Shown piece after piece: positions 1-64,000 of a DNA stretch of 64,000 bases; positions within the stretch are counted from its first letter, which is position 1; each line of letters opens with the position of its first letter. A model generated the notes under the pieces. It ran no database searches. It was not told where the DNA came from and worked only from the letters and a program-made list of their open reading frames with translations. The position numbers were made by a program, and so were the translations under genes. Source of the DNA: Hydractinia symbiolongicarpus (taxonomy: Eukaryota; Cnidaria; Hydrozoa; Anthoathecata; Hydractiniidae); the NCBI RefSeq assembly GCF_029227915.1, contig NC_079875.1, forward strand, positions 27,402,001 through 27,466,000, written 5' to 3'.

Positions 1-1360
1 TAAAGAAATAGGAAAACATTTATTACAATGGCTGGAATACTTTTTAATCAAATTTTTAAAAGGGAAGTGAAAACTCTAAACCGAAAATTGCTATTGGATG
101 CGTGCCTAATATTTATGTGGGTATAGGGACCAACAGGAATGAACGTTTATACAGCGAATTGAAAAGTCTAGGAAAAGAAATAAACTTGGAGTACAAACAG
201 CCATTTCTCTTCTTGCCATCCGTTTAGTGCTGATACAGTTGCACCTCCAATTTGGAGCATAGAAAAAGCTTTGGTATTATACTTTCAATACATCTGCTGA
301 CATGTTAATTCAATGAATGTCATTCAAAGATTGATGCTGTTGATCTTGCCTAGGAAAGCTTGCTGTTGAATAAATCAAATGGACCCAAAGATCATAATTA
401 CAAAGGATACTCAAAGTAAGTAAGCCTTATGTTACCACACAGGACACAGCCTGATTTTGTATTATCTATATATTAATACGCCTTGTGTGTGTGTGCACAC
501 AGTGATGCCACATACATTAATATAAGCACACAATATATTTTACCTTATTATCCTGTAAAACTAACTTTTTATTATTTAACATAAACTCTTGATACATTTT
601 CTCTTATTATTTTGTAAAACTCACATTCAAAAATCACTTGATAGAATTGATATTGCTTAATCCTGTTTAGGTAAAATCACGTAATGAGGAAGAACGTTAG
701 CTAGCTATTGTGAAGCATATTAATCTGGAATATCTGGATTCAGCTGCATGTATTACTGTCTTTGTATTACTGTATTTTAAAGTATGAAAATAGACCACTT
801 TTTCACGCTTTTTTAAATGCCAGGCGATTCATCAAATATGACATAATCTGGGTAAATCCTGCCATGCCATTGGTAAATAGCATCGCGCTTGCCACGATTG
901 AAAATGGTGGATGCGGTTACGTGGGACGTCAGTTATAATAAAGATCAGTATTATAAATCGATTCAATGATGAGTTAACAAAACAGCTAGCTGTAATGATA
1001 ATACTTGTCTAATGACAAACCTTAACAGTTGTGTAACGATAACCATAAATTTTAATAATTCGACTCACCATTTCTTTGGAACTATATCAATGTTCACAGG
1101 GATTTTTGACTTTTTGATATTGAGGGGCAAAAAAATTGGGTAAATGTTGGACCTATGTTGTCGCCTCGTTCATCCAATCCAATTTACACAGTTGTTTTAT
1201 TCTTTTAGGTTGTTGTTAAATTCGTCAACAAATCCGTTTCTACCGCAGCTTTGGAGGCTGATGTTATGGGGACGCAATCGGGACATGCCAACATGGTGAA
1301 GGTGATTTTCCCTATTTGATGTAAATATCTTCAACATGAGTAACAAACTTGGTTCAATAA
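1..1360. other. No gene recognised
   Basis: AT-rich sequence with no convincing coding frame on either strand. A short (tg)n run lies near 485. Nothing else here resembles the repeat families found later in the window. Confidence 0.6.
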
Positions 1361-1660
1361 TTGCAAAGTTCGCAAACCTTTCCAATAATAACATATCAGC
1401 ATTTAATAACCAACGTTTTATCTTCGAAGGAAACAACTTTCCAATGGTGTTTAGAAAATAGTGTTATAAGTGGAATACAATATTGTCCTAAATATTACAG
1501 TCTAACGAAAATATGTAAATCTAGTAAAACTTCAGATAAACACCGTTGGCGATGCAGAAAAGACCTTCATGACGTCAAAGTCTTTGAGAACGGATTCATG
1601 GTTCTCACAATCAAACTTAACAATAGACCCTTTCAGGGTTGCACAAAGGACTCTGAGTAG
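1361..1660 (+). pseudogene. Merlin/ISXO2-like transposase N-terminal relic
   Basis: The 99-residue frame contains a CP...C pair followed by SSKTSDKHRWRCRK and a His. This resembles the zinc-binding block that precedes the DDE core in IS1595/ISXO2-like transposases, the family to which animal Merlin elements belong. Only the N-terminal block is readable; the DDE core is absent or frameshifted and the frame ends at a stop after about 100 residues. No terminal inverted repeats were found. The family assignment rests on one short motif, so another zinc-binding transposase remains possible. Confidence 0.35.
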
Positions 1661-1827
1661 TCAGTGCAAACAAAAACAACAGAGCGGATAGTGATAAAAA
1701 GTTTGTGGTGGCGTTTGTTATTAATGCGAGGTTTTCCTGTGAATACAAGTTAAAAAGTTACAAATGTTAATATTTTCAAAAAAAAAAAAAGATTATTAAA
1801 AGTATATAGTAATATGAAGCAAAAGTG

Positions 1828-2830
1828 ATGGCTACGTCTGAAGATATTGAATGTTTGGAGAATTTTTTAGAGCTATCTAAAGCTGAACTTCAATTTTTCC
1901 TTTCCCAACGTGGACTACCAACATCTGGATCCCATGGAACGTTAGCTGCAAGAGTCCTAATTGCTCATGAACAGAAAGTTAAAATAAAAGCCACTGCCAA
2001 GCAGCTTGCTAGGAAGCTAATAAAGACTATAACGATCTACTTCATAAGCAAGAGCTGGAAGATCCATATACTTATGAGCAGTCCTTTTATAATGATGATG
2101 TATTCAACTTTCCGAAAGTTAATATTGGTCCGATTTTTTCGTATATTCTTCCAACCAAAGCCTTCGAAACAAAATATATCGGACATTCTAAAGTTCGAAA
2201 AGCTTACTCTTTTTGTAAATCTGGCTCGGTTGATAAAGTTTACATTGGTGACATAAGTTCGAGAAAAGTAGTTGAATGTGCTGTTACCCTATCTCAACGT
2301 AGTAACGAGAATAAACATAAACTATGGATTTTATTTGATGACAATAGTGACATTTTGTCGTCATTTTGCACATGTACAGCAGGCTATAGTAGTTGTTGCA
2401 ATCATGTTGTGGCAAGGGTTTGTCAGATCCCACATGTACTGAAAACCTGTGCTACTGGAATAGTGTTTCTAAGCAATTAAAACCAATGAAAGTATGTCAC
2501 ATGAATACTGTTGAGCACAATCAGAAAAAGTAAAGAACGATTAACTACAGTGACAAAAAGTTTTTTGACTTAAGACCTGAGACAGCGCATTGTAACTAAA
2601 AAAAGAAAAGAAAACTTCATGGAAAAAAATAGAAGGACATTACCCAATCCAATGCAGTAATTAATACTTGTTTTTTGCCGCCCATTGATATGGATGTTCC
2701 GTTTCCCCTGGATGTAATAGCACAGCAGGTCCTTTTCAGGTTGCCTGCAGCCAGTAATACTGAATTATTGGAAGAATTTAACTCATCGTTATCATTCAAC
2801 GATAGCCAGCTCAACAAAAAGGTTGTATTA
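1828..2830 (+). pseudogene. SAP + SWIM zinc-finger gene (YqaJ-type family), frameshifted
   Basis: The ATG at 1828 opens a SAP-like DNA-binding helix-extended loop-helix (FLELSKAELQFFLSQRGLP at residues 12-30). Near 2018 the frame must shift by two bases. The second frame then reads about 150 residues and ends in a SWIM zinc finger, CTCTAGYSSCCNH (CxC...CxH), near 2365-2410. A third frame from about 2415 continues with DPTCTENLCYWN, a block that follows SWIM in animal SAP/SWIM/YqaJ-nuclease proteins. Further weakly coding sequence runs to about 2830, and no YqaJ nuclease core was found. At least two frameshifts and one apparent small deletion just after the SWIM His make this a decayed copy. 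In cnidarians these genes are multi-copy and probably mobile-element associated (family knowledge). Confidence 0.7.
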
Positions 2831-3109
2831 CAGCTTTAAAATTTCACAATGTCTACCAAAAAGTGCAAAATTCTTTATAAATGAAGAGAGAAAGAAGAAA
2901 ATGTTGTGTTACCCCATTAATTTTGGGATTTGTTTAGGCCAAAGAAAGAACTAATGTTTCAGTACTCACATTGGGTAGAAATAACGAAGCTAAAGCTAGA
3001 GAGGCATTTATGAGAGCTAAATCAAATATGATAAGAATCGTGGAACAGACGATAAGAAAAATTTATACGATATATTCATTGCAACGTTACGTTCAATTCC
3101 GCAAAACAC

Positions 3110-3475
3110 TTGTTATCTAACATCCAAATGAGGGACAACGTGCTGAAAAGGTTTTCCGGCCTGGGTATTGACAGTACGCCTTATATTGATGAAATATGTG
3201 GAAAGAAAATGGGCTGGACAAAGATAAAGGGTTTGATGGATTGCTTAAACAAACAGGAATTTGACGAAACATTTAAAAAAACTATGCAGGAAATCGTCGG
3301 ATAGACGTGGAGTTTATTGAACACATGAATCGGTATAAAAAAACATAAATGGACATCTATGCTGGCATCCACTAGGACAGCGTGTGGTTTAGGTAATCAA
3401 ACAGCAGATTACACACAAAATAACATCAAATCAATTAATTCTGTGGTCAAGAGAAGCAAAGGAATTGGCAAATAA
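3110..3475 (+). pseudogene. Possible MULE-like transposase C-terminal relic
   Basis: A 64-residue frame (3110-3304) is followed, after a frame change, by CGLGNQTADYTQNNIKS and a basic stretch near 3380-3470. A 'CGLG...N..ES.N' block is typical of the region C-terminal to the DDE core in animal MULE-type transposases. The similarity is short and interrupted by stops, so the call is tentative. It may instead be the tail of the SAP/SWIM relic upstream. Confidence 0.3.
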
Positions 3476-3843
3476 CTTTAAAAGAGATCATCAAATTGAT
3501 CCAAGACGAGGTGAATAAATAAGATGAAAAGTTAAACTTGATCTCTTTAGGAAAGGTGTGTAAATTCTGTATAATTAGGTGGTTTAGAATTAAATTGAAT
3601 CGAAAAAATTAAAGCTAGGATGAAACGTAAAAATGTCATGGATGATATAGGACACAACGTTCAATTATTGTAACGTTCCTTGTCAGAACATTTAATTAAA
3701 AGGTTGTAGGACTTGGAGACGGTTTTGGTGCATAATTATATTGCGTTTTTTTATAGGTGATTGGAGGATTGTCGAAAACTAGAGAGCTATGTCAACTGCA
3801 CAGCGAATCGCAGCAGTCCACAAAATTAACAAATTAGTCATGA

Positions 3844-4098
3844 GTGATGAAACTTTCTTGGGTATTTCAACTCGTGTATTTCCATCCATTTCTATTAATT
3901 AAAAGCAGCCACTGTCACAACACCAGATCATCCACAAATAATATGTTAGTTTCTCATCGAAGTGGTGCAGCGATTTTTAATAGAACATTTTTATATTTAT
4001 CTCTAAAGCTTTGGAATAGTTTGCCAGATGATATCAGAAAATTAGATAGTCTCCTTCAATTCAAGGTTGCAGTTGGCAGGCGCCATAACTTTAAATAA
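3844..4098 (+). pseudogene. 3' end of a CR1/L2-type LINE reverse transcriptase
   Basis: The frame ends with HNTRSSTNN followed by LYLSLKLWNSLPDDIR and a short basic tail. This H.TR...W N.LP..I pattern is the usual C-terminus of CR1/L2/jockey-group LINE proteins. Only the last 85 or so residues remain, as expected of a 5'-truncated LINE insertion. It directly abuts an opposite-strand LINE. Confidence 0.75.
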
Positions 4099-4104
4099 TA
4101 ATTT

Positions 4105-5525
4105 CTATAATTTTTCTATAATTTTTCTATAATCCCAATCAAACTCAGTGTTAATTAACCTCTGATAATGATTCTTCCAAGCTACCCTTTTCTCCTCCTC
4201 TGTGCTAGCCAAAACACCCTTATCATTACGTATACACTTCTCACCTACAACATCTTGGTTAGTCTTCTTCATTTGCTTTGCTATCTTGAATACCTCATTG
4301 CGCTGATCTTCCGTTCTTAACACATCTGCAAATCTGTTTCTTTCTGCTTCTGATTTTGCCTTATACACTGCTGTACGAGCACAACGCTTAGCTTCTAAGT
4401 AAATATTTTTACCACCACCTGACTTCCACTCTTTCCGAAGTCTCCTCTTTTCCCTTACACACTGGTCAACCTCGATATTCCACCACCAGGTCTGTCTATG
4501 TCTAGCTGGTCCTTTCTTCCACCCACAGGTATCATCAGAAGCTTCTAGAAGACAATTCTTTAAAGTAGTCCAAGTACTTTCAACATTGTCACTATCGCAT
4601 TGACCATTGTGTGCTAACTGCTCAACTTTTGCACTAAATTGTCTTGCTACAATCTCTCCCTTCAGCTTCCAGACTTTTCGACGGGGCCTGTACTTTTCCT
4701 TGGCTTCTTTGACACTCTTCAAGATAATATCACAAACCAGCAACCTATGCTGGGAAACACACGCTTCCCCGATATAACTTTCACGTCCTTCACCACTTTC
4801 TTGTCTGACTTTCTAACCAGGGAGTAAACTATCTGTGTCTTACAATCACCTGACTCATATGTTATCAGCCCACTCTGTCTCTTACTGAATGATGTGTTGC
4901 AAACCACCATGTCCGTTTCCATTCCAAACTCAAGCAATCTCTCCCTTCCTTATTTCTGCTCCCGAATTCATAGCCTCCATGCACACTTCCCAACATGACC
5001 ATTAAAGTCGCCGCCCACCATGACAAGTTCAGTGTCTCCAAACTTTGATGTGACTGCTATTAACTCATCATAAAACTTATCTTTATCTTCCTCACTGATT
5101 CCACCCTGTTGAGCATAAACTGACAGAAAAGTGACAATCCTATTACCTATCAAAAACTTTATCACTATAATATGACTATTAACACGCATAACAACTATTA
5201 TACCCACTTCTCATCAACAAATATGACAACTCCTCGATATCCATCACTATTGCCAATCCAAAAAAGCTTATGAAGCACCTTTCCACCTGACTTCCTGAAC
5301 ACAACACATATCAACAGATCTACGTTCTAACATTTCAACTACTTCTCCTGCTCTACCTCTCACAGTACCAACATTCACACTTGCCATCCTCAACCTATTG
5401 TTATCTACCTTGTGATGTGATAGCTGGGTAACAGTCTGACGATGCCCATACCTGACATCTGTCCTACCGTGCGCGACACCTTCACTCCTTGAATTCCAGC
5501 CCCGTTTACGCAGTTTGTCTGATCA
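4105..5525 (-). pseudogene. RTE-like non-LTR retrotransposon: endonuclease and linker, no RT
   Basis: Read on the minus strand, the segment starts with an apurinic endonuclease domain. RLRMASVNVGTVRGR and a CVQEVRW block lie near 5390-5290, and VTFLSVYAQ..GGDFNGHVG near 5140-4985. After a stop or frame change come SKRQSGLITYESGDCKTQ (about 4890-4840) and a Trp/basic linker, HRQTWWWNIEVDQ...YLEAKRCARTAVYKAK. It ends shortly before the RT would begin (WKNHYQRLINTEFDWD). At least two frame changes are present, one near 4745. The domain order fits RTE/CFDP2-like LINEs. A 3' tail of what may be the same family lies at 46190-46340. Confidence 0.75.
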
Positions 5526-6280
5526 ACTTTTCTTACGGCTATTAATAAAGAGTTTTGGCATTGTTTTTACAGCTGCATGCCCTTCCTAGCGCCAACTGTT
5601 CACAGACCGGACCGGGTGTTTTTTTAAAGTGACACCATCACTATGTGGCATTTCATGGGACTTCCACAATCGCCCCTTTAAACTAAGGTATGGTGGAGGA
5701 CGTTCAACTCCTCTCTTGTCTCTTAAATAGACCCTTCACCTAAAAGACCCTTCACCTAAAAAAAAGCGTGGGGAAGAAATTTTAAACTTTTATTGAGAAT
5801 ATAATTTACTTTGAGATGAAAAAGTACGTCATTTATATGAGTGCTTTGAATAACAGCATATGTTATCATTCTTTTTAGAAGTTGGTGCAATTAAATAAAA
5901 GCAGAGTCTAAGATAAAACAGGTAATTGTAACAGGTAAACTTTTTTTGGTTGCAACATGGAAAAGTAATTTCAACTACTCGTTTCTTGCTTTTGTTGAAT
6001 AGTGACACATGTTAAGTGTAAGGGCACAGTGAAATAATAGAATGATGCAATATTGTTACAAAAAAACTCGAGGACAAAATGAGAGAGAAGAAAAATACAG
6101 AATAAAACCCATTCGTTTTAGGGTTAAATCATTATCACACTCTGCTCCATTGATAATACAGAACAATGAAAATTACAAAGTGCACGCACAATGATAAACT
6201 CGACCAGTTAAGTCTTAAAATTTAAATTCTAGAGATTTTGTTCCTCTAAAGAATATCCTCATATTAAGGAACACAATCTT
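5526..6280. other. LINE leader and non-coding AT-rich sequence
   Basis: Bases 5530-5700 are probably the 5' leader of the minus-strand LINE. A 16-bp unit (gacccttcacctaaaa) is tandemly duplicated near 5728-5761. The rest is AT-rich without a supported frame. Confidence 0.4.
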
Positions 6281-6282
6281 GT

Positions 6283-6545
6283 GTGACTGGGGTAATAAGT
6301 GGAGTCGTCACTTTCCAAAGAAAAGACCAGTTTTGACTGGGGTAATAAGTGGAGTCGTCACTCTCAAAAGATAGGTCCTGGTACAGTCAAACCCCCTTGC
6401 TGGCGTAATTTTTTTTTTGTTTTTCGCTTCTATTTTGACTGGGGTAATAAGTGGAGTCCTCACTCTCCAAAGACACGACTACAAAAAAAAAAATAAAAAA
6501 AAAAAAATAAATAAAAAAAAAGAATAGTCAAACCCCCTTGCTGAC
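6283..6545. repeat. Hairpin-bearing repeat cluster 1 (GACTGGGGTAATAAGTGGAG units)
   Basis: Three units share ttgactggggtaataagtgg, then agtcNtcactctccaaaga, and end in gtcaaacccccttgctgac. Within each unit GGAGT can pair with ACTCTCC to form a small hairpin. Units are separated by poly-T or poly-A runs. A second cluster of the same unit lies 40 kb away at 47160-47345. The origin is unknown. Confidence 0.75.
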
Positions 6546-6781
6546 ATAAGCCGGAAGTTGCTGACTGCAATTTACGTTTATTATGTAATATAATCAAAAT
6601 TCAAAGTTCAAAGTTAATGTCTCTGTGTCACATTTATCAAAGGTCTTGGCTATTTAGAAGTAATTTAGCACAATGATCGTCTTGGATTTACGAAAGACGA
6701 ACAACTGCAAAAGCACTTGCCAAGAGTGTTTTCATTAATTAAGTATGGTTGCAATTCTATCACACCATGCCTCATGGTTGC

Positions 6782-6850
6782 AAAGCTAGGTGTAGTGGCG
6801 TGCACCTGTAATCTGGCTACTCTGAAGCTCTGGACCTGGGTGCGAAGGGT
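6782..6850 (+). ncRNA. 7SL/SRP-RNA Alu-domain-like fragment
   Basis: The segment matches the 5' (Alu) domain of signal recognition particle RNA: GTGGCGTG, then CACCTGTAATC, then GGCTACTC in the right order and spacing. The UGUAA and GCUAC blocks are deeply conserved in SRP RNA. By eye about 30 of 50 positions agree with vertebrate 7SL. The match fades after about 6850, so this is a fragment or a retro-copy, not an intact gene. It lies about 0.9 kb upstream of an R2-clade LINE remnant in the same orientation. Confidence 0.5.
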
Positions 6851-7689
6851 AATATCTTAACTGTAACATCTTAAAGCATCCTGACTGTTGCATCCATGTG
6901 TCACAAGCGTGATAAGGGTTACAATCTATTTTCACATAGTGATAACCCGAATAACAACAGAGTCTAGGGAGGAATAGTGGTCGGGTAGTCCAACGTTAAC
7001 GCTCTCGGCAGATACGATTCAGTTCTAACTGGAAACTGACCTGGGGGGCCGCCCATGACGCCAACCGCAAATTAAGGCACCGGTGGTGCAGCCTGCTCTC
7101 TGAAACGTATGGAACGAACGGTCATAGTGACTACGGACCTGCGGGTAGTATTGGCAAAAACCATTCCGGTCCAATGATCGATGTGGATCCTGATTTCAAA
7201 GGCTGAGCCAAGCCCGGCGTAGTACCGCGCGCTTGTAATTTAGTCCGTCCTCATGGGCTTTCTGTTCACTTTGTGATAAATGAGACTAAAGTGCGGTGTG
7301 TGAAAACATTCCCACGGGGCAAAATGCTGGAGAGGTCTGCTCCAAGGGATTCACAAGTCGATCGTTGGGCTCCTGAATATATAATAAAAAAAGAATTGAA
7401 AAGGTTGAAACGAGGTTGCAAAGCTGAAATCTGTTTGAATCTCCATCTCACGGATTACGGCAAACTGCGCTGTCTGCTTCCAGGGTTTATTCTCCAAGCG
7501 CAGCCGGTAACCTCTCAAGACGGCTAAATACAGTGTACGGGACTCGCGAATGTCTATAATAGACTTGAGGCTAACTCCCTTAATGGTCAGACACAAGTTC
7601 ACTAGTTACAAAGAAACGATTAAGAAACACTGAACCAAACGGTGAAAAACTCCTGAAATGCCATTGGCAGTGACACATCGCGGCAGCGG
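6851..7689 (+). other. Probable 5' leader of the R2-clade LINE
   Basis: The sequence is less AT-rich than its surroundings (for example 7040-7260) and has no convincing frame of its own. Position and orientation suggest the 5' region of the downstream retrotransposon. Confidence 0.35.
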
Positions 7690-9195
7690 TAGCCTAAGGT
7701 GGTGTTGTCCATTGTGTAGCAATGTCGAGGAGTCAAATGGGTTATTTGTTAAGCACGTAAAATCGACAGACAGAGAGGTAAATATGCATGTAAGAATCGC
7801 CCCTATAATTCAGAGAAGTCTCGAATGGTAGGTACACACATGAGAACGTGTACAGGAATGCAGCAATTCGCCGTCCGGTGTCCTGACTGCATCTTCAGTA
7901 GCTACTCCCAACCAGGTCTACCAGGTTATCGAGCACCCATGCATCTAACTGAGTACAACGTGACGCTTCTGACTAAGACTAAAGGATTCTGATGGACTGA
8001 GCAAGAATTTCGATTCTTGTTGAGGACTGCCAAGGCATGGTCTAACGAAGTTCTCGCAGGATTTCTCCCAAACAGAACTAGTGGGGCCCTCAGAAAGGTC
8101 AGAAGCTCCAAGAGATATTTAGATCTCGTTAAGACTTGCGAGGAGGAACTGCAAGGAGAGAACCCCACTTTAGAGAATGTCCCGGAAATTCAAGAAGAGG
8201 GAAACCCAATCTGGAGCGGAGTATCTCAATTCGATTCGATGGGCGCTATCACAAGGAGGTTTCAACCCGGCTAAGAAGTCTGTCTTTGAGAGATTGGACA
8301 CAATTTCATCTTCTGAGTCAACCAACGCTGGATTATGCGTCTGGGTTGATTGGATGGGAGGAACTGTCGTCCAAAATAGATGAGTTAGCTACCATAAATA
8401 TTACTAACTCATCTTCGCGGAGGGTAGCGGCCCCCACCAATCAACAAAAGGATAGAAGTGGTTATACTGACAGACCAACTGGCCGGAGAACCGAGAACCG
8501 TAGCGCTCGGAGAAGACGGAAGTACCGACTCATTCAAAAGACTTGGAGGAAAGATACCAAGGGAACGATGAACAAAATCTGGGATGATAGGTTCGAGTAT
8601 GGAGACACTTCGCGAGCACTTTTGGAAGTAATTGACGTTGAGCGGATGTATGAGCACAGATTAGAGTATGTGTCTGAGGATACGAGACCAGCACATCGAT
8701 CAAAAGTTGTCTATGGGAAAAACTATGAGGTTATAACCTTGAAAGAGGTTAAGGACTCAGTGGGTCAGACTGATTAGTGTAATGCACCTGGACTTGATGG
8801 CTGGAAGTTAGAAACCCTAGAAACCCTAACTATGATTGGGGTTGAAACCTGGCGGTTATGTTTACCACCTGGTGGGTGGGAAGTATTCCTTCCCACTTTT
8901 AGCAATGCAGGACCACCCTCCTGAGTTAAGGAAGAGATAGAACTCAAGCCAGCAACTGGAGATTGATCACTATTGGATCCATTCTTATAAGGATATATGC
9001 AAGAATCTGGGATTTAAAGAGTAAATGTATTCATCAACAATCGCCAAAAGGGATTCGTCCCAGTCGACAGTTGTCTTCAAAACGTCAAATTGCTCCAAGA
9101 GATTATCAGGAAAAGAGGGAAAGCAAAGGAAGAGCTAAATATCGTATTCCTAGATTTGTCAAAGGCTTTCGACACAGTAGTACATGCCTCTTTTG
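7690..9195 (+). pseudogene. R2/NeSL-clade LINE, zinc-finger/Myb N-terminus to RT motif
   Basis: Several frames together read an R2-like protein. A C2H2-like finger (WCCPLCSNV...LFVKHVKS) lies near 7700-7760 and a second Cys pair (VRCPDC) near 7880. A Myb-like motif, WSNEVLAGFLPNRTSGALRK, follows near 8040-8100. A basic linker (8420-8770) precedes APGLDGW at the start of the RT after an in-frame TAG (about 8776), and RT motif FLDLSKAFDTV is near 9150-9180. The catalytic YxDD block and the endonuclease are missing. There are at least four frameshifts or stops. N-terminal zinc finger plus Myb is characteristic of the restriction-like-endonuclease (R2) clade. A C-terminal half of a similar element is at 41.1-42.6 kb. 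Confidence 0.75.
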
Positions 9196-9590
9196 AGAAA
9201 GCGCTACTCCGTTACGGGTATCATCAGATGTAATAACCGGCATTTTGGACCAAAACTGAGATTCCACCACGGTTATTCGTGTTAATTTATAATGGTTTGT
9301 GAATGATATATCCTCCGCAGGATGGGAATAAACTTTTACGGTGCCATCACATTGGGCGAGTCAAGACACAAATTTATTATTTTTCAGACTTTCCTTGGAG
9401 ACAGAACCATTTCGGTCGGTGACAGTATATCTCCACACTGGGTGAAGAAAGCTTCCTGGGTACTGTCTCAAAGGGAAGAGCACCGTGGGCACATCCATCT
9501 GTCACTTCCAGACATATATTTTTGTTGCAAAAAAGCTTTAATGCAGCCTGTTATGTTGTTTGAGATAGGGAGTGGCAGAATGGACATACT
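9196..9590. other. No gene recognised
   Basis: Decaying LINE sequence followed by unassigned sequence. The plus-strand frame at 9322-9675 largely opposes the USP exon and has no recognisable domain. Confidence 0.4.
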
Positions 9591-9595
9591 TACCT

Positions 9596-9862
9596 CCCCC
9601 TTTGTTGGTAATAAGAAAATAATTTACAAAGAGGTGGCCAAAGTGCAGGACTTACAGATAATGCTTGCAGGATAGAATTAGCATAGCATGTATTCCCTTT
9701 ATTAGTCAAGCCAGCATGAGTTGGTTTTGCTGGAGTTCTGTTGGTAGGCGGTTCTGGGTCCGGTTGTAACTGACCTTTATCCACAGTTGCCCTTTGTTTG
9801 TGCTTGATGATATTTATCAAAGGGATGTATTTAGAGAGCTTTTTGGAGTGCCAGGTTTCCAT
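9596..9862 (-). pseudogene. Ubiquitin-specific protease (USP, peptidase C19) Cys-box exon
   Basis: The minus-strand frame contains GLTNKGNTCYANSILQALS, the Cys-box of USP deubiquitinases, with the nucleophile Cys in NTCY and an Asn-Ser oxyanion context. A splice donor AG|GTAAGT follows at about 9596, and a plausible acceptor (taatag) lies about 15 bp upstream of the Met at 9862. It therefore looks like a real exon. No matching His-box exon was found downstream on the minus strand. The His-box of another USP lies at 37.6-38.3 kb on the same strand but in the wrong order for one gene. The exon abuts the dispersed repeat starting at 9947. It is probably an orphan or mobilised exon. Confidence 0.65.
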
Positions 9863-9946
9863 GTTTTCCTCAGAAGGACTATTAAGTTGAATTAAAATAA
9901 CACTTTTGCTATTTTTGGAATACAGGACAAGATCTAGTCTAAGCGA

Positions 9947-10250
9947 GAATAGGAGTAACTACATCGCAATGCAGATAAAACTAGTCTTTTAAGACGGAAA
10001 GTTTAATTAAAAAAAGGAGGTTTCTCTCCAAAGAATAAGAAGCTGCTGGAGAACTTCTGCATTCTCCCCTTTACAGGGATAATCGGAAAGTTAATGGATT
10101 TCGACTGTACTGAAACAAACACCTATGAATGTGGAAACACGAGGATTGGTGAAATTCACTCATGCTTGGGATCTGGTGCGGGCCCTTGAGTAAGCATCCC
10201 CTGCCTCCTGCAAGACACCAGCCATATTCATTGACACCGTCCGCCAAAAC
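9947..10250 (+). repeat. Dispersed repeat family R, copy 1
   Basis: The segment starting gaataggagtaactacatcg is present in reverse orientation at 52497-52748 over about 230 bp, and a short piece recurs at 11405-11447. Shared blocks include ccaaagaataagaagc, aaacacctatgaa and catgcttgggatctg. It ends shortly before the Trp/Gly-rich minus frame at 10071-10253, which is a shadow. Confidence 0.75.
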
Positions 10251-10796
10251 CAATAACTTTTGTTAAACTTTGGAAAAAGAAAAGTCGACAGCTGCAAATC
10301 GTATCGTTGTTGCTTTTACCCACTGACACAGAGCCCAGGGCTAAGAGACGTAGACTTGGAACCCAGCCCTTAGAGAGGTTGTGACAAAGAATAAAAAGCA
10401 GAAAACCTGGAAACAGAAAAGCTTTCTGACCTTAGACATGAACACTTGAGAAATCGTATCGTAATGCTTGGGCTGACCAAGAAACCGCCCCTTAGAAAGG
10501 TAGACTTGGAACCCAGCGGCGGCAACCCAGAAAACCATTACATATCGTCTCGAGCTTAAACAAGTAATTCACTACCAGGAAAAATAGGTTCACCATTTAA
10601 ATCTGAAAGAAATAACTAGTCAGTGGCAACATGCAAAAGGCTTACCGGTTTTGATTTTTTGCTAGATGACTGACTGCCTGCTTTAACATAATAACAATGA
10701 CAGTACTTTCAATAAGTTTCATTTCTTCACAATGTTGAATCCAAAGCAATTCACACACTTTATCTTTTGAAGACGATGGGTTGAATAAAACATGTG
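10251..10796. other. No gene; short internal duplication
   Basis: A block reading ggtagacttggaacccagc and its near-copy occur near 10348-10373 and 10498-10517, about 150 bp apart. No coding frame is supported. Confidence 0.4.
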
Positions 10797-10990
10797 ACTA
10801 ATAGCCTTGTGGTAGAGCGTTCGTTTCCAGTGCAGCGTTCGCTTCCAGTGCAGGAGGTTTTGGGATCAAACCCCAGCGCAGTCATGCCAGAGACTATAAA
10901 AGTGTGAATCTATCCTTTCTGCTTAGTGTTCAGCATGAGAATAGGATTGATATCTTCAGCGATTGTTGCGCTTGCACGACTTTCGTAGCT
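10797..10990 (+). repeat. tRNA-derived SINE (type 1)
   Basis: tagccttgtggtagagcg resembles a tRNA D-arm/A-box and gggatcaaacccc a T-arm/B-box, about 50 bp apart, followed by a non-tRNA body. A 19-bp stretch (gcgttcgNttccagtgcag) is duplicated inside the head, which spoils a tRNA fold, so this is a SINE head and not a functional tRNA gene. The body limit at 10990 is approximate. Confidence 0.6.
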
Positions 10991-12103
10991 CAAATGGAAG
11001 CTTTAAATGATCACTGTATTAAATGTTACCCAAGAAGTCAATCCTTCGAATATACAGGCACAAATGAAGCAATCGATGTATCTCTTGCGTTTCCACGGAT
11101 ACTGGTATAATTCTGGATACTGCAAATATGTTGATGGTGTCCTGCAAACTAGCTAAAGCTTGACAATGAAACCTAATGAAATGTCAATTGTGGAATAGTG
11201 CATAAAGGTATCAATTCACACTTTAATATTGTCTGCAATTCGGAGTTAATGTCTAACCATAAGACTACCAACAATCTCCACAATCAGCGATGTTAATAAT
11301 GAACCAAAACTTCACCAAACAAAACATTTTTGTCCTTGCAAGTACAATACAGGACAGCTATATGGATAATGTCACATAACTTTCCGTCCTATAACACTAG
11401 CTTTATCTGGATTGCGATGTACTTACTCCTATTCTCGCTTTACCTAACAAAGCCTTTTCAGTTGACGTTGGTAAGCAATTAGAATATTGGAACTGCATTT
11501 GACGTTTTTTATAAGAGATACAAAAACCCTGGAAGCACAGACAGCGCTTGATTGGACAGCTGAGTAAGACATCAATGATATTCTCATGTGGATCACTATG
11601 CTGATACTCCTCGAAACATCAAAATAATCTTCAAATCAATTAATTTCAAGAACCTAAAATATTGTGGAAAACTGCATCATCAAGGGAATTCCACAAATTC
11701 GAGTTGGTTGACTTCAACCAAGCAAAAGGTTGTTTCCATGCTGGGACTACAGACTAAGTACTGCCTGGTTTTAATTTTGCTTACAACTTGCGAAATCCTT
11801 TGTAATCTTTTGTTTTAATTTATAGTATGTATTTGTAGTTTATAGTAAGTATGAATGGTGCACTTTAGTCTGCATGACAGCTCACTATAGGGAAGTTTGA
11901 ATAATCACAAATTGGCGCTGTTCTGCCAATCTTGGAACGTGCCCTGTCTTAAGACTGGCCAAGCCAATCTTCTGACAGTGACAAATGGGTAGCCAGTCTC
12001 AAGACTGGACTGCCCAATCTATAGACATACATGTCCAATCTTAGAACAATTATAGAAAACAAAGAGAACAGTGACAATTTTAGACTGTACCTCTTAAAAG
12101 GAA
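10991..12103. other. No gene; relic of repeat R at 11405-11447
   Basis: No supported coding frame. Bases 11405-11447 match the reverse complement of the start of repeat R. Between 11920 and 12055 the words 'ccaatctt' and 'agactgg' recur several times, suggesting a decayed short tandem structure. Confidence 0.4.
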
Positions 12104-12450
12104 GATAGATAGATGTGCATATTTTACATGGCTAGCCTCACAAATATCGAGGGATATACCCTGTCTATTATTTCCAGGAGGGGCCATGGCGTAGATGGAG
12201 AGTCCTAGAGTATTTAATGCTCATTTTGAGCTACGCAGACCCAATTAGAGCCCGCGCTCTACTAGACAACTCCCGGCAACATCCAACGGCCCACACAGTG
12301 TGCCATCTTCCCAATTTCCCTCACATGGCTTGGGTTAACCCGGGGCTATGGTAACATTCACTCGCCCATGTTGAATCGCCGTCAAGAGGAATCGAACCCC
12401 GGTCTCCCGCACAGAGTACGAGAGCTATAACCACTAATCTACGGCACCAC
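12104..12450 (-). repeat. tRNA-derived SINE (type 2), copy 1, full length
   Basis: On the minus strand the element begins with a tRNA-like head: GTAGATTAGTGGTTATAGC (A-box region), then GGGGTTCGATTCC (B-box). A body of about 270 bp follows, ending in a (TATC)n tail. Two further copies lie at 15025-15258 and 47691-48034 in the same orientation. The copies are very similar by eye, suggesting fairly recent activity. A RNA polymerase III internal promoter is expected from the A and B boxes. Confidence 0.85.
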
Positions 12451-12934
12451 AAATTTAACTTTAAATTGAAAGTTTTCTTAGCAAATCAAAAGGCAAAAAA
12501 ATTATACCATTTATATAAAAATGTGTATAAAAAAATTGAAACTATTCAACCATATATGGCTGACTATCGCGACCTAGCTATAAAACTTTTTTAATACGAG
12601 CTGTATATAAATGCCAAATGTATAATACGTGCTAGCTATAGCTAGCTAGGATTTTTACTATGCCCAAAAAACTGGCCTGGTCAATTTAACAGTGTTTTGT
12701 TTTTCCATTCGCACATTAATACAAAACATCATATATGCTGAAACAACATATATCCCAAATATGATGTTTTAATGTGGCTGAGAATGGTTGTTGGGTCTTG
12801 CAAACAACAGAGCTTGTGTGGCACATCTCTTATTAAAATTTAAAAGGCGTCTAAAGATGGGTCTAACATGGTCACCTGGCCAATCTTGTTATGCCTTTAT
12901 GTCCAAAAATTGGGCAGTGTCATAAGATTAACGC
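12451..12934. other. No gene recognised
   Basis: AT-rich, with clusters of (agct)n-like words near 12630-12650. No supported frame. Confidence 0.4.
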
Positions 12935-13072
12935 TATACTTTAGCAATCGTTTTGCTACACGATTTTGTGTATTGTCAACAATTTTACGAATCTAATGAA
13001 AGCGACAGGAGTACCCTCAAGGCGGTTGACATTTCATCACATTACAATAATAATAATAATAATAATGTGGCT
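12935..13072 (+). repeat. 3' tail of a jockey-like LINE with (AAT)n
   Basis: The block attgtcaacaattttacgaa, then ccctcaaggcggttga, then (aat)n and gtggct also occurs, reverse complemented, at 38328-38440. There it forms the end of a jockey-like RT remnant. This copy is therefore a severely 5'-truncated insertion of the same family. Confidence 0.7.
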
Positions 13073-14100
13073 ATGGACAAGAGGGGGGTGAAGTTCCAAT
13101 TCCATACCATAACAAATATTACGTAATGAATCCAAATAAGGGTATGATACACCCATATATGTGAAGCGCCTTAATGATGGTAACCTGGCTGCGTGATCGA
13201 AAGTAGGTGCTGCACAAACTGCGCTACAAACGTTTTCTGCCCTCCTCCTATAACTCTTTCAATTTTGCTCTTCTGTGCTCTCAGCAAATAATTTTTAACC
13301 ACAAATAATTGAGGATGTAATTTAGCTACCTAGCTAACCTGATTGCGTTCCTGGTTGTCCCTGGCCCCTTAGTATTTCACAAAAAATAATTTTAGACGTT
13401 AGTCATTTAGCATTAGCATGTTAGCCACTCACCCGTTGATAATACTAATTGTCCTTTTTATTTTTTTATATTTTTTTAATTAATTCCTTGTTAAAACGAA
13501 GAATTGTGCTTTTCGAGGCATTTTCTCTAGAGGAGTACAACCTCTAGCTTATTTCCAAAGGCCTAACAGGTTGAGTTCATCATTGCGGTGGCTTGCCACC
13601 TCTTTGTAAATTATTTTCTTGTTGTGTCACTTTCAATTTGTGAACCGCTAGCTATATATTAGCTTGTCTTGTGGTTAGTGGTTTTAGGGGAGAGGTGTAG
13701 CATCAGGAAAAATATGATTTTAGCAGAATGAAGAAGAAGTATTTATTCTACAGTAATAGCATACATAAGGTAAAAGTCAAATAAATATCAAATTCACGAA
13801 GAAAATTAGGCTATCACTGTAAGAAGACCAGCATTATTAGCCTACGACTATGACAAGATGCTGGCCACCCTTAATATACAAAATCAAAACAACAAAACAA
13901 ACAAACAAACACGTATGCAAAACGCAGTAACATATTAAAAGAAAAACAAAGGATGACAAACTCAGCAGTACAATGAGAAAAAGAACTGGATCAGATCAGT
14001 TAGTTTAGGAGAGGTGAGAGAGACTAGTTGAGTTGAAGGAAAGGAGTTTTGTACGAAATTTCATGAATAAATGGACTGGCTTCGAATAGAGTTCAAGCTG
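13073..14100. other. No intact gene; probable 3' region of the minus-strand LINE
   Basis: No frame of its own. Bases from about 13700 to 14100 probably belong to the 3' end of the LINE whose RT lies at 14107-14930. Confidence 0.4.
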
Positions 14101-14106
14101 AAGGAT

Positions 14107-14930
14107 TTAGTTAACACAGTGGGGGGGGGGGGGGGGATTTATCAAACCAAGAATAGATCCACGAGTCCGGTAAGAGTGGGAAAAGTCAACTTTGTAAGTA
14201 TCAAGAAGTGCCTCTGGGAGTTTTCCGTGATATAAATTGTACAGAAAAATTACATTTTTCATGTAGACCAAATCAGCAAGTTTAAAAATATTAAGATTAG
14301 AGAAAAGATGGGTAGAAGTCATTCTGCATTGTGCAAAAGAAATTGTCTAACTGCACAACGTTGTAAACAGTAAATACGATCAATATAGTGATGACCAGGT
14401 TGACTTCAAATTTTATTGCAGTAACGAAGAAGGCCACCAAAGATAGCATGGTACACAGTTTTCAGAACACTTTTTGTAACAAGGTGTCGGAGTTTAGCTA
14501 TAGCTCCATTAGCCCTCTTGAGTTTAACCGCAATCGCATTGATCTGAGATTTGCAGTTAAGATCAGAATCTAAGAGAATACCAAGGTACTTAACGCAGTT
14601 ACTGGGGAAGAGTTTCTTGCCGTTGATGAATAATTCGAAGTTATAGTTTGTTGGTTTAAGCTTGTGCTTAAACAGGATATATTCAGTTTTACTTGCATTT
14701 AGAGAGATTTTGTTAACGTTGAGCCATTGGAAAAGAAATTTTAAATCCATGTTGATTATTTTAGAAAGAGATTTTAAAGACTTATCGAAACATATTAGGT
14801 TGGTATCATCAGCAAAGTGATGAACCATGGAAAATTTTATGGCACAATTTAAATCATTTATATAATTAGAAAGAGAAGAGGGCCTAAAACAGACCCTTGT
14901 GGTACACCATGTCTAACAAGTTTTTAACCC
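14107..14930 (-). pseudogene. CR1/L2-like LINE reverse transcriptase fragment
   Basis: On the minus strand a GVPQGSVLGPLLF motif (about 14915-14875) is followed after a frame change by HFADDTNLICF, the catalytic xADD block of RT. Conserved thumb sequence NASKTEYILF and CVKYLGILLD follow. The frame breaks near 14400 and resumes at 14322 with a C-terminal region ending in a poly-Pro artefact caused by a G16 run (14122-14137). The element is truncated before the fingers domain, so it cannot be active. Confidence 0.85.
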
Positions 14931-15024
14931 CTCCGGATATCGATATCGTTATTACTAACTCCTCTGTCCTTCCTGCTACCTGTGATTCTTCGTTACTCCC
15001 TTCCACTAAGCATTGGACATTAAG

Positions 15025-15258
15025 ATGATAGATGTGCATATTTTACATGGCTAGCCTCACAAATATCGAGGGATATACCCTGTCTATTATTTCCAGGAGG
15101 GGCCATGGCGTAGATGGAGAGTCCTAGAGTATTTAATGCTCATTTTGAGCTACGCAGACTCAATTAGAGCCCGCGCTCTACTAGACAACTCCAGGCAACA
15201 TCCAACGACCCACACAGTGTGCCATCTTCCCAATTTCCCTCACATGGCTTGGGTTAAC
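15025..15258 (-). repeat. tRNA-derived SINE (type 2), copy 2, head missing
   Basis: This copy matches 12104-12337 almost base for base but stops at gggttaac, so the tRNA head is absent. Truncation of the promoter-bearing end is what incomplete target-primed reverse transcription produces. It sits 0.2 kb before the left TRIM copy. Confidence 0.85.
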
Positions 15259-15465
15259 ATTAAAACCGTGTAAAGTTGTTTTGCAAGATGTGCTAGCTGT
15301 TGATTCCACTGAAAAGTCTCGGCTGCTGAAAGCTAACCCAGATAACTCCCACAATGTTCTTTCTCAGCAATCAACAGTCAGACCATCTTAGCACTATGAA
15401 ATGGAAACAACCTATTGCTTGGCCGAATTGACACAAAATTGTGGAATTTCCCTTGACTCCAACCA

Positions 15466-16596
15466 TTTTGTAAGCAACATTACTCGCTTGCAAAATTTGC
15501 CTGTAATGATTGTGAAAATTTGTTAACGTGTGTTTATTGCAAACACCGACAACATAAGAATCACAGAATTAAATCGATAGATGATTTTGGCCTGGAAGCC
15601 AAAAATTGGTTTCAGTCGTTTATTACTAGCTAACAAGAAAATACAGTGACGCTCTAACAAATTTAGAGAAAGAAAGAGAAGTATTTGTTCAAAAATTAAA
15701 AGAAAGAAAGTTAAAACGACTAGAAGAATATCTCAAAATGTTAAATAAAGAACAAGAAGATCTATTGCGGATATTCGATGAGAAATCTGAAGAATTCAAA
15801 CCAAAATTGACTTGTGATGGTTTTGTCGACAATAAGAAAGTACAAGAATTTACAGATTACGTTCAAGCTTTTAATTTAAAATCTCATTTTGAGTTAGTTA
15901 CTGAAAAGTTGGAAATTGGACGACAACTTCGCAGGCTATCCTCGTTTCCAAGAACCATCCCAACATTCAAATCACATCTTCATCAAATGAACAAAGCAGA
16001 TATTTTGTCGAATCCATTGGGAGAAATTAATATTTCAATAGATGACGTCACCACTGTTGATGTAGATCCCAATGAATGTTCTGTTTATAGAAACTTGATT
16101 GATGAAGATGAAACCCAACCCAACTATTCCCAATTAACAACTGATCTAATGAACTTAGTTGAAAGTCTGATAAATGAGATTTTCATTTTATTGATTAAAG
16201 TTTTACATATATTGTGCGAATTTTAAAAAAATTTTTTTGTATTTTATAGAGTACGAGAAACCAAATGTAAATCCTCGTTCTGGAAAACAACAACAGAAGT
16301 AAGTATATTTAAATCCGCACAGAGCTATGTGCTACTTGACATCATTAATACACATCTCCATAATGATCAGAATTAGAATTTGTTGTCATTGAACTGTTTT
16401 AAATGATTGATATATCATTACAACTGCTTCAATATTTGTCACGTACAATTAAAATATTTCTACAGCCTGTTTGTTAAATGTATATACAGATTGATAAAGA
16501 TTAAAAAACAGTAGCAATGTAATTAAACGGTGTTTTTATTTAGTAATGCAAAGCCAAAAGGTTTCCAGCTTGTTAAGAAGAGTTACTCTTTTGAAG
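15466..16596 (+). pseudogene. Left TRIM copy: B-box/coiled-coil exons, truncated
   Basis: From 15466 the sequence matches the minus-strand TRIM gene at 29268-28103. The B-box Cys/His pattern (QHYSLAKFACNDCEN...CVYCKHRQHKNH) is visible, but a stop and a deletion near 15585-15635 break the frame. A 162-residue open stretch (15738-16226) covers the coiled-coil and tail. The splice donor GTGAGT of the right copy is ATGAGA here (about 16173), so this exon can no longer splice there. Two small exons keep their splice sites: 16250-16298 (49 nt) and 16544-16596 (53 nt). The RING exon and promoter are absent. A gypsy element interrupts the locus 125 bp later. Confidence 0.85.
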
Positions 16597-16715
16597 GTAT
16601 GAAGCTTTTTATGTGGTGGAGATAGGCCAATTTTTCTGGATCTGCAGTAATTGTGGTATTGCTAAAAGACTAACTAAAACAGGTTGTATATGTAATAACG
16701 TGAGCACAAGTATCA

Positions 16716-16887
16716 CTCCATGTAGTATTTGTCTATCATCAGATAAAGAGTATTCTTCTGATAAAAGAAGCTAATCACATATAAACATAAAGTCTGATAT
16801 CAGATGCTGTGACACCATCTTGGATCGTGTTTAGAGAGCGAGCCGAAACTCACGGCATCCGATATATACCTAGTAAAATATATTACA
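16716..16887 (-). repeat. 3' LTR of the gypsy element plus target duplication
   Basis: TSD ctcca at 16716-16720, LTR at 16721-16887. The LTR is only 167 bp, short for Ty3/gypsy. It contains an imperfect repeated word, atcagataaagag / tctgataaaag. Confidence 0.95.
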
Positions 16888-16905
16888 ATCCCTCTTTTTC
16901 TCGAA
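16888..16905 (-). promoter_or_regulatory. Polypurine tract of the gypsy element
   Basis: On the minus strand, gagaaaaagaggga lies immediately inside the 3' LTR, the place where plus-strand DNA synthesis is primed. Confidence 0.75.
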
Positions 16906-17122
16906 GTTATTGTTGTTGATTTCTTGATTGTTTGTTTTATAACATGTTCACATATTTGCTTTTCAACTCAGTTCCTCTGCACGTACATAAAACGTTTTTG
17001 TTCTTCAGCTATACACATCGGTCTTTTACTATATACATCGTATCGTTCGTCTGCTATATATATACATCGTTTATCATTATCGTTCTTGTTATCATTATCT
17101 TGTTATCGTTCTTATTTTTTCT

Positions 17123-20100
17123 CTAAGTCTTCTTCTTGCGCTTCGGATTGATGATGACGTAACGCTCTGTAGTTTTTCTTTGTCGTTTCGGGTAGGTTTT
17201 TGCACCGTTCTTGTGGTTTTTCTTTTCGTATAGATCTTCTTCTTTGTTATGGCCATCATTCGGTTTAGATTGTTGGTTCTCATCAAAATTCGCATTGCTT
17301 GAGCAGGTACAAGGGTCTGCCCTGTTTCGCGCGTTAGAAACACTCGATTGCTTACCCTTCGCAGATCTATACAGTTTCGCGTGTCCGTTTGCTCGTAGAA
17401 ACGTTTTTCCTTCCTTGTTTCGAACCATGATGCTTCGTTTGTATACTTTAATGATGGTGAAGACTTCCTTTAACCAGGGCGGTGAAAGTTTGTTTTTGTT
17501 GTCGGTAAGATTTTTCAACAATACCTTTTGTCCGACTTCAAAAGTGACAGTTTTTGCCTTGCGGTTCTGGTCGGTGTTTTCCTTGGATTTCTGTTTGTGC
17601 TTTTCATCATTCTTGTTTACTTCTATATCCAATTCACTGTTGCTTTTCACAAGTTGACTAACGTCAGGAAGATCATTCGTTAGCGGTCTACCGAACATCA
17701 GTGTTGCAGGTGGAACTTTAGTTACGGTATGAGGTGTGGTTCGGTAACTCAAAAGGAATGTGTCAAGAGTTTTACGCCAATCCTTTCCAGTGATGACAGC
17801 AGTTTGATTGTGTCGCTTCAATGTGCGGTTAAATCTCTCAACCTCACCATTAGCTTGTGGCCAGTATGGAGTTGTACGCCGGTGTTTTATACCATGTTGT
17901 TGAAGGTATCGGCTGAATTTGAAGGACGTGAATTGTGAACCATTGTCAGTTACAATTGTTTTTGGATAACCAAAAATACTAAAGGTTCGCTTCATAACAT
18001 TTATTATGTTTTGCACACCAGTGTTCTTGATAGAAGAAACTATTGGGTATCTGGATCTGTAATCAATCAAAACTAACAGGTTGTCACCAGAGGGATAAGG
18101 GCCTTGAATGTCCATTGCAATAGTGTTCCAAGGTTGTTTGGGAATTTCTGTTGGTTGTGACGGTTCATGCCTGGTGGTGGAGGGTGCAGTTACTTGGCAG
18201 GCATGACAGGTAAGTGTTAGATCTTCGATTTGTTTGTTCATCAGCGGCCACCAAACTTTTTCACGTAATAGTAGTTTAGTTTTGGTTGTTCCTTGATGCG
18301 TAGCATGTGCTATCTGCAACATTTTCTGTTGTAGAGTGCTTGGGATGACAATTCGTTGTCCTTTGAGTAAAATGTTATTCACAAAGGATAACTCATGCTT
18401 TGCATGTCTGTATGGATTCAAAGCAGAATCTTTTGGCCAGGCCTTCGAGTTAATGGCTTTGGTGACTTTTTGAAGAATGATGTCTTTTGCAGTTTCATCT
18501 TGTATCTCTTCGATATTGCAGCTTTTAGGTACTGCTTCTGCTGCTGTAAAGTTGATAAAGGATTCAATTGAGTCGTCAGTTTCTCCTTCACTGTCTGTAC
18601 AAACAGGGTCTCTTGATAGTATGTCAGCAGCATTTTTGGCACCAGAAATGTATTTTAATTTGTAGTTATACCCTTGTATGCGAAGAAGCCATCTCTGGAT
18701 CCTCGGTGGTGGAGATGTGGAAGTTGGTGACATTACGTGCAAAAGACTCTTGTGATCAGTGGTGATATCGAAGTCACGGTCATATATGAAAAAGTGGAAG
18801 TGTGTGCAGCCAAAGGCAACTGCAAGAGCTTCTCGTTCTGTTTGTGAGTATCTCTGTTCAACAGGTGTTAATGCTCTACTTCCATATGCTACCGGCTTGA
18901 AGTTTCCATCTTTCTGTTTCTGTGTAAGTATGGCACCAAGACCATACGGACTTGCATCAACAATTATGTCTGTTTCCGCCTCAGGATTGTAAAATGCCAT
19001 AGTTTCAGAAGTGCAAAGTTTTTCTTTGAGTAAATCAAATGATTTCTGTTCAAGATCTGTCCATATGAATGGTGTATTTTTCTTGGTGAGTTTCCTCAGT
19101 GGAGCTGATAATGTACTGTAGTCTTTGATGAACTGACTGCAATAATTTACTAGACCAAGAAAGGATCTGACTTCTGTCGATGTTGTTGGTGTTTTGAATT
19201 TGTTGACTGCAGTGACTTTGGAAGGGTCTGGAGATATGCCATCTGTTGTGAGAGTATATCCACTAAATAAAATTTTATTCTTGCTAAACTCACATTTTTC
19301 TGGGTTGACACGCAGGCCATTCTCAGAAAGATTACGAAGAACCTTATCGAGATTGCGGTCATGCTCAGCTTGTGTTTTTCCCCAGATAAAAATATCATCA
19401 GAGATGTTCTTTGCCCCTTCACAATCAGCAATTACCATTTCAATATTTTTCTGAAAATGTTCAAAGGCACTTGAAATACCATATATGAGACGCTTGTATC
19501 TGAAAATTCCTTTATGGGTAATGAAGGCAGTAATGTTTCTGCTTTCTTCGGCTAACTCAATTTGATGGTAGCCTTCTCGCAGGTCAATTTTTGAGAAGAC
19601 AGTGGCTCCATTTAATAATGGTAGGATTTCTTCCAGTTTTGGAATAGGATGCTTCTCTCTGATAATGGCAGTGTTTGCTCTGCGCATGTCCACACACAAT
19701 CTAATTTTGCCATTTTTCTTAGGTACTGCGACAATTGGTGAAACCCACGAAGTTGGTCCATTAACTGGCTCAATGATATCTAATTTCAGCAGTCTATCGA
19801 GCTCTGCTTCAACTTTCTTTCTGGTGTGAAACGGCAGTCTCCTAGTTGGTTGCTGGATGGGGGTGACATCTGGATCAATATGGAGTTTCTGTTTGAAGTT
19901 GTTAAGTTTTCCCATTCCTTTGAATACCTTGTTGTTTTTGTTGAGGACTTGTTCTGTTGATACTGGTATGCCTTTTGACAGACTTCTGCTACCTAACTGG
20001 AATGTTCTATAGTTGATGGGTGTTGTAGCTGGTCCAATTCGTAATAGATCTAGCTGCTCAGCTGTTTTGTGACCAAGTAAATTGCCTCCTTGACCAGGTA

Positions 20101-20185
20101 TTACGTAGAATTTTGCTAGTATTTTATGGTGATTTGCTGCAACTGTAGCTTTGAAGGTACAAGCTGGATGTTGCTGAATAAGCGT
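17123..20185 (-). CDS. pol: gypsy pol: protease C-part, RT, RNase H, integrase
   Basis: The frame is open from about 20185; the first Met is at 19915 and 930 residues follow. RT: KIDLREGYHQIEL, then ISDDIFIWG carrying the catalytic Asp pair; ISDD is seen in place of the usual YxDD. RNase H: IIVDASPYGLGAIL and a DHKSL block. Integrase: an HHCC zinc finger (H...H...CHAC, about residues 545-590), then the catalytic triad in AMDIQGPYP, TDNGSQF and NGEVERFNR. The C-terminal tail is highly basic. Upstream of the first Met the frame still reads protease-to-RT linker sequence, so pol is normally made as a gag-pol fusion. Pol lies in the -1 frame relative to gag. No internal stop interrupts RT, RNase H or integrase. 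Confidence 0.93.
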   Translation of the reverse strand, partial: TLIQQHPACTFKATVAANHHKILAKFYVIPGQGGNLLGHKTAEQLDLLRIGPATTPINYRTFQLGSRSLSKGIPVSTEQVLNKNNKVFKGMGKLNNFKQKLHIDPDVTPIQQPTRRLPFHTRKKVEAELDRLLKLDIIEPVNGPTSWVSPIVAVPKKNGKIRLCVDMRRANTAIIREKHPIPKLEEILPLLNGATVFSKIDLREGYHQIELAEESRNITAFITHKGIFRYKRLIYGISSAFEHFQKNIEMVIADCEGAKNISDDIFIWGKTQAEHDRNLDKVLRNLSENGLRVNPEKCEFSKNKILFSGYTLTTDGISPDPSKVTAVNKFKTPTTSTEVRSFLGLVNYCSQFIKDYSTLSAPLRKLTKKNTPFIWTDLEQKSFDLLKEKLCTSETMAFYNPEAETDIIVDASPYGLGAILTQKQKDGNFKPVAYGSRALTPVEQRYSQTEREALAVAFGCTHFHFFIYDRDFDITTDHKSLLHVMSPTSTSPPPRIQRWLLRIQGYNYKLKYISGAKNAADILSRDPVCTDSEGETDDSIESFINFTAAEAVPKSCNIEEIQDETAKDIILQKVTKAINSKAWPKDSALNPYRHAKHELSFVNNILLKGQRIVIPSTLQQKMLQIAHATHQGTTKTKLLLREKVWWPLMNKQIEDLTLTCHACQVTAPSTTRHEPSQPTEIPKQPWNTIAMDIQGPYPSGDNLLVLIDYRSRYPIVSSIKNTGVQNIINVMKRTFSIFGYPKTIVTDNGSQFTSFKFSRYLQQHGIKHRRTTPYWPQANGEVERFNRTLKRHNQTAVITGKDWRKTLDTFLLSYRTTPHTVTKVPPATLMFGRPLTNDLPDVSQLVKSNSELDIEVNKNDEKHKQKSKENTDQNRKAKTVTFEVGQKVLLKNLTDNKNKLSPPWLKEVFTIIKVYKRSIMVRNKEGKTFLRANGHAKLYRSAKGKQSSVSNARNRADPCTCSSNANFDENQQSKPNDGHNKEEDLYEKKNHKNGAKTYPKRQRKTTERYVIINPKRKKKT

Positions 20186-21201
20186 TTATAGGTTCGAAAA
20201 TCGATGATATTTGTTGTGCTTCCAGAATCAATGATAGCAGTCATTTCGCTATTGTTTACTAGAACGGGGAAGTTATTTGACTTCGTAGTGTTCATCTTGT
20301 ATAGGTAGATATCCTCATCTTCGTCATCAGAGTTTTCATGGTTGGTTTGATGAACTTGCTGTTTATTTTTGGTGCGGCACATTTTTGCAAAATGTCCTTT
20401 AATACCACATTTGTTACATGTTTTATCTCTTGATCTCCGACATTCATGACTTTTGTGGTTCTTCATACCACAGCGACCACATTCTGGTTTGTTGAATGAT
20501 TTGGTTGGGTTGTTCCGATGTGGTGGTGCATTGTGTTTCCTATGGCTACGATGAGGTGGTCTACGCCCATGTAGTTTGTTGATTTGTTCAGAGCTTTCTT
20601 CTTCAGTGTCATGTTGTGTTTGTTTACCATTAGCTATTTCTTTGTTTTGGTGTTCTGCAGATTCAAAAAGTCGTCCAAGGTCCTGTGTTTTCTGGAGATT
20701 CAAATCAGTTTCCATAAGTAAACGTTTGCGGAATTTAATATTCGATGTTTTTGCTATGACCATGTCTCGGATTTCATTGTCAGTTTCTGATCCATATTCA
20801 CAATATAAGGAAAGTTGTCGTAGACGGGTAATGAATTGATCCGTACTTTCCCCTACTTGTTGTGAGGCTTGGTGAAATTTATGCCTTTCGAAAGGTATGT
20901 TCTTTTTGACTGAAAAATGTTCATCAAATTTATGGAGGGCTTCTTCAAATGTTGTTCCAGGATCAGAGAAAGTTTCAAATATTTCCTGGCATTTAGGTCC
21001 AATCATGTGGAGTAAAATTGCCCTCTTTCTTTCATCATCCCTAACTCCACTTGCTAGTATGTAGTATTTAAGACTGGTCTGCCATTTCGTCCATCGTTGA
21101 CCAACTGAAGTCGGTTCTCCATTTGGGTCAAAGGGTGGTATGGCTGGAAGTTGCAAAACGGACATGCTAGCTGCACAGAAATGCTCAGAGCGCGCGCACA
21201 A
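20116..21201 (-). CDS. gag: gypsy gag with CCHC knuckles and protease N-terminus
   Basis: A 361-residue frame; the most likely start is the internal Met at about 21165, which begins SVLQLPAIPPFDPNGEP, as in mag-like gag proteins. A capsid-like helical region (about residues 40-190) is followed by a basic/His-rich stretch and two zinc knuckles, CGRCGMKNHKSHEC and CNKCGIKGHFAKMC. Then comes the aspartic protease start with catalytic IIDSGSTTN. The frame ends shortly after, inside the protease, and the rest of the protease continues in the -1 frame. The overlap (20185-20116) has no obvious X XXY YYZ slippery heptamer. The spacing between the DSG motif and the flap-to-RT region looks short, so an indel rather than programmed frameshifting may be responsible. 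Confidence 0.9.
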   Translation of the reverse strand: MCARSEHFCAASMSVLQLPAIPPFDPNGEPTSVGQRWTKWQTSLKYYILASGVRDDERKRAILLHMIGPKCQEIFETFSDPGTTFEEALHKFDEHFSVKKNIPFERHKFHQASQQVGESTDQFITRLRQLSLYCEYGSETDNEIRDMVIAKTSNIKFRKRLLMETDLNLQKTQDLGRLFESAEHQNKEIANGKQTQHDTEEESSEQINKLHGRRPPHRSHRKHNAPPHRNNPTKSFNKPECGRCGMKNHKSHECRRSRDKTCNKCGIKGHFAKMCRTKNKQQVHQTNHENSDDEDEDIYLYKMNTTKSNNFPVLVNNSEMTAIIDSGSTTNIIDFRTYKRLFSNIQLVPSKLQLQQITIKY

Positions 21202-21359
21202 GTATAACTATCGCTTGAAATTACAAAGGACAGCCTAGCAAAGTTTCCTTTCGCACAGTAAGAGTCAACAAAATTTGTTGTTTTGATTCGAAAATTCACA
21301 CGTCTTGTTTCACGCGAGATTGCTTTGTAATTATGAAATATACCTCTCCATGAGTTCTT

Positions 21360-21378
21360 GGAATCCTCGTCGCCAATT
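21360..21378 (-). other. Primer-binding-site candidate of the gypsy element
   Basis: On the minus strand aattggcgacgaggattcc directly follows the 5' LTR. TGGCGACGAGG-type sequences occupy the PBS position in many animal gypsy elements. The priming tRNA was not determined. Confidence 0.6.
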
Positions 21379-21550
21379 TGTAGTATTTGTCTATCATCAG
21401 ATAAAGAGTATTCTTCTGATAAAAGAAGCTAATCACATATAAACATAAAGTCTGATATCAGATGCTGTGACACCATCTTGGATCGTGTTTAGAGAGCGAG
21501 CCGAAACTCACGGCATCCGATATATACCTAGTAAAATATATTACACTCCA
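21379..21550 (-). repeat. 5' LTR of the gypsy element plus target duplication
   Basis: LTR at 21379-21545, matching 16721-16887 base for base by eye. TSD ctcca at 21546-21550. Confidence 0.95.
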
Positions 21551-22287
21551 ATACTATTAACTCCAAGTACTCATCAACTTTGAAAGTATTTTGTTGTTCC
21601 CGTGTACTGCGCATAGTACTGTTCTATTCTGTTCGCTAGGCTTTGGAAAAAAATTTCTCACCAGAACTTAAATTATTTTAAGATAAAACCGATATGCTGA
21701 GGGGCTAGTTCTCTTGCATTACGCAGAAAATTGACTATTTGTAGTTGTTTGATGATTAACAGTACTTACAATCCCATTTGTAATCACTTGTAGTTTGCCG
21801 TAATACTATTATTCCAATTTTCACCACTCGTATCAAAATCCATATTCTTTTTTTTCACTCTTTCCCACGCGCTCCATAAATAACAACTAATCGTATCACT
21901 CATGACTTAAAAAAATAAAAAATAAATTAAAAACTATTTGAGAATCCACATAAAACTCCCGTACTGGATAACTCTTACTAATGATAATTTGTCACTAAAC
22001 AATCCCCCTGCCCTTCTAGACCATGACTCCTGGCTAATTTCTACTGAATACATGCCCTACGAAGCGACTTTCACGCTTTTTTTACCACAATAATTTTATA
22101 ACAACAGGAGCATTTTCTTTCTGGCAAATACGAATAACAAAAGAACAACTTTAGGTTCAAATCGTTCTTTCTAAAACTAAGGACAACCTCATTTTCGTTG
22201 TCAAGTAAGAACAATCCATTATAGAAATTCTCTTGACTCTCAATAACTTTCTCCCAGAACTTTTTTTCTTTAATAATTGTTCCCTGG
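21551..22287. repeat. Left arm of the inverted duplication, distal part
   Basis: This block matches the reverse complement of 27046-27790 at moderate identity with small indels. Together with 15466-16720 it makes the left arm of the TRIM inverted duplication. It is non-coding and probably intronic. Confidence 0.85.
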
Positions 22288-22599
22288 ATAACCTAAAATT
22301 TAAGATCTAATATTTTGACAAATTAAGATCTCGTGTACTTCTTTGCTTGAAACAGCATAATGATGTTCTTTTTATTCACAAAAATTTATGTAATATATAA
22401 CGCGGTGGAAAGGTAAGAAAAGAAAGTTTAGAAAGTAAAGTAAAGGAAGCTTTTTTTGCGATATTTAATAAGTCTTTCTTCAATTTTATTATGTGCAAGA
22501 ACCAACGTTGTAATATGACGAATTACAGTGTAATTGTGATTTGTTAGAAAATGGCATGTCAGGTTGATACTTGATTATTACCACATAATTTGTGTTTAG

Positions 22600-23057
22600 A
22601 ACTTGTGAAAATCAGTAAAAATGGCGATGTCAAGACATTTCAATCAATTCTTATTGATCAACCAAGTATCGTTAAAATGAGAGGTGTTTATGAAACAACA
22701 CTGTTGATGCAAGCTGTATGTTACAATACATCATCAATAGTGAAATGTTTGATTAATGCTGGTAGTGATGTGAATACTGTGGATAAAAATAAATGGAATG
22801 CATATCACTACAGTGTGTGTTGTGGTCATCATGATGTTTTGAAAGTTTTGATTAATCATGACGTCACAAATATAAACAATGTAAGCAGTAACAATAACAC
22901 ACCATTACATTTTGCATCTCGTGATGGTCATACTGATTGTGTGAAGTTGTTGTCGTCGATCCCACACATTGATGTTAATATACGGAACAAACAGAACAAA
23001 ACTGTTTATGATGTTACTTGTAATAACACTATCAAACGTTTATTACAAGAACATTAG
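22600..23057 (+). CDS. Ankyrin-repeat exon, probable last exon of the left TRIM locus
   Basis: An acceptor (tgtgtttag) precedes 22600 and the frame runs 152 codons to a TAG. It contains about four ankyrin repeats: TLLMQAVCYNTSSIVKCLIN, NAYHYSVCCGHHDVLKVLIN and NTPLHFASRDGHTDCVKLL are the clearest. The exon starts in phase 1, and the small TRIM exon at 16544-16596 ends in phase 1 (TTTGAAG|GT), so the two join in frame. That would give a TRIM protein with C-terminal ankyrin repeats, a likely protein-binding receptor or E3 ligase. No equivalent exon is seen for the right copy, where satellites occupy the corresponding place. There is no in-frame upstream Met, so it is not a stand-alone gene. The link to TRIM is inferred. 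Confidence 0.7.
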
Positions 23058-23199
23058 AGAAATTAAGAACATTTTGAGACAATTATATTTTTTAATTTAC
23101 GTAAGTAATTTATGAAAAGCATATTATTTATTAGAGCTATAGGCTATGGCTCTTTCTGGACTTATCGTCAAAATCTTTTTTTTTTCTTTACTCAAGAAC

Positions 23200-25535
23200 G
23201 TGAAAAGCACCAAACAAATTTTCTTGACATGTATACATCCGAAATATATCACACTCGTCAATTTTAAATGCCTCGTTTCTCAATTTTACGACTAAAACAT
23301 ATAGAACCTGAGACGAGGTTGTCGTCCCTAAATGACAATTATCTTGTATCAATTCGAAAAATCGCAAATATATAACACTCGTCTCTTTTAAATGCCTCGC
23401 TAATCAATTCCACGGCTAAGATATAAGAACCTGAAACGAGGTGCTGACACTAAAGTACGATTATCCTGCATCAATACAAAAAGTCGCAAATATATGAGAC
23501 ACTCGTCTCTTTTAAATGCCTCGTTTATCAATTTTACAACTAAAATATATGGAAACTGAGACAAGGTTGTCGTCCCTAAATGACAATTATCTTGCAACAA
23601 TACGAAAAATAGCAAATATATAACACTCGTCTCTTTGAAATGCCTCGTTTATCAATTTTACGGCTAAAATATATAGAGCCTGAGACGAGGTTGTCAACCC
23701 TAAATGACAATTATGTTGCATCAATAGGAAAAATCGCTAATATGTAACAGCCGTCTCTTTTAAATGCCTCGTTTATCAATTTTACCACTAAAATATATAG
23801 AACCTGAGACGAGGTTGTTGACCCCAATTGACAATTGTCTTGTATCAATACGAAAAATCGCAAATATATGACACTCGACACTTTGAATTGCCTCCTTTAT
23901 CAATTTTACGGCTAAAATATATAGAACCGGAAACGAGCTTGTCGTCCCTAAATGACAATTATTCTGTATCAATACGAAAAGTCGCACATATATGACACTC
24001 CTCACTTTGAAATGACTCGTTTATCAATTTTACGGCTATAATATATAGAACTGAGACGATGTTGTCGTCCCTAAATGACAATTATCTTGTACCAATACGA
24101 AAACTCGCAAATGTATAACACTCCTCACTTCTAATTGCCTCGTTTGTCAATTCCAAGGCTAAAATATAAGAACCTAGACGTTGCTAACCCTAAAGTACAA
24201 TTATCTTCTATCAATACGAAAAATCGCAAATACATGACGCTCGTAACTTTGAAAAACCTTGTTTATCAATTTTAGGGCTGAAATATAAGAACTTTTAACG
24301 ACATTGTTGACCCTAAGGTACAGCTATCTTGTATCAATACGAAAAATCGCAAATATATGAGACATCTTCTCTTTTAAATACCTCCTTTATCGCTTTTACG
24401 ACTACAATATATAGAACCTGAAAAGAGGTTATCGTCTCTAAATGATAATTATCTTGTATCAATATGAAAAATCGCAAATATATAACACTTGTCAATTTTA
24501 AGCGCCTCGTTTATGAATTTTACAGCTATAATATATAGAACCTGAGACGAGGTTAACCCTAAAGTACAATTATCTTGTATCAATACGAAAAATCGCAAAT
24601 ATATGACACTTGTCTCTTTTAAATAACTCGTTGGTCAAAATTACGGTTATAATATATAGAACCTGAGACGAGGTTGTTGTCCCTAAATGACAACTATCTT
24701 GTATCAATATGAAAAATCGCAAATATATAACACTTGTCAATTTTAAGCGCCTCGTTTATGAATTTTACAGCTATAATATATAGAACCTGAGACGAGGTTG
24801 TCGCCCCTAAATGACAATTATCTTGTATCAGTATGAAAAATCGAAAATATACAACACTCGTCACCTTGAAATGTCTCGTTTATCAATTCCACGGCTAATA
24901 TATAAGAACCTCAGACGAAATTGTTGGCCTTAACTTACAATCATCTTGTATGAATACGAAAAATCGCAAATATATGAGGCACTCGTCAATTTTAAATGCC
25001 TCGTTTATGAATTTTACGGCTAAAATATATAGAACCTGACACGAGGATGTCATCCCTAAATGACAATTATCTTGTGTCAATACAAAAAATCGCAAATATA
25101 CAACGCTCGTCTCTTTTTAATGCCTCGTGTATCAATTTTACGGCTAAAATATATAGAAACTGAGACGAAGTTGTTGACCCTGAATGACAATTATCTTTTA
25201 TCAATACGAAAAATGTCAAATACATGACACTCGTGTCTCTTAAATGCCTCGTTTATCAATTTTACCGCTAAAATATATAGAACCTGAGACGAAGTTGTTG
25301 ACCCTAAATGACAATTTTCCTGCATCAATGCGAAAAATAGGAAATATATGAGACTCTCGTCAAATTTAAATGCCTCTTTCATCAATTTTACGGCCAAAGT
25401 ATATAGAAACTGAGACAAATTTGTTGACCCTAAATGACAATTATCTTGTATCAATACGAGAATCGCAAATATATGAGACACTCGTCAATTTTAAATGCCT
25501 CGTTTATTAATTTTACGGATAAATTGCTCAATTGT
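23200..25535. repeat. Satellite A, about 19 tandem copies of a 124-bp unit
   Basis: The unit contains atgcctcgtttatcaatttt, an acggctaaaatatatagaac block, tgagacgaggttgt and gacaattatcttgtatcaat. Successive 'gcaaatata' landmarks at 23612 and 23736 give the period of 124. Copies differ by scattered substitutions and small indels. Minus-strand frames across it are artefacts, since 124 is not a multiple of three. Confidence 0.95.
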
Positions 25536-25854
25536 CTAAAAATTAAAACTTTAAGAACATAATTGTAAATAAGTTTATTTGGGTTATGTCATTTTTCGTA
25601 AATAATAAAAATTAAACTCATCATTTTTTAAACTGATATACGACTAAGTGTAAAAATATAAAGTGCGTAATTGATATTCTGTTTTACTATTAATGCAAAT
25701 TCCCTGGAAACAAAGTTGCCGCGGGCGTTCGCAATTGACTTTGGTGACATCTTCGTTCAATGTTTCCATTTTTTGCACGCATTAGTTTTATTTACAGTCC
25801 TCTGAAAGAAGAAAAACGTTGTTAGTTTTTATCCTCGATTTTGATTAGGTGCAA

Positions 25855-26990
25855 CCTAACAGTGTGCAATTTTTATACCGCAAGTTTATCATATGTAGTG
25901 CGAGTTACAAATTTAAACTGCGAGTTTGACATATCTATTGCGAGTTACAAATTTTAAAATGCAAGTTTATGATACCTCGTGCGAGTTACAAATTTTAAAC
26001 TGCGAGTTTATCATATCTAGTGCCAGTTAAACATTTTAAACTGCAAGTTTAACGTATCATAGTGCGAGTTACAATTTTTAGACTGCGAGTTTAAAATATC
26101 TATTGCGACTTACAAATTTTAAAATGCAAGTTTATTATATCTCGTGCGAGTTACAAATTTTAAACTGCGAGTTTGACATATCTAGTGCGAGTTACAAATT
26201 TTAAAGTGCGAGTTTATCATATCTCGTGCGAGTTACAAATTTTAAACTGCGAGTTTGACGTATCATAGTGCGAGTTACAAATTTTAAACTGCGAGTTTAT
26301 CATATCTAGTGCCAGTTAAACATTTTAAACTGCGAGTTTAACGTATCATAGTGCGAGTTACAATTTTTAGACTGCGAGTTTAAAATATCTATTGCGACTT
26401 ACAAATTTTAAACTGCAAGTTTATTATATCTAGTGCGAGTTACAAATTTTAAAGTGCGAGTTTATCATATCTCGTGCGAGTTACAAATTTTAAACTGCGA
26501 GTTTATCATATCTCGTGCGAGTTACAAATTTTAAACTGCGAGTTTGACATATCTAGTGCGAGTTACAAATTTTAAAGTGCGAGTTTATCATATCTAGTGC
26601 CAGTTAAAAGTTTTAAACTGCGAGTTTAACGTATCATAGTGCGAGTTACAATTTTTAGACTGCGAGTTTAAAATATCTATTGCGACTTACAAATTTTAAA
26701 ATGCTCATATCTCGTGCGAGTTACAAATTTTAAACTGCGAGTTTGACATATCTAGTGCGAGTTACATATTTTAAAGTGCGAGTTTATCATATCTAGTGCC
26801 AGTTAAAAATTTTAAACTGCGAGTTTAACGTATCATTGTGCGAGTTACAATTTTTAAACTGCGAGTTTAAAATATCTATTGCGAGTTACAAATTTTAAAA
26901 TGCAAGTTTATGATACCTCGTGCGAGTTACAAATTTTAAAGTGCGAGTTTATCATATCTAATGCGAGTTACAAATTTTAAACTAAATAAG
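25855..26990. repeat. Satellite B, about 27 copies of a 41-bp unit with higher-order period
   Basis: The unit is two half-units, 'tgcgagtttatcatatctag' and 'tgcgagttacaaattttaaac', both starting with tgcgagtt. A variant marked by aacgtatcat starts at 26051, 26340, 26628 and 26827. Spacings of 289, 288 and 199 bp show a higher-order repeat of about seven units, with one shortened array. It lies immediately beside the right arm of the TRIM duplication. Confidence 0.95.
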
Positions 26991-27045
26991 GAAAACAGGA
27001 AAATCCACATGCTTTTCCAAGCTACTCTTTTTTAAAAGCGCCTAG

Positions 27046-29268
27046 GGGACAATTATTAAAGAAAAACGGTTCTGGGTGAAAGTTATTGAGGGTCAAGAGA
27101 AATTACATTATGTATTGTTCTTACTTTACGACGAAAATGAGGTTGTTCTTAGTTTTAGAAACAACGATTTGAACCTAAAGTTGTTCTTTTGTTATTTGTA
27201 TTTGCCAGAAAGGAAAGTCTCATGTTCTTATAAAATTATATATGTAAGAAAAGCGTGGAAGTCGCTGCTTAGGGCATGTATTTAGTCGATATTAGCAAGA
27301 AGTAATTGTACGGGAGGGCATGGATAGATTGTTCAGTGAGGAATTATCATTAGTAGGTGTTATCTAGGGCGGCAGTTTTATTTGGATTCTCAAACAGTTT
27401 TTTTTTAAATTTTAAAAGTGGCAAGTGACATTACAACGACACGGTGAGTTGTTAAGAATTAAAATGGAAGTAGGCAAACTGGCTTTGATTGGCGCAGCAA
27501 GTATAAATATTTAGGGGGCAGTGTGGGAAGAAGTGGAGAAGAACATCTATTGTGCTACGAGTGGTGAAAACGGGAGTAATAGTACTACGGTAAACTACAA
27601 GTGGTTAGAAATGGGATTGAAACTACTGTTAATCATGAAAAACTACATATAGGGACGAATAAATTAAGTCTAATTTCTGCGTACCGCAAGAGAACAAACC
27701 CCAGTCTTTGTCGCCTAAAATCTCTTTCATCATATTGGTTTTATCTTAAGAAAAACTTTCAAAGTTGATGAGTGTTAAGAATTAATAGCATTGGAATAAT
27801 ACTTGTGCTCAATAAATTGTTTTCTTCGCCATAGTAGGATTATTATATAAAAAAAGAACATATAAAATTTACAATAAAATACACGAAGCTTTTTATAAAT
27901 AAAACTTAACACCTTCAGGTAAATAAGGATTATTTACGAAAAGCTTCGTGTATTTGATTGTAAATTTTAGATTTTTTTTTTATATCACTTGTGCTCACGT
28001 TATTACATATACAACCTGTTTTAGGTAGTAATAGTCTTTTAGCAATACCACAATTACTGTGTATCGAGAAAAATTATCTCCACCACATAAAAACCTTCAT
28101 ACCTTTAAAAGAGTAACGCTTCTTAGCAAGCTGGAAACTTATTGGCTTTACATCACTAAATAAAACACCGTTTAATTATAGTGCTGCTATTTTTTTAATC
28201 TTTATCAATCTGTACAAACATTTAACACACAGGCTGTAGAAATATTTCAATTGTATGCGACAAATATTGAAGCAGTTGTAATGATATATCAATCATTTAA
28301 AACAGTTCAATGACAACAAATTCTGATTCTGATCAATATGGTGATGTGTAGAGACGATGAGAAGTAACACATAGAGGATTTTAAATATACCTACTTCTGT
28401 GGTTGTTTTCCAGAACGAGGATTTACAATTGGTTTCTCGTACTCTATAAAATACAATAAAAATTTTTTAAAATTCGCACAATTTATGTTAACACTTTAAT
28501 CAATAAAATGAAAAACTCACTTTTCAGACTTTCTACTAAGTTCATTAGATCAGTTGTTAATTGTGAATAGTTGGGTTGGGTTTCAACTTCATCAATCAAG
28601 TTTCTATAAACAGAACATTCATTGAGATCTACACCAACAGTGGTGACGTCATCTATTGAAATATTTATTTCGCCCAATGGATTTGACAAAATATCTGCTT
28701 CGTTCATTTGATGAAGATGTGAATTGAATGTTGGGATAGTTCTTGGAAACGAGGATAGCCTGCGAAGTTGTCGTTCAATTTCCAACTTTTCAGTAACTAA
28801 CTCAAAATGAGATTTTAAATTAAAAGCTTGAACGTAATCTGTAAATTCTTGTACTTTCTTATTGTCGACAAAACCATCACAAGTCAATTTTGCTTTAAAT
28901 TCTTCAGACTTCTCATCGAATATCCGCAATAGATCTTCTTCTTCTTTATTTATTATTTTGAGATATTCGTCTAGTCGTTTTAACTTTCTTTCTTTTAATT
29001 TTTGAACAAATACTTCCCTTTCTTTCTCCAAATTTGTTAAAGCGTCACCGTATTTTCTTGTTAACTTTTCCAACACCACTTTTGTTTCATTGAATGATGT
29101 AATAAACGACTGAAACCACTTTTTGGCTTCCAGGCCAAAATCATCTATCAATTTAATTCTGTGATTCTTATGTTGTCGGTGTTTGCAATAAACACATGTT
29201 AACAAATTTTCACAATCGGTACAGGCAAATTTGGCAAGCGAGTCATGTTGCTTACAAAATGGTTGGAG
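27046..29268. repeat. Right arm of the inverted TRIM duplication
   Basis: Reverse complement of 15466-16720 plus 21551-22287. It is uninterrupted by the gypsy element but carries the foldback insertion 27812-27986, which the left arm lacks. Exonic identity is high (only a handful of differences over the 160 shared residues); intronic identity is lower. Confidence 0.9.
27812..27986. mobile_element. Foldback/MITE-like element, 175 bp
   Basis: The left half has aaatttacaataaaatacac followed by gaagctttt. The right half is its reverse complement, aaaagcttcgtgtatttgat followed by tgtaaatttta, giving an inverted repeat of about 35 bp. The insertion is flanked by 11-bp direct repeats acttgtgctca (27801-27811 and 27987-27997). 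The left arm has a single copy of that word (as tgagcacaagt near 16701), an empty site. It is non-coding. Confidence 0.85.
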
Positions 29269-30153
29269 TTCTTGCAGTTTTTGATTGAAAATGACATTGA
29301 TATATGATTTGTTGGAACAAGAATGAAAGTTTTGACATTTTTCAAAGATCTTTAAACTGCATTTTGTACAGGAATAGTTGATCATCTGGTTGCAGTCTTT
29401 ACTTTGCTGACATAAAGAATTAACTTTTTCACCAGGGGAGCTATGAACAAAGTAATATCAATTTTTTTACAAAAACATTCTATGTAACTAAATTATATAT
29501 CCTTATTATCCATTATAGTGACTTTCTTGACATATGCTATACAATTTTTATGTCGACCATGAGCTGCTATTTTTGTTACTTTTTTCTTATTTTTTGAACA
29601 CTTTGTACTCACGATATGAATATTTGGTATAAAATTTCTGCTTTAAAATATAATTTCCCTATGTTTATTATTCTTTTATGAAGAGCTTTTAGATTTGTAA
29701 TTGTATTTTTTTGTTCACATACAAACCACATTTGTGTATAGGTAACTGAAATGTTTGAAACTAAAAACTTTTTCACAAAATTATGTCTGTGTTATTTCCA
29801 TGCGCGTTTGTCTAAATTAAACATTCTGACAATTACTGAGAGAAGTACTAAGTAGTATTGAGCGTGTTCAGTATTATGTACATAGGATTAACTTACACTT
29901 TGTCCAAAATGCCAGTTAATGTAAACACTTTCATTAATGAGGATGTTGTTTGTTCGTGAGTAATTGTTGTCTTTTTAGTACACCTCACTGGACAAGACAG
30001 TTCAGCACTCCCATCTTCCATAAATAATAAAATACCATCTAGACAACCTTGACAATAAGTGTGCCCGCAGTTCAGTTGTTTAGGCTCATGATAGGTGTCT
30101 AAACAAATCTTGCATTCCAACAACGCAGCAAGCTCAACTTTTGATAAAGCCAT
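28103..30153 (-). CDS. TRIM-family RING/B-box/coiled-coil protein (spliced)
   Basis: Exon 1 (30153 to about 29896) starts ATGGCTTTATC and encodes a C3HC4 RING: CKICLDTYHEP, then NCGHTYCQGC and SCPVRC. Exon 2 (29440-28521) gives a first B-box-like Cys pattern (CQQSKDCNQ...YSCTKC), a B-box 2 (CKQHDSLAKFACTDCEN...C..C.HRQHKNH) and a long coiled coil (about 90 residues from KWFQSFITS). Exons 3 (28443-28395) and 4 (28155-28103) are 49 and 53 nt; all splice phases agree (2, 1, 2, 1). Exon 4 ends at a donor in phase 1 and no further exon was recognised, so the C-terminus is missing or lost. TRIM proteins are usually E3 ubiquitin ligases. A 5'-truncated paralogue lies inverted at 15.5-16.6 kb. Confidence 0.85.
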
Positions 30154-30159
30154 TTTATT

Positions 30160-31170
30160 ACAAAAACTTGAAAATACTTCTAAAAAATAAAATTCAAGCA
30201 CATTTTTAATTCCAGATAAGTGAGATTGTTTAGTATATTTATGAGTGAACAGCTTTCCACTGAAAAATGCTTACGTGGCATGAAAAAAAACTACTAGTAA
30301 AGCGATAAAAAATCCATATGAAGCACACAATCTTTCAATATCAGCAAAGGTGATAAAAACATGCCACGCAAAATGTCAATGTCAAGAACTCCAACTCCAA
30401 CCAAGCAGAAATTATCATATATGTCAGAGAAAAAAGAGTGAGAATTTGCCAAAAGTTGTTACAGCCATTATTACAGCAAATGCAATATATGGCTTTCTGT
30501 AAAATAATTATCATATATGTCAGAGTGAAAAAAGTAAGAAATTGCCAAAAAGGTGTTAAAGTAAAGATAATTCCACAGATTCTGTTTCATATCACTCTAA
30601 TAAAGTTATTCAAAATATTATTTATGAAAAAAGAAATAAAAAATCAAGATTATGAATCAAAAAGTATACTCCGCCTAGATTTAGCATAATCAACAAACAG
30701 TAAAAACTTAGATATTAGGCTGAAATAATGTTTTACTCACAGCACAATCAATCGAGTACTTTTTAGATTGAAATTTTTCGGCGTTATGTTTCCTTTCTAC
30801 AATGCTACACTTATCATCAAACAGCCTTTATATGAAGCAAATGCAATATATGACTTTCTGTAAAACAATGAATTTCCAAACCAAGTATATAGTAAACGTT
30901 TAAAGTTATTTAATATTTTAGGTCATAAGATATATACAAAACTTTTTCTTCTAACTTGTGTTTTCAAAAATATCTTTTACAATACTGAAACTACAAATGA
31001 CACGTCAGTGTTTGTCCAGTAATAAAAATATTTAATTAAACAGTGCAATAATAGACCTCTTTTGTTGCCATAGTTCGTATTTGATTTCAGAAGCTCTTCA
31101 TCGCAGATAAGACACTCCTTTATTTGTTTGTCTTTAAAAAGCTTAGTAGCTATGACAACGCTTGTTACTT
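30160..31170. other. Upstream region of the TRIM gene; short direct repeats
   Basis: No gene. A stretch beginning atcatatatgtcagag and ending attgccaaaa occurs twice about 95 bp apart (near 30414 and 30510). 'caaatgcaatatatg' followed by 'ctttctgtaaaa' also recurs near 30480 and 30840. The promoter of the minus-strand TRIM gene should lie at the left of this interval. Confidence 0.4.
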
Positions 31171-31175
31171 CTTAA

Positions 31176-31847
31176 TCATGACAACATGATTGTTGAGTCG
31201 CTCCATAAATAAACGGAATCGATATAAAATACTGACGAAAGTGTCTTTGTGACCTGATTGATTAATTTCGACAACATTACAGCAGATTGAAGCTCTAACC
31301 TGGGGATTGTACATTTCGATATCGGTGCTACACGTAATTGTGATGTAACCAACGACACTTGTGCATTCCCTACTGCATCAACAAAACGAATATATACACA
31401 ACATCCAAACCCCTTTAGACTGGCGTCACAAAAAGCGTGTAATTCTACATGATCAGCATTAACATGGTCACCATACCACCGTGGAAAAACAATCTGACTA
31501 CAACTCTCGATGTCGTCAGTGACTGACTTCCCTTCATCCAAACAATCACCATCAATCAACTCATCCAACTTTATACCAGCTATACAAACGTTCTGAAACA
31601 AAACCTTCAACTTCATAACAAATGAGATAATTAAACCTAACGGGTCATATATCGATGCGATGAAACTGAGCACCTTTTTTTTGGTTGGTGTCGACTTCGT
31701 TAAATGCAATAAATGTTTAATATCAAATACTGTATTGTCCTTCTTTTTGTCCCATGCAACACTCAATACTTTGGTACGCGATATTGAGCTTGTATTTGAT
31801 GGAAACACGTTCGATACTCTTTGACTGTCTGTCATAAAATTAATCAA
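31176..31847 (-). pseudogene. BEL/Pao retrotransposon fragment (RT end to RNase H)
   Basis: The 223-residue frame reads KVLSVAWD, then KKKVLSFIASIYDPLGLI, a block diagnostic of BEL/Pao polyproteins. It is followed by ELHAFCDASLKGFGCCVYIR and RVAPISKCTIPRLELQSAV with VYLWSDST of the RNase H-like region. It breaks off just after SDST and no integrase, gag or LTR was found nearby. The first Met lies next to a splice-acceptor-like tatgacag. The fragment sits at the downstream end of the short-exon gene on the same strand. Confidence 0.9.
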
Positions 31848-31947
31848 ATATAAAATAATATTGTGACTTTCTAGATGTTGCTTTACATTTTATTTAGTGG
31901 GAGAATTTGCATGTCATATTTTGAAAACATATCAGTTAAATACTTAC

Positions 31948-33421
31948 ACTCCAATGCAACATCAGTTCTAAAATCTACCTTGTCTTCAGCAGTAGAGGAG
32001 CTGTTTAAAACTGAATAGAAATAATGCAGACATAAGAGCAATAAGTTGCAATTTACAATTTCAATAAAAATTTATACGCAACTCTTTAATCCAAATTTAT
32101 GTGGGTATCGAGAAATAAAATAAAAAAAAATGCAAAAATTTATTTTCATGCAAGTAACCCAACTTACTTTCACAATTACTATCTGCATGTACGTTCATAT
32201 CAAGTTCCACAGAGGTATGTGCATTTGTAGCTAAAAAATAAATAAATTGAATTTGAGCAATGTAAATGTTTAAACTAGATTTGCCAATATATACAAAAAA
32301 CCTAAGCGAATGAACTTTTACATTAAAATTTTTCTTTATTACCTTCGCTAGTGCCTGGCAGTTCCTCGTTTTGTAATTCTGGAGAAGTTACTGAAATAAA
32401 ATGTTTACAACGTCAAAAAGACAATTCTGTTGGTCACTTTCCTAACCCACTTTGAACAAGCTTAATTAAAAAAATGAAAGGAAGGGGAAGAATATAGAAA
32501 TATCAAAACAAGATGATTGTCATTAAAATTGTCTTACCCTTATTACCTACAGCGTTCTGTTCATTTTCTTCTGTAACATTTTTTTTAAACTCATCTGAAA
32601 ATAATATGTTTTGGATTCAAAATTCGTAAAAATGATGTGCGCTGTTACACACAATGAAAAATTTACTATACGTTTTGAACTTTCCGCAAACACGCTTTGG
32701 ATCAACTGACCAGAGTAACTCTCTTTTATGTCTGTTGCAAATCCTTCTGTGCTAAAAGATGTCAATGTCATCCTGCCAGAGGGATTCATCTTTCCATACA
32801 AAACTAATACGTGCATGTTGTGCTGCATGTTCAAAATATATGCCCAAAAGAATATTGTTCACAGCAGATTTAAGTCAAATGGTTAAAACATTTTTAGCGA
32901 GGGGCCTGGGAATATAAACACACAATAACAGTTGTTTATTACGAAAAATCAAAATATTTCTACAACCATAGTTGTCCATAGTTTTTTATTTATACCATGC
33001 TTAGGAATGAAGACATAACATTACTTTACCTTTTTTCTAACAATTGGATTTGGTCGTTCCGGGTCGTGTTTTTAGGAATGTTTAATGCACGCTTCCTACT
33101 TTTCTTTTCAAATTTTTTACCACATTGTCGGCAGTGACCACAAGCAGATGCATTCAAGGTAGAAGAATTGGGGCAAATCTAAAAATTAAAATGCATGTTT
33201 ATATGAGAAATAGGGCAAGTCAACAAAAGTTTCTTGTTCTCCTTGTGGAATCATATTAAGTAACCTACCTTGCTTCCAAATGGCTTTTTGGAATCGGCTT
33301 TGCCATTACTAACTGCATATTTTGCAGACGAAGCTGACTTTGCTGACGCAATTGACTTTATTGACGAAGCTGATGGCGCTGACGAAGCTGATGTCGTTGA
33401 CGTAGGTTCTGTTGCTAACAT
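31948..33421 (-). CDS. Unknown spliced gene with Ser-rich start, CxxC block and short phase-1 exons
   Basis: Not recognised. Exon 1 (33421-33269) is Ser/Ala-rich (TSASSAPSASS) and ends AAG|GTAGGT. Exon 2 (33178-33030) carries ACGHCRQCGKKFEKKSRKR, a possible zinc ribbon with a basic patch, and ends AG|GTAAAG. A third coding block (about 32825-32658, VLYGKMNPSGRMTLTSFSTE) has an acceptor, but its phase does not fit exon 2, so an exon or a frameshift is missing. Four tiny exons follow, each in phase 1 at both ends: 32594-32547 (48 nt), 32390-32343 (48), 32230-32168 (63) and 32010-31948 (63). They encode acidic, probably disordered sequence. The Asp-rich plus-strand frame opposite exon 1 is a shadow. 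The end of the gene is not clear; a BEL fragment follows. Confidence 0.5.
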
Positions 33422-33479
33422 AGCTTATATTGTTGACGTTGTCATTGACAATACTGACGTTAAAGATGTTGACATTTTT

Positions 33480-34235
33480 TTTTTCTATAAAAAAAAAAAT
33501 AATGAGAAAACAAATCAAGTATGGCTTTAGAAAAACTAGCAGCTCAGAGAAGAAAGTTAAGAATGAACTAAAAGAAAGTAAAAAATATTATCATACAACG
33601 CTTAAAAAACATTTCTGCCCAAAAATCCCTACCTCTGCTAAAAAGATGGTACAGATTCACAGCAATCAAGTTTCTTCACGTGGAATCAAAAAGAGAGAGT
33701 GGAACTGTTTTTCTTCATAGAGCTCATTCAAAACAATACCTTGAAGTTGATTGGCAATCTAGAGTTTCTCAGGCGCGGGGTGGGGGAACTACCTGGGACC
33801 AAAGTTTCGCTGTTGGCTCCTCTGCTGGGGGATGGAGTTTGTTTCACAGATTCAAACTTCACACATACGGAAAAGTTATAAATTTTCCGGTGAATTTAAA
33901 TTTCACTGATAGAAAATTAATTCTCCGAAAATGGAATGCCCAGTAGTCGTACGGTTAAGATGGTTCGGCAAGATCCAACAAATGAACTTTAATGCTCCCG
34001 CACGAAAAGCAATGCGGTACGCAGAGATGACAAAAAGCAGATCCCCAACAACATAGTCAACTAATGTCAAACAGGACTTAGCTATGCTAAATATAGGTTG
34101 GTAAAACGCACGCGAAGTTGCGACGCATCACCCAAATGAATCAGAACGGATGATAAAAAATTTATTATAATCTTTTTTACGGTATCGATAATGTAAATTT
34201 ATTTACGAAATATCGAATGAAATGAATGAAAGTAC
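33480..34235. other. No gene recognised
   Basis: Short plus-strand frames (33430-33946) overlap each other in different phases and lack recognisable domains. A 'aaattttccggtgaatttaa' block near 33880 looks like a transposon end, but no partner was found. Confidence 0.35.
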
Positions 34236-34760
34236 TCGTAGTACATGTATGTCAAATCAGAAGCAGCATCTTACGCTTGCATCCACGTCGTGTGTGAATT
34301 TTTTGATAGAGAAACAAATACCCCGAAAATGGAAGGTCGCGTTGAACTCGTACAAGTACGTCAAATCAGAAATTCAATTCTTCGCTTGTATCCACGTCGT
34401 GGGTTAAATTTTGGATTCAGATACAAATACTCCGAAAATGGAAGGTCGAGTTGAACTCGTACACGTACGTCAAATCAGAAATTCAATTCTTCGCTAGTAT
34501 CCACGTCTTGTTTGAATTTTTTGATAGAGACACAAATACCCCAAAAGTAAAAGGTCGAGTTGAACTCGTACACGTACGTCAAATCAGAAATCCAATTCTT
34601 CGCTTGTATCCACGTCGTGTGTAAATTTTTGGATTCAGACACAAATACTCCGAAAATAGAATTTCGAGTTGAACTTTTACACGTACGTCAAATCAGAAAT
34701 TCAATTCTTCGCCAGTATCCACGTCTTTGTTTGAATTTTTTGATAGAGACACAAATACCC
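34236..34760. repeat. Minisatellite, five copies of a 109-bp unit
   Basis: The landmark tcaaatcag occurs at 34252, 34361, 34470, 34579 and 34688, exactly 109 bp apart each time. Each unit also carries cacgtcgtg/cttg, a gataga or attcaga block, acaaataccccgaaaat and ggtcgagttgaact. 109 is not a multiple of three, so the frames crossing the array change phase in each copy and are not genuine. Confidence 0.95.
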
Positions 34761-34943
34761 TCCAGTGTATTCCTGAATATTGGAAGTTTTACGATAACCC
34801 GACACAGAAAATACCTCGACGGACTGTGCCTGCAGTTTCCTTCTTGTTCACTGAGGGATGTGCCAGTGCATGATGCTTGTTGGAGGAGTCATTTTATAAT
34901 GACTCAAGTTTGTAAGTTTTTGAAACCTCCTTTGAAAACTTAA
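34761..34943 (+). pseudogene. Fragment of unknown family X (LCLQF motif)
   Basis: The frame reads LDGLCLQFPSCSL, resembling IDALCLQFANCKL at 40.4 kb. Downstream nucleotides (ttctataatgatgaa-like) also agree. Both are pieces of one unrecognised multi-copy gene family. It lies directly behind the minisatellite. Confidence 0.4.
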
Positions 34944-35363
34944 TGCTACTATTTAAAATGAAATAATTTTTTGAGGGAACATGACCACGTTAAGATAACA
35001 AGACCATTTTTTGTTACCTATTATGTAGTTTTATTTTTTCTCTTTGGTCATCATGTTAAAAGTTCTACATTAGTGTATATCGCGCAAGGGACTACGGTTA
35101 TAGCGTCAATTATTTTGAAACAAGAACTAAAAGAATGACTAAAATATTTAATAAATTGACACCAATTTATATTTATTCAACAATGGGACTTATTGGTAAA
35201 GGAAAAGGTGTCTTTCTGGTTTATAAAGAATTTTGGGATTTTCGAATTCAAGACATAATGTATCTGAATCGCTGCAACACACAGCAGAAGTTGAAACATC
35301 TGGCAAATGCAGGGGTTTAAAAGTGTGTGAAGTATGTTGTGATGGATTCTCCACAAAGTTAGA

Positions 35364-35690
35364 TTGCACCTTGTTGTGTTCTTTTATGATTTGGAAACCT
35401 ATCGACACGTGAGAGAAAAAGATTCCGAATTGATTCCCGTGTCATATTCATGGTGTTGCAATGTGAGAAATGAAATTGGTCTGCCAACGTTTGTATCGTA
35501 TAAAGCTATCTCTTCACTAAAAAAAGATATTGGTTATTTTTCATATATACCCGACTTATATTTTGATAAGGTCACTGATACGGACAAAATGAAGTTGAAG
35601 AAAGCTGCTGGGAAGGTTCATCAGAAGAAACCAAATGCTCTTGTTGGGTTGATGGTTTTGGAAGGTGTTGTGTTAAGTAAAAAGCTGTAA
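35364..35690 (+). CDS. Unrecognised short ORF
   Basis: A 108-residue frame with ordinary amino-acid composition (FFYDLETYRHVREKDSELIP near the start) and a Lys-rich C-terminal half. No family is recognised. There is no splice or promoter evidence; it could be a relic exon. A minus-strand frame opposite (35190-35408) is equally unconvincing. Confidence 0.25.
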   Translation: MHLVVFFYDLETYRHVREKDSELIPVSYSWCCNVRNEIGLPTFVSYKAISSLKKDIGYFSYIPDLYFDKVTDTDKMKLKKAAGKVHQKKPNALVGLMVLEGVVLSKKL

Positions 35691-36625
35691 GAAAATTACA
35701 TTGTGTACGAAACACTGTCTTTTCTTTCATGGAATTAACTGTTCTCTCGTAAGTTTTAATCGCTCTATTCGCAGAGATGTTTTTGTATTTGAAGCATAAG
35801 TTCCTTCTCAAATTAATTATCAAGTCACGCAGCATTAACTGTTCATTTATTTATCATTTAGTTATCGTATTTTCACCTCTTCTCAAGTTTTTCTTGTTGA
35901 TTTATTCGCTTCTACCTTTTAATGTTTCTTTCTGTTCTTAATTGTGCGTGTTAGAGACGCATATTCATGTTTATAATTTTAAAGTTAATCTTCTTATATT
36001 ATTGGTTTCAAGATAGTCATTTTCAACAACAGCATTTAAGCATTTTCCATTATATATATAACTATGCAACCTGTAGAAAAAAAATATACTTTTGCATGTC
36101 AATTTTTAAAAAAGGTGTTATCATGACAGAAAACAGTCTTATAATGTAATAAATATTGCGTAAGGTATAATTAAGAAAGAATTAAGAAAATAATATTTCC
36201 ATAATGTCAGGCCCTTTCAACTCAAATAATTATTTAGTTTCCAAGTAAGCCTTTCAAAAACGTTTTTGGCATTATTTTGTGAGAGTGTACATAGGCGAAA
36301 CGTTAAGACTTCAGTAAAAAAAAAACATCCTAATCGCCATGTAGCCATGTTTCCTCAAATTATTATTTACTTTTAAATAGCAACATTTAATTTCCAAAGT
36401 AACCTTTCAAAATCCTCTTGTAGCATCAGCTTGTGAAAATACACAAAAACTAGTCATATTTATTACTCTAATGGAAAAAAACAAGATTGTCAATAGAAAA
36501 AAACCCAGTTTACATACCGTTTTATACTTATAAAGTTAGGTTATCATTATTGCTGACAAAACGTCTTAAACAAACTTTGAATAATTATATAAATATATTA
36601 GTTGAACTGAAAGCCTATTCAGAGT
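35691..36625. other. No gene; diverged duplicated block
   Basis: Two diverged copies of a block of about 100 bp (tttccaagtaagcctttcaa and tttccaaagtaacctttcaa) lie near 36239 and 36391. The rest is AT-rich non-coding sequence. Confidence 0.4.
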
Positions 36626-36628
36626 CAG

Positions 36629-37437
36629 TTAAGAACTTCTTCTCGACTTTTTGTTCTTCTTAACATGATGTTCATTATTTACATTTTCACTATCACTCTC
36701 GTCTTTAAATTTTCTTTTACTAGGGACAGGTGTTTTCTCATCATAACTGTCGCTATCGTTATTAACCTTCTTTTTTGGCAGGCATAGACATCTCTTCCTC
36801 GTCACTGGACGGAATATCTATTAGCAAATTTCGTTTAACGGATTCCTTAGTGGGGGATGTTAAATTCAATGCACCTAAGGCTGCTGCAATGCCCTGCACG
36901 TAAGCATCCGCTGACACATCTCGCTTGAATTGTGAAAGCCTGTAGCTGCTGGATGAAGTTTCTGCAAAACAATTTCTGGGTTTTTCGTTACAAATTTTCC
37001 TGCGCGTTGCCATATTAATGATAAATACATTGATGATGCAAATCTTAGTCCCTCTTCAACGAAAATATCAAGAAATAGGCTTTCCGAAGTTAAACGCTTT
37101 TTCACATCTTCTAACGCCTTCTTCATGTCGCCTAAAATATGAGGTTTGCTTTATCAAATAATTTAAAAAATAGAACACAATTATTGATTAAATTTCAATT
37201 GTCTAAAAATTTGCATACCATCTACGTTAGCCTTTGAGTTTATGACATTCAAACTTGGGAATATTTTTTGTATTTTTGTGACAAATCTAGACATGTTTTT
37301 TTCTTCCATGCATTGAGTATTATTAATCACATACTCTAAGTTTTCCACTATGCTGGAGGCCATTTCTGATATAGCAACTTGGGGTCTGCAATAGAACTCG
37401 CAATTTATATCGTTTAGCTTTTGAGCAAAGTCTGCAT
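36629..37437 (-). pseudogene. Unknown gene 3' end with acidic/NLS tail, frameshifted
   Basis: Exon a (37437-37219, 219 nt, phase 1 at both ends) encodes FAQKLNDINCEFYC and a helical stretch. It joins exon b from 37131 (acceptor attttag, phase 1), beginning DMKKALEDVKKRL. After WQRAG (about 37010) the conserved-looking frame changes. It continues as KRDVSADAYVQGIAAALG and IPSSDEEEMSMPA. An A6 run at 36776-36771 shifts the frame again; past it the other frame reads a PKKKV-type nuclear localisation signal, SDSYDEKTPVPSKRKF and a Lys/Arg-rich end (stop at 36631). An acidic-basic nuclear tail is likely. The domain is not recognised. It lies just downstream of a USP relic on the same strand. Two frame breaks argue for a pseudogene. 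Confidence 0.5.
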
Positions 37438-37598
37438 CTGAAAAGGTTTTTTCACTATGGGCCAATCCGTATGGTGCAAGGAAATCTTTTCGACTGTGGT
37501 AGTAATAATTAACAGCTGCATATTACTTTTACTTGGGGTATATTTCGTTGGTCTGTACCTGGACACTATAACAGAAAAAAAAGCTTTCAAATGCTGGT

Positions 37599-38240
37599 TT
37601 ACTGAAACAAGCCTAGTCTTATTAAGACTGGTTTGCTGTTAAGTTCCTTCCGAACGTCACATTGTGTCACAGCCCTGTCATTGCAGTGAAGCCACTGGTC
37701 TGTCTTTTGGTCTTGAACAAAGGATGTATAGTGCCCATTATTATAAGAACCAGAGTGGTTTATAAGCGCTCTGATCTTAAAGTGCTTACGGCCTCTCACC
37801 TCAGGGTCGATGGTAACAGGAAGGGATAAGAAGTCTGTGAAACAAGAAACTGGCGACACTTGTTTTGAGATTTGATCATTTGACGTGATGAAACGTTTTA
37901 ATTGAACTAAAGGTGTTAAACACTCGCTGTTCACAATTTCCGTCTCTCGTGTTGCTGTTTGATGGGAATTACACAGAGGGCAAGACCACTTATCATTCCC
38001 TGTCAAAACCTCTGGTTGTAGGAAGATGTTCAATGACTCTTGAATTGTGGGTCTTGGTTACAGTTCAAGAAATAAAGACATTTCATTAGTAGAGTGCGAT
38101 TGGAAACATGTGTCACATGTGATTGTAGTTCTAGTACAAAACTGGAACATGGTGGTAGTAAAAAGCGAGTCTGTAGCAAGTTCACTTAGCAAATAACCTA
38201 GGATCTCAGGCACATCATGAATTGCTGGGTGATTGTTTCA
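37599..38240 (-). pseudogene. Ubiquitin-specific protease C-terminal half (His-box)
   Basis: On the minus strand, DVPEILGYLLSELATDS and CDTCFQSHSTNE (about 38210-38080) are followed by a frame change near 38045. Then come SLNIFLQPEVLTGNDKW, a CPLCNSHQ zinc-finger half, LVQLKRF and the His-box HSGSYNNGHYTSF with downstream WLHCNDRAV. These are USP landmarks in correct order: the catalytic His is in NNGHY and the Asn/Asp is in CNDRAV. The Cys-box half is not found upstream; the sequence runs into a LINE remnant at 38.3 kb. It is a decayed, 5'-truncated copy. Confidence 0.8.
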
Positions 38241-38327
38241 GCTAAACAGTGTAACAGCGGTATCTTGTTGGTATCTTGGTACCCAGTAGAAACAATCCAC
38301 TAACTATAAGTTTTTGTGATTTTCTAG

Positions 38328-38990
38328 ACTAGCCACATTACTATTATTATTATTATTATTATTGTTGTTGTAATCAACCGCCTTGAGGGTACTGCTGGCA
38401 CTTGTATTAGATTCGTAAAATTGTTGACAAAACACAAAATCCTGTCGCTTTTACTAAAAGTAGGAACCAGCAGTAACCAGCAGTATTTCGAAGTAACCAC
38501 CAGAGAACAACCAGTATTTTGACTGGAGATTGCAATGTCATCCGCAAATTGTGTCTGGATTACTTGGCTTGTTGGGATGACAAATAATCTATATAAGATA
38601 GGGCTCAAACGGCTTCCTTGCGGAACTCCAAAGTTGGGATGGAATGCCATTCCTTTAACCCCATCAACTACTATCCTGATTCCTCTATTTGTTAGGAAAC
38701 TTTTTATCTAAAACAGAGTTTTTTTTGTTGATAATCATTTTTTGAAGGTTCCAGATGAGTCCGCTATGCCACACTCTGTCAAAGGCTTTTTCTACATCCA
38801 AAAAGGTGGCCGTGATGGTTCTGTTTCTATTAAAACTTTCTGTTACAAATTGACTAAGTCTGAATATGTGGGGAACCCACTCTGATGTCATTTATCATGT
38901 TTACTATTTCCTCGCGGGAAATGTTTTCTTCCCTGTTTGGGTATTCAGAAGGGTCAGCTTTATCATTCTTACTTTTTCTATTAATTCTTT
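38328..38990 (-). pseudogene. jockey-like LINE RT remnant with (AAT)n tail
   Basis: On the minus strand, FRLSQFVTESFNRNRTITAT and FLDVEKAFDRVWHSGL (RT motif A) lie at about 38865-38760. After an interruption come GVPQGSRLSPILY and QTQFADDIAI (catalytic xADD) at about 38625-38540. The frame then degenerates into a 3' tail with ccctcaaggcggttga and (AAT)n near 38336-38366. The same tail is found at 12935-13072. Several frame breaks and missing segments make it inactive. Confidence 0.85.
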
Positions 38991-39639
38991 TACACAAAAT
39001 ATACTCATTTTTATAGACAAAAATAAAAAAAAACAATCCTTTATTCTTACATTATTTTGAATTTTGCATATAGCTCCAGAGAGAAACGTTAGCGTCTGTC
39101 TCTGCTACCCCTCTTCACTATTTGCTGAAATGACGAAAAATAGCCCAATCGAAGGTACAGATTTTGGTGACATGACTAAGTCTTTTGTTTGATCCTGAAA
39201 GTGATGAAATTTAAGGAAAAATAATTAGGAAAGTAATGATCGTAAAAAAAGAAAAAAAATTAAACCATGATTTACAAGTAAAAATTAAAAGAGACTGTCG
39301 TTAAGAAGCTGACAGGTGGACATTACTACCGCTTTAAACAGTCTTATTTCCCTTTTTTTAACTAATATTGTAAATGTTATATATACTAGTAACGAGGAAT
39401 AAGAATAAGAAGAACCATAGACACCAAAAAAGGAGATAATAGTTGACCAGTTCCAAAACTGTGTTGCTCAAAGAAAAGGCAAAAATTGTATCATCGAAAA
39501 AACAAAGGAAATCTGTTCCGTGAAATTTCAAAAGCAGTAATATCTGGTTCTCGTTCTGGAGGTGGTTAACTTGTTTTTGAACGCTACAATTTTCACTACA
39601 GTTTTCCCTCATTTTAGAGGAAACATGGCGAATTAAAAT

Positions 39640-40085
39640 GGCCCAAACGATTATGCCCATTATGTTTGAAAATTAGATATAAATTGAGTAAAGATCCAAC
39701 GATTCAAAAAAAGGCATTCTATTACTTAACAAAGGACAAGCAGCAAATGATTCTTCCAAGTATCAAAGTGAACAAGATAACGAAAAAGACAAATCTTCGT
39801 CTCGCTGCTATTGTGATGTTAATGTCATTAAGGAAAATTACTGCAGGCACAAAAAGAAATGCGCTGCAATGACAAATGGTCTGATTCACTGTGATTACTT
39901 GAACTGGAGGATCATGAAAACTACAATCCCGTTTTTTTAGACAGAATTGTTGCAAAATTTAGAAACAACAGTACTGGGAAGATATGTCGAACTGACAAGA
40001 CTATCATGCACTTTTGGCAATTGAAAGGGAAGGGACAAAGTGTTCGAGGTGTGAAGGTCGGTAAGACAGGGACACGAGGCGAATA
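39640..40085 (+). pseudogene. Crypton-like recombinase N-terminal region (zinc finger)
   Basis: Read across frames, the segment begins MAQTIMPI and continues with KDPTIQKKAFYYLTKDK, then a CYC..NVIKENYCRHKKKC finger and RIVAKFRNN. A close relative is at 52.75-52.98 kb on the minus strand. A small Cys/His finger before a DNA-binding helical region is typical of the N-terminus of Crypton-type tyrosine recombinase proteins. A recombinase C-terminal part lies 2.7 kb downstream on the same strand, with LINE sequence between. The assignment to Crypton is by context and moderate only. Confidence 0.45.
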
Positions 40086-40164
40086 GCTTATTGTTATACC
40101 CATTTAAAAGTAAAGAAAGATGTGTTACAATCGGCGGAATTTTGACTGTCTGGCAAGTTTAATC

Positions 40165-40614
40165 GAGTACACAAAAAGCAGCACGGATGACATGAATGTC
40201 TGATCAAACGAGCAGTACAATTATTGCAGTTCTTGTTGATGCCCTTCAAGGAAGTCTCAACATTACTGACAACTGATGATGCTTTCGTGCAGCCTATTGG
40301 GTAAGCTTGGTGCTTCACTTTACAGCTTTGCGTGGTACATTTCGTACTTACCCAGCAAGACTGGATACACAAGAACATGCTACAATGCCTTCCCGAGTTT
40401 GCTGACTTCTATATAGATGCCTTATGCTTACAATTTGCAAATTGTAAGCTGGTAGAGCCAGCAAAAGCGCCGGAAGATAGACCAGACCTGGAACAATTAT
40501 TTCACACCTCATTCTACAATGATGAAGATGATGAAGTATTTCATTCTGTGCAAACAACAAAACGTACACATGATGACGATAAAAAACCAAAAAAGTCAAA
40601 GAACAAGAAGTTAT
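40165..40614 (+). pseudogene. Unknown family X, two-exon fragment
   Basis: An upstream frame reading LLMPFKEVSTLLTTDDAFVQ ends at a donor G|GTAAGC near 40302. An acceptor (tttacag) near 40325 leads into LTQQDWIHKNML, YIDALCLQFANCKL, an acidic stretch and the Lys-rich end KKPKKSKNKKL. The intron would be only about 25 nt, so this may instead be an indel. A relative occurs at 34.76-34.94 kb. No known domain is recognised; the basic tail suggests a nuclear protein. Confidence 0.4.
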
Positions 40615-40615
40615 A

Positions 40616-41100
40616 AAAATGACATTTATTGAAACAATGGTTGATGACATGTCTCAACTTCATGTTTAATATGTATATACTAGTCAATAAGGCCCGTGGA
40701 AAAATCCACTTAGGCAGGATAACAGAGAAAAACAACCGTCATTTAAATTTTGATGACGTCAGCAGAGACATGTCAGACATCAGTGCCGACATTAGTGGTC
40801 ACCATAAGTGACATTTTTCATACAGTTAGCGTAAAGTCAGTGGTGTCCCTGTCAAGGAAGGGGCGGGTCTGGCGGGTCTGGCGGGGTTTTGTCAAATGGG
40901 TACCTCTAGGTGAAACAAGGTTACGCGTAACTCGGAAAGTTTTGTTGTTCAACCCTAATATTTTTAAACACAGTGAAACCGATCGGGAGATCGCCACAAG
41001 AAACCAATCCATCCAACTACTAACAAAAAAACCCAACTGGTACTGTGACGACTAATAAGCCAAAACGGTAATACTTTTCATTGACCTCTTTAACCTTGGG
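40616..41100. other. No gene recognised
   Basis: Short shadow frames only. A ggcgggtct motif is tandemly repeated near 40862-40885. Confidence 0.4.
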
Positions 41101-41102
41101 CA

Positions 41103-42560
41103 GTGTCAGTAATGACATATGGAGACGATCTTGTACTGCTCACTGAACACGAAAATCATATGCAGATAGCGATGGATACTTGTCGAAAGTTCTTCGAACA
41201 AAAGGCCTTGACTGTTAATGCAAAGAAGAGTGCAAGCCTTAAAATGCTCCCTGTTAAAGGAGTGCGATCAATGAAGGTGGTCACTGACACACACATGTAC
41301 TGGAACCATACAGCCATTCCAACGGCTACCTGGGAGACTCTATACAAATACTTGGAAGTTAGAATTCAACCTGATGGTAGAATCTGGCTTCCAAAGGACC
41401 AGTGGGATCGGTCGGTATGGAGTTTGGAAAAAAGTTGGCTTACACTGATGCAGAAACTTCGGATTATCAACCAGGTGTTGATGTATCAGTTGAGGATGGC
41501 TGACAACCCCCCAGGTGTTGATGTATCAGTTCAGGATGGCTGACAACCCCCCAGGTCAAATAAAACGCTGTGATGACACCATCACATCCAGCGTTAAGGA
41601 TCCTTCATCTTCCTCAATGGACACCAACCTGTTGGTTGTATAGTGATCGCGGATTAGGTCTGCAGAGTCTCTTGAACCTGGTCTTTGTGTCCAGGCAGAG
41701 GGGACTCAGCATATGGTGGAATCGCAAGATGAAGGCATCAGCTTGCTCGGTGAGGAACTTGATATGAGGGCTAGAATGCACTTGGAGTGTTACAATCTAG
41801 GTAACATGGTGGGTCCCAGTGGAAGGAAGGAACATCATAAGGAATTGATGGAGGAGATCTTGAGACTAAAGAATGGCAATGACTAACGTGAAGCGGTCCT
41901 GGTTGACGAAGGTGGGTGGAATGAAAGAGGGTGATGAAATCGTTGCGATTAAGGCACTTTCTGGAACTCTTAACACTAGAATCAACCAAACAAGGGGTCG
42001 CAATGTACAAGAAGAAAAAATGTGTCGTAGATGTGGCAACACGGTTGAAACTAATTCACATTTAATAGCAGAGTGTGTGTTTCCAAAGACATGAGGACAG
42101 GCCGGCAAGATAATGTAGTTAGAGCCATCACTGAGGAGCTCTCTAAAGTTCACCCGTCATGGGTTATCCAAAAAGGGAAGACGTGGAATACAGATGGAAG
42201 GTCTTTCCGGCCGGATGTAACAATAACTGATGGTACTGTCTTTAAAGTGCCTGAGGTGACGGTTCTTTATAAAATCGTCAACTGAGTATCTGACTCATAG
42301 AGCTAGAGAAAAGAATGAAGTATGAGGTACACAAGCTAGGTGGTGGAAGACAAGGTTTTACCCCGGTCGAAGTACTATCCTTAGTAATCAGATTACTAGG
42401 TACCATGATTAAAGAATGCACACACAGCCTAAAACAACTAGGCATATCTAAATCATCTCACTACCTCCAAAGGGTCGCTATTAATGGAGCAGTTAATATA
42501 CTACGTCGTCAGTTATCTAGTAATGATTTTACAACTATACACGTCTCAAACACCTAAGCT
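41103..42560 (+). pseudogene. R2-clade LINE C-terminal half: RT palm, zinc knuckle, restriction-like endonuclease
   Basis: TYGDDLVLLTEH carries the RT catalytic xxDD, followed by FFEQKALTVNAKKSASLK and IPTATWETLYKYL. After several frame changes, a CRRCGNTVETNSHLIAEC CCHC knuckle (about 42018-42075) and FRPDVTITDGTVFKVPEV (about 42208-42260) follow. The latter is the PD...(D/E)xK-like endonuclease core of the R2 clade. A C-terminal basic region runs to 42557. A 40-bp unit is tandemly duplicated at 41471-41550 inside the RT. The RT finger domain and N-terminus are missing. The N-terminal part of a similar element is at 7.7-9.2 kb; the two are not adjacent and are treated as separate copies. Confidence 0.85.
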
Positions 42561-42795
42561 CCAAGGATAATATGCTACACAACCCAGCTAAAGGTGGCGA
42601 TTAAAGAGCACTGGTGGATGCGCGCAGCGTGGTAATCATGCTGCGGGAGCATGACGTGGGAACTGATGGGTCCACTAGAAGAAAAGTTAGTATCGCTGTG
42701 TATACTGTGCTGAAATGACCTTGGAAAATCCGAACGTTGACAACGTGAAAGGAATAGTTCCTTGCAAGCTGTTAGCGAAGTACGCACAGTGGTAA

Positions 42796-43550
42796 ATGTT
42801 TTTGGGGCCCAGCTTATCAATCTATTTAACAAAAAATAAGATCCAAGACAATTTTTTTGTCAATTACTTGAACAAGAAAAGCAAGCCGGCAACCTCAAAG
42901 CACTACATGTCTTTGCTAATTTCATTCCTGGACTTTGCTGTCAGTGAAGGTTTACAGTTGCCTGAACGTGGTGTGGATGATTTTATAACCCGCCAAATTA
43001 TGCTCACATAAATGGCGTAAAAGCTATAACAAAGTCATCGATGAGCAACGTTGGGACACAGAAGCTCAAATGGAGCTTTTAGTCACTCCAAAGCAATGGG
43101 TATCATTTGAAAGCAGCGAATTGGCTAGAAATGCGATAAAACCTTTAGGGACAGCATCAGAAAGCGAAGTTTTCACCATGTTGGAATACACCAACCTGCG
43201 CGATTACTTGATGACTGTTATCGCTTTGCACAATACACACAGAGCTGGTGTAGCATCCAATTTAACTTTGGAAGAGTTTAGAAACGCAAGATGGATGACA
43301 GCGATCAAAATATAGTTATACCGTTTATCAAAATTACGGTTGACTTCGCGATTTCTCCTAACCCATATCTTAGCTTTCTAGGTTGTTATACCGTTTAGAA
43401 TGGTTTTAGCCTACCAATTTTTGTTGCTGTAATAAGAAATAGTTTTTACTGGCGGACCTGGCAATTTATACAGTTCTCCATATGCCCTGCAACATGAATA
43501 ACTGAAATACATCAGAAGAACTGGACCCTGAAGTGCGTTTTAGTCTATGT
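42796..43550 (+). pseudogene. Crypton-like tyrosine recombinase, frameshifted
   Basis: The first frame has FFVNYLNKKSKPATSKHYMS (core-binding region). A frameshift near 43008 leads into KWRKSYNKVIDEQRWDTEAQ, then YTNLRDYLMTVIALHNTHRA. The last contains the 'HR.GV.SNLT' block around the catalytic Arg of tyrosine recombinases in this family. After a further frame change, QNIVIPFI and VDFAISP remain, where the HKT block would be; the His/Lys and the C-terminal Tyr are not intact. It belongs to the same broad family as the minus-strand copy at 58.8-60.0 kb. Confidence 0.65.
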
Positions 43551-43559
43551 TAAAATAAC

Positions 43560-46160
43560 TATTATTGCCAGGATCGATAAATTTTCGATTTATACAATTG
43601 TTTTGTATATGCTGTAAGGCTAAAACTGAATTAGTAAATCTCCCTGTACTTTTCGCACATGCGTTGTTTCTTTGGAAGAACACGGATCTTAAGTCAACCA
43701 GACTGACGATGGAAACAGCATTTAGCATTCATATTTTCTTAGACCGCATTCAATTAAACAGCCAGTTTATTATTGGTTTTTGTGCCTTAACAACAAGGCC
43801 GTAAATGCCCACCGGCTGTTCTGGCGGCAAAAGTCTTTTTACTTTTAACTTACGTTAAACTATTACGAAGACAACAGTCCCATGTTTCATTTGTGTTAAT
43901 CAAACCAAGTTACCAATATAGACAAAAAACACATGGTTATGACCTTTTTGCGAAATAACATCTCTGGTTTTAGTATTGCAGAGTGCTTTGATCTTCCATA
44001 ATTAATATCGATGGATCTCCAAAATATAGGGAGATTAGTTATAAAGTTATATAATAGTTATAAATAAAGAGTTACGTCAAAAGAAAATTTTGAGTACCGT
44101 CACTAAACCTAGACTTTTTTCCATTTCGAAACTCCCACTGACATGAATTTTCGCATGATAGTTGTTGAGTGATATGCACACATCAAATTTCAAGTTAATT
44201 TATCAAAAAATAAGGCGGCAAAACACATTTTTAGAAATTCACGATGTCGCATTTCGTTTCTCCAACAAACTCCTTTCCAAGGTTGCGTTTAGTTACACAA
44301 ACCCCACTTGACTGTGGTATTCAAAACATAACTCAAAATTAAAAGCAAGAGGGATTTTGGTGGATAGTATATTTCTATGCTATTGGGGTGGCCTTATATA
44401 GGCCCAATTTTCGATATAGGGGAGATTTGTTACATTGACAACTTTAAACCGTTATTGCAAAAATTTGAAAGGTTTTTTTGGAAAACCAGTATTGGGGATG
44501 TAGAAAGCAAAAAACAAATTTTTCAAAAAAATTTGAGCGGACATATCTATGAAAGATACAGCCTTAATTTACGCGTAGGAAATCTCCCCTACATGAATCT
44601 ACAGATAGATCGATTCTTTTTTACCAACCATGCTCACTTAGTTGCTGCTAGTTGTAAGCTTTTGTAGGTTTCGGTGTTGTGACAACAAAGCATTTCAAAA
44701 AAAGGAGACTTTTTTCTTAAATATGCTGGCCAATTGTTCCCAACAAGAGGGAAAAAAAGAGACATTCTATATAAACAATAAGGCTACGGATGTTATTTGT
44801 TTTACTTTACCTATAATAGTAAACATTTCTGGCAGGTTTAATTTTTTTACAGTTTTAATTAATCTAAACAAAATTAGTAACAGCCAAACATAAAAATGAA
44901 ATGTCAAAAATGAACATATTAGCGCCCCCTAACCAACTTTATAATGCCTCATTGAAAATAAATAGTTTCCAATATTCTAAATTGTATCGATAGCCAAGAA
45001 AGAATGGACCTATTATTTTGTAATGATTTGCAACTGCTTCATTTGGTTCTTTAGCAAAACAAAAAAAAAAGAAAAACACCATTGATAAATAACTTGGTAA
45101 GTGTATTATCATTATTATTATTCGTCATATTCATGAATAAACAATTTATCACAATAATTTCACATTTTTAGTCGCACTTTATGCTGATTTTATTACTCAC
45201 AGAATTGCGCATCCCGGATCATTAAGATAAAGGTCTTTTTGGTCGTTGGATAAAACTGGGGGGAGTGAAATGAATGGGTGATTATCAAAATTAATAAGAT
45301 ATTACTTTTCTAATGTTTTTGTTAATCTCTCGTTTTAGTGAAGGACAAATAAAATGAGGACGTCCGGTGTTGGTGTTTATTGTAATATGTGATTCACTGA
45401 ACTGTGATTAAAAGTAGAAACTGTTGCAGTGTTGCAGTTGCGCTCCAGAGAAATTGTGTTTGCGGTTCCGGCTATAGAGTTACAAAGAAATGTGTTGTGT
45501 TACATACTGTGTTCCAAATACTATGTCGTGTTAATCGTGGTGTTTAGCGTTGCATGTATACGATATCGACAATGCCTAACAACATTGCTCGCTGTGCTAT
45601 GATGTTGTGTTTACCGCATATTCAAGTTGTGTTGAGAAGTAAAGGCACGATTACCATAAGTGCCATATTAAATGTTCGACCATTTTAAATTTTCGTGTAA
45701 GGGTTTAAAACTTTGGCATACTTTACTTTTCCATGTAATTTACTGGATTAAATTTTCCATTATTTTTATTTTGGTGAACGTCTGAAATTAATTTTCGGAG
45801 TTTAGGCCCCATCATAGTGGCCCAATTGACGAGAAGTCATTAGGTCGTTGGATGCAGAACGGCGGGGAAAAAGTTTCTCGGTAGTAGACGTTCCAGTGGT
45901 CGTGGTAGTCAAAGAATTGGTAGAGGTTGTGGAGTCGCGTTAGACCTCATCAATGTGTTGTTGTTTTTCGTTAAATAAAAGAATTTATTTATTCACCCCT
46001 GATGAGGAGGGGATAGTTTTTTGACCTTGCATTGTGCCTATGCCTGTTAAATCCTCACTGTAATTTCTACAAAAACAAATTAAAATTTCCTGGGCTGTTA
46101 ATGTTAAGATGTTACCACATGGACATTTATTTTAATTTAGGGTTTGCCAATCACATAAGA
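43560..46160. other. No gene recognised
   Basis: Long AT-rich interval. Frames at 43565-43804, 44377-44667 and 44642-44893 have no recognisable domain or splice context. Bases 45330-46020 are less AT-rich and end with an aataaa-rich stretch, possibly a solo LTR or another unrecognised repeat. Confidence 0.4.
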
Positions 46161-46340
46161 AAACTGAAGACCAGATACCATTCTAATTTAATTTACCATT
46201 TGAAGTGATACAGAGGAAGTTGAGTTTAGATCTAACACAGTCTAGATCAGATTGGAAGAGGGCCATTAATATACCCTGTCCAATGCATGCTAGCATGGAA
46301 AACAGGTGTTTAGCCGAGAATGATGATGACGTATTTTCTT
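46160..46340 (+). repeat. 3' end of an RTE-like LINE with (gat)n tail
   Basis: RSDWKRAINIPCPMHASMEN is the extreme C-terminus of RTE-type LINE proteins and is followed by gagaatgatgatgac. A second short copy (46784-46830, ccatgctagcatggaaaacg then gatgatgat) lies 0.5 kb away in the same orientation. It may be the 3' end of the family at 4.1-5.5 kb. Confidence 0.7.
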
Positions 46341-46853
46341 ATAAATTGTGTTGCCACCCGCTTGTTTTTTTGCGTCCGAAACAAATCAAATTTAGCATTG
46401 CTGAAAGGTTCGATTTAAGGCAAAAATTTCTAAGTAAAAATTACCAGTATTTTGTGTGAAAAGAGTTGGACACATGTTGGTTATACATATACAAATATAT
46501 CAGAATAGAAAAGTTGGAAAAGCTACGAATTTTCCGTGGTCAGATTGATTGGTTAATACTATTGTTCCTTGCTCACTTGGTCACTATTGGGATATCCTTT
46601 GTTTTGAGCGCAAATATCCTCACTCATGTAAACAAATATAATTGATTCCTAAATTAATTATTTTTATTCTTCTGCAGAAAAATATTTTGGCACATTTTTT
46701 CAGCATAATGTTTATAATTTTGATTCTTCAGATGATTCTTTTCATCAAAAAGGCATAGTGCTGACCACCACGTCCAACCCATGCTAGCATGGAAAACGGA
46801 TGTTGGGCCGAGAATGATGAATGATGATGACTGCCTAGCCCTGTATTTTAAGT
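46341..46853. other. No gene; second short LINE tail at 46784-46830
   Basis: AT-rich sequence. The only recognisable part is the LINE tail ccatgctagcatggaaaacg with (gat)n. Confidence 0.5.
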
Positions 46854-47050
46854 TCCTGATAATGCAGCTGTCAGCGAAGATAATCTTGATCATGAAGATG
46901 CTCTTGACTCTGACACTAATTTTGACGAACTTTTAAGTGAAACCAATGAAGAAGTTGTTTTAAACGACAGTGATTCTGAACACTCTGAGGATGTTGCCAA
47001 CCTTGTTCTCGACAATCCTTGGGGACGAGGTTGCTCAGTTACTCAGTAGA
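46854..47050 (+). pseudogene. Acidic coding fragment, possible exon
   Basis: An open frame without Met, about 64 residues, strongly acidic (EDNLDHEDALDSDTNFDELL) and ending NPWGRGCSVTQ before TAG. Acidic Asp/Glu-rich segments of this kind are common at the N-terminus of cnidarian transposases. It follows a LINE tail and is followed by repeat cluster 2. No more can be said. Confidence 0.3.
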
Positions 47051-47159
47051 TGGAATATATTTTACTAAAGAATATTAAAAAATCACTATAAAAGAGAGTA
47101 GAAATCTTCCTAAAGTAAACTTTGACCACTTTCTGTTTAACTGTGCTATTCTTTGTTTT

Positions 47160-47345
47160 TAACTCAGGTAATAAGTGGAGTCATTACTCTCCAAAGACAA
47201 GATCATGTGTGATCAAACCCCCCTGCTAACACATTTTTTGACTGGGGTAATAAGTGGAGTCGTTACTCTCCAAAGACAAGACCATGTGTGATCAAACCCC
47301 ACTCTCCAAAGACAAGACTGAGTGTAGTCAAGCCCCCTTGCTGAC
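47160..47345. repeat. Hairpin-bearing repeat cluster 2 (GACTGGGGTAATAAGTGGAG units)
   Basis: Two and a half units of the same repeat as 6283-6545: ggtaataagtggagtcNtta, ctctccaaagacaaga, gtgtgatcaaacccc. The third unit has lost its first half. The GGAGT/ACTCTCC hairpin is preserved in the complete units. Confidence 0.8.
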
Positions 47346-47690
47346 TCATTCGGTTAAAATATTCTTACCTCAGCTCTTCTAAAAAGAAAACATATGACTC
47401 GTGACTGTTAATAAGGCAGTCATCACAGAAAATTACTGCTCTATCGTTGCAATGTATCCACCTGTGATACAACACATTTGAAAAGATGAACAGAACTTTA
47501 ACCAGGGGTAGGTAGGTTTAGACCCATATTTCTGAAACTAAGTAGCTATTTATCGACCAATGTGGTGAATTTCTGGCAAAGAGGCTTTCACGCTTTAAGC
47601 TTTCGAGCGCTCGAAATGCATCAGCGACAATCAAGAGTAAATTTTGAAATAAGATGTAATGAGTCTTGTCTAATTATTTCCTATCTTTGT
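47346..47690. other. No gene recognised
   Basis: Short AT-rich interval between the hairpin repeat and the SINE. No supported frame. Confidence 0.5.
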
Positions 47691-48034
47691 AGATAGATAG
47701 ATAGATGTGCATATTTTACATGGCTAGCCTCACAAATATCGAGGAATATACGCTGTCTATTATTTCCAGGAGGGGCCATGGCGTAGATGGAGAGTCGAGT
47801 ATTTAATGCTCATTTTGAGCTACGCAGACTCAATTAGAGCCCGCGCTCAACTAGATAACTCCCGGCAACATCCAACGGCCCACACAGTGTGCCATCTTCC
47901 CAATTTCCCTCACATGGCTTGGGTAAACCCGGGGCTATGGTAACATTCACTCGCCCATGTTGAATCGCCGTCAAGAGGAATCGAACCCCGGTCTCCCGCA
48001 CACAAGAGCTATAACCACTAATCTACGGCGCCAC
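47691..48034 (-). repeat. tRNA-derived SINE (type 2), copy 3, full length
   Basis: Near-identical to 12104-12450, with the (tatc)n tail at 47691-47706 and the tRNA-like head at 48034-47965 on the minus strand. It lacks about 6 bp near the head (gcacagagtacg is gcacac here) and 4 bp in the body. Confidence 0.85.
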
Positions 48035-48671
48035 AAAAAAAACAACTCTAATGAAGATAAGGAAAATGAGGAAAAACTCTATGCATATGGTAAAGCAATG
48101 CAAGATGCGGTGTGTTAGAATCATTTTAAATCTATTCAGTTATAATAAAGGCTTCAACGGAACGAAATTGAAGTCGATACTTGCCAAATTGCGATTGGAA
48201 TTTATACCCGTCTCCAAATATACCGTCACTAGCATACGGTTTTGCTACACGATTTTTCGTATTTCTGGATAAAATAGCGTACGCGGGACTGCCGCAAGAC
48301 TCCCTGCAGAGCAAATACGGTCAAATTCGCCCTATGTTATATATTTTCATTTTTGTCTTGTTGAAAGAGTTTTCCACATTACAAATTATATTTTATATCT
48401 TAATGAAGAATGAACAGTTGTTTTGTAAGGTTTTTTTTGAAAGCCTAGTGTGGCCAATTGAGTCCAAACACGGAAAACACAAGTCTGGTTTTACAGATGT
48501 ATATCTTTTTGTTGTGAGAACACATGCAGGACTAATTATTTTAGAAAGCTCCCCACCTTCTGACCATGCCTGTGCACTCCATCAGCTAGGAAACACAGAT
48601 TCCTGTGTCCTTAGCCTGATCAACATATATATATATATATATATATACCATATATTTAACTTGTAATAACA
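48035..48671. other. No gene; ends in (TA)n
   Basis: The plus-strand frame 48181-48666 has no recognisable domain. (AT)12 occupies 48624-48647 and directly precedes the Penelope-like element. Confidence 0.4.
48624..48647. repeat. (AT)n microsatellite, left flank of the Penelope-like element
   Basis: Twelve AT dinucleotides followed by accatatatttaac. The matching tract on the other side is at 50461-50485. Confidence 0.95.
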
Positions 48672-50301
48672 AATCGCAGCGCAGCGCAAGCTTGATGACC
48701 GAATCGACCGAATCGCGCATTCTGAAGCGTACGTCACGTTGAAGGATCACAAAGAAAACTTTCGTTCGAACCCAGCGTGCCGCCTTATAAACCCTGCAAA
48801 AAGCGAACTTGGAAAGATTAGCAAAGCGATCCTCGAGCGCATTAACAAAGAGCTTGTTGAACAGCTGAGCGTCCAGCAATGGAAGAACACCAAGCAGGTA
48901 TTGAGTTGGTTCGAGGCGATCGAGAAAAAGGAAGAATGTATTTTTGTCCAGCTGGACATAAAGGAATTCTATCCTTCCATTACGAGCGACACCTTGGACA
49001 AAGCAATCGAGTTCGCAAAGCAAAAAACAACCATCAGCGATGAAGAGGTGCGTGTAATAAAGCACTGCCGCAAATCCCTCCTTTTCAACAGCGGAGAAGC
49101 ATGGCGTAAAAAAGCAACTGAAAGTTTGTTCGACGTCACGATGGGAAGTTTCGACGGCGCCGAAATATGTGAGTTAGTCGGAACCTTCATATTGTCAAAA
49201 CTAACGACGATACTTCCGAAAGAGAACGCTGGGCTGTACCGAGACGATGGGCTGATTGTGCTTCGCGGTTTCAATGCTCAAAGAACAGACCGAATGCGAA
49301 AGGAGATCGTGAAAACCTTCAAGAGTTTCGGTTTCAGTATCGAAATTGAAGCAAACCTAAAGGAAGTTGACTTCTTGGACGTTACACTCAACCTCACCGA
49401 GAAAGTGTTTCGGCCATACAAGAAGCCCAACGACAAAATCCTTTACGTGCACACGTCGTCGAACCACCCACCCAACATCCTAAAGCAACTGCCACAATCG
49501 ATAGCCGAGCGTCTTGCGCAGAACTCCTCCAACGAAACCGTGTTCAACGAAACCAAACCTGAATACGAAGATGCGCTAAAGCAAAGCGGGTACACCGACA
49601 AACTAGCGTACAAGAAGAACGTGCCAAAAGCTAGCCGAAACCGTTCGAGAAACATCATATGGTTCAACCCACCATATAACAAGAACGTTGAAACGAAAGT
49701 CGCCCAAGTGTTCCTGAAGCTCATCGACAAACACTTCGGAAAAAACAGCGCTCTGCACAAGATCCTGAACAGGAACAATGTGAAAGTGAGCTATTCCTGC
49801 ACGCGAAACTTCGAGCGAATCGTCAAAAGCCACAATGCAAACGTCGGCAAAACAAAACCTAAGGAGGCAGGCTGCAACTGCCAGAGGAGCAACAAACCAA
49901 ACTGTCCTTTGCCAGGAAACTGCAAAGTCGAAGACGTGGTTTATAATTGCGAAGTAGCGAGCCCAGAAAAACCAACCAAACTGTACATTGGCCTAGCCAG
50001 TGGAAAGTTTAAGTTGCGTTATGGCGTCCACAAATCATCCTTTCAGCACAGACACCTTGCGAAAACGACACTTGCCAAGTACATTTGGGAGCTCAAGGAC
50101 GAAAAAGCACCATACACCCTGAAGTGGTCTGTAAAAAAAAGGGTGGCCCCCTACACCAACATCACAAAGCGGTGCGCCCTATGCTTGGTCGAAAAGTTTG
50201 AAATATTGACGTCAAAGCACCCACACCTTTTAAATAAAAGATCTGAATTGCTGTCTAAGTGTTTGCACGAAAGAAAGTTTTTATTGAATTACAATGGTTA
50301 A
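48672..50301 (+). CDS. Penelope-like element ORF: RT with C-terminal GIY-YIG-like domain, 5'-truncated
   Basis: An uninterrupted frame of about 540 codons with no usable ATG at its beginning. It opens after a TAA near 48665, so the N-terminus is truncated. Landmarks: TLKDHKENF and CRLINPAKSELGKISK (the position of the LPKxHK/RPI block of Penelope RTs), FVQLDIKEFYPSI (catalytic Asp), DVTMGSFDGAEICELVG, and GLYRDDGLIVL where the second catalytic pair appears as RDDG. Then come VDFLDVTLNL, IIWFNPPYN and a CNC...CPLPGNC zinc-like cluster. The C-terminal YIGLASGKFKLRYGVHKSSF with T..L..YIWELK resembles a GIY-YIG endonuclease. Codon usage is distinctly more GC-rich than the neighbours. (TA)n tracts flank the copy and a hammerhead-like motif follows 90 bp after the stop, both fitting a Penelope-like element. 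The clade is not determined. Confidence 0.75.
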
Positions 50302-50383
50302 GATAATTATCTTGATATGGTATATTTAAAGTGATTACTAGCAGTTTATATAAAACGTTTGTAAAAGTTTTTTATACTTTATA

Positions 50384-50441
50384 TGTATACCTGATGATCG
50401 CATGATGCGTGAAACTTTAAGTTGTATACAAGTCGTATTTA
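50384..50441 (+). ncRNA. Hammerhead ribozyme-like motif
   Basis: Core CTGATGA (50391-50397), stem II CGCA-tga-TGCG, then GAAA (50411-50414), then CTT...AAG closing stem III and GTC (50432-50434) at the expected cleavage position. Stem I can form between GTATAC before the core and GTATTTAC after GTC. The first stem II pair is a U.U mismatch, where G-C is usual, and stem III is short with a 12-nt loop. The motif sits downstream of the Penelope-like ORF, where such elements commonly carry hammerheads. Activity is unproven. Confidence 0.65.
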
Positions 50442-50456
50442 CTTTTTAACCTTACC

Positions 50457-50460
<4 letters not shown>

Positions 50461-50485
<25 letters not shown>
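50461..50485. repeat. (TA)n microsatellite, right flank of the Penelope-like element
   Basis: Twelve TA dinucleotides. With 48624-48647 it brackets the element, and it truncates the exon of the zinc-finger gene that ends here. Confidence 0.95.
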
Positions 50486-50487
<2 letters not shown>

Positions 50488-50490
50488 TTG

Positions 50491-51893
50491 GTTCTTCATT
50501 GCTAGTTCTATAGCCTCACACATTACATAACTTTTTTCTTCAGAAATGATTTTCTCGTCATTATTCACACTTCCAGCTTCTTCCTCCTCATCTAAACTAT
50601 CGTCTTCAATGACTAGCTTTTCAACTATTAACAATTTTTCGATTCACTTTAATTATTTGCCATAGAAAAGTTCAGATTACAGTAGGTACAACGCATTCCA
50701 TTATATAAATAGTTACATATAGGAATTAACGGGAATGCAGGCAGTCATTGCACCATTTTTTTAGAAAATTTTTTTTGGACGCACGCACCGTGGGCTTGGC
50801 CAGATGCGCTTTAGGGGCCTTAAACAAATGCGTGCGTAGCAAATACCAAGTAACGAACGTTTGTCTTCGTACCATGGAATGTGTTTAGGTGTGATATCAT
50901 TCTACTTTTGTGGTAAAAAATCTCTTCACAACCAGGGAATGTACATTTTGAACGCTTACCCTGATCAGTTAACGTAGTGTTATGTTTCTTCAACATATGC
51001 GCTTTTAACTTATTTTTGCGTGTATAGTTTGCGTCGCATTCATCACATTGAAAGGTGGTTACATTTTCTGTGATGACCTTTTCAGGGAATTCCGTATTAA
51101 ATCCATCACTTTGCTTTTCGGCAGGTGAATCTGAAAAAATGAGTAAAAAGGTTAGAGAAAAAGGAAAATATTTATCATTTAAAACATTTATCTTTATCGT
51201 ATTTATTACTTACCCGATCTTTCATCATGGGTAATTATAACTTCATTTTGAGGTGCTTGAAGCTTCTTTTTTCTTCTACGCTTGTATCTTTTAGTTTGCT
51301 CTAAAATAATAAAAACGTGCCTTGCCTAAAAACTCAGAATTTTTTACTTATTTTCTCGCAAGGACGCTACTTTCTAGACGTATTACAAATACGAAAGGTA
51401 GTTGGGAAGTGCATACATAACTTACTAGAAACTTCTTTTTCAACATCTGAAAATATTTTATTTAGCTCTGTGTTGCATTCATCTTCCGAAGAACTGTCAA
51501 CTAAAAAAAAGTGTATAATACTGTATATTGGAAACAGTTTGGCGATTACTTCCTAACATTGAGGATACTTTACTCATCTTACTCACTCACCGATTATTGA
51601 GTACTTTGCTTTGTTTAAATTTTGCTTCAAGCAACCTTGTGAAAAATATTTTTAAAAGACTAAAACATTTTGTGACAGTGTCTATGAAGTAAAAAATTAC
51701 ATTTTAGAGACCTTACCTAATTCTTCCCTAGTTTCCCTTATAATGGCTTTGTATAAAAGCTTCTCCCCGATAACGTTCGAACTTGATTCTTCTACAAACA
51801 AGAAAACACTCATTGAAAAAAAGGTAAAACATTTGGCGAGACAACTTTCATAAAGAAAATACAGTTTTTCTCACCTGTTTTTTCTGTTTCCAT
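50491..51893 (-). CDS. C2H2 zinc-finger protein, spliced from symmetric phase-1 exons
   Basis: Seven exons with good splice sites can be read: 51893-51875 (ATG), 51791-51717, 51635-51591, 51500-51426, 51300-51214, 51130-50873 and 50624 to about 50491. Exon lengths 75, 45, 75, 87 and 258 are all multiples of three and every junction is phase 1. The protein has an acidic N-terminal half (DSSSEDECNTELNKIF), a basic nuclear-localisation run (KQTKRYKRRRKKK) and two C2H2 fingers. The fingers are FQCDECDANYTRKNKLKAHM..KH and KCTFPGCEEIFYHKSRMISH...H. An acidic tail (IEDDSLDEEEEAG) follows. The last exon runs into the (TA)n tract beside the Penelope-like element, so the 3' end is probably cut off. 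A nuclear DNA- or RNA-binding role is likely; the family is not recognised. Confidence 0.7.
50695..50765. repeat. Inverted repeat, left copy (intron of the zinc-finger gene)
   Basis: The sequence gaattaacgggaatgcaggc followed by agtcattgcaccatttttt matches the reverse complement of 52183-52250 over about 60 bp. The pair brackets the zinc-finger gene from just before its start codon to its last intron. Confidence 0.75.
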
Positions 51894-51899
51894 AACTAA

Positions 51900-52496
51900 T
51901 TCTTTCACAAACTATCTACAACAAATAGTTTAGCCGAGAACAAGCACCCAGCACAAAGTAAATAAACGTTTTATATATAATTTTTAATATTTCAAAAAAT
52001 GGACTAGCTTCAAATATGTACTAACTCAAAATATGTACTAACTCAATTTCCTTGATGATATGATTTTCCCGTGGGGTTTGTTTTGATGTTTAAGCCTATG
52101 ACTTTGAACCCTTGATTCCATATTTGGTGTTCTGATATTAAACTTACAACGGAGTGTAACGATATCTTCATCTGAGAGGTTATTTAAAAAATGGGGCAAT
52201 GACTGCCTTTCCGTTAATTCTACATATAGTTATATTCAATAGCTAGGGAACAACGCCATAGCGAAATTAATAGCTACACGGAGGGAAAATACTAATCCAA
52301 ATGATTATGAGATAACAAGACAGCAAGCTGTGATGATGGAACAGGTATAACGACCCTTGAAGCTAAAATTGTAGGGGTTACACCCTCTAAAGATCAAAAC
52401 ACAGTGCAAGATCTCCCTTTCCAAGGATAATAGTAATGTTGTCAACTCTTCTTTTTGCAACGTTTAACAAAAGTTCTTGGTTTCAGCGGATGGTGT
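51900..52496. other. Upstream region of the zinc-finger gene; right inverted repeat at 52183-52250
   Basis: No coding frame. Bases 52183-52250 (aaaaaatggggcaatgactg, then cctttccgttaattc) form the right copy of the inverted repeat described at 50695-50765. Confidence 0.65.
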
Positions 52497-52748
52497 CTCA
52501 AGGGTCCGAAACAGATCCCAAGCATGAGTGAATTTAACCAATGCTCATGTTTCCACGTTCATAGGTGTTTGTTTCAGTACAGCTGAAATCCATTAGCTTT
52601 TCTATCATCCCTGTAAAGGGAAGAATACAGGAGTTTTCCAGTTGCTTCTTATTCTTTGGAGAAAAACCTTTTTTTAAGACAGGGATATCCCTGTCTTAAA
52701 AGGCTAGTTATATCTGCATTGCGATGTAGTTACTCCTATTCTCTCTCA
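52497..52748 (-). repeat. Dispersed repeat family R, copy 2
   Basis: Reverse complement of 9947-10175 with moderate divergence. A palindromic aagacagggatatccctgtctt lies inside it (52676-52697) and is absent from copy 1. Confidence 0.8.
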
Positions 52749-52980
52749 TGCTCCTCCACTTCAAGTAATGACAGTGGAACAGGCCATTTGTCATTGCAAC
52801 GCATTTTTTTTTGTGCCTGGAGTAATTTTCCTTAATGACATTAACAACACAATAGCTGCAGCGAGACAAAGGTTTGTCTTTTGTTAAACAATACAATGCC
52901 TTTTTTTCGAATTGTTGGATCTTTGGCAATTTCAACGCATTCTTGACGTTTTTGTTAATGGGCATAATCGTTTGGGCCAT
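52749..52980 (-). pseudogene. Crypton-like recombinase N-terminal fragment
   Basis: On the minus strand the frame starts MAQTIMPINKN and contains CLTKDKPLSRCSYC and NVIKENYSRHKKKC, a C2HC-like finger. It closely resembles 39640-39900 on the plus strand. The frame then runs into repeat R, so the fragment was truncated by or fused to that repeat. The Crypton assignment is tentative; see the copy at 39.6 kb. Confidence 0.45.
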
Positions 52981-53589
52981 TTTAATTCGAATAAGAACTG
53001 AAAAGATGACTTTAACATTAACACCTTTTTAAACAAGCATCAGGAAAATTGAGATCGATCCTAATTCTGTGCAGGCTTGACAACAGTCAGACTTACTTGC
53101 ACCCAATTAATCATAGATTTTGGGAGTTCAAAATCTTTTTAAATAAAAGTACATACTGTTAAGTGTAAATTTGAAACACCAATATTTTTCCCTTAACAAA
53201 TTTGACGTAACTCTTTAAATTATTACTTTTTTTATAAATTAACAAAATTATATTTTACGAAGAATTTGTAGTCAAATAACAAAAGTGTTGAGAAATATTC
53301 TTTTTTACATTATATGCAAATAAGTGTTAATAACTTACCGGAGCTCAATAGTTATATTGAAAACCTATTTATATAGAGAACATTATGGCACATATCTTTC
53401 AAATTCGGAAATTATTGCACTATTATTTAGAACTAGTTATTGGTCCGTGGAAAAATCAACGGGTTTCCTTATCCTGCATTTTGTGTGGTTGGCTACTGCG
53501 CTACTATTTTGGGCAGACTAATATTAGATAAGGCTATTATTGGTGGTAACCACATTTGATATTTGTGTTTCCATTGCACGTCTTTTTAA
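52981..53589. other. No gene recognised
   Basis: AT-rich interval up to the Kolobok target duplication. A short frame at 53324-53521 is not supported. Confidence 0.5.
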
Positions 53590-53899
53590 AGGGGAACTCC
53601 AGTAAAAATCACTTTTTTCTTTTTTGTTTTATACGTACTCAGAAAAGCATAAGAAATCAAAAAAAACTTACTTCACTTGTTTTCCTTATTTAAAATCGTT
53701 GTACTAGCCTTCGCATATTCAATTTTTTTCTTATAAAAAAACAGACAGGCGCGATTTCATTTAGGACTGGACCCGATTATAAACAATGACATCACATCGT
53801 GCAGAAAGTTTAAGCGAGCGCAGAGAACGTTCATGTTAAGACCTCTGGCTTACATTTAAATCGCTTTTTGTATGTAAATTACGTTTAAATCTTTAAAAA

Positions 53900-56564
53900 A
53901 TGGTTAGTTGCTCTGCGTTTGGATGTACCAATCGATCAGAAAAGTGTAAAGAAGTCAGTTTTCACAGAATCCCGTCTGTGAAAAAGAAAGAACTCAGACA
54001 AAAATGGCTAAACAAAATACGTCGTACAGGTGATCTACCAAGCGATCGAAGTTTTTATATTTGTTCGTCGCACTTCACAGATAGTTCTTTTAAAAGGGAT
54101 CTCCAGGTAATAATCTTCCATATTAAAATATTGCCACTTCGTAAAAATGCCATTTTAGCTAGTCAACGCGATCAAAGTTTCTCATTTCTTCTTCATTTCA
54201 TTATTTGTACTTATATCCACAACACAACCAAATAACGTTTTCTACATATTTATATTATAAAAGAACATTATACCAATTTCCAATACAAAGTTATCTAGTT
54301 AGACATGTATCTTTCGTAGCGCTCGTAAGTTTCTATTCTTTGTTTTTCAAAAAAGAAGCTTTTTGATGGAAGGACCTGCCGAATATTTTCAGGGGGTAAA
54401 TGTGCCCATTTTATTAGCATCATTTCATCGGCGCTACTTCTAATCTTTGTTTATTTAGGCTGAACTTACTGGTATCAAAAGAAAGAGACAGCTGACCGAG
54501 GATGCTGTTCCAACAATTTTTTCTTTTAGTAAGCCTGAAAATTCAAGAGAATCGACATCAAAAAGATTGGAAACTTTCGCTAAAAAACAAGTGTGTTTTT
54601 AAAATTTATGCTATTGCCAAAATGTGAGTTGTGCCTGTCTTTTTTCTTGGAAGTTATTCTGATCATTTTTTTTCTAGTGTGTTGCAAAGGCTTTAAGTGT
54701 GGAGGATGATGTTGACCTTGAAGTATACGCTGAACAAGAAATAATTTCATTGGTTAAGGAACAAGGCGTTAGTGCAATTGTGGAAACGGTAGAGAAATCG
54801 GTTGGTGCCAATACTTTTACCAGGTCCGTTAGAACACAATGTGATCCCTTAGAGGCAATTCATCCTGAGATACAACCAACGAAGGATGTTTTAAAAGTGA
54901 AATTTACTCTTCCGCACGGACGATGTAAGTCTACTAACACCGACCTATCCTTTCCTCCGCAAGCTGACGTGACATTCTTGCTGAATGCAAATATGGAAAG
55001 TGATCATGATATCGTCTCTGGTGATGAGTGCCCTTCTGATGATTCTTTATACTCACCGCAATTACAAATTCACATCGACGACAGTTATGATGAAAATATC
55101 AGCGAAGAAGAGTCTTTTGACACTGCTGAATGTAACCCAGGGCTCAAAAGCGACGCACAATTTCTTGTTTTCTGGTCTTGTCTGTTGACATTATTTCAAG
55201 TTTGTTTCACGTGTTTACAAAAAACGTGCATTACTCGTGTGGTAAAACGTGGAACTCTTATCATTGTTACTAGTATTTGTCCAAATAAACATGTTTTCAG
55301 CTGGCAGTCTCAACCTATCGTAAATGGAAGAGCAGCAGGGAACTTATTACTTTCTGCAGCCATATTGTATTCCGGAAACACATACGCCCGCATTGCCGAA
55401 ATGATGAGTATTTTGAGGCTTCAGTTTATCTCTAAGTCCACCTTCTATGATATTTAAAGGTCCGTTCTTTTTCCAAAATTAAACACTTTTTATAAAAAAT
55501 ATCGAAATAACATTTATTCTGAGTGCGCTGCGAAAGAAGGGAATTTGATTGGTGATGGGCGAAGTGACTCTCCAGGTTACAGTGCAAAGTATGGTACGTA
55601 CACTCTAATGAGCGTAGACATCAATAAAATCATCGACTTTCAAGTTGTTCATGTTAGAACTGCAGGGAATTCTAGTCGAATGGAGAAGTGGGGATTAGTA
55701 ACGCTACTAAATAAGCTGCGTGACCACAAAGTGACAGTTTCAGCATTAACAACAGATCGCCATGTTCAAATCCGCGCATTCATGAAGAAAGAACATCCTG
55801 AGATAAACCACCAGTTCGACGTTTGGCACTTTGGAAAAAGCTTGAAAAAAAGCTTGACTGCTGCTGCGAAGCGCAAAGAATGTCTTGAGCTGATACCTTG
55901 GATCAAATCCATTATAAATCATTTATGGTGGTGCTGCGCTTCATGCGACAAAAATGAAAACGTTTTACGTGAAAGGTGGCTTAGCATTCTTTATCATATT
56001 CGTGGAATCCACTCTTGGCAAGGCAATGAATATTTCCATGAATGTGCGCACCCCACATTAGACCAGCAACGCAAATGGTTAAAGTTGAATTCACCTGCAT
56101 ATGAAGCAGTGGAGACTATTGTGCAAAATAAAAAAACTCTTGCCGACATGAACTATTTGGCGCACTTTTGCCATACGGGAAGCCTAGAGGTATTCCATTC
56201 TTTGCTTACCAAATATTGCCCGAAACGTATTCATTTCAGCATGGAAGGTATGATCGCGCGCACGCAGCTGGCTGTCCTTGATTTTAACTCGGGGACTAAT
56301 TGTGAACAGGCTGTTACCAAAAAAGGAGTACTCCGCTATAAACAAGTCTTTTCACGAGTAACACAATCCTGGGTCGTAAAAAAAATTACCGAGAAGAAAG
56401 AAAAGGCGTATTTAGCAGAATTAATGACGGCTACTTTGGAACCAATCGACAACGAAAAAGATAAGTTACCACAAACAGGAGAAATTGCTGAAAGAATAAC
56501 AGAGGTTGAAAAACCCGACAAAAGCGATGCCATTAAAGCCATCAGGACAAGATTTAAAACGTGA
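53900..56564 (+). CDS. THAP-domain Kolobok transposase (three exons, one premature stop)
   Basis: Exon 1 (53900-54106) encodes the THAP zinc-binding domain: C.AFGCTNR, FHRIP, W, then FYICSSHF (C2CH). Exon 2 (54459-54590, ELTGIKRKRQLTEDAVPTIF) and exon 3 (54678-56564) follow in phase 0 with clean GT/AG sites. Exon 3 has an acidic linker, then the catalytic region: GNLLLSAAILYSGNTYARIA, GDGRSDSPGYSAKYGTYTLM, TTDRHVQIR, HQFDVWHFGKSLKK, INHLWWCCASC, FCHTGSLEVFHSL and KRIHFSMEGMIARTQLA. A TAA at 55455-55457 (after STFYDI) interrupts an otherwise continuous frame. It sits where relatives have a sense codon, most simply a C-to-T change, so this copy is probably inactive unless read through or spliced. 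There is no other damage. It would bind the transposon ends through THAP and catalyse TTAA-targeted insertion (family knowledge). Confidence 0.88.
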
Positions 56565-56587
56565 CTTTTTTATTTTTTTATTTTTAT

Positions 56588-57633
56588 TCAACTTTCTATA
56601 AATAAAACATATTTTTCATCTTCTGCCGGATATTTTCTTCGAATTGCCCATACTACACAAGAAGGAATCACTCTTCTCACCCCTTTTCCCAATCGACTGT
56701 GTATCCACCAAGTGAACTGTTTATAACCAGCGTAACGATAAGATCTATATAGAAAAATAAGGGAGGCATTATTGTCAGTTTTTTACCTTCTTTTTCTCGG
56801 ACAAAAGAAGGGCTTGGAAACGAGGTTGAGCTACTTACTCATTTTTTAATTCTAAAGTGTCTCCTCTCAAATCATGCAATGCAGATAACGCAGTTTCTAA
56901 AACAGCTTTTGTCAAAACAACCACTTGAAAATCAGCAGCTTCTGTAACGCATTTATGACCTATGATAAGAGTGATTTTCAATTATACAATATTTATACCC
57001 CCGTTTTACTAACTTATCATTTCCACACGAACCTTATTCGATCTTTCGATCACGCATTTCAATGTTCTCCATCACGGAGAAAATGTAACATTACATAAGA
57101 TTTCTTTGCATTTGTGTGCAAAAAAAAGCGCATGCGGAGGAATTAGATTGTTGAACCGTGAAATAAAAATAAATTGGCTTGTGAAGTAAAAAAAAAGTGA
57201 TGAAAGATTATTTTATTGAAGCAAAAGATAAAGTTTTTGACGAAAAGAATGTAAAAGAAAAGCGATGAAATATATTTTTTATTTGTTTAAAAAGGAAAAT
57301 TTCGCTTAGAAAAAAATTATATTTGCAGTATATATCCTACCTACCTTGGAAAAACTCATCAGGAATTTCGTTTGACTCGACACAGCACACGCTTTCAGTA
57401 TCGGTTTCCATTGCTCTACAATTTCCACATTCACACCAATTTGCATTACCCGTACGTGGCTCTGCATCAGTAAAAGAAACCTCGTCATTTTCTACACCGT
57501 TACTAACTTCTTCCTCGTCAGACACAAGAGGTTCAAATTCGTATGGCTGTAGCTTTGTAAAGTCTTTTTCATGAAGAGAATTATCCGATTCTGAGCTTTC
57601 TAAGTTATATTCTTCGTCATTATTACAAGACAT
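56588..57633 (-). CDS. P2X7-type cytosolic (ballast) domain protein, three exons, inside Kolobok
   Basis: Exon 1 (57633-57345) begins MSCNNDEEYNLES, is acidic, and carries WCECGNCRAMETDTESVCC, the Cys-rich start of the P2X7 receptor C-terminal ballast domain. Exon 2 (56959-56839) encodes HKCVTEAADFQVVVLTKAVL and exon 3 (56744-56588) SYRYAGYKQFTWWIHSRLG followed by RRVIPSCVVWAIRRKYP. Splice sites are canonical and phases agree (1, then 2). No transmembrane or ATP-binding ectodomain of a P2X channel is present, so it is the isolated intracellular domain. In P2X7 that fold binds zinc and guanine nucleotide (family knowledge). An alternative upstream Met lies at 57711. It lies entirely within the transposon and is intact, so it may serve transposition or be a captured gene; the role is unknown. 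Confidence 0.82.
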
Positions 57634-57925
57634 CTTATCAACGAACAATGTAAACAGTAAGTAAACAAAACTTTTAGAAGGCGTGCTGCTGAGCTCACGG
57701 ACTTTTTGCACGATGTGACGTATGCTAATTTATTCGGACCTAGTCCTCTCGACTTTACGCGACCTTGCAAATTTATTTGAAATTGAAGATGTTTGCGGAC
57801 GCGATTAAGGTATAAATAAAGATTTTTAACGATTGTAAAAGGTTTATTTTGACATATTTATGTATTGTCTTATAAAAATAACATTTTTTTCAAATATTTT
57901 TTTTTTCACTGGAGTGCCCCTTTAA

Positions 57926-58795
57926 CTCAACTTTGCAGATACAGACAAAATGCGGCTATTATTAAGAAAACTACAACCCTTTGCATTTTGCATTTCCATC
58001 ACGTGAAATAAGAAAATTATCCCGCTAAGCAAATCAGCCATTGATTCTCATGTTTTGGAAAGGGTGTTTGCTTCAATGTACACTCTCAAGCGATCAAAGA
58101 TAGCCATCCGTTTTGCTAAAGAACTCTCACATGGAAAAGTATACATTCTTTGAATTTCTCAATGGTCAGCTATTAAACGTGTGGAAAGGCTTTGGTATTA
58201 AATTACTTTTGTGGAAAATTTTTAGTTGGTATTGCACCTTTCTTCAAAGATTTGTTAAAAAATATATACCCCCATACAGCCTACGCGTATTCTCTCCCGA
58301 AATACAAGAGATCTTTTTACTGCTTGTATGACGTCTTTAAAATATGGTCCGTTACAACAGCAAAATTTAGCTTTTTGTTAATAATATGATAAAATAGAGA
58401 CGTCCGGTAACTTTTTTTGACCTCAATGGAATTAGTGTCGTAGCATTAAAGAAGTCACAATCAAACTTTGACGATACTTTAAAAAATTTTAAGCGTACGG
58501 ATAATAACAGTCGAAAGTTTCTTAAGGACAATTCTGGCAAAAAACATTTTCCAGGTTTTGAAAGTTTGAGTTATGAAATGATTTTGCAAGAAAGTATTTT
58601 TCAAAGTACAATACACATGAAAAGATAATTTAAATCAATAAAAATTATCTACATGTAACCGATATTTGACTTACTGTCATTAGTATTCTCTAAACAAAAG
58701 TTAACTTAAAAGTCATGGTTAATAAATAACAAAAAGATATTTGTAACTCAGTTCTTTTTTTACAACATCTGTCGGCCATTATGAAGCTGAACGCA
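57926..58795. other. No gene recognised
   Basis: Frames at 58113-58389 overlap in different phases and lack domains. AT-rich. Confidence 0.5.
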
Positions 58796-60010
58796 AAGTA
58801 GTAGGCTTGTCACATCTCTTGGTGCTGTATTCTTTTTTGTTCTTTCGTAGGACAACTTCATTTTGGATTTGGCTGAAAGAATACTTTTCTAGAAGTCCTT
58901 TACTGTCAAATCATTCGTCCACTCTATCTTCAGTAAGCTTTCCGCCCTTTATTAACTTCTTTCCTCGAGATACCAACACATCTAAGTCACTTTCTGAAAA
59001 CAAGCAACGACGCTGAAACGGAGACCTTTTCACTTTGTTCAGCACTCTGAGTTTGTCATATACTTGTCTCGGTGAAGCATCTATTGAACTAATTGCCTCA
59101 CATTTCTTCTTAACAAAACCATAACTAATTTCCTCATTTTTAAAAGCGGTTTCTATTTAACTCACCTCTTTTTCAGATCTGTTCTGTGAAGTGGGTGTGC
59201 ATACTGATTGCGGAGTTGCTGTTTTATCAGGTGTAGTAGTTATTGGTCGGTTTTTTGTCATGGTAATCACTCCCGTAGAATAGATCTGTAACCACATTCA
59301 TCCCAATACTGGCTGACTTTCTCATATTTCATATGTAATAATGGTCTTCCGCCCTACTCTTACAGCGGTAAATTTGCTTTTTTTTTCTCTTAATCCGATG
59401 CTTGTGGATTTCCTTATGATGTTCGCAGTTACATTTTTTGGTACATCTTTGCTCTCAAAGTTTCCTGCTTTCTTTCATGCTAAATGAAATCCTTACTTAC
59501 GTCACCAGAGTTAATTTTCTGTCCTGACCAAGTTACAAAAACATTCTCAAATTTTGGGGATATTTGAGGACTTGCTCTAATGACGTAGATCTGCAACAGT
59601 CGTAGTTTTCTGCCGTTAAAATCATCTTAGCCGGACTGTAGTGTTTAACTGTCTTATGATCCCACACTTCTATGAGCCATTTCCCATCTTGCAACTCTGA
59701 ACTTTTGAATTCTGCGATTGTCATGTTCGACGTTACGCCTGAGCGTGGTACACTTTTAAAGTGGATTTTTATGTACAAGTGATTCCTGATGAGGCAATAA
59801 CTGATAATTCGGGAATTTTGATAATGTTTCAAAGATCGCAGCAGAGTTTTTAGCATTTTCACTATTATTATAGCGTTTTACTTGTTCATCATCTACAAGC
59901 ATCGTAAAATCATCAACAGATCTTTTGTGTTTTAAAATCTTTTCCTGTATTTTTTAATTTTTACTCCACTGTTTAATTGTTTCAAGTAATGTGTGCATGT
60001 ATCTCCTCAC
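58796..60010 (-). pseudogene. Crypton-like tyrosine recombinase, decayed
   Basis: On the minus strand VDDFTMLVDDEQVKRYNNSE (about 59935-59875) precedes SGVTSNMTIAEFKSSELQDG and EVWDHKTVKHYSPAKMIL (about 59745-59605). The catalytic Arg is in the PRSGVTSN block and HKT is the second catalytic block. The C-terminal His-x-x-Arg/Tyr region is frameshifted. Further down a conserved-looking tail, CLFSESDLDVLVSRGKK and YSFSQIQNEVVLRKNKKEY, reads to about 58800 with one stop. Frame changes occur near 59840 and 59530. It resembles 42796-43550 and is better preserved around HKT. It is inactive as it stands. Confidence 0.7.
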
Positions 60011-61065
60011 ATTGGCCATGACTATGTCTTCTGCAAGTAAAAATTCGCACAGATATTTCTTGAAACATTTCCAATCCGTTCTCTTTGTGATGTTAAATCA
60101 TCGCACGTTAGAAATATTTCTAAACAACACAGACTTCGTTCGACAACAACACAACAGTTTTGTTTTTTACATTTCAGATTCGAATTACATTCACATTCGA
60201 ATCCGATAGAATTTCTATAAAAGTAAGCAACCTCGTCCCAGAACACAAAAATGGAAATATAGAAAAACAAATTTAATCCAACCTCATGATGAGTAAACAT
60301 TGTTTGAAACAACTTTTTCCAGGATTACATTTTTAGTTAATAAACAACTTGTTTCCGTTAGATACGGCGTGCACGTTAATCTGGGGGGAAAATTAAATTA
60401 TTCTATCCATAACGGTAAATTTTAGCGTAACGCATGGACACGGAAGGTTACCTTGCAACTGGCGTCTACGTACGGTGCGTCCGCTGTAATATTAAGTAAG
60501 CTGGTGACTTTGCACGCCACGAGAAACCGAAGGTTACCTTGTAACTGGCGTCCACGCACGGTGCGTGAGCTGTAACATTATTTTGCGTCTTGTTGTTTGT
60601 GACAGTACGGTATTGTATTACAATAGGCAACGCACTGAGCGTCAGCTGTGACTGCAGGTCAACTTAAGCATGTACGTGTGTTTTTCTCCGCTTCTGTGTT
60701 ATGTTAATGAACGATTTTGCTGATAATTTTAGAGTAGACTTTTAATTGGGAATATCGAAAAAAAAAATAAAGGCATTTCAGTAATGTTTATTGAAAATAA
60801 CATTGGCGCACAAAGTACATTGTTCCAAGAATTTTTTTTCTTTTTATTATGGGAATAAAAAATACAAAGAACATTGTTCCAACAATTTTTTTGTATTTAT
60901 TATATTCTTTAAATGCGCATTTAACAACGAATCACACTTAAGTGTACTATAAGTCATTAAGATATTATAAAGTAGACTTTTTAATTCGCCATATCGAAAA
61001 TAAAAGCATTTTAGTAATGTATACTGATCTACGGGAATAAAAATACATAGAACATTGTTCTTAAA
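60011..61065. other. No gene; local tandem duplication and AT-rich repeats
   Basis: A block beginning gaaggttaccttgcaactgg and ending acggtgcgt is duplicated with a period of about 86 bp (60441 and 60527). 'gaacattgttc' recurs near 60869 and 61041, with a related acattgttc near 60817. The boundary with the GC-richer cassette is at about 61065. Confidence 0.5.
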
Positions 61066-61068
61066 TGT

Positions 61069-61551
61069 TTATTGTAATAAACTACACCTATCTTTTTCAT
61101 CCGTGCCTACATGATCAGTCGCTTTTACCTGTAGGGCGCGGATTGTACCGTCGTTGGGATTGATCCCCTCTAGGATCAAGTAGTTTTCCCGATCAAACTT
61201 GGGCAACCATAGGTCCTTGTAGGTAGCGAGCACCCTGTAGTCGCTAATATTTTGCACCTCGTTGCCATTCAAAGTGATACGAAGATTTTGCACCAAGGAT
61301 TTACCTATATTGCTGACGATAAGGCGCTTTGTGTTTGTTCCCGTAAGTTCCAGATTGAAAAGTAGTTTGATACTACCTGGAAAAATTACATCGTTCTGCC
61401 CCATGTTGGGGATGTCAACATACAAGTCCTCGTTCTGATTAATCGTACTAGGCACATGACTTATTTTTACACGCTGCTTCTTGCCTTTCATAGCCATCAT
61501 TGTTTTAATCTCCGCGTAGGGATCGAGCTTAGTTCCGAATATGTTACTCAT
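61069..61551 (-). CDS. Beta-rich structural-type protein of a viral or Polinton-like cassette, possibly truncated
   Basis: 160 residues starting MSNIFGTKLDPYAEIKTM. The middle alternates short hydrophobic strands and polar turns (DVIFPGSIKLLFNLEL, LIVSNIGKSLVQNLRITLN), giving a jelly-roll-like pattern that suggests a capsid or tail component. The C-terminus has TYKDLWLPKFDREN and stops 3-4 bp from the AT-rich flank, so it may be cut by the end of the inserted segment. It is divergently oriented to the next gene with 22 bp between the two starts. No signal peptide, membrane segment or intron. Family not recognised; the capsid idea is inference from fold pattern and neighbours. Confidence 0.5.
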   Translation of the reverse strand: MSNIFGTKLDPYAEIKTMMAMKGKKQRVKISHVPSTINQNEDLYVDIPNMGQNDVIFPGSIKLLFNLELTGTNTKRLIVSNIGKSLVQNLRITLNGNEVQNISDYRVLATYKDLWLPKFDRENYLILEGINPNDGTIRALQVKATDHVGTDEKDRCSLLQ

Positions 61552-61573
61552 GCTTTATTATTAGCTGAAATAA

Positions 61574-62542
61574 ATGCCGATTAATCCAATATACGAAGGA
61601 GACGACTTTACGCCAGAGGAAAAAATTCCAGACGAGGATGAATCTTTCAATAGGCCCGATGCCAGCTCCACGCTAACGCCAGATCAGGAGCAAGAGCAGG
61701 GTCAATCGCCTAGCGCCTCAGCAAGAGCACGAGACACCACAACAAGACAGAGCGAAGAGCTACTAAAATCAAAGGTCGACGATCTTTACGAACACCTTGG
61801 TGAGGAGCTGGGGCAGCCAATCGCGAGATATTACAACGATTTTGAGGCACGAGGAAACCAGCTTCTTTTCGATGGCATAGAGATCACGAAAAGGCATGGT
61901 GAATTGAGGAGCGTTGCCGAGATACGGAGGAGGTTAGGTACAAATCGCTTGCGATCCATGGGTTTTACCGACTATACTACACCAAACAAAGGCAGTAAAG
62001 CAATGGCTCAGAAACTCCTTAACGAGATTGTTCACGTTGATCGCCTAGCGGCTCAGCAAGAGCAAGAGAAGGCTGATGATATCGAAATGATGCCGCTGCT
62101 CGAGAACGTCCTTGATGAAACGGAGAGCCTGATCGATCGCCTAGCGGCTCCGCAGGAGCAAGAGACTCCCTTTGGCGCCAGCGATCGCCTAGCGGCTCAG
62201 CAAGAGCAAGCCTTCACAGAGCGTGAAAGAAGAGGGCTCAACCTCGAGCTTCAAACGCTAAGGGGTAACCTGAAGCACTTGAAAAGCAAGATGATCTTCT
62301 ACGACAGCGAGATCGCCAAAGCAGAAGCCCAGGTGAAAAGGCATGAGACGAAGAAAGCTACACCTGGAGTATCAGAGGAACAGCAAACTATCTGGAACGA
62401 AGACATTGCAAAGGCTAGGGAAGATCTAGAACGACTCCAAGATCAAAAGGAAGTAGGACGAGAAGCACACGGTTTACTATCATCTGACATTCAGAGCCAA
62501 CTGAAAGAAGGAAACGCTGATGAAAATCGCAGAAGGCGATAA
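61574..62542 (+). CDS. Gln/Glu-rich coiled-coil protein of the cassette
   Basis: 322 residues, ATG at 61574. The N-terminal 70 residues are acidic and Gln/Ser-rich (DQEQEQGQSPSASARAR). Residues 70-150 look folded (GEELGQPIARYYNDFEARGN). Three DRLAA.QEQE repeats follow, then a long charged coiled coil (about residues 215-310). It ends DENRRRR, overlapping the next gene by 23 bp in another frame. Intronless and clearly richer in GC than the flank. No function is recognised; a virion or scaffold role would fit the neighbours. Confidence 0.6.
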   Translation: MPINPIYEGDDFTPEEKIPDEDESFNRPDASSTLTPDQEQEQGQSPSASARARDTTTRQSEELLKSKVDDLYEHLGEELGQPIARYYNDFEARGNQLLFDGIEITKRHGELRSVAEIRRRLGTNRLRSMGFTDYTTPNKGSKAMAQKLLNEIVHVDRLAAQQEQEKADDIEMMPLLENVLDETESLIDRLAAPQEQETPFGASDRLAAQQEQAFTERERRGLNLELQTLRGNLKHLKSKMIFYDSEIAKAEAQVKRHETKKATPGVSEEQQTIWNEDIAKAREDLERLQDQKEVGREAHGLLSSDIQSQLKEGNADENRRRR

Positions 62543-62921
62543 ATCTCTAGCTGAAAAGCTTAGAATCTTGTTCAAGGAGCAAGAGATTACTATAGGAAGC
62601 ACCGTCTCGGCTGTTGGTCTACTGATTTCCACCATCGTACTCGCAGTTACAGGTGGTGGAAGAGCGGGTGCTGCAGCTGGAGGAAGCGCTGGGAAAAACG
62701 GTTTTATACAAAAACAGCTGGAAAGGCTTGGAAAATTTTTGAAATACCTGGCAGGTAAGGCAGGTGCGGCGCTACCAGGGATTATTGGCACGGTTGTCTC
62801 GTTCTTTTTTAGAGTAGCAGCAAAAGTTGTTGAATACGCAGCCAAACACCTCTACATGACAATCGCTGCTGCCGTCGCTTTTGTTGTGGCCTACGTTGGG
62901 AAGGGTGACAAACTATCGTAA
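62520..62921 (+). CDS. Small Gly/Ala-rich membrane protein of the cassette
   Basis: 133 residues, starting in the overlap with the upstream gene. An amphipathic start (MKIAEGDKSLAEKLRILF) leads to a hydrophobic segment STVSAVGLLISTIVLAVTGG, a Gly/Ala stretch, a basic amphipathic part and two more hydrophobic stretches (GIIGTVVSFFF and MTIAAAVAFVVAYVG). The 23-bp overlap indicates translational coupling or dense packing, as in virus genomes. Membrane-active virion proteins of this size are common in Polinton-like viruses (family knowledge), but the specific family is not recognised. Confidence 0.55.
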   Translation: MKIAEGDKSLAEKLRILFKEQEITIGSTVSAVGLLISTIVLAVTGGGRAGAAAGGSAGKNGFIQKQLERLGKFLKYLAGKAGAALPGIIGTVVSFFFRVAAKVVEYAAKHLYMTIAAAVAFVVAYVGKGDKLS

Positions 62922-62931
62922 ATATTAGTGC

Positions 62932-62957
62932 TCCTGCGGAGCCGCTAGGCGATATAA
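62932..62957. repeat. Inverted copy of the CGCCTAGCGGCTC motif
   Basis: The reverse complement of gagccgctaggcgat with flanking ctcctgcg matches a segment inside the upstream coiled-coil gene (62136-62161) over about 24 bp. Related direct copies occur at about 61708, 62041 and 62185. It lies in the short gap between convergent genes. Confidence 0.75.
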
Positions 62958-62984
62958 ATGTGTTGAACAAAACACACTAGCCTT

Positions 62985-63359
62985 TTATTTCTTCAACCAA
63001 ATATACATTAGGATCGATACTACTCCCGTTGTAATTAAGCCAGCTTTGATGTCATCGTGTTTTTCGGCCTCTATTGTTAGCGTAGTCTGCGTCTCCACCC
63101 TGTGCTTCTCATGTTTAGGGATCACGCGGCTCACCTGTGGAGGGCGGCGATCAACAATGGCCTGATTCGCGTTAATCTTCGGATTTATACCGATGGGGAA
63201 ATAATCCTTGCTAATCAAAATTTTGCTCGTGAGGCTCATATTACTTGGGATCATATAGACGCCATGAGCAACACTAAAATCCACCTTGGACCTTGCATAT
63301 TTCAGCACATTTTGAAATTCGGCAATTTCCTTACCAGTGTCGCTAGGTCTAATTATCAC
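62985..63359 (-). CDS. Small protein with C-terminal membrane anchor, cassette gene
   Basis: About 125 codons, with no ATG at the start: the frame opens directly after a TAG with GAT GTG, so it starts at GTG, begins at an internal Met (about residue 36), or is joined by splicing (a ttttag precedes GATGTG). The N-terminal half is soluble; the C-terminus AGLITTGVVSILMYIWLKK is a single hydrophobic span with a Lys-Lys end, a tail anchor. It follows the next gene with no gap on the same strand, and its 3' end converges on the small membrane protein. Function unknown. Confidence 0.5.
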   Translation of the reverse strand: MIIRPSDTGKEIAEFQNVLKYARSKVDFSVAHGVYMIPSNMSLTSKILISKDYFPIGINPKINANQAIVDRRPPQVSRVIPKHEKHRVETQTTLTIEAEKHDDIKAGLITTGVVSILMYIWLKK

Positions 63360-63362
63360 ATC

Positions 63363-64000
63363 CTAAAATGTCGTCAGGTACAGGCGTTGAGCATCAATTG
63401 CGCTGCCTTGGTTTCCAATGATTCCAGATCTTGCATTTGCATGGCTTTCGAGAATTAGGTAGGCATAGAAGCGCACGCTTTGGGATAACCGTTCAATACC
63501 AATACGAGTGAGGCCCTGGGATTTTTTAATGATCCAGCGACTCCACGAGTCCTCGTCAAGATAGCTAGGGCCTGAACCAGGATAATCTTTGCGATGAAGT
63601 TGCCAACTACTGAAGATGGTTTCGTTCCTCCACTCCTGCTCACTACCAGCTACTCCAAACTCGCGAGCTAGTTGCTGGAGTTTTTGTTTGTTGAAGGGGT
63701 TGTTTAGACGTCGAAATCTAACTGAGCCCGGTAGAGAAATGTCAAGCTCCGATAGAATTTTACGGATTTGGAAATAGGCGTGAAATCGATACACGGCACG
63801 AATCATAGGCAACTCGGAGGTAAGATGCTGCATGGAAATACCGCAAGCAGATGTTGCACAGTAGGTAGCAAAATTAAGTTGAGTGGACCAGAGACTGAAA
63901 CAGTGGCTGTTCCACTCCTTCACTAGCCCGCTAGTGGCAGAATGGAATTCATAGGCGACAAAGATGTCTGGGAATTTCACCCTGAACGAGGACCCTTGAG
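63363..64000 (-). CDS. Unknown cassette protein, N-terminus beyond the window
   Basis: The frame is open to the right edge (a GTG at 63980 is not the start, since upstream codons are open), so at least 212 codons are present and the 5' end is missing. Visible features: SATSGLVKEWNSHCFSLWST, a Cys-rich stretch ATYCATSACGISMQ, a YRFHAYFQIRKIL helix and WIIKKSQGLTRIGIERLSQS with an Ala/Ser-rich end. It stops 3 bp before the next gene on the same strand, consistent with co-transcription. No family is recognised with confidence; the setting suggests a gene of an integrated DNA virus or Polinton-like element. Confidence 0.55.
   Translation of the reverse strand, partial: QGSSFRVKFPDIFVAYEFHSATSGLVKEWNSHCFSLWSTQLNFATYCATSACGISMQHLTSELPMIRAVYRFHAYFQIRKILSELDISLPGSVRFRRLNNPFNKQKLQQLAREFGVAGSEQEWRNETIFSSWQLHRKDYPGSGPSYLDEDSWSRWIIKKSQGLTRIGIERLSQSVRFYAYLILESHANARSGIIGNQGSAIDAQRLYLTTF

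Follow-up and report, generated by a model that had tools for sequence, protein, structure and literature searches.

What does a gene that encodes only the cytosolic (ballast) domain of P2X7 receptors do inside a DNA transposon? The question is posed by a locus of Hydractinia symbiolongicarpus, where such a gene, KolX, lies tail to tail with a transposase. The genomic evidence presented here places the element, as a young member, among the KolX-bearing (Kol0-type) Kolobok DNA transposons, an assignment that its sequence makes nearly certain, and KolX is probably an accessory protein maintained by the transposon, a reading to which we give a probability of roughly 0.72.

A complete DNA transposon occupies positions 53590-57921 of the window, the whole 64-kb stretch of DNA that was analysed, and is bordered by TTAA at 53586-53589 and 57922-57925; the window lies on contig C1 of the 480.9-Mb assembly in which the genome searches were made. 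The ends of the element comprise the following features:

53586..53589, no strand: TTAA, left copy of the target-site duplication
53590..53608, + strand: left terminal inverted repeat (TIR) with the AGGGGAACTCCAGT core, AGGGGAACTCCAGT starting at 53590 (motif and arm comparison)
53789..53809, + strand: left arm (21 nt) of a subterminal inverted repeat, a candidate transposase-binding site
57701..57721, - strand: right arm of the subterminal inverted repeat
57903..57921, - strand: right TIR with the AGGGGCACTCCAGT core, ACTGGAGTGCCCCT ending at 57921 (motif and arm comparison)
57922..57925, no strand: TTAA, right copy of the target-site duplication

An earlier note on this DNA had proposed TTAA duplications and matching ends, and both are borne out. 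The 18-mer formed by TTAA and the TIR has exact matches at two places only in the 64-kb window, which are the two ends of the element (three sites with up to 3 mismatches, against 0.17 expected), and the 23-nt arms at 53586-53608 and 57903-57925 are 91% complementary. The element begins with AG and finishes with CT, in keeping with 5'-RR...YY-3' termini, and the subterminal inverted pair (21 nt, 90% complementary) is found about 200 bp inward of each end. The TTAA expected of a Kolobok element is present on both sides of all ten full-length copies in the genome, at 9 sites with differing flanks. None of the listed transposase relatives is itself named Kolobok, and the family name is thus based on motifs, ends and TTAA.

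The transposase is encoded by three exons:

53900..54106, + strand: transposase exon 1, THAP domain (C4, C9, C55, H58)
54459..54590, + strand: transposase exon 2, AVPTIF box
54678..56564, + strand: transposase exon 3, DDE core (D406, D473 and E617 of the spliced frame), with an in-frame stop at 55455-55457

Joined across GT..AG introns, these exons yield 741 codons with that single internal stop. The THAP transposase announced by the earlier note is confirmed by Pfam (9.7e-15 for the THAP domain), and its C2CH residues are accompanied by AVPTIF at residue 85, a combination described as a feature of Kolobok transposases (PMC6004289). The D, D and E columns are invariant in 8 aligned relatives, two of which are near-identical sister copies, and His and Cys columns, candidates for the putative H2CH zinc finger of the superfamily, are conserved in the same alignment. 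A Pfam match to 'Mutator' (4e-5) is under the curated cut-off, and a search of exon 3 against plasmids gave no match. Binding to the element, at its ends or at the subterminal repeats, would be the task of the THAP domain, with cleavage and insertion at TTAA carried out by the DDE core.

KolX is encoded on the opposite strand, again by three exons:

57345..57633, - strand: KolX exon 1, acidic N-terminus and the zinc-site cysteines WCECGNC...CC
56839..56959, - strand: KolX exon 2
56588..56744, - strand: KolX exon 3 with the stop codon, encoding RYAGYKQFTWW...RRVIPSCVVWAIRRKYP

Spliced from 57633-57345, 56959-56839 and 56744-56588, with GT..AG at all introns, the gene encodes 188 aa without internal stop. 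Against the Pfam family P2RX7_C the protein scores 6.3e-24, and against PDB chains of P2X7 2.8e-9; it aligns to P2X7 residues 456-589 (single sequence) or 469-592 (profile); in the Pfam search P2RX7_C was its sole domain and a P2X channel domain was not found in the 188 residues. The description of a convergent three-exon gene for the P2X7 cytosolic domain alone is therefore accurate, and the profile search that had been suggested as a check does detect the similarity. The NCBI protein P0001, 'P2X purinoceptor 7-like' of Hydractinia symbiolongicarpus, is of equal length and differs from the KolX of the window at 2 of 188 positions, and the spliced product read here is thus matched by the public annotation of a sister copy. 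All seven cysteines are kept (C67, C69, C72, C83, C84, C100, C166). In an alignment of 26 sequences C83, C84 and C100 are invariant and the other four are conserved at 90% or more; in a 29-sequence alignment that includes more fragments, conservation drops under 90% for C67, C69 and C72. KolX has a predicted P2X7 ballast fold, and the zinc-ligating cysteines of the P2X7 ballast are present in it. The guanosine-nucleotide site of rat P2X7 consists of R546, H547, R574, R578 and K583 (PMC7016195); R546 and R578 are kept in KolX (R140, R172), whereas H547, R574 and K583 are replaced by Y141, V168 and A177, and since only two of the five GDP-binding residues are kept, a nucleotide-binding role for KolX appears doubtful. 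Pattern matches to KolX in viral contigs (22) included no relative, and those in prokaryote genome contigs (44) included a single one, L001, located on a contig of presumed mussel DNA in a symbiont assembly.

The two genes are convergent, with stop codons 23 bp apart, and candidate poly(A) signals can be read from the sequence on both sides of this junction:

56601..56606, + strand: AATAAA within KolX exon 3, the first on this strand past the transposase stop
56569..56588, - strand: three AATAAA, located at the KolX stop or immediately beyond it and reaching to within 5 bp of the transposase stop

Because the first AATAAA of each gene is located in or beside the last exon of the other, the 3' ends of the two transcripts are expected to overlap.

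The state of the two genes was followed through the copies of the element in the genome. A whole-element search gave 84 matches from the best 40 of 410 candidates, and the young set was delimited by searches with the left and the right 260 bases (best 40 of 292 and best 40 of 279 candidates, respectively). Among the matches listed, left ends at 99-100% identity number 17 and right ends at 98-100% number 20; beyond these, identity is 97% or less. Seventeen young copies have both full ends, namely 10 full-length and 7 internally deleted copies (L032-L038), one of which (L038) has kept a 94-bp island inside its deletion. Left out of this count were L047 (62 bp of left end, 552 bp of right end, KolX truncated) and two copies with a right end only (L045, L046); L042, at 94-97%, was not scored as young. 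The KolX nonsense codon of L046 is at the same residue as that of L005, 6 kb off, and L046 is accordingly taken as a local duplicate.

The ten full-length copies vary in 42 of 4,339 alignment columns and represent 9 independent insertions, L009 and L011 having common flanks. Their transposase frame is open in 7 of 10 (two others have single-base frameshifts), their KolX frame in 9 of 10 and both frames in 6 of 10, and the family has probably moved recently and is probably still mobile. The copy in the window cannot make a full transposase but could still make KolX, and would be mobilisable only via the transposase of another copy. The earlier note had argued from an intact accessory gene beside a transposase with one stop. 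This is correct for the copy in the window, but fails as an argument: the stop is private to it (0 of the 9 other full-length copies), so that the presence of an intact KolX next to the stop is by itself uninformative. Broken frames were likewise discarded as a measure of selection, with 3/10 transposase frames (2,226 nt) against 1/10 KolX frames (567 nt) broken, which per base makes no difference. As a structure, KolX (three exons, GT..AG) is complete in 17/17 young copies, with an open frame in 15, and the transposase is complete in 10/17. The earlier note had proposed to test whether the ballast gene is always between the same ends, and it is there in all 17 of these copies. Among the older copies, whose scored members have ends 92-97% identical, three short ones (L048-L050) contain neither a complete KolX nor a complete transposase; the THAP exon is whole in two and partial in one, and a piece of KolX exon 1 is found in two.

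The pairing of KolX with the transposase extends well beyond this family. In a genome search with P2RX7_C, 150 of 466 candidates were scored and all were above the Pfam cut-off, while the same search of control genomes gave 0/14. When the transposase P0062 was used as query, the best 60 of 686 candidates contained 75 matches, which were merged to 58 loci. Among the matches listed, the transposase match is followed, 42-989 bp further on, by a convergent KolX at no fewer than 39 of these 58 scored loci, for a chance expectation of about 0.0005 per locus, and KolX in another arrangement within 4 kb was found at none of the 58. The remaining 19 have no KolX within 4 kb among the matches listed, but at least 4 of them do carry it: the window itself, L003, L039 (with a broken frame) and L058. 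Eight loci were read directly (L051-L058, seven of them hand-picked from the KolX list over its score range and one from the 19; three of the eight, L051, L053 and L055, belong to the 39 as well), and the convergent pair is present in 8/8. The exon number of KolX differs between these elements: the copy in the window has three, L051, which lacks the second intron, has two, and L052 and L053 each have a single exon over the matched part. The prokaryotic search hit L001 is of the same kind: this 14.9-kb contig of a Bathymodiolus symbiont assembly, which we take to be mussel DNA, carries the final exon of KolX in convergent order with fragments of a Kolobok transposase. Three further KolX/transposase pairs come from common sources and from contigs equal in size (4,232, 3,415 and 6,468), which suggests linkage within each pair. 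The earlier note had named, as grounds for abandoning its reading, the absence of KolX from most copies or a lack of profile similarity; for transposase-bearing copies among the matches listed, neither was found.

Selection was assessed between diverged families. In the ballast part of KolX (121 codons), the families of the window and L051 differ at 84% of the synonymous sites and 30% of the non-synonymous ones, compared with 79% and 42% in transposase exon 3 (601 codons); synonymous sites are saturated and no ratio is given. KolX is thus conserved at the protein level between families, and the constraint on its ballast part is no weaker than that on transposase exon 3. This comparison was used instead of dN/dS within the Hydractinia family, which was dropped with copies too alike or decaying: differences in the young family are too few and look like post-insertion decay, and decayed sister copies gave uninformative KolX omega values of 0.35 to 1.57 on 4-9 synonymous changes. 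The identities of KolX and transposase across five element pairs are uncorrelated (r -0.03; 57 of 120 label permutations as high) and give no sign of co-divergence; in this sample KolX is fragmentary in one pair, and for three pairs equal contig size alone links the two genes.

In the reading that we favour, the THAP-DDE protein would move the element by cut-and-paste, and KolX, produced as a protein of its own, would serve the transposon in trans as an accessory factor. It would most likely be a zinc-stabilised adaptor that assists the transposase or its complex with DNA, rather than functioning in signalling or as a channel. The functional accessory factor put forward in the earlier note is supported by the structural completeness of KolX in 17/17 young copies, by its convergent position at no fewer than 39 of 58 loci and by its conservation as a protein. 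The NCBI name could be taken to indicate an ordinary host P2X7-like gene beside or around which a transposon has landed, but KolX is found between the same two ends in 17/17 young copies, ten of them full-length at 9 sites, and has no detectable P2X channel domain, which leaves this explanation a negligible probability. A host gene trapped once between the ends and carried since as an inert passenger would account for the KolX frames broken in 2/17 young copies and for the loss of most of KolX from the short older copies; it is nonetheless very improbable, as the convergent gene recurs both in a mussel and across divergent Kolobok families of Hydractinia, and its protein has been conserved, with all seven cysteines, despite saturated synonymous sites.

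KolX might instead counter host silencing or affect expression of the element, including through the 3' overlap, without any part in cut-and-paste. The deletions of all seven internally deleted young copies fall within the transposase and its leader and leave KolX whole; only in an eighth young deletion, L047, is most of both genes gone. The sparing of KolX in 7/8 is, however, weakly unusual (P 0.010 with uniform placement, 0.25 with left and right retained lengths swapped) and provides only a hint that deletions preferentially spare it. The reciprocal position of the AATAAA signals would also fit such a role, as would the Kolobok lineages known to code for a transposase alone (PMC9587614), but AATAAA is common in this AT-rich DNA (159 in the window, against 135 expected). 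We regard a silencing or expression role as possible but unlikely, and rank a role in the transposition complex above it because gene order and conservation stay linked to the transposase across diverged families. The transposase-only lineages do imply that KolX is not required for the chemistry in general. Repressor-making deleted copies occur in other transposons, and by analogy KolX could be kept by copy-level selection, with transposase-less deletion derivatives persisting as KolX or its transcript protects or regulates the family. This idea is quite speculative; if true, the deletion derivatives would be a KolX-only regulatory class.

The locus offers a practical model, with a recently moving KolX-bearing Kolobok family in which both frames are open in six full-length copies, and with diverged sister families that have the same convergent order wherever the pair is seen. 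The function of KolX for the transposon, and hence the first function of the P2X7 tail, is directly testable in Hydractinia.

The central idea, that the P2X7 tail is a transposon-borne protein, was already published in 2022, and the locus is a well-preserved new example. Kojima and Bao (PMC9587614) defined KolX as the second protein of Kol0-type Kolobok elements, resembling P2X7 residues 476-595 and having seven cysteines; they derived P2X7 from the fusion of a P2X4-like gene with KolX and suggested that Nanor is a domesticated KolX. The homology and predicted fold reported here agree with this proposed transfer to P2X7, a route also envisaged in the earlier note. The Hydractinia element shares with their Kol0 elements (Kolobok-1_XT type) the TTAA, the 5'-RR...YY-3' ends, the DDE transposase and a separate P2X7-ballast-like protein with seven cysteines. 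Hydractinia is not named in the relevant passages of that paper, and literature on Hydractinia/Kolobok, P2X7/Kolobok and KolX/Kolobok yielded no earlier description of this family. Relative to the Kol0/KolX system as set out in those passages, the additions made here are the convergent gene order, a census of the copies, their deletion derivatives and an account of selection on KolX. What is new is thus the young Hydractinia family with its census, together with the recurring tail-to-tail arrangement. KolobokP (PMC9587614) likewise has its transposase on one strand and an accessory gene downstream on the other, but that gene encodes a His-Me finger nuclease and the element has long terminal direct repeats, in contrast to the KolX and short inverted ends found here. 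In comparison with the ballast of P2X7 (PDB 6u9v, 9e3m and others), KolX is a stand-alone protein of 188 aa in which no channel domain was found and the GDP contacts H547, R574 and K583 are not kept. Stand-alone ballast proteins were described by Rump et al. 2020 (PMC7016195), in whose available text the word stem 'transpos' is absent. These Nanor or ZCD proteins (PTHR36981) resemble KolX in their stand-alone ballast domain and short N-terminus; Nanor is treated as a fish host gene, whereas KolX resides inside a mobile element in every one of the 17 young copies.

In the genome assembly of Hydractinia symbiolongicarpus, several matches to KolX, the small P2X7-tail-like protein encoded convergently to the THAP-DDE transposase of the Kolobok element, lie in regularly spaced or possibly duplicated surroundings. 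Among the matches listed, three with equal scores are found on contig C6 at positions 11542348, 11547338 and 11552328, exactly 4,990 bp apart, and this spacing suggests that copies of a Kolobok element are arrayed in tandem there; the middle match (locus L057) is accompanied by a convergent transposase. On the same contig, 6 kb separate a fragment retaining only the right end (L046) from a full-length young copy (L005), and both carry a KolX nonsense codon at the identical residue; this pair is probably the product of a local duplication. On contig C7, the full-length copies L009 and L011 are a single insertion found twice, about 10.6 Mb apart, with identical flanks and in opposite orientations, and the KolX matches listed near them are mirrored. 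The pair may be due to inverted duplication of a large segment or to a fault in the assembly. At L051, a locus of a diverged sister family, a long repeat-like stretch (3914-5372) lies downstream of the Kolobok element, and two of its frames translate as YYSVLLNTTR and EYYKVLQCIT.

An animal-type Kolobok with KolX is also present in NZ_CAHJWD020000427.1, which is filed as a bacterial gill symbiont of Bathymodiolus; this contig is probably host DNA within the bacterial assembly.

The window itself contains other open frames and coding stretches.

Other open frames and coding stretches in the window
15630-16226, plus strand: first of two closely alike coding stretches (likeness by eye)
17123-21207, minus strand: two long open frames resembling those of an LTR retrotransposon (domain matches)
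28483-29457, minus strand: second of the two alike stretches (likeness by eye), with a B-box (domain match)
31176-31889, minus strand: 237-aa frame with a Pao retrotransposon peptidase match (domain search, 9.6e-45)
48670-50301, plus strand: weak match to reverse transcriptase in a 543-aa frame (5.9e-6, under the curated cut-off)
61574-62542, plus strand: 322-aa open frame with repeated 'DRLAAQQEQ' pieces (by eye)

The LTR-retrotransposon-like pair comprises a 1,020-aa frame with reverse transcriptase, RNase H and integrase domains and a 363-aa gag-like frame, which overlaps the start of the longer frame, matches PNMA and has a zinc knuckle scoring slightly under its cut-off. The 322-aa frame had no Pfam match at 0.001. 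The 543-aa frame has an end judged by eye to be GIY-YIG-like, and is perhaps a Penelope-like element. The two alike stretches lie in opposite orientations and could represent an inverted duplication or a repeated gene.
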